DNA of 20,497 bases from a virus, in IMG/VR virus record IMGVR_UViG_3300025655_000376, positions 1 to 20,497 of that record. One strand, written 5' to 3'. The translations under genes were made by a program, and so were the position numbers. Under the pieces are notes generated by a model. That model made no database searches. It worked only from the letters and a program-made list of their open reading frames with translations, and had not been told where the DNA came from. Positions within the stretch are counted from its first letter, which is position 1, and every line of letters starts with the position of its first letter. Shown here piece by piece: positions 1 through 20,497 of this stretch.

Positions 1-558
1 ACGTCCGTCCACGGTACCGCTGACGATAATGTTTCCGTTGATCTCGGCATTACCGACAACATCAAGCGTTTCAGAGGGGCTAGCGGTACTGATGCCCACC
101 CGGTTGTTTGTGGCATCCACGTAGAGCGTGTTGGTGTCTACGGTCAGCCCCGCAAACGAAGGGCTATCGGTAGTCGCTACACCTTGGTTAAGAGCTTTGA
201 CGGACGATATGGACGCCAACTCGCTGTCCATCAATGCGCCCGCAGCCGTGACGTTAGCAGTATCTGTTACATCCGCCCCAGCTTCGATCCCGTCGAGCTT
301 GGTGCCGTCCGTCGCAACATCGCGTCCGTCCACAGTACCGCTGACGGCGATGTTGCCCGTAACATCAAGCGCTTCGGTCGGTGATGTGGTGCCGATGCCG
401 ACCCGGTTGTTGGTCGCGTCAACGTAGAGCGTGTCGGTGTCAACGGTCAGGTTGCCGGTGATCTCAGCATTACCAACAACATCAAGCGTGCTAGAGGGGC
501 TTGTCGTGCCGATGCCGACCCGGTTGTTGGTCGCGTCAACGTAGAGCGTGTCGGTGTC
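1..558 (-). repeat. Internal repeats of the tail fibre gene
   Basis: Three copies of a block encoding DTxTLYVDATNNRVGI and the following SP-LDV-GN segment begin at residues 207, 246 and 347 (nt 558, 441 and 138, reading leftward). Copies 1 and 2 are contiguous with a 117-bp period. Between copies 2 and 3 sits a DGRDVATDGTKLDGIE segment, and its opening SGTVDGR reappears at the window edge, so the larger unit was probably starting again. Confidence 0.85.
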
Positions 559-1176
559 AAACGCGACGTTTCCGGTCGAGTTGGCAATAGTTACCGCTGC
601 GACACCGTCCTTGGCCTTCAGGTTAGTTACTTCGATGTTGGTGGTGTCCACGGTAGTCGCGTTGACCGTAGCGGTGTTCAGCGTGGTGTTGCTGATGGTC
701 GTGATCGTGGCGGCGTCCAGCGCCAGATCAGCCAGAAGGGCCGAAGCCACCGCACCAGCGCCGCCACCGTCAAACTTCACGATGGCGTCCTTGCCCGCAG
801 CAAGCACGAAGTCGTTTGAGGAGCTATATGTGCCTTGGAACAGGATAAGGTTCCGCGACCCAGACAGGCTGTTTCGAACAAAGATAATCTTCTTCGCGTC
901 GTTCGGGGTTAGCTGAACATAAACATCAGCCCCCAAGTCGCCACCGTCTGCAAAGATCAAGGCGCGGTTGCGGCCATTGGATGCAGAGCCATCGGCGATG
1001 GGGAGGCTATTGGGAGACCCGCTCGTGCCTGCAGACACAAGGGTAATTGTCGTATGCCCATCCAAGGATGCATCGACAAGGGTAAGATTTGTGTTGGTGG
1101 TATCGCCCCAAATACCGGACTGTTCTCCGGTCCCAATGAGTTCGATGCCGTTGTTCGTAGTGTACGTGCTAGGCAT
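1..1176 (-). CDS. Tail fibre protein, C-terminus cut by window edge
   Basis: This reading frame is open from an ATG at 1176 to the window edge, giving 392 codons with no stop. The N-terminal 130 or so residues (including EQSGIWGDTTNTNL and a beta-rich, Gly/Asn/Ser-rich stretch) resemble the virion-attachment domain of tail fibres in aquatic phages. From residue 207 there are repeats built on DTxTLYVDATNNRVGI followed by SPS-xTLDV-xGNAEI-xGN, plus a segment DGTKLDGIEAGADVT that is common in phage fibres. A shaft-like trimeric fibre binding the host surface is the likely role. An AGGA ribosome-binding site lies 8 nt before the ATG, and the stop of the upstream gene is 10 nt away, so the two are co-transcribed. 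The receptor-binding tip would lie beyond the window. Family placement is from memory; the reading frame and repeats are seen directly. Confidence 0.85.
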   Translation of the reverse strand, partial: MPSTYTTNNGIELIGTGEQSGIWGDTTNTNLTLVDASLDGHTTITLVSAGTSGSPNSLPIADGSASNGRNRALIFADGGDLGADVYVQLTPNDAKKIIFVRNSLSGSRNLILFQGTYSSSNDFVLAAGKDAIVKFDGGGAGAVASALLADLALDAATITTISNTTLNTATVNATTVDTTNIEVTNLKAKDGVAAVTIANSTGNVAFDTDTLYVDATNNRVGIGTTSPSSTLDVVGNAEITGNLTVDTDTLYVDATNNRVGIGTTSPTEALDVTGNIAVSGTVDGRDVATDGTKLDGIEAGADVTDTANVTAAGALMDSELASISSVKALNQGVATTDSPSFAGLTVDTNTLYVDATNNRVGISTASPSETLDVVGNAEINGNIIVSGTVDGR

Positions 1177-1186
1177 GGGCGGTGTC

Positions 1187-3400
1187 CTATGCTGCTATGT
1201 CGTCCCAGCTCGGAGACTGGGATGGGTTTACGGGCGCATATCCCGGGGATTGTGACGGAGCCACCGCTGCATAGCCAGAAACCTGACTTGGTGTGATCGT
1301 CGCATATCCGGCAGATTGCGAAGGTTCTATTGAACTATAACTTGGATTTTGATTTGGAACAATCTCGCCCCACACAAAGACAGCATCTACTTCACCGATT
1401 GCGGTGACGCCCGAGACGCTGACACTAGCGCCAGCCTCTACAATTACACTTCCAGCATATGCTGTCGCTGACACTCCGGTGACGTAAACGGAGACGAAAA
1501 TCCCAATACGAACGGAGCCAACCTGCCCAGAGGCTTGAAGACCGGACGGGGAGACTATTGCCTGTGCAGCTACGGATACAGAGCCGTTGTAGGCATTAGC
1601 CTGTAGTCCGCTAACAGATGTGGTCGCATCATTAGAAACGACAACGCTTCCGGAGTATCCAGTCGCAGACACCCCAGATGTCGTAACATTTGCGTCAGCA
1701 GAGACAGAAGCAGAGCCGACACTGGCAGAGCCAGAAACACCAGAGACATTGGTTACATCGTATACCGTTACGGTTACAGAGCCGACACCGCCTGTTGCGG
1801 ATAGCCCAGTGGTGGGGACATTTTCGTCAGTAGAGACAGAAGCAGAGCCGACACTGGCAGAGCCAGAAACACCAGAGACATTGGTTACAGCGTATGCCGT
1901 TACGGTTACAGAACCGACACTGCTAGTGGCTTGCAGGCCAGTGGTAGGGGCATTCGCCGCAGCAACAACTGTTACAGAGCCAACATTGCCTGTGGCGGAA
2001 AGACCATCAGGGTAGACATTCGCTTCTGCAACAACTGTTACAGAGCCAACACCGCCTGTTGCGGCAAGACCATCAGGGTAGACATTTGCTTTGGCAACTA
2101 CGGTAACAGAACCAACCGATCCTGTCGCCTCTAGGCCGGAAACCGGCGCATTTGCATCGACCTCAACTGTGACTGCGCCGACCGCAGCGGATCCTGCGAT
2201 ACCTGTTGGATAAACAATCGCAGCACCGGTGACGGCAACTGAACCGACACCGCCTGTGGCGGCAAGACCATCAGGGTAGACATTTGCTTTGGCAACGACC
2301 GTTACCGCGCCAACACTGCTAGTAGCTTGCAGTCCAGTGGTGGGGACATTCGCTTCTGCAACAACGGAAACTGAACCGACAGCGCCACTGGCTTGCAGGC
2401 CTGTGACAAATACAACATCCTCTGCAATGGCAGTAACTGTACCGACCTGCCCAGCAGCAGATACGCCTGTGGTGGATACATTTGCTGCGGCAATGACAGA
2501 TGCGGAGCCTGCGGACCCCGTAGCCAAGACACCGGTTACAGGAGTGACCGCCTTGGCAACAACCGTAACGGAACCTGCAGCGCCAGTAGCAGCAACGCCT
2601 GTGACAGATGCAACAGCCTCTGCGATGACAGTAACTGTACCAACCTGCGCTGCAGCCTCTACGCCGTCAGGGTAGACGTTGGCACGCGCAACAATGTTTA
2701 CAGAGCCAACGCCGCCAGATGCCTGAAGCCCAGTTGTGGGGACATTCGCTTCTGCAACAACGGAAACCGAACCGACACCGCCTGTGGCGGCAAGACCATC
2801 AGGGTAGACATTTGCGTCAGCAGAGACAGAAGCAGAGCCGACACCGCCTGTGGCGGATAGCCCAGTGGTGGGGACATTTGCTTCTGCAACAACGGAAACA
2901 GAGTCAACATCGCCCGTTGCGGCAAGACCATCAGGGTAGGCATTCGCTTTGGCAACGACCGTTACCGCGCCGACACCGCCTGTGGCGGATAGCCCAGTGG
3001 TGGGGACATTTGCTTCTGCAACAACGGAAACAGAGTCAACATCGCCCGTTGCGGATAGCCCAGTGGTGGGGACATTTGCTTTGGCAACGGCCGTTACCGC
3101 GCCGACACCGCCTGTGGCGGAAAGACCATCAGGGTAGACATTTGCTTTGGCAACGACCGTTACCGCGCCAACACCGCCTGTGGCGGATAGCCCAGTGGTG
3201 GGGACATTTTCTTCGGCAACGACCGTTACCGCGCCGACACCGCCTGTTGCGGATAGCCCAGTGGTGGGGACATTTTCTTTGGCAATAACGGAAACAGAGC
3301 CAACATTGCCTGTGGCTTTAGGGAGGTCCGTCTGACCCCAAGGCATCTCGCCCCAACCAAAGCGGGACCATCCGCCGGTTGGGACGATGATATCAGCCAT
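1187..3400 (-). CDS. 737-aa repeat protein: 29 tandem 22-residue repeats, probable virion protein
   Basis: After a 41-residue Trp/Gly-rich head (GGWSRFGWGEMPWGQ), the protein is 29 consecutive 22-residue repeats (residues 42-679). The consensus is ANVPTTGL-SATGGVGSVTVVAE, with alternating small and beta-branched residues typical of a beta-strand repeat fold. It ends with five 11-residue repeats of the type PSQSPGYAPVN (residues 682-736). I see no catalytic motif, signal peptide or membrane segment. The ATG overlaps the upstream stop as TAATG, implying translational coupling, and the tail fibre gene follows 10 nt downstream. From memory, related GWG-headed and PSQ-ended proteins with fewer repeats occur in aquatic phages, where they are called structural or hypothetical. 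I infer an elongated tail or fibre component; the function is not known. Confidence 0.8.
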   Translation of the reverse strand: MADIIVPTGGWSRFGWGEMPWGQTDLPKATGNVGSVSVIAKENVPTTGLSATGGVGAVTVVAEENVPTTGLSATGGVGAVTVVAKANVYPDGLSATGGVGAVTAVAKANVPTTGLSATGDVDSVSVVAEANVPTTGLSATGGVGAVTVVAKANAYPDGLAATGDVDSVSVVAEANVPTTGLSATGGVGSASVSADANVYPDGLAATGGVGSVSVVAEANVPTTGLQASGGVGSVNIVARANVYPDGVEAAAQVGTVTVIAEAVASVTGVAATGAAGSVTVVAKAVTPVTGVLATGSAGSASVIAAANVSTTGVSAAGQVGTVTAIAEDVVFVTGLQASGAVGSVSVVAEANVPTTGLQATSSVGAVTVVAKANVYPDGLAATGGVGSVAVTGAAIVYPTGIAGSAAVGAVTVEVDANAPVSGLEATGSVGSVTVVAKANVYPDGLAATGGVGSVTVVAEANVYPDGLSATGNVGSVTVVAAANAPTTGLQATSSVGSVTVTAYAVTNVSGVSGSASVGSASVSTDENVPTTGLSATGGVGSVTVTVYDVTNVSGVSGSASVGSASVSADANVTTSGVSATGYSGSVVVSNDATTSVSGLQANAYNGSVSVAAQAIVSPSGLQASGQVGSVRIGIFVSVYVTGVSATAYAGSVIVEAGASVSVSGVTAIGEVDAVFVWGEIVPNQNPSYSSIEPSQSAGYATITPSQVSGYAAVAPSQSPGYAPVNPSQSPSWDDIAA
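1193..1357 (-). repeat. 33-bp repeats, 5 units, at the 3' end of the repeat gene
   Basis: Five consecutive 11-residue units encode PNQNPSYSSIE, PSQSAGYATIT, PSQVSGYAAVA, PSQSPGYAPVN and PSQSPSWDDIA. Pro, Ser/Asn, Gln and an aromatic residue are conserved in each unit. This is a second repeat class fused directly after the 22-residue repeats. Confidence 0.9.
1364..3277 (-). repeat. 66-bp tandem repeat array, 29 units, in frame
   Basis: The array is 1914 bp, exactly 29 units of 66 bp, all in the reading frame of the 737-aa gene. Units at the 5' side of the gene (about 2700..3277) are nearly identical at DNA level, while units near 1364..1700 have diverged. Two variant starts alternate irregularly: NVPTTG and NVYPDG. 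Confidence 0.93.
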
Positions 3401-3846
3401 TAGGCAATCCGAATGACCGCGTTGCTCGCGTCAGCAGTTGGGAACACGATGGTAAAATCACCTGCCGTCGCAGTCTTGTCTCCACCAAAATCCAACACAA
3501 TAACGGCATTTGTCGTGCCAGTGCTGGCACCAGCTGTCGTGTTGTAGATCAGCGCACCACGCGCCGTAATGGTGGCAGTCGAGAACGTCAGGTCCGCGAA
3601 GTCAGTGAAAGCAGTCGTGCCTGATGTCGTCGGCGTGATGTTCGTCAAGGTTCCGCCGCCTGCTGTATAGCCAGTGCCACTAACCTCATTTGAGGTTGTA
3701 TAGTCAGTGGTTGCAGCAGTGAACGATGCGCTGTTGGTGTACATCGCAAGCTTGAATGTGTCACCAGTACTTGCCGTGAAGTTGTGCTGGGCCTGCAAGA
3801 GTTCTTGCTTGAAGGACGTGCACATAAAGTTGCCAGTGAAAGCCAT
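3400..3846 (-). CDS. Conserved phage structural protein (148 aa)
   Basis: The protein is Thr/Ala/Gly-rich with an ordered N-terminus (FMCTSFKQELLQAQHNF), then GDTFKLAMYTNSASF and NEVSGTGYTAGG, and predicted beta structure throughout. From memory this matches a small family found next to tail genes in aquatic phages with no assigned biochemical role. A strong Shine-Dalgarno AAGGAGA lies 7 nt before the ATG, inside the end of the upstream gene. Its stop overlaps the next start by one base (TAATG), so it is probably translated in a fixed ratio with the 737-aa repeat protein. I infer a virion or tail component. Confidence 0.75.
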   Translation of the reverse strand: MAFTGNFMCTSFKQELLQAQHNFTASTGDTFKLAMYTNSASFTAATTDYTTSNEVSGTGYTAGGGTLTNITPTTSGTTAFTDFADLTFSTATITARGALIYNTTAGASTGTTNAVIVLDFGGDKTATAGDFTIVFPTADASNAVIRIA

Positions 3847-3847
3847 G

Positions 3848-4147
3848 TCAGAGTCTCCTTATCAGATCGGCAAGCTCAAGGTGGCCTGCATCCATGATGG
3901 CATTATATACGGTTGTCCGGTCGCTCTTGACCGCCTCCTTCAGATAGAAGGCGACCACGACACGTACGTGCTCCTTGAACGCCCGTGCCTGCTCCCGGAT
4001 CTCCGGAGGCGCGGTGTCCGCTACGGAAACCAGCCGGTCTGTGCAGCGGTCGGCAATCTCTTCCGGCGTGAAACCCCGCCCGGACGTGGTCTGTACCGAC
4101 ACCGCAAAACCGTCTGAAAACCCCATACCCATAGTAGGCGTCTGCAT
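3848..4147 (-). CDS. Conserved phage protein of unknown function (99 aa)
   Basis: A compact, mostly helical protein containing GRGFTPEEIADRC, APPEIREQARAF and KSDRTTVYNAIMDAGH. From memory it is a widespread small protein in aquatic phages, usually encoded just after the adaptor gene; its role is unknown. A GTG at 4150 would add one residue, but the ATG at 4147 makes the usual TGATG coupling with the preceding adaptor stop, so I prefer it. A G-rich Shine-Dalgarno (GGGGAGGGG) lies upstream inside the adaptor gene. A virion assembly or tail role is inferred only from position. Confidence 0.75.
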   Translation of the reverse strand: MQTPTMGMGFSDGFAVSVQTTSGRGFTPEEIADRCTDRLVSVADTAPPEIREQARAFKEHVRVVVAFYLKEAVKSDRTTVYNAIMDAGHLELADLIRRL

Positions 4148-4797
4148 CACAAAGCCCCTCCCCGATAGTCGTCACGACGCAGTCGCACACCGACGTTAGC
4201 GAGCTCGTCGAGCGCCTCGCGGTACCGGGTCGTGTACAGAGTCAGCAACTCGGCTTCGCCCTTCATGAACGTGTAGGCTTCGATAAGCGCTCCGTACAGA
4301 AGCGCAGTGTCGGCGTTCTCGCCCAGCCACGACGTGCTGGTGTCCACAATCGACGGAGGATCGTAGTAGTAATGGAGCTCCACCGCGTAATCGGCATCGG
4401 GAGTCGGCCCTAGAAGGAAATACCCCGGGCTGGTCTCCGCGCCACCAGAATAGGCGTCACCGTCAAACGCGCTATAGTACTTGGGTTCGGCGGTGCTGGA
4501 AGCGCTTGGATACGCCTCACGGATGAAGTTTACGTCCTTCTCGATAAGGTACGTATCCGGCACGCCCCCGGTACCGATAGCAAGCGAGATCGGGGCCAAG
4601 AAGTCCGTGGGGCGCGCCAGAAACCGGTTGCCCGTGGCGGTCGTCCCAGTCACATTCTTACGCAGCTCGGGAATCAGAACACTACGGAAGATACGCTGCT
4701 CGGACTGCCGAATGAACGTAGGGATGTTGGAGACGAATGTCGTCTCCTGATTATCCGTGTAGTCCTGCAGGGCCTGTGTAAGTTCCGCGTAGTTCAT
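4147..4797 (-). CDS. Head-tail adaptor-like protein (216 aa)
   Basis: The N-terminus MNYAELTQALQDYTDN, the segment FVSNIPTFIRQSEQRIF, the central DTYLIEKDVNFIREAYP, and the C-terminal ALIEAYTFMKGEAEL and RYREALDELAN are hallmarks of a podovirus adaptor/connector family. As I recall it, this is the SU10-type adaptor, which extends the portal ring towards the tail. Length is normal for the family. The protein is mixed alpha/beta with a helical C-terminus. It starts 6 nt after the 68-aa gene and its stop overlaps the next start. The structural role is well supported by family resemblance; the exact ring position is inferred. Confidence 0.72.
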   Translation of the reverse strand: MNYAELTQALQDYTDNQETTFVSNIPTFIRQSEQRIFRSVLIPELRKNVTGTTATGNRFLARPTDFLAPISLAIGTGGVPDTYLIEKDVNFIREAYPSASSTAEPKYYSAFDGDAYSGGAETSPGYFLLGPTPDADYAVELHYYYDPPSIVDTSTSWLGENADTALLYGALIEAYTFMKGEAELLTLYTTRYREALDELANVGVRLRRDDYRGGAL

Positions 4798-4803
4798 CTG
4801 GCA

Positions 4804-5010
4804 TTACCCCATACGGTACTTGCCGCCCTTGGTGGCCGCACCCATGCCCCGGCACATGCCGCCACCGGCCATCTTTTTGAGTGGGGCGTCTTCGCGGACT
4901 TCCCGCTCTTTGGTGCTGTCGCCGCGCTTGACGGCCTCGCCCTCCATCAGGTCGGCAGGGCGCGCCTTCGGGCGCAGAGACTTCTTGGGTGCCGAGGTTT
5001 TCATTGCCAT
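4804..5010 (-). CDS. Small basic Lys/Gly/Met-rich protein (68 aa)
   Basis: The protein has a Lys/Arg-rich, Pro-containing N-terminal half (APKKSLRPKARPADL), a short acidic/basic segment, and a Gly-rich tail (KKMAGGGMCRGMGAATKGG). Such GGG-CRGMGAATKGG tails recur, in my memory, in several small proteins of aquatic phages. An AGGA ribosome-binding site lies 8 nt before the chosen ATG; a second in-frame ATG is two codons in. The high positive charge suggests nucleic acid or virion-interior binding, but that is inference. No known fold is recognised. Confidence 0.7.
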   Translation of the reverse strand: MAMKTSAPKKSLRPKARPADLMEGEAVKRGDSTKEREVREDAPLKKMAGGGMCRGMGAATKGGKYRMG

Positions 5011-5020
5011 GGTTCGTATC

Positions 5021-5335
5021 CTACGAGGTGGTTACTGTGACGGTTCCGACAGATGCTACCATATACTGGGCCGGATTCCCAACGGGATTCCACCCCCACA
5101 GCTGGCGGCTCTCAGCGAGCGACGCGTCGGGGCGAGGGTCCTTCAACGCCTGCGGGTCGTTGATCTTGACGCGCCCAAGAAAGTTCTGCGGCTGATCCGG
5201 GTCCACGACGTCGCGGCCAACGCGGAAGCCCGTACGTTTGCCGTTCTGAACCTCCCACACAAGGTCAGCGAGCGGGTACCGAAACCCGGTACGGTCGCAG
5301 AAGCCGAACGCTTTTTTCCCGGATGCGTACGCCAT
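5021..5335 (-). CDS. Conserved small protein, possible degenerate zinc ribbon (104 aa)
   Basis: It starts MAYASGKKAFGFCDRTGFRYPLADL and later has a D-PQALKDPRPDASL segment. From memory, many aquatic phages carry a homologue beginning MAYxSGKxAxxxCDRCGFxYP with two CxxC pairs (a zinc ribbon) followed by the same DPRP segment. Here only one cysteine remains, so metal binding is probably lost. The gene lies between two adaptor-like genes: the upstream stop is 2 nt before its ATG, and the next gene starts 10 nt after its stop. Function is unknown; a virion or tail role is inferred from position. Confidence 0.7.
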   Translation of the reverse strand: MAYASGKKAFGFCDRTGFRYPLADLVWEVQNGKRTGFRVGRDVVDPDQPQNFLGRVKINDPQALKDPRPDASLAESRQLWGWNPVGNPAQYMVASVGTVTVTTS

Positions 5336-5337
5336 AC

Positions 5338-6009
5338 TTACCCCATAAGGAACGTGTTAAACGGGACGAAGCTGACCGACGAACGGTCCTCGTCCTCCCC
5401 GGCAGCCAGATCGAACTGCATTTCGTACTCCTGCTTCAGCATGCCTGCCAGCTCCGGTTTCTTCTTCACCGCAAGCTGGTACGCGAGCCCGGCCACCAGC
5501 GCAGGCACAAAGCGCGGCGGGATAGCGGCCGTGGTGCCGATACCCGACGAAATTCCGTCGATGCCCTTGAGGCGATAATAAAGCAGCGTGTAGGTCTGCG
5601 TAGAATCCGGCACTGGCCATAGCGTCACAGTCGTCGACGTGGCTAGCCGCTGTACGTAGATCTGCGTGGGTCGCCCTTGCGTATTCTTGTTGGTCTGCTG
5701 CGCGTACGTGGATACGCTGATCCGCTCCAGATTGGTGTCGATCTGGTTGGTGCCGGTGCCGGTACGCAGCTGGTGTTCGATCAGGTCGATAGTATCGTTG
5801 GGCATCGTGTACGTCGCCGTACCGGCGGTAAGCACCTGCGTGCCCGAGTCGATGGTGAAGAGGTTCAGGCCTCGGTTCTGCCACTCAAGCGTCAGCAGGT
5901 TGAAGCTGCGCCGCGCAGTCTTGAGGTCATACCCGGACCGCAATTCAAGCCCAAGGCGCTCATAGGCCTCCTCGAAGAGGTCCGGCATATCGGGGGTAAC
6001 TACGGCCAT
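5338..6009 (-). CDS. Tail/connector structural protein, adaptor-like (223 aa)
   Basis: The N-terminal helices (FEEAYERLGLELRSGYDL, TARRSFNLLTLEWQNRGLNL), the beta motif TATYTMPNDTIDLI, the TGTNQID segment and the C-terminal LAYQLAVKKKPELAGMLKQEY with FDLAAGEDEDRSS are, from memory, a very widespread protein of aquatic podoviruses and siphoviruses. It is annotated variously as tail tube-like, head-tail connector or adaptor. It is encoded close to the 216-aa adaptor, which it resembles in architecture. A Shine-Dalgarno AGGAAG overlaps the upstream stop. I am confident it is a virion connector component; the exact ring is uncertain. Confidence 0.72.
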   Translation of the reverse strand: MAVVTPDMPDLFEEAYERLGLELRSGYDLKTARRSFNLLTLEWQNRGLNLFTIDSGTQVLTAGTATYTMPNDTIDLIEHQLRTGTGTNQIDTNLERISVSTYAQQTNKNTQGRPTQIYVQRLATSTTVTLWPVPDSTQTYTLLYYRLKGIDGISSGIGTTAAIPPRFVPALVAGLAYQLAVKKKPELAGMLKQEYEMQFDLAAGEDEDRSSVSFVPFNTFLMG

Positions 6010-6012
6010 GGG

Positions 6013-6387
6013 CTACTTCCTAAACTTGGCGGTCTTCCGCGCAATCCGCTTTGGCTGCGCTACGAACTGCTTTCCCTTGGCGGTGCCTGCGCGCTTGGCC
6101 CGTGTAGTCGCAGCATACTCTGCAGCACTAAGCGCGTCACGCGCTTTCTTCGGCAAGTAGCGCTCTCCGGTCTTGCCCGACGGCTTGCCGCTCTTTGTCC
6201 CCCAGTCTTCCTTTGTCCACTTCGTCATGGACTTCTGGGCCGCCGTCTTTTCGCCCGTATACCCCCCGCCTTTTTCGCGGTAGATCTTACCGGCAAGCTG
6301 CATGGCACGAGCAGAGTGCTTGCCGCCCATCTTGGCCTTGGCTTCTGCCTTGGATTTCTCCCACAGCTTCTCGTTTGTGCGGCCCAT
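6013..6387 (-). CDS. DUF5872-like basic protein (124 aa)
   Basis: Extremely Lys/Arg/Ala/Gly-rich. The block KSMTKWTKEDWGTKSGKPS, then GERYLPKKARDAL, EYAATTRAKR and KQFVAQPKRIARKTAK, matches my recollection of the DUF5872 family, which is shared by tailed phages and giant viruses and has no known function. A longer frame begins at 6462, but those extra 25 residues overlap the upstream gene and look non-coding, so the start MGRTNEKLWEK is preferred; that ATG is 7 nt after the upstream stop. The charge suggests DNA or RNA contact, possibly inside the head, but this is inference. Confidence 0.78.
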   Translation of the reverse strand: MGRTNEKLWEKSKAEAKAKMGGKHSARAMQLAGKIYREKGGGYTGEKTAAQKSMTKWTKEDWGTKSGKPSGKTGERYLPKKARDALSAAEYAATTRAKRAGTAKGKQFVAQPKRIARKTAKFRK

Positions 6388-6394
6388 GACTAAA

Positions 6395-6667
6395 TCAGCA
6401 TGCCTTTCCTCGGGTCTTCCCGCGCATGCAGCAGCCATCACCCCGGGTAACCTTACCGCCACCCGCCATCCTATGGGCGGAATCTTTCATCATGCGGCCG
6501 TCGGGCATTCGGTGGTACCCCTCCATGCGGCCGCCCCCCATCTTCTTGGCCACACCTTTGATCGTGCCCTTGTTCTCGGAGGCGTAAAAGACGCGCTTGC
6601 CGCGCTCCTTCCCGTACTCCTTCTCCATGGCGGACTTGATCTTCTTGCCTTTGGCTGTGAGTGGCAT
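6395..6667 (-). CDS. Small basic conserved phage protein (90 aa)
   Basis: The start MPLTAKGKKIKSAMEKEYG followed by KRVFYASENKGTIKGV matches, from memory, a family seen repeatedly in aquatic phages and usually only 60-100 aa long. A Gly/Met-rich middle follows (GGGRMEGYHRMPDGRMM), then a Cys-containing tail (GDGCCMRGKTRGKAC). The frame is open to 6727, but the added residues have no ribosome-binding site, whereas a G-rich Shine-Dalgarno (GGGGAAAC) sits just before the ATG at 6667. Three cysteines at the extreme C-terminus are unusual for a cytoplasmic phage protein. Function is unknown. Confidence 0.75.
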   Translation of the reverse strand: MPLTAKGKKIKSAMEKEYGKERGKRVFYASENKGTIKGVAKKMGGGRMEGYHRMPDGRMMKDSAHRMAGGGKVTRGDGCCMRGKTRGKAC

Positions 6668-6708
6668 CTTGTTTCCCCATATCTGGTTGCTCATGCTGGA
6701 TCGGGAGA

Positions 6709-7023
6709 TCATGATCCTTTGACCCATTTCTTCGAGGGCGACTTTGTCTTGCTAGGCGACCACTTCTCGCGGTCGGCCCAATAGGCAGCGGACATCTTGC
6801 CCTTGGCGATGTTCTTGGCGTGGCGCGACTTGAACGCTTCGCGTTGGCCTGCAGTCTGGTTGGTCTTCACGCCCTGCTGCCCGAACCGAATAGTCTTGAC
6901 CTGATCGCCTTGTTTGGCGACCACAATGTGCGACTTGGTCGGGTGGTTTGGCGTGCGCTTCGGCTTGTTGTAGCCGGAGACGCCAGCGCGAGCGAGGCGC
7001 GGATCCTTCTTACTTTCAGTCAT
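6709..7023 (-). CDS. Conserved basic protein, unknown function (104 aa)
   Basis: The start MTESKKDPRLARAGVSGYN, then KRTPNHPTKSHIVVAK, IRFGQQGV, and the near-invariant block KTNQTAGQREAFKSRH with NIAKGKMSAAYWADR, match, from memory, a family shared by many aquatic phages and some large eukaryotic viruses. It has no assigned function. Net charge is strongly positive. The frame extends to 7095, but the extra residues lie inside the upstream 258-aa gene. The chosen ATG overlaps the end of that gene by 8 nt, typical of coupled translation. It belongs to the run of basic proteins upstream of the adaptors. Confidence 0.78.
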   Translation of the reverse strand: MTESKKDPRLARAGVSGYNKPKRTPNHPTKSHIVVAKQGDQVKTIRFGQQGVKTNQTAGQREAFKSRHAKNIAKGKMSAAYWADREKWSPSKTKSPSKKWVKGS

Positions 7024-7792
7024 TTGACACCAACAGCAGAATGAACATGGCCGAAGCCTCGTTGTTGTTTGAGCTTCCCTGTGCAGTCGCCTCAATGGTC
7101 GTTTTCTCAGCGATTCGAAGCGGATATTCGAAGGTGTAATCCGAAACGCCGTTGTTGACCGTGGTAATTGCTGCAGTGCGGCGAATACCGTCTACTCCCA
7201 CAGTAAGAAGCCTCCCAACAACCTGCGCCGAACCGCCCGGTTGTCCCGCAGAGAATAGTCCCTGCGCCAAATATGCGGTATATCCTGCGGGTACTGTGTA
7301 GCTTCCGGTGATGCGCTGGTTGTAGTCAAACTTGATGAGGTCGTAGACGGTAGCAGGAACACCGGCTGTCACAACCCCATCGCCAAAGTAGATGTCTCCG
7401 GCAGCGGAAAGTCCCGAGCCTGCGGTGGCAACATAGGCGTTGTTGACGTGGAGAAACGACTGCGTCGTCAGCACGGCTGTCTGGCCGTTCAGGGTGACGA
7501 TCTCTTCAATCTCGTTGTGGTTGGCATCAAGGCCAGCCACATAGACGGTCCTCGCCCCTGTTCCTGCGGCAGTGTCGTTGGCGCTCGAGGAGCTAACCTT
7601 CATCTGGAGCGCAGCTGCAGGCAGCGGGATGATTCCAGTGTACGGCCACACAGTAACACGAGTAGTGTCTACGTCCGGGTTATACCCAAACACAACAACA
7701 GACCTGTGGCCAGTGATCTGCCCACGAGCGACCTGAAGCTCGAATGGCTCGGTAAGACCAAACCGAGAGATGGATGATATTTCCCGAGCCAT
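7016..7792 (-). CDS. Virion structural protein (258 aa)
   Basis: A beta-rich protein: GHRSVVVFGYNPDVDT near the N-terminus, then KVSSSSANDTAAGTGARTV, the segment YVAGLDANHNEIEEIVTLNGQ, and a second half with GVPATVYDLIKF and YTVPAGYTAYLAQGLF. From memory this is a recurrent structural protein of aquatic phages, located between capsid and tail genes; a decoration, head-fibre or tail-associated role has been proposed for relatives but I cannot say which. A strong Shine-Dalgarno (AAGGAG) overlaps the upstream stop with 6 nt spacing to the ATG. The stop overlaps the next gene by 8 nt. Confidence 0.75.
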   Translation of the reverse strand: MAREISSISRFGLTEPFELQVARGQITGHRSVVVFGYNPDVDTTRVTVWPYTGIIPLPAAALQMKVSSSSANDTAAGTGARTVYVAGLDANHNEIEEIVTLNGQTAVLTTQSFLHVNNAYVATAGSGLSAAGDIYFGDGVVTAGVPATVYDLIKFDYNQRITGSYTVPAGYTAYLAQGLFSAGQPGGSAQVVGRLLTVGVDGIRRTAAITTVNNGVSDYTFEYPLRIAEKTTIEATAQGSSNNNEASAMFILLLVSND

Positions 7793-7802
7793 TCAGTGCT
7801 CC

Positions 7803-8078
7803 TTACGACCAGAACAAAGTCACGGCTGTGACGTTTGTTGCCGCCGAAATATACGGGTCGGCCTCGAAGAGGACGCCGTTTCCGGGGATGAAGATGTCGT
7901 ATGTACCTGCCGCCGCAAAATCCAAGTCGATCTTCGTTGCCCCGCCGTTACCGGAGGTCAGCGTCAAGCGCCCCGCGCCCGACACAGTCGTGACTGCCTG
8001 ACGGATACGAGCGCGGCCAATGGAGACCGCGCCTGTACCAGTCAGGCGCTTAGAGTTGACATCATATTCGTCAGCCAT
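7803..8078 (-). CDS. Small beta-rich structural protein (91 aa)
   Basis: It has a short N-terminal basic stretch and then alternating hydrophobic beta strands: GAGRLTLTSGNGGATKIDL, FAAAGTYDIFIPGNGVLF and NVTAVTLFWS. No enzyme motif is visible. It lies between the probable capsid fibre/decoration gene and the 258-aa virion protein, so a small head-stabilising or decoration protein is plausible; this is inferred from position and beta composition. The strong Shine-Dalgarno AAGGAGGG is embedded in the last codons of the preceding tiny ORF, 8 nt before the ATG. Confidence 0.7.
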   Translation of the reverse strand: MADEYDVNSKRLTGTGAVSIGRARIRQAVTTVSGAGRLTLTSGNGGATKIDLDFAAAGTYDIFIPGNGVLFEADPYISAATNVTAVTLFWS

Positions 8079-8081
8079 GAA

Positions 8082-8180
8082 TTAGCCCTCCTTCTTTGCA
8101 GAGGCCTTCTTCGCCGCAGGCTTTACAGGAGCGGCTTTTGCCGCTCCATTGTTTTGGACTTTGCTGTTCAGGTTACCCAC
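8082..8180 (-). CDS. Tiny GTG-started Ala/Lys-rich ORF (32 aa)
   Basis: This fills the gap between the 161-aa and 91-aa genes. A GTG at 8180 follows the upstream stop by 12 nt and is preceded by AAGGGGGC, a usable Shine-Dalgarno. The product, with VQNNGAAKAAPVKPAAKK and ending KKEG, looks like a disordered basic peptide, similar in composition to histone-like tails. Its stop TAA is 3 nt before the next ATG, and its last codons contain that gene's ribosome-binding site. It may be a real minor protein or mainly a coupling leader; there is no ATG in frame. Confidence 0.45.
   Translation of the reverse strand: MGNLNSKVQNNGAAKAAPVKPAAKKASAKKEG
8128..8147 (-). other. Perfect hairpin inside the tiny ORF
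   Basis: An 8-bp GC-rich stem with a 4-nt loop (GGAGCGGC-AAAA-GCCGCTCC in the mRNA sense). No T-tract follows in the direction of transcription, so it is not a standard terminator. It could act as an mRNA processing or translation-control element between the 161-aa and 91-aa genes. Confidence 0.6.
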
Positions 8181-8192
8181 GACTCAGCCCCC

Positions 8193-8678
8193 TTACGACA
8201 CGGTGGCCGAGAAAGGCGTAGCCTCGGTGCCGGTTGCAGCACCAACGACGCGGACGGACCACAGGTTCGAGGCGACATCCTGCAGCTCAATAGTAGCGCC
8301 CTTGACACCGCCAGTGGTCGTGCCGTTGAAGGTAATGGTGTCGCTGTCGGCGGCCGTCTCAAAGATCGAAGCCGAGGCATCGCTGTCGTTTGCGACGATG
8401 GCGACGCCCGCCATGATATCAGTCGCGTCAGCAACTTTCACGGTGGTCGAGTTCGAGGTGATCGTAGTCGCGACAAAGAAGCGGTAGCTGTTGCCGGAGC
8501 CGGTCGCAGCGGGAAGCGTCACCGCAATACCTGCGGCACGGTCCAGAACGACCGTCCGACCAGCGTGAGACGCCGAAGTGCAGGTGAGCGTGGCGGCCGT
8601 GGCCGACACCAGCGAGCCAGAGCCGGAGATGAAACCAGCGGTCGAAGTTACCGGGCCGGAGAAAGTAGTCGAAGCCAT
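8193..8678 (-). CDS. Probable capsid fibre or decoration protein (161 aa)
   Basis: The start MASTTFSGPVTSTAGFISG is, from memory, a characteristic opening of small virion proteins encoded just after the capsid gene in aquatic phages. The rest is Thr/Ala/Ser-rich and beta-rich: RTVVLDRAAGIAVTLPAATG, YRFFVATTITSNSTTVKV and a C-terminal WSVRVVGAATG. The VTLPAATGSGNSYRF type of segment occurs in phage fibre or decoration domains. The frame continues to 8708, but AAAGG lies 9 nt before the ATG at 8678 and the resulting N-terminus matches the family, so I use that. It is the first gene after the capsid terminator. Confidence 0.72.
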   Translation of the reverse strand: MASTTFSGPVTSTAGFISGSGSLVSATAATLTCTSASHAGRTVVLDRAAGIAVTLPAATGSGNSYRFFVATTITSNSTTVKVADATDIMAGVAIVANDSDASASIFETAADSDTITFNGTTTGGVKGATIELQDVASNLWSVRVVGAATGTEATPFSATVS

Positions 8679-8791
8679 TGTAGTACCCTTTGCACAAGGA
8701 TTCGCCATACAGTCTATGCAACGTCAGGAAGGGCGTAGTCCTGTCTGCATGGCTGAGTGAGGCCCTTTCGCTGACGGTACATCATCGCAAG
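8679..8791. other. Short intergenic leader after the capsid terminator
   Basis: About 110 bp lie between the terminator and the next gene. It contains an imperfect inverted repeat around 8715..8749 (ATGCA..AGGA facing TCCTG..TGCAT), which could form a second stem-loop. I see no convincing promoter with both -35 and -10 boxes on the minus strand, so expression of the downstream genes probably depends on read-through or a phage-specific promoter. Confidence 0.4.
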
Positions 8792-8823
8792 ACAAAAAGA
8801 AAGGCCCGCCGAAGCGGGCCTTT
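8792..8823 (-). terminator. Rho-independent terminator downstream of the capsid gene
   Basis: In the leftward direction a perfect 10-bp stem AAAGGCCCGC / GCGGGCCTTT with a TTCG tetraloop is followed by TTTCTTTTTG. It begins 22 nt after the capsid stop codon. It is inside an otherwise continuous leftward gene series, so it should reduce but perhaps not abolish transcription of the genes to the left. Confidence 0.9.
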
Positions 8824-8845
8824 CCAGTGGGAGTACAGAACTCCG

Positions 8846-9751
8846 TCAGGCACCCGGCGAACCGAAGATGCCGAGCGGGTCCGAGACACCGAACGAGTAG
8901 CGCTCGCGGGCCTTGTAGCGGACGTTGCCCGTGTCGAAGTCCCCATCCATCCCGGTCTGCATGGCGGTACGCACGAAGTGCTTCATGCCATTCGGAACGT
9001 CGGTGGTGATGAAGAAGGCGTCCGCATCGGTCAGGTAGTGGTTGACACGGTAGCCTTCCGGGATCGACCCGTTCGACTTCAGCGCGTTGATGTCGTTGTC
9101 GGCGGTGCCGGTCCGCAGTTCAGTCTGCAGAAGGCGGGTAGCCACGAACATCAGGGCCGGGGGAACGATCAGCTTGCGCGGACGGGCTGCGATCAGCAGG
9201 CCGCGTTCATCCACGAACGCAGCGATGTCGATAACAGCCTGTTCGAGCGAGGTCTCGTTCAGGTCGGCGTCGGTAGCCAGACGGTTTGCGTTCGTGCCAC
9301 CAGCGACAGTCGGGTGCGCGGTGCTGAACAGGGTGACGCCATCGCCAGAGTTGAAGGTGTCGAAGCCCGTGTTCAGCAGCGACGCTGCCTTGACCTGCTT
9401 GGTGTACGCCATACCGCGAGCCAGCGCTTTGGTGTAGCGCGCCGAGAGCGAGTCGTACAGGTTGTCTTCCATCGCCTCTTCGGTGATGGAGAAGCCCATT
9501 GCAACCGTTTCGTGGTTGTAACGAGCGACGAAGGACTCCTGCGCGTTGTCGTAGGAGATCGCCGAACCTTCGGGTTTGACCGGCGCAGCGCCGAAGCCCG
9601 AGAGTTTCACCTCTTCCTCGAAGCTGCGCTCCGAGTTTTCGGTTTCGTAGATCTCCGAATGCTCGTTCTCGTACTTCTTGTACTCAAGACCGAACAGGGC
9701 ATTCAGACCCGGGAGAAGCTCCTTCAGGAGTTGTGCGCGAGAAATAGCCAT
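8846..9751 (-). CDS. Major capsid protein (301 aa)
   Basis: This is the shell-forming coat protein, expected to have the HK97 fold. Recognisable segments are LNALFGLEYKKYENEHSEIY, SERSFEEEVKLSGFG, ITEEAMEDNLYDSL, FSTAHPTVAGG and PRKLIVPPALMFVATRLL, which match the capsid family (related to Mu gpT-type head proteins) of aquatic phages as I recall it. Length is typical, with no obvious cleaved N-terminal delta domain. A near-consensus Shine-Dalgarno (AAGGAGG) 8 nt before the ATG, and the dedicated terminator just downstream, fit a very highly expressed gene. The scaffold gene lies three genes upstream. Confidence 0.93.
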   Translation of the reverse strand: MAISRAQLLKELLPGLNALFGLEYKKYENEHSEIYETENSERSFEEEVKLSGFGAAPVKPEGSAISYDNAQESFVARYNHETVAMGFSITEEAMEDNLYDSLSARYTKALARGMAYTKQVKAASLLNTGFDTFNSGDGVTLFSTAHPTVAGGTNANRLATDADLNETSLEQAVIDIAAFVDERGLLIAARPRKLIVPPALMFVATRLLQTELRTGTADNDINALKSNGSIPEGYRVNHYLTDADAFFITTDVPNGMKHFVRTAMQTGMDGDFDTGNVRYKARERYSFGVSDPLGIFGSPGA

Positions 9752-9764
9752 CTCTCATTCCTCC

Positions 9765-10367
9765 TTACGAAGAGCCAGTGGTGGAAGTGTGCTGGTGGTT
9801 GTTGAACTTACACACCAGAATCGGGTAGGACGTGCCTTTCTCGTCGCCCTTGTCGCCGCCGAGGTAGTCGATCACGCGGATCGGATACGTAGCGGTGGTG
9901 GCGAGCGTCGAGATATCCAGCGCCACACGCGAAATCTTCAGCGAAGTGTTCGGTGCGGTCTGAACCAGCAGCGCGTTCTTGCCGTAGATGTCGCCCGTGT
10001 TGGTCGGCGCACCATCCGCTTGGATGGCGAACAGAACATTCGGGTCATCGACAACATACGCCATCGCGTCAGACGCGACGGTGCCGGTCGGCCAGAGCTG
10101 GCTGTACACGACTTGGTTGGTGTTGGGGTCCGTATACGAACAACCAACAAAGACGCCCACCATATCGAGTGCGGTGGTGGCGTCTCCGGTGCCGGACTGC
10201 TTCTGAATGGTCGTGGCGGTACCACCATCAACGAGCTGAACGATGTCGCCAACGGCGACATTCGCTGCGTAGCCCGAAGCGATGGGATACTGGCGGAACA
10301 CTTCTTGCGAACCGTTGTCCAGACGACCAATCGGGCGCAGACCGAAGGGAGCAGCAGTGGAAGACAT
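9765..10367 (-). CDS. Conserved structural protein next to the capsid gene (200 aa)
   Basis: It starts MSSTAAPFGLRPIGRLDNG, then YPIASGYAANVAVGDIVQLVDGG, DMVGVFVGCSYTDPNTNQVV and DPNVLFAIQADGAP, and ends in a His/Thr/Ser tail. From memory, proteins of this APFGLRPI type are encoded immediately upstream of the capsid gene in many aquatic phages and are found in virions; a head decoration or capsid-completion role is suspected but unproven. A strong Shine-Dalgarno AAGGAGAAGG precedes the ATG. The 62-bp gap upstream is the second longest inside the capsid block and shows no clear promoter. Confidence 0.75.
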   Translation of the reverse strand: MSSTAAPFGLRPIGRLDNGSQEVFRQYPIASGYAANVAVGDIVQLVDGGTATTIQKQSGTGDATTALDMVGVFVGCSYTDPNTNQVVYSQLWPTGTVASDAMAYVVDDPNVLFAIQADGAPTNTGDIYGKNALLVQTAPNTSLKISRVALDISTLATTATYPIRVIDYLGGDKGDEKGTSYPILVCKFNNHQHTSTTGSS

Positions 10368-10429
10368 TTGCCTTCTCCTTCTATCTACAGGTTTCCAGAG
10401 GCGGGATCACAGACATCAGGTGAGTCTGC

Positions 10430-10873
10430 TCACTTGCCAAACGAGGTGCGCGTAGAGCGCTCGGGCCGAAGCACGGGCATACGCGGATCATTTTCACGCA
10501 GGTAGTTCCGGTCAACCGCGTCGATCTGATTCGCCGCTTGGTGGAGTTGACCATCAACGCGCTCCTGCGCGACGTCGGTGGGGATACTGCAGAGCATCAA
10601 GCCGCCGACCTCGATGTTGCCCTTGAACCGGGAATCGATGTCGGGGATGACTTTGAGCTCCGGAAAGTCTGCCGCCTTCACGGGCGTGTACCCTTCCCGG
10701 AATCGGGACGAGACGTTGGGGTTGTCGCTGTTCCCCAGCAGGGAAGTGCGAATCCAACGAAACTTGAGCCCGGCCCGGGGCGTGGGGGTCGGAAGCATGG
10801 ACGGCCGCGACCAGCCCTTCTTGCGCTGCGTATGCTCGCGCGTGTTGAGGTCTCGGGGAGTTCGATCAGCCAT
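10430..10873 (-). CDS. Conserved phage assembly protein, unknown function (147 aa)
   Basis: The N-terminus is basic and apparently disordered (DRTPRDLNTREHTQRKKGWS), followed by AGLKFRWIRTSLLG, SSRFREGYTPVKAADFPEL, a GNIEVGGLMLCSIPTDVA core, and a C-terminal QIDAVDRNYLREND with DPRMPVLRPERSTRTSFG. From memory this is a well conserved family situated between scaffold and capsid genes in aquatic podoviruses; no biochemical role is known. The start overlaps the scaffold stop by 8 nt, so the two are translationally coupled. A head-assembly role is inferred from position only. Confidence 0.75.
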   Translation of the reverse strand: MADRTPRDLNTREHTQRKKGWSRPSMLPTPTPRAGLKFRWIRTSLLGNSDNPNVSSRFREGYTPVKAADFPELKVIPDIDSRFKGNIEVGGLMLCSIPTDVAQERVDGQLHQAANQIDAVDRNYLRENDPRMPVLRPERSTRTSFGK

Positions 10874-11840
10874 AGGTGCGTTCCTTCATGAGTTGCGCGG
10901 CGTATTGCTCGCGAGTCAGTCCGAGCCGCTTTCTGATATCGTCTGCGGACTTGGTCAGCTGCACAGTTTGGCGCGGTTTTTTCGAGCCTCGGCTCGCAGG
11001 AGCTACCACGTTACCTGACGGACGAGCGGACGGTACGCTAACCTCTACCGTGTCGTCGCCAAAATTGTCCGCGAAACGCTTCCGCATCGCGGCGTCGATC
11101 TGAGTATAGTACGTTGGCGAGTTCGGCGCAACGCCGCTCTTCACGAGGCGCTCGTGAACGCCCAGAGCAAATCCGGTCATCTCCTCATCGCGGCCGAACC
11201 ACGTGTTCTTGGCCGCCCACGCCTGCGCCTCCGGAGGAGGAGTCGCGACGGCAGGGGCCTGCGGTTGAGGTCGCTGTTGCGGCGGCTGCCGATACTGCTG
11301 CTGCTGCTGCTGCTGCTGCGGAGCCGGGCGATACGACTCCAGCCGGATCCGCTCATGCTGCAACTGGGAGATCTGTTCTTGGGCTTCGAGCACCTTGTCG
11401 GTGTCCCCAGCTTCGTACGCTTCGCGGTACGCTCGGCGCGCACGGTCGAGCTCGGCTTGGAGGCGGCCTTTAGATTCCCGCACGAGGACGCCCTCGCCCT
11501 CGGACAGAATCCGCTGCAGGCGCTGGTTCTCCTGATTCACCGACTCGGCGTACCGGATAGCCTCTTCGCGAGCACGTGCGGCTTCTTCTTTGGCCCGCCG
11601 CTCCTCGTGGTACTCGTAGCGAAGCTGCTTGATGCGCTTCTGCACGGATTCCCCGTACTGCGCGATTTCGTCGTCGTCCGGGATCTGCGGATCGGTGCCC
11701 TCGGCGCGGCGGGGCTTGCCCTTATCCTTCTCGGGCGTATCGTCCACGATCTCGACGTCGAAGTCGCTATCGTCAGCCAGAACGGCGTTGTTCATGTCGT
11801 CCACGGCGGTGTCTTCGCCCGTGTTGATGTCGTCAGTCAT
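10866..11840 (-). CDS. Capsid scaffolding protein, putative (324 aa)
   Basis: Architecture fits a scaffold: an acidic, disordered N-terminus (residues 1-60, rich in Asp/Glu), a long charged coiled coil (about 65-170, with KEEAARAREEAIRYAES and LQAELDRARRAYREA), a Gln/Pro linker with eight consecutive Gln (about 175-200), and a conserved C-terminal part (WAAKNTWFGRDEEMTGFAL, YYTQIDAAMRKRFAD) ending in a basic helix-turn-helix-like tail, which in other scaffolds contacts coat protein. It sits between the co-chaperonin and the capsid genes. Its ATG overlaps the co-chaperonin stop (ATGA). Scaffold is an inference from composition and position; the C-terminal block is familiar from aquatic phages. 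Confidence 0.72.
   Translation of the reverse strand: MTDDINTGEDTAVDDMNNAVLADDSDFDVEIVDDTPEKDKGKPRRAEGTDPQIPDDDEIAQYGESVQKRIKQLRYEYHEERRAKEEAARAREEAIRYAESVNQENQRLQRILSEGEGVLVRESKGRLQAELDRARRAYREAYEAGDTDKVLEAQEQISQLQHERIRLESYRPAPQQQQQQQQYRQPPQQRPQPQAPAVATPPPEAQAWAAKNTWFGRDEEMTGFALGVHERLVKSGVAPNSPTYYTQIDAAMRKRFADNFGDDTVEVSVPSARPSGNVVAPASRGSKKPRQTVQLTKSADDIRKRLGLTREQYAAQLMKERTYG
11295..11318 (-). repeat. Trinucleotide run encoding eight glutamines
   Basis: Eight uninterrupted CAG codons (CTG on the plus strand) fall in the linker of the scaffold-like protein. Use of a single codon throughout suggests recent expansion by replication slippage. Confidence 0.9.
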
Positions 11841-12220
11841 GCGCGTGTGTACCCCCGTGGGTCAGAAACCACCGCTTCTACGGTGTCGTCGTTGATGATG
11901 CGAAACTCTTTCCCGTGCACCTTGAACCGAGTGCCGGAGTAGGAACGGAAGATGACGAAATCGCCTTCCTTGCACCATGCTCCATCGGGGAATCGGGTGG
12001 GGTCTGCGTAAGCCGCAGTACCAACTTTCAAGACGAACCCGATGATGGACGCCGTCTCTTCGGCCGACCGAAGGCCGTCCGGCATGAACACGCCGCCGTC
12101 GGTCTTCTCCTTGATCTCCGGGATCGCAATGAGCAGGCGGTACCCTGTCGGTTTGGGTAGTTTGGCCTGCAGGGCAGCATCGCCCAACGTAGGGTCATCA
12201 GTGTTTGGTGTAGCGTACAT
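11837..12220 (-). CDS. GroES-type co-chaperonin (127 aa)
   Basis: This is a Cpn10 family member that would cap the host GroEL ring during folding, most likely of the capsid protein. Visible features: PTGYRLLIAIPEIKEKT at the start of the barrel, the mobile-loop region TDGGVFMPDGLRSAEETAS with a GGV tripeptide, then GFVLKVGTAAY, GDFVIFRSYSGTRFKV and a terminal INDDTVEAVV strand matching the Cpn10 C-terminus. Length is slightly above bacterial GroES, as in phage versions such as T4 gp31. No GroEL is encoded here, so host GroEL is the probable partner. Its stop overlaps the scaffold start, linking dose to head assembly. The gene has an 81-bp leader with a dyad. Confidence 0.93.
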   Translation of the reverse strand: MYATPNTDDPTLGDAALQAKLPKPTGYRLLIAIPEIKEKTDGGVFMPDGLRSAEETASIIGFVLKVGTAAYADPTRFPDGAWCKEGDFVIFRSYSGTRFKVHGKEFRIINDDTVEAVVSDPRGYTRA

Positions 12221-12258
12221 TCTATACCTATGCAGCGGTTGAGGACCACAGAACCTTG

Positions 12259-12273
12259 CGTGAACCGTTCACG
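12259..12273. promoter_or_regulatory. 15-bp perfect dyad upstream of the co-chaperonin gene
   Basis: Seven-base arms CGTGAAC and GTTCACG flank a single base, in the 81-bp gap between the 67-aa gene and the co-chaperonin. It could be a protein-binding operator or a small mRNA hairpin. I see no convincing adjacent promoter. Confidence 0.35.
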
Positions 12274-12301
12274 AATACACAGATACTAACCAAAAACCAC
12301 G

Positions 12302-12505
12302 TTACTGTGCAATATACTGTTTTTCGATAGTGGCGAGCTCGTCGAGTACTGCGTTCCACGCGGAGTACTTTCCCACACTCTGCCAGTACGCCTCCGGTGT
12401 TTGCGCGCCGCCATTAGCCAAAAACACCTCTATGGATGCCTTATGCTCCCCGGCCGTTCGCTGCAGGTAGGCGATTATGTCCAGCTCGAAGTCGCCCCGA
12501 CTCAT
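12302..12505 (-). CDS. Small hypothetical protein (67 aa)
   Basis: A short helical protein with FELDIIAYLQRTAGEHKAS, a GGAQTPEAYWQSVGKYSAW centre and a C-terminal helix NAVLDELATIEKQY. Its ATG overlaps the portal stop (ATGA), and the reading frame has normal codon use, so it is probably real. From memory, a short protein of this kind often follows the portal gene in aquatic phages; no function is assigned. I cannot tell whether it is a virion protein. Confidence 0.7.
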   Translation of the reverse strand: MSRGDFELDIIAYLQRTAGEHKASIEVFLANGGAQTPEAYWQSVGKYSAWNAVLDELATIEKQYIAQ

Positions 12506-14988
12506 TTCCTGCCCTTATCCAGCGCGCTCGTAGCCGCTACGGCGTCCGCGTTCAGCTCCTTGGCGATAGCGAGCCCGATCTTGGCCCCCTCCAGCTTGTC
12601 CTTGCGCTGCGCCCGGTCCAGTTCGGCCGCCAACCGTGCCCCAAGCTGCGCCCCGGCGCGTCGATCTTCGGACCGAATACGCAGCTCCTGCAGGTCGGCG
12701 TTCTCCGTAGCCTTGGTCTTCTCCAGCTCCAGCTTGGCCTTGTCCATCTCGACTTTGTGCTTCAGCTCCATCTCCTTGATCGCCAGCTCGCGCTGCTGGA
12801 TCTGCGTAAGGGGGTCTTCGGCCTGCTTCTTGGCTTCCGCCTGCTTCGCTTCGGCTTGGTCCTGCTGGAGCAGCTTCTGTGCGGCTTCCGCAACGAGCCC
12901 CGACAGCTCGAACTCGACGTCATCAGGAAGCGGCGCTTCCGGATCAGGCAGCTCCACCCCGAGCTTGCGCTGAACCTGACTACGGTACATCAAGGCGACG
13001 TGCTCGGTGATGTGCGACATCATCGCAGACTGAATAGCCGACGCAAACGGCGACTGGCCAACCAGCTGCATGATCTTGGGATCCTGCATGGCCGCCATAT
13101 GGGTCTGGATGTGCGCCTCGTGATTCTGGTACGCAAAGGCCTTGACCGGCTCCTGCTTGAGGAGCGCCATGTTCTCGGTGACCGGGTCTTTCGGCTTGAT
13201 CTCGTCCGGCAGCTTGATGATGTCGTCCGCGTCTTGGATCCCGAGGACCTCCAGCATCTGCCGGTGGAGCTTCCCCATGTCGTACAGCTGCGGAGCCTGC
13301 TGCGCCAGCTGAAGCGCCGACTGATACTGCATGATCCGCTGCGCCATCGTGGAAGCGTTGGGATCCGACACCGGGATAACATCGACGCGCTGGTCAAAGT
13401 CCTGTACCCGGTCGAAGTCTCCGTCCATCTCATAGGCATACTCGGACGGCATGTAGTCATGCACGACCCGGGCAAGCAGGCGCAGTTCCTTTTTCATGGC
13501 CGCATGCAGGCGCGCTTGCACGCCAGACATGACCTTCATGGACCGCTCCATGAGTGCCAGCGTGGTACCGACGGGCGCTTGCGCGTTCATGTCTCCGACT
13601 TGGATGTCCGCCACGGACCCGATCCGCCGCCCTTCCTCCACGATGTTCCCGAGGAGCTGATACAGAACCCCGGACGGCTCTTTGTATGGAAGGAACGTAA
13701 TCGCGTCGCGGATGGCTCCTCCGGGGACGTCTACGTCACGGAACTCACCCGGCATAAGCGGCGTATCATCGCCCTTGATCCGCATGCCGCGCGCTTTCAG
13801 CCCCGCAGGCAGGTTTGCCAGCGTGCCTGCGTCGATCAGCTGGCGCAGAATGGAGGTAGCCGACTTCGCAAGCCCGCCGATCAGGTGGATCAGGCCCGTA
13901 CCATAGAACCCAAGCCCGGGGAGATAGCGGTAATGCGAGAAATGCTGCCGCTTGCGGCGCTTCTCGTCGTCCTCATACCAATTTCGGCGGATCGACAGGA
14001 CGGTCTGGGACGTCTTGTCCACAGTGACCACGTAGGGACGCGCCACGCCGTCGGGATCGGCCAGTTCACCGGGCAGATCGAGGTCTACGTGCATCTCCAA
14101 GAGCGTATATCGGTCGTCAGAGTCGAAGACCGCCGTCTCACCGTCCAGCTCGTCGTACTTCTCTTGGATATCCGTACGGTCCGGAGTCGGATCTGGCAGA
14201 TCGACCCCTCGGTAGAACCCCGCGACCTGAAGCTCGACGACCTCGTTGGCCGTTTTCTTCATGACGTGCGTAAATCGCGGGCAGGTGTCGAGGTCTGCAG
14301 CGCCGTACGCCACCACAAAGTCCTCGGCCGGGACAAACATGGCTGCGGGGCGCTCCCGGATAGGGTCGTAATAGACTTTGCGGAATGCGGACCCGGCAAG
14401 AGGCAGCTTGAACAGGAGCTGCTCGGTCTCGTCCCGGTACTCCTGCATTACTTCCGTCAGCAGGTAGTTCAGCTCGGTCTCGACCCGCTGCGCCTGCTTG
14501 AATTTCTCGACCGTCATCTTGCCAAGAATCTTGGTGCGCACCGGGCCCGAGGCCGGGAACAGCTCGCCCATTGCCTGCGCCTGAAACCGGACCACCGCCT
14601 CGGTAAGAAGCGGGTGGAACACCCCGGCCGCTCCGGCCCACGGCTGCTGCCGGTCTTCGATCTTGAGTCCCAGCAAGTCCATGCCGCGCACATAAGCCCG
14701 GGCCCAGTCCTTACGAGACTGTCGATCCGCCAGAAACTCTTCTACAAGGTCCGACCCGAGCGCTTGCAGATCCGCGTCGTCCATGAACTCCGCAAGATTG
14801 CTGTCGTGGTCCGGACCAAGCAGATCTTCAGAAATCTCGCCTTCGAAGTCGACGATGATGCTTCCGTCCTCGCTCTCAATAGCAATTGCGCTCGGGTCCA
14901 TGATTTCGACCACGAGCTCCGCATCCGCGTTGGCCGCGTCCGTGGCGTCATCCATGATGAACGGTGTGAGGGGCTTGGCAATGGGCAT
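12502..14988 (-). CDS. Portal protein (828 aa)
   Basis: This forms the dodecameric ring at one capsid vertex through which DNA is packaged and ejected. It has an acidic N-terminal extension, then DRQSRKDWARAYVRGMDLLG, PWAGAAGVFHPLLTEAVVRF, LFKLPLAGSAFRKVYYDP, a central RRNWYEDDEKRRKRQHF and FSHYRYLPGLGFYGTGLIHL. Next come the LPAGLKARGMRIKG and MNAQAPVGTTLALMERSMKV segments, which are typical of large podovirus portals. Residues about 690-800 are a long charged coiled coil (barrel/crown-like). The size exceeds P22 portal mainly because of this tail. It begins 4 nt after the low-complexity protein gene and overlaps the next gene's start. An in-frame ATG at codon 12 is a possible alternative start. 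Confidence 0.93.
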   Translation of the reverse strand: MPIAKPLTPFIMDDATDAANADAELVVEIMDPSAIAIESEDGSIIVDFEGEISEDLLGPDHDSNLAEFMDDADLQALGSDLVEEFLADRQSRKDWARAYVRGMDLLGLKIEDRQQPWAGAAGVFHPLLTEAVVRFQAQAMGELFPASGPVRTKILGKMTVEKFKQAQRVETELNYLLTEVMQEYRDETEQLLFKLPLAGSAFRKVYYDPIRERPAAMFVPAEDFVVAYGAADLDTCPRFTHVMKKTANEVVELQVAGFYRGVDLPDPTPDRTDIQEKYDELDGETAVFDSDDRYTLLEMHVDLDLPGELADPDGVARPYVVTVDKTSQTVLSIRRNWYEDDEKRRKRQHFSHYRYLPGLGFYGTGLIHLIGGLAKSATSILRQLIDAGTLANLPAGLKARGMRIKGDDTPLMPGEFRDVDVPGGAIRDAITFLPYKEPSGVLYQLLGNIVEEGRRIGSVADIQVGDMNAQAPVGTTLALMERSMKVMSGVQARLHAAMKKELRLLARVVHDYMPSEYAYEMDGDFDRVQDFDQRVDVIPVSDPNASTMAQRIMQYQSALQLAQQAPQLYDMGKLHRQMLEVLGIQDADDIIKLPDEIKPKDPVTENMALLKQEPVKAFAYQNHEAHIQTHMAAMQDPKIMQLVGQSPFASAIQSAMMSHITEHVALMYRSQVQRKLGVELPDPEAPLPDDVEFELSGLVAEAAQKLLQQDQAEAKQAEAKKQAEDPLTQIQQRELAIKEMELKHKVEMDKAKLELEKTKATENADLQELRIRSEDRRAGAQLGARLAAELDRAQRKDKLEGAKIGLAIAKELNADAVAATSALDKGRK

Positions 14989-14991
14989 GTC

Positions 14992-16149
14992 TTACCGTCC
15001 GCCCTCACCGACGTTGGAGGGGTCGTACCCAAGGCGCGGATCGTATCCCGGGCTGCGCTTGTTTTTGTTAGCGGGAGCGGGAGCGGGAGCGGGAGCGGGA
15101 GCGGGAGCGGGAGCAAGCGCAGGCGCGGGGGCTGGGACCCCGTAGTTTATCTCGCTCGACATGCCGCCAAACACGGGAGGAGGATTTACCGGGGGACTAG
15201 GCTGAACCGGGCCGCCAAACACGGGAGTGGGCGCAGGCGGTTGATACGGGGCCTGCACGGGAGGGGTATACGCCGGGAACGGAGATGCGGGAACAAACCC
15301 GCTACGCCCGTACGTAGGCGACGGAGCCAGCCCCGCATTCATTACTTGGGTATACATTGACTGGTATGGCGACCGCCCGCCTCCGCCGTAGGGCGACTGC
15401 CCGCCGTAGGGCGACTGCCCGCCCCCTTTACCGCCACCGCCGTAGGGCGACTGCCTGCCGTAGGGCGACTGCCCGCCGTAGGGCGACTGCCCGCCGTAGG
15501 GCGACTGCCTGCCGTAGGGCGACTGGTAGGGCGACTGGTAGGGCGACTGGTAGGGCGACTGGTAGGGCGAAGAAGGACGGGGAGCGCCAGTGGGAGACGC
15601 GCCCCCGCCCTTCCCTCCGGCGTAGGGAGATCCGCCGAAAAGAGGAGGAGAGGGACGGGAAGCGCCCCCGCCCTTACCGGACATAGCAGGTTGTGTACGC
15701 ATCATGTTGGCGTTGGGGTCTTGGGCCATGCGCTGCTGGGACGCCTGCAGCGACTCAGCCATCCCCGGCAACTGCATCAGCTGCTGGTCGAACGCGCCAC
15801 GACTTCCGCCACCTTTTCCTAGGCCTTGGACTGGCTGGGCGCGCAATTGGTCGCCTTGCATACCAGCAGGAATTTGGCTTGGGGCCTGCGAAGGCTGAAC
15901 CATAACCCCAAAACCGAGCTGGTGTATGTTGGGGTCGTAGCCTGCGGGCAATGCAGGTTGTGTACGCATCATGTTGGCGGTGGGGGAAGCGCCCCCGCCT
16001 TTACCGGCCAGCTCATTCTGATACTGTGCCGCCCCTGCGCCTTGCCGCGCCGCGTCTCTGGTGGCCGCAGCCTGCGCCTGCTCCTGCGCTCGATGTATCA
16101 GGTTCTGGTTGGGAGTAAGCGCCGCAGGCATTCTGTTGGGGGAGATCAT
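14992..16149 (-). CDS. Low-complexity Ser/Pro/Tyr/Gly-rich protein (about 385 aa)
   Basis: After a short ordered-looking N-terminus (PNQNLIHRAQEQAQAAATRD), the protein is almost entirely low complexity. It has five GKGGG motifs, two NMMRTQPA segments, about a dozen consecutive SPYG or SPYQ units, a Pro-rich region (PVQAPYQPPAPTPVFGG), an Ala-Pro run and a Lys-containing tail (NKNKRSPGYDPRLGYDP). No fold or enzyme motif is seen. The open frame begins at 16356 inside the terminase gene; real starts are ATG at 16149, ATG at 16131, or GTG at 16197, the last giving an N-terminus TPAQYRASIREAS. None has a strong ribosome-binding site. It is intercalated between terminase and portal genes. Function is unknown; intrinsic disorder is the only safe prediction. 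Confidence 0.7.
   Translation of the reverse strand: MISPNRMPAALTPNQNLIHRAQEQAQAAATRDAARQGAGAAQYQNELAGKGGGASPTANMMRTQPALPAGYDPNIHQLGFGVMVQPSQAPSQIPAGMQGDQLRAQPVQGLGKGGGSRGAFDQQLMQLPGMAESLQASQQRMAQDPNANMMRTQPAMSGKGGGASRPSPPLFGGSPYAGGKGGGASPTGAPRPSSPYQSPYQSPYQSPYQSPYGRQSPYGGQSPYGGQSPYGRQSPYGGGGKGGGQSPYGGQSPYGGGGRSPYQSMYTQVMNAGLAPSPTYGRSGFVPASPFPAYTPPVQAPYQPPAPTPVFGGPVQPSPPVNPPPVFGGMSSEINYGVPAPAPALAPAPAPAPAPAPAPANKNKRSPGYDPRLGYDPSNVGEGGR
15071..15114 (-). repeat. 6-bp tandem repeat encoding an Ala-Pro run
   Basis: Seven perfect copies of GCGGGA (plus strand), in frame, encode alternating Ala and Pro in the low-complexity protein. Perfect identity suggests slippage-driven growth. Confidence 0.92.
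15361..15570 (-). repeat. SPY-unit repeats of 12, 18 and longer bp
   Basis: Tandem and interrupted copies of a unit encoding SPYQ (12 bp, four adjacent copies at 15523..15570) and SPYGGQ or SPYGRQ (18 bp) alternate with GGGGKGGG spacers. The DNA units are nearly identical (plus-strand core GTAGGGCGACTG). Confidence 0.9.
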
Positions 16150-16240
16150 AAGGGTGCTCGCTTCACGTATGGACGCGCGATACTGCGCCGGGGTCACCGT
16201 GCACTCTAACACCAAAACCCAGCGTCGCCAAGCGCGCTGC

Positions 16241-17836
16241 TCAATAGTACTCCACCGGGCCCCGATACGGAGGCGTGTCGTCCACGAGGTCGGTCGGCAG
16301 CCGCACGAACCCGCCTTGGCGGAACCGCATGAGCGCCATGGAAGTGCTGTCGACAAGGTCGTCGTGGTCCCCGTAGGGAAATTCCGCGACCTCTTCGACC
16401 AGCTCGTCCGCCCACCGCTTGTTAGGCACCCACACGAGCCCGGACAGCACGATGTCCGCCACGGAGTTCAGGCGCGCCAACTTGTCTCCGGTACCCCGGT
16501 GGGGGGTATACTCTTGCACCGGCAGGCCCATCCGGCGCATCTCCTGATACAGGGCCGTACCGGCGGACTTCTTCTCGACGATGAAGGCATCCGGCTGCCA
16601 CTCTTCGTATTCGGCGTAGGCCCGCCGCTTCAGCTCCGGGAACTCCATGCGCTCGCGGATCGCGTTCAGCAGGATGATGTTCTGCGCCCCGGTCTGCTCG
16701 TTCAGGAACACGCCCCACGTGGTAAGCGCCGTGAAGTCTGCGCGGTTATGGATCTCGGCCGCAGCGTCCAACGACATGATCATGTACTCTATCGGCGGCG
16801 GGTCGGTGGCTTCCCACCGCATCCACGCATTGCGCGTGATAACCGCAGCCTCATCAGACGTGGGGTTCTGCTGATACTGGGCGTTCCACTGGTACGTAGG
16901 CATGGACGCCTTGGTGCGCAGGAGTGCCGGTACATCGAACTGGTCCGGCCACAGGGCCGTCTGCACCAACTCCCCTTCGTCATTCTCCCGCTCGAAGAGC
17001 GCCGGGAACTCGACTACCTCGTACTGGTCGGCGTCCTCGATCTGGATCATGTCCTGCACGAGCCGCCCCGTCAGGTCCTTCTTGCTCCAGCGGGTCTGTA
17101 CGACCGCCACGCGCCCTCCGGGCATGAGACGGGTCCGGGCACCGAACGTGAACCACTCGTAGGCCTTGTCGAACACGTCCCTGCTACCACTGACGACGTC
17201 CTGTTCCGAGTGGGGGTCGTCCACCAGCAACAAGTCCGCACCGCGCCCGGCCAGCGCCGACCCGACGCCCGTGGCGTAGTACCCGCCCCCCTTGTTCGTA
17301 TCCCACCGCCCGGCAGACTTGGAGTCCGTAGCGAGAGCAACCCCCGGGAACACCTCCCGGTACGCCTCAGTCGCGATCAGGTTCCGGACCTTGCGACCAA
17401 AATCGACGGCGAGGTCGGCGGTGTGGGACACCATCATGACCTTCTTGTCCGGGTTGCGTCCGAGGAACCACGCGGGGAACAGCAGCGAGACCAGCTGGGA
17501 CTTGCCGTGGCGCGGCGGGATGTTGACGCATATCCGGTCGTTGCGCCCCGCCTCGATGGCCATGAGCTTGTCCGCAAGCACCCGGTGGTGAGACCCGACT
17601 CGATAGTCAGGCTGCATGTGCTTGCAGAACGCGATCAGGTCGTCCCGCAGGGCCGCACGGCGCTCACGTGCCTCCAGCTCCGACACAAGCGCTTCGATCT
17701 CGACAAGCTCGGCCGCGCTGAACGCATCCAGATTGTCCAGCACGCGCTGGATCACATCCGCGTCAGCGACGTCAGCGACGTCAGCGACGTCAGCGACGTC
17801 AGCGACGTCAGCGGGCTGGTCGGCCAAATCAGGCAT
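16241..17836 (-). CDS. Terminase large subunit, TerL (531 aa)
   Basis: This is the ATP-driven DNA packaging motor with C-terminal nuclease. The ATPase domain has Walker A at about residues 106-113 (IPPRHGKS), Walker B at 200-208 (ADLLLVDDP) and a likely coupling motif in VVQTRWSKKDL. The RNase H-like nuclease has the first Asp in MSLDAAAE (about 357), IVEKKSAGTALYQEM (about 419) and the final acidic cluster YGDHDDLVDS (about 488-497). All key residues are present. The frame is open to 17932, but GAGGAGA 4 nt before the ATG at 17836 fixes the start. Residues about 9-28 are an unusual repeated Ala-Asp-Val tract. It docks on the portal encoded two genes away. The divergent sulfotransferase-like gene starts 73 bp upstream. 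Confidence 0.97.
   Translation of the reverse strand: MPDLADQPADVADVADVADVADVADADVIQRVLDNLDAFSAAELVEIEALVSELEARERRAALRDDLIAFCKHMQPDYRVGSHHRVLADKLMAIEAGRNDRICVNIPPRHGKSQLVSLLFPAWFLGRNPDKKVMMVSHTADLAVDFGRKVRNLIATEAYREVFPGVALATDSKSAGRWDTNKGGGYYATGVGSALAGRGADLLLVDDPHSEQDVVSGSRDVFDKAYEWFTFGARTRLMPGGRVAVVQTRWSKKDLTGRLVQDMIQIEDADQYEVVEFPALFERENDEGELVQTALWPDQFDVPALLRTKASMPTYQWNAQYQQNPTSDEAAVITRNAWMRWEATDPPPIEYMIMSLDAAAEIHNRADFTALTTWGVFLNEQTGAQNIILLNAIRERMEFPELKRRAYAEYEEWQPDAFIVEKKSAGTALYQEMRRMGLPVQEYTPHRGTGDKLARLNSVADIVLSGLVWVPNKRWADELVEEVAEFPYGDHDDLVDSTSMALMRFRQGGFVRLPTDLVDDTPPYRGPVEYY
17762..17813 (-). repeat. 9-bp tandem repeat in the terminase N-terminus
   Basis: Five perfect copies plus a partial copy of GTCAGCGAC (plus strand) encode the repeated Ala-Asp-Val tract near the TerL N-terminus, ahead of the ATPase domain. 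The perfect copies suggest recent slippage; changes in number would stay in frame. Confidence 0.93.
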
Positions 17837-17840
17837 CAGC

Positions 17841-17847
17841 TCTCCTC
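17841..17847 (-). promoter_or_regulatory. Ribosome-binding site deciding the TerL start
   Basis: GAGGAGA in the mRNA sense, 4 nt before the ATG at 17836. It rules out the in-frame ATG at 17932, whose extra residues would extend into the divergent sulfotransferase-like gene and look non-coding (Pro/Arg/Cys-rich). Confidence 0.8.
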
Positions 17848-17908
17848 TATAGCGCCCGCGCCTACGATAGCACTTGCACAGTGGAGGGGGCAATGGCACG
17901 CTCCGCTC

Positions 17909-18478
17909 ATGCTCATATGCCAGACCAACCACTATGTCGTCGAGATCCCCAAGGCAGGGTCTTCTACCCTACAGGTTGTACTGGACCGTACGGTCAACGG
18001 CACCACCCTGAACGGCCACCACTCGGTGTCCGAGGCCATACGGCGCAACAAAGGGCAGGAGTTCTCGGGTATCACGGCGGTCGTGCGGCGACCTGAAGAT
18101 CGGCTTGTAAGTGCTTGTAATCACTTGCTTTCTAACCTTAACTTGCATCCCGAGGACCGGCCCGGCGCGCTTCGGGCCGCCGCCGACCTGATAGCTGGTG
18201 CCCTCGACGGGTACGACCGGAAAACACATCTGGTGCACTACTTCTGCTTCAAGCCGCAACATGCGTTCCTCGACACGGATCACACGGTTACGTTGTATCG
18301 GTTCGAGGCTCTGGAGCGCGCTGCCCGGGCTCTCGGATACGTCGGGGACCTACCCCACGCCAACAAGAGCATCCGGTGGGTATCGCACGAAGACGTGGCT
18401 GCACTGGACGGCTACGCCCCCCTCATACAGCGTTATGCACAGGATGCTGCGCTATGGAGAGAGGCACTGGGGCCTTAG
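17909..18478 (+). CDS. Sulfotransferase-like protein (189 aa)
   Basis: Near the N-terminus, YVVEIPKAGSSTLQVVL matches the PAPS 5'-phosphosulfate loop (PKxGSxT). Further on, ITAVVRRPEDRLVSACNHLL matches the 3'-phosphate-binding segment (RxPxxRLxSA) of the Sulfotransferase_2-type fold. The late segment TVTLYRFEALERAARALGY is also typical of this fold. It would transfer sulfate from PAPS to a hydroxyl on a carbohydrate or other acceptor; the acceptor is unknown. At 189 aa it is short for the family. It lies on the opposite strand between the two terminase genes, and its stop overlaps the convergent gene's stop. The start is uncertain: ATG 17909 is the first in frame, with GGAGGGGG about 18 nt upstream, further than usual. 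Position and strand suggest an acquired accessory gene (moron). Confidence 0.78.
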   Translation: MLICQTNHYVVEIPKAGSSTLQVVLDRTVNGTTLNGHHSVSEAIRRNKGQEFSGITAVVRRPEDRLVSACNHLLSNLNLHPEDRPGALRAAADLIAGALDGYDRKTHLVHYFCFKPQHAFLDTDHTVTLYRFEALERAARALGYVGDLPHANKSIRWVSHEDVAALDGYAPLIQRYAQDAALWREALGP

Positions 18479-19086
18479 TCCCACGCCGTACTCAGCGCTT
18501 CCGGCGTCAGCAGCGCCTTCGGCGTATCCTCCGGCACCGCGTCGATGACCTCGGCATCCTCCACCACGGAGAGCTTCCGGAGCTTGTCCCGCAGGGTATT
18601 CCGCAGCTGCTCGGACGACTGGTGGGTAACCGTAACTTCGCTCCGCTCCACGAACAGGCCCACGTCGCCAATCTTGCCGAGGAGCTCAAGGGCCTTGATG
18701 CGGATGCGCGGGTCCGGGTTGGTGCTCTCTTCTACCAGCCGGTTGGTGACGTAGGTCCGCACCTGCTCGGCACTCTCGACAATCTTGTGGCTGAAAGTCC
18801 GCAGCTGCTGATCGACTGCACGCAGGGCGGTGGGGGTCATGCTACCCATTCGTTTCTCCGTCATGGCCTTGTTTGCCGCTTCCGGGTCCTTGGCGTACTC
18901 CATCAGCACCTCGCCTGCCGCCTTGCAATCTGCCGGGTCAAACACCACCGGGAGCCCGTGTGCCGCCAGAACGGCGACCGTGTTCGCGGCCGCCACCATA
19001 CGCACCGGGAAAGGCTCGGAATGAGCCGACCGGTCGCGCCCCGAAGGCAGCGGGACCGTGTGTGCGGGCACGAGCGACATAGTCAT
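18475..19086 (-). CDS. Terminase small subunit candidate (about 203 aa)
   Basis: The conserved C-terminal half, RTYVTNRLVEES, DPRIRIKALELLGKIGDVGL, FVERSEVTVTHQSSEQL and LRDKLRKL, is familiar from a protein encoded directly upstream of TerL in many aquatic phages and is a plausible DNA-recognition small terminase. The N-terminal half (VAVLAAHGLPVVFDPAD, TALRAVDQQLRTFSHKIVES) is helical. A longer frame reaches 19242, but that part runs through non-coding direct repeats. In-frame ATGs at 19095, 19086 and 19080 are possible; 19095 overlaps a likely -10 box, so 19086 or 19080 is favoured. No clear Shine-Dalgarno is seen, so the message may be nearly leaderless. The small-terminase role is inferred from position and recall, not from a diagnostic motif. 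Confidence 0.68.
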   Translation of the reverse strand: MTMSLVPAHTVPLPSGRDRSAHSEPFPVRMVAAANTVAVLAAHGLPVVFDPADCKAAGEVLMEYAKDPEAANKAMTEKRMGSMTPTALRAVDQQLRTFSHKIVESAEQVRTYVTNRLVEESTNPDPRIRIKALELLGKIGDVGLFVERSEVTVTHQSSEQLRNTLRDKLRKLSVVEDAEVIDAVPEDTPKALLTPEALSTAWD

Positions 19087-19093
19087 ACTACGC

Positions 19094-19122
19094 ATGATAC
19101 CGCATGCCACTACATGGCACAA
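19094..19122 (-). promoter_or_regulatory. Candidate sigma70-like promoter for the leftward late operon
   Basis: Reading leftward, TTGTGC (19122..19117), a 17-bp spacer and TATCAT (19099..19094) lie immediately before the small-terminase candidate. The -10 box matches 5 of 6 consensus bases, the -35 only 3 of 6. A start of transcription about 7 nt downstream would give an almost leaderless mRNA. Confidence 0.4.
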
Positions 19123-19136
19123 TAGCCCGGAGGGGT

Positions 19137-19258
19137 GGGGGTAACGCAATGCGCCGGTGACGATGGGGTGGGGGTATTGTTCCAACAAAAGTAGCGATGT
19201 GGCGGGGGTAACGCAATGCGTTGGAAGGTATTGTTCCAACAAAAGTAGCGATGTGGCG
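19137..19258. repeat. Mosaic direct repeats upstream of the late operon
   Basis: Unit A (GGGGGTAACGCAATGCG, 17 bp) is at 19137..19153 and 19204..19220. Unit B, 32 identical bp beginning GGTATTGTTCCAACAAAAG, is at 19173..19204 and 19227..19258. Unit B contains the dyad TTGTT-CC-AACAA. Around the second copy, GTTGGAA (19220..19226) and TTCCAAC (19234..19240) form a longer inverted repeat. G-runs (GGGGTGGGGG) occur at 19132..19141 and 19165..19174. No protein-coding sense is apparent on either strand. Confidence 0.85.
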
Positions 19259-19509
19259 TCGTGGGTGCGAAATAGAGTTACAACAGCCGCGCGTGCGTCG
19301 CGTCGTGCGGGGGGGATGCCCCCCGGTGGGGGTCCGGCGGGACCGCCGCGTGGCGCAAGGGAATGGCGCCATTATACGGGCCGTATAACGCGTTTTCCTG
19401 CTATTAACCTACGGCAAAGCGTTGCAAGGCGTGCCATGTAATGCCATACAGGATCCATCGACGCGCCAATGGTGGCGCGGCGAAACATGGTTCAAGAAAG
19501 GAAAACACC
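19259..19509. other. Divergent intergenic region with GC-rich hairpins
   Basis: Between the repeat block and the rightward gene lie a C/G hairpin GGGGGG-ATG-CCCCCC (19310..19324), a small stem GGTCC-GGCG-GGACC (19331..19344), the 17-bp palindrome at 19372..19388, and a lower-GC leader to the 206-aa gene. I find no tRNA or credible gene here. It probably controls the leftward operon and the rightward gene. Confidence 0.6.
19372..19388. promoter_or_regulatory. Palindrome copy 1: TTATACGG-G-CCGTATAA
   Basis: Perfect 8-bp arms around one base, 121 bp before the start of the rightward 206-aa gene. Two close relatives lie beyond the end of that gene. The arms create -10-like hexamers on both strands (TATAAC rightward, TATAAT leftward). 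It is a likely binding site for a dimeric DNA-binding protein. Confidence 0.65.
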
Positions 19510-20130
19510 ATGGCCAAAAAAACTGTCACTCTCGCGCCGGTCAAGGCCGCGACCCCCCCGGCAAAAGCCTTCGACGTGACCGACGTCGCCAAGATTGCCG
19601 TGACCGGTATCAAGGCGGACGGCACGATTGCGAACGCGATGGCCGAACGCGAGAAAGCGCAGGTTGCATTCCGCGACACACTGGACACGAACGGTCTGAC
19701 TGTCGCGGACTTTGCGGCCCGGCCGGTAGGCCAGCATCGCGAGGCCTTCTTCACGGCCGTTGCGGCCGCATGGTTGCCCAAGGCGCAATACAAGGCGATG
19801 GTCGCCGCGACCGGCGCGACCAAAGCCGGATCCGCCGCGCACAATGCGCGCAACAAGGTGAACAATGCTATTGCGCGGTTCCTGACCGGTGTCGAAAAAG
19901 TCGAACCCAAGGCGGTGCGCGAGGTCAAGGCGAACGCCAAGGGCAAGGATGCCAAGCCGGGCGGGCGCGTGGTCAAGACACCGATTGAGGTGGTTGAACA
20001 TCACGCGAATGAGGTGATCCGGCGGATCCGCAAGGCGCGCGCCGACAAGGTGATCGACACCAAGGCGGCCGACACGATCATCAAGGCCGCGAGTGACATG
20101 CTCGCGGCGGCCAAGAAATCTCTGGCCTGA
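19510..20130 (+). CDS. Unrecognised Ala/Lys-rich protein (206 aa)
   Basis: I do not recognise the family. It has a basic, Pro/Ala-rich N-terminal tail (residues 1-20), a helical region (about 21-100) containing NGLTVADFAARPVGQHREAF, then AAHNARNKVNNAIARFL, a Lys/Gly-rich linker (about 134-156), and a C-terminal helical segment VVEHHANEVIRRIRKARADK. Overall it is strongly basic with no signal peptide or membrane segment, so nucleic acid binding is plausible but unproven. The ATG at 19510 is chosen over an in-frame ATG at 19441 because AAGGA lies 7 nt before it. The gene stands alone, rightward, flanked on both sides by the TTATACG palindromes and closed by a strong terminator, so it may be an early or regulatory gene. 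Confidence 0.85.
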   Translation: MAKKTVTLAPVKAATPPAKAFDVTDVAKIAVTGIKADGTIANAMAEREKAQVAFRDTLDTNGLTVADFAARPVGQHREAFFTAVAAAWLPKAQYKAMVAATGATKAGSAAHNARNKVNNAIARFLTGVEKVEPKAVREVKANAKGKDAKPGGRVVKTPIEVVEHHANEVIRRIRKARADKVIDTKAADTIIKAASDMLAAAKKSLA

Positions 20131-20141
20131 CCTGACCCTGA

Positions 20142-20172
20142 CCCCCGGCGAGAAATCGCCGGGGGTTTTTTT
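20142..20172 (+). terminator. Strong rho-independent terminator after the 206-aa gene
   Basis: A perfect 10-bp stem CCCCCGGCGA / TCGCCGGGGG with a GAAA loop is followed by seven T, 11 nt after the stop codon. Confidence 0.96.
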
Positions 20173-20184
20173 GTGCCTCGCGTC

Positions 20185-20249
20185 GCCGCTCGCGGAGTGG
20201 CTCGCCTCGCCTCGCCTTGCCTCGCCTTGCCGCTCGCGGAGCGGCTCGC
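20185..20249. repeat. Direct and inverted repeats after the terminator
   Basis: Two 21-bp copies (one mismatch) of GCCGCTCGCGGAGYGGCTCG(C) lie at 20185..20205 and 20229..20249. The second copy contains a perfect GCCGCTC-GCG-GAGCGGC hairpin (20229..20245). The DNA between them is a run of TCGCC and TTGCC pentamers. Confidence 0.8.
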
Positions 20250-20316
20250 ATCACCAGTTACCAGAGCAGCACGGAGCACGGAGCCCGGAGCCACGGCGGC
20301 CACGCGGTCACGCCCG

Positions 20317-20333
20317 TTATACGCCCCGTATAA
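20317..20333. promoter_or_regulatory. Palindrome copy 2: TTATACG-CCC-CGTATAA
   Basis: Seven-base arms around CCC, within the first array unit. A TATAAT hexamer on the plus strand is formed by its right arm and the next base. There is no good -35 box 16 to 18 bp upstream. Confidence 0.65.
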
Positions 20334-20421
20334 TAGCGCAGGTCGCATCACCAGTTCTCAGATCAGCACGGAGCACGGAGCGCGCAGGTCACGCGGTCAC
20401 GCGGTCACGCGGGCGCGCCCA

Positions 20422-20438
20422 TTATACGCCCCGTATAA
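20422..20438. promoter_or_regulatory. Palindrome copy 3: TTATACG-CCC-CGTATAA
   Basis: Identical to copy 2 over all 17 bases, in the second array unit. One extra matching base on each side (A...T at 20421 and 20439) gives 8-bp arms, so it contains TATAAT on both strands. Confidence 0.65.
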
Positions 20439-20497
20439 TAGCGCAGGGACAGGTAGCCGCTTCCCCGACGCTTCTCGACCAACCGCTTCGCATCACC

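Follow-up and report, generated by a model that had tools for sequence, protein, structure and literature searches.

The window, that is, the whole stretch of DNA that was analyzed, is a linear IMG/VR record of 20.5 kb. On its minus strand, a weak small-terminase match is followed by TerL (PHROG 38), an SU10-type portal, Cpn10, and the major head protein and then by two SU10-type adaptors, a PHROG 644 gene, a repeat protein gene, and a tail-fiber gene. The repeat gene is an open reading frame (ORF) that runs from an ATG start at position 3400 to position 1187 and encodes 737 aa, while the product of the fiber gene matches PHROG 31104 at its N terminus and tail-fiber PHROGs along its body. The features at this end of the window are as follows.

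3400 to 3846, minus strand: PHROG 644 protein gene, directly upstream of the repeat gene and a member of the conserved trio
1187 to 3400, minus strand: repeat protein gene, the whole ORF with its stop codon (737 aa)
3317 to 3400, minus strand: N-terminal cap, residues 1 to 28, with the W11-x4-W16-x4-W21 triad (GGWSRFGWGEMPWGQ), invariant among the closest relatives
1403 to 3316, minus strand: 29 tandem 22-residue units of 66 bp each without indels, residues 29 to 666
1337 to 1402, minus strand: partial 30th unit, passing into VFVWGEIVPNQNPSY; W677 opens the aromatic ladder
1193 to 1357, minus strand: five 11-residue repeats, residues 682 to 736; the protein terminates in IAA
1 to 1176, minus strand: tail-fiber gene, directly downstream of the repeat gene and truncated by the contig end

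The initial annotation had described 29 gap-free 22-residue units plus five 11-residue repeats, and both counts were confirmed (residues 29 to 666 and 682 to 736); our analysis adds the strand, the precise position at which the C-terminal region begins, and the partial 30th unit, which consists of the first 10 residues of a unit (667 to 676) ahead of that region. The lag-22 autocorrelation of the protein was 0.487, compared with 0.119 ± 0.012 (maximum, 0.154) in 1,000 shuffles, and TRF reported periods of 66, 132, and 198 bp in the array. The window protein has the 22-residue unit of the family, with Gly at positions 6 and 20 (consensus ATGAVGSVTVTADANVSVTGVE), and the per-position profile of the unit has Val or Ala at alternating positions (8, 10, 12, 14, 16, and 18). 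This profile points to a long strand plus a turn, rather than to any particular fold.

Several other features were observed in the window. The Cpn10/GroES-like co-chaperonin (PF00166, E = 1.9e-11; positions 11837 to 12220, minus strand) lies among the structural genes. The ORF from 16356 to 14992 contains (PA)n and QSPYGG/YQSP tandem arrays, a 9-bp array near the N terminus of TerL encodes VAD repeats, and the same phage has a poly-Q tract; these additional tandem repeats lie at 15070 to 15114, 15383 to 15570, 17761 to 17813, and 11273 to 11319. A sulfotransferase-like ORF with a VEIPKAGSST motif (17909 to 18478, plus strand), located between the small and large terminase genes, had no Pfam match at an E value of 0.01.

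The AF2 model of the window protein, which was built from a 25-row alignment, was all beta with both ends disordered and had a mean pLDDT of 72.8. Since the array scored mostly between 55 and 90 and had a regular strand pattern, this model could be read as a rigid monomeric beta-solenoid rod, along the lines of the solenoid-like element raised in the initial annotation. However, the diverged units of the 8-unit relative L002 gave a pLDDT of 50.0 with an alignment of similar size (27 rows), AF2 builds confident yet unrealistic beta-solenoids from repeat sequences (PMC11795689), and monomer modeling would miss an intertwined trimer. Fold searches of the PDB and BFVD returned no convincing match (none in the PDB at E ≤ 0.001), and sequence searches of the PDB returned no related solved structure. 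Given the drop in pLDDT and the tendency of AF2 to overpredict solenoids, the modeled solenoid fold is not established, and we regard the rod as rather unlikely.

The curlin repeats of CsgA (Pfam) are also ~22 residues long and strand-turn-strand in character. Nevertheless, a curli-like amyloid was rejected: no Pfam curlin match was found at E ≤ 0.1, the consensus differs, and the window gene sits in a phage structural operon. A Pfam match to LT-IIB was judged to be due to chance (18.3 bits, below the cutoff of 25). The PHROG scan of the repeat protein gave no match, and the Pfam and PHROG scans together assigned it to no known nozzle or fiber family, SU10-type nozzles included. The triple beta-spiral of the adenovirus fiber shaft is also a repeat-built viral fiber shaft (PMC3386624), but it has no sequence match to the window protein.

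Relatives of the repeat protein are numerous, with at least 580 in IMG/VR: a direct search recovered 72, and wider scans confirmed at least 581 and at least 543. A second profile scan of genomes for relatives found none, and a third found two metagenome-assembled genome (MAG) contigs. Among 200 distinct complete relatives, the proteins had 3 to 33 units, and the distribution peaked at 8 and at 11. The window protein has 30 units by the same counting method and lies in the upper tail of this range; it does not hold the family record, since wider sampling identified a relative with 33 units (L250). Across five groups of closely related members, dN/dS ranged from 0.12 to 0.18, which indicates that the sequence is under selection and is maintained as a protein. 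The annotated family members that we saw were all labeled hypothetical proteins, and a literature search on repeat-number variation in tail fibers found no paper on this family.

The neighborhood is conserved as well. A PHROG 644 gene lies upstream of the repeat gene in 184 of 198 testable distinct relatives, a gene with the fiber N-terminal domain lies downstream in 169 of 188, and the window has both. The order is identical in a Rhodobacteraceae MAG contig, where it ends in a 985-aa fiber carrying a Peptidase_S74 chaperone domain, a mark of trimeric fibers. In the cultured pelagiphages HTVC023P and HTVC027P, the repeat gene (gp68) directly precedes gp69, a "putative tail protein," and in DSL-LC04 it likewise precedes a tail gene. 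Both gp68 proteins share with the window protein 22-residue VTG-type units and a downstream tail protein with the same N-terminal domain, although their units are far more diverged. HTVC023P gp68 also ends in IAA and has three Trp residues 11 apart at its C terminus; in contrast to the window protein, it has ~7 units, its cap is of the LLGITAISQSPIASLG type and lacks the Trp triad, and ~9 kb separate the repeat gene from the PHROG 644 gene. HTVC027P gp68 has W-x4-W-x4-W triads and directly follows its PHROG 644 homologue. The DSL-LC04 protein (WJZ48131.1; OR003939) has the same repeat, an upstream PHROG 644 gene, and a C-terminal Trp ladder, and its downstream neighbor is annotated with an intramolecular chaperone domain, but it has 12 units and four Trp triads rather than one. 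The gene product is thus a real, conserved, and uncharacterized tail-region repeat protein, and the window member lies toward the upper extreme of its length range.

The initial annotation had proposed a fiber-like virion element, which is plausible given this conserved place next to the tail-fiber gene. Long repeat fibers of other viruses can be attached to the head, and the repeat gene does lie within the structural cluster, so the protein might instead be a head fiber or decoration (whisker) rather than a tail part. We consider this quite improbable, however, because the gene is at the tail-fiber end of the cluster, where it comes later than the SU10-type adaptor genes and has the fiber gene as its immediate downstream neighbor. 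A tape-measure role was rejected, since the neighboring genes are of the short-tailed SU10 kind.

All five Trp residues of the 737-residue protein fall in two ladders. The N-terminal one is W11-W16-W21 (W-x4-W-x4-W), and the C-terminal one consists of six aromatic residues at an exact 11-residue spacing (W677, Y688, Y699, Y710, Y721, and W732), as is typical of the family: 71 of the 79 proteins examined have at least three aromatics at this spacing up to the C terminus, whereas at each of the control spacings of 9, 10, 12, and 13, no more than 1 of the 79 does. The N-terminal triad occurs once in 50 of these proteins, twice in 20, and four times in 1. The array of the L047-to-L068 group and of DSL-LC04 (L074) has a 36-residue insert that bears a second W-x4-W-x4-W triad.

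In the SU10 nozzle, the trimeric short tail fiber is held by Trp839, Trp847, and Trp857 of the dock loop, which are arranged as a quasi-threefold star (PMC9509320). SU10 is the same kind of phage, and the adaptor and portal families of the window match those of SU10. In both phages, a peptide adjacent to a trimeric fiber carries Trp residues at intervals; however, nozzle gp17 has three Trp residues only, spaced 8 and 10 rather than 11 apart, on a beta-propeller nozzle, and it has no sequence homology to the window protein. Since the adjoining gene encodes a fiber of the trimeric kind docked in SU10, the C-terminal aromatic ladder may, by analogy, dock the fiber of the downstream gene. A more elaborate version of this idea is that the proteins are modular fiber-adaptor arms in which each triad and each ladder aromatic set would dock one trimeric fiber, with the array serving as an arm tuned by recombination. 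Ladder length varies among 2, 3, 4, and 6 aromatics (only two in L069 to L071), so a strict rule of one ladder per trimer fails, and we view this version as doubtful. If true, the arm would set both reach and the number of fibers held, an undescribed way to adjust phage reach.

A related locus offers a natural comparison for the function of the repeat protein. In Roseobacter phage CRP-902 (L156, 3559 to 7048), the PHROG 644 homologue adjoins the fiber domain gene with no repeat protein between them. Since this fiber has the same N-terminal domain, attachment of such fibers does not depend on the repeat protein in every phage.

Unit number changes in whole 66-bp steps. L115 and L126 align over 1,588 bp with no mismatches and a single 66-bp gap, i.e., one unit; because the units of L115 do not differ from one another, assembly could have altered its count. 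L029 and L039 align over 1,639 bp with 2 mismatches and a single 132-bp gap, and L248 and L250 have 30 and 33 units between flanks that are 99.7 and 96.7% identical. Overall, unit number differed in 27 of 128 close pairs (both flanks >90% identical), a few of which were affected by frameshifted or open ORFs (e.g., L025/L028) or by a domain insert. In L028 (4323 to 5015), the flanks are identical to those of L025, the repeat ORF is broken, and just 116 residues are open. Together with the family range of 3 to 33 units, these pairs strongly support the suggestion in the initial annotation that array length evolves by unit gain and loss; the counts of relatives were not uniform, so the possibility that all share one number falls away.

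L004/L142 is 99.56% identical to the window over 12.4 kb, and L007 is 99.1% identical to it over 4.1 kb. Compared with the window, both carry one additional 66-bp unit, inserted at the same position, after which the unit order diverges. Since the L004 and L007 contigs stop within the array, misassembly could account for their last units; the extra unit common to both is less easily explained in this way. These breaks, and assembly from metagenome reads, also raise the possibility that the long window array is an artifact of a shorter one. Against this, the units differ from one another, the frame is intact across 29 units, other contigs contain 22 to 33 units, and the longest exact repeat inside the array is 86 bp, so ordinary short reads can in principle resolve it. 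We therefore consider an artifact highly improbable. More generally, assembly of metagenomes breaks such arrays in the tail region or may give them a wrong unit count.

Comparison of individual units with those of relatives identified three blocks.

2063 to 2326, minus strand: units 16 to 19, matching units 2 to 5 of L006 (77 to 85% DNA identity)
1865 to 1996, minus strand: units 21 and 22, orthologous to units 1 and 2 of the 8-unit L002/L003 (80 to 82% DNA identity)
1337 to 1732, minus strand: units 25 to 30, one-to-one orthologous to units 3 to 8 of L002/L003 (62 to 89% DNA identity)

Window units 1 and 16 to 19 are 77 to 92% identical to L006 units 1 to 5 at the DNA level, whereas DNA farther out from the array is just 61% identical between the two. 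Identity to L006 is likewise raised in the PHROG 644 gene and the N-terminal cap, which indicates that the exchanged segment includes both. Mean pairwise DNA identity was 0.74 among units 1 to 10 and 0.53 among units 11 to 29. Units 22-23/24-25 (85 to 89%) and 11/14 (80%) are duplicated beyond the N terminus, and units 3 and 16 are 92% identical despite a separation of 13 units. The simplest reading of these sequence relationships is that the arrays of two relatives were fused by recombination and that local duplications arose near the N terminus, in units 22 to 25, and in units 11/14. The earlier observation that N-terminal units are alike and C-terminal units diverged was therefore broadly right, albeit with recent duplications elsewhere too. 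Its corollary of expansion from one side is only partly borne out: the extra units do lie mostly to the N-terminal side of an ancestral block at the C terminus, but the arrays of two relatives are combined here as a mosaic, and duplications are scattered over several places.

In L044, a LamG lectin-like domain of ~200 residues (PF13385, E = 6.9e-18) lies inside the array, which suits a surface-exposed role. Inserts of ~200 residues occupy similar gene positions in L044, L129, L254, L260, L273, and L300, with LamG confirmed in L044. One could therefore propose that the repeat protein is a receptor-binding adhesin whose array, sometimes with LamG, displays binding surfaces, such that variation would change host contact rather than arm length. 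The inserts (~204 residues) at similar places and the unit mosaicism, which resembles exchange of binding modules, agree with this proposal. Nonetheless, selection on the highly uniform units is strongly purifying rather than diversifying (dN/dS, 0.12 to 0.18), most members have no extra domain, and a separate fiber gene follows directly, so we judge an adhesin to be unlikely.

We instead favor, at roughly even chances, an elongated, beta-strand-rich tail structural protein that works with the trimeric fiber of the adjoining gene. The N-terminal Trp triad would provide one attachment point, the 22-residue array would act as a spacer whose unit number sets its length, and the C-terminal aromatics every 11 residues would dock the fiber. 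Unit number and order would be altered in whole 66-bp steps by recombination, both among the tandem copies and from one related phage to another. Of these proposals, we are most confident in a virion role, less so in the spacer function, and least in docking.

Aquatic phages, including cultured pelagiphages, carry a repeat family whose annotated members, as far as seen here, are labeled hypothetical proteins. The nearly identical natural variants (L115/L126 and L029/L039), together with the cultured phages, make the idea of a length dial testable. If the protein is indeed an arm or dock of the tail fiber, unit number would serve the phage as an inexpensive and reversible dial of length in its contact with the host.
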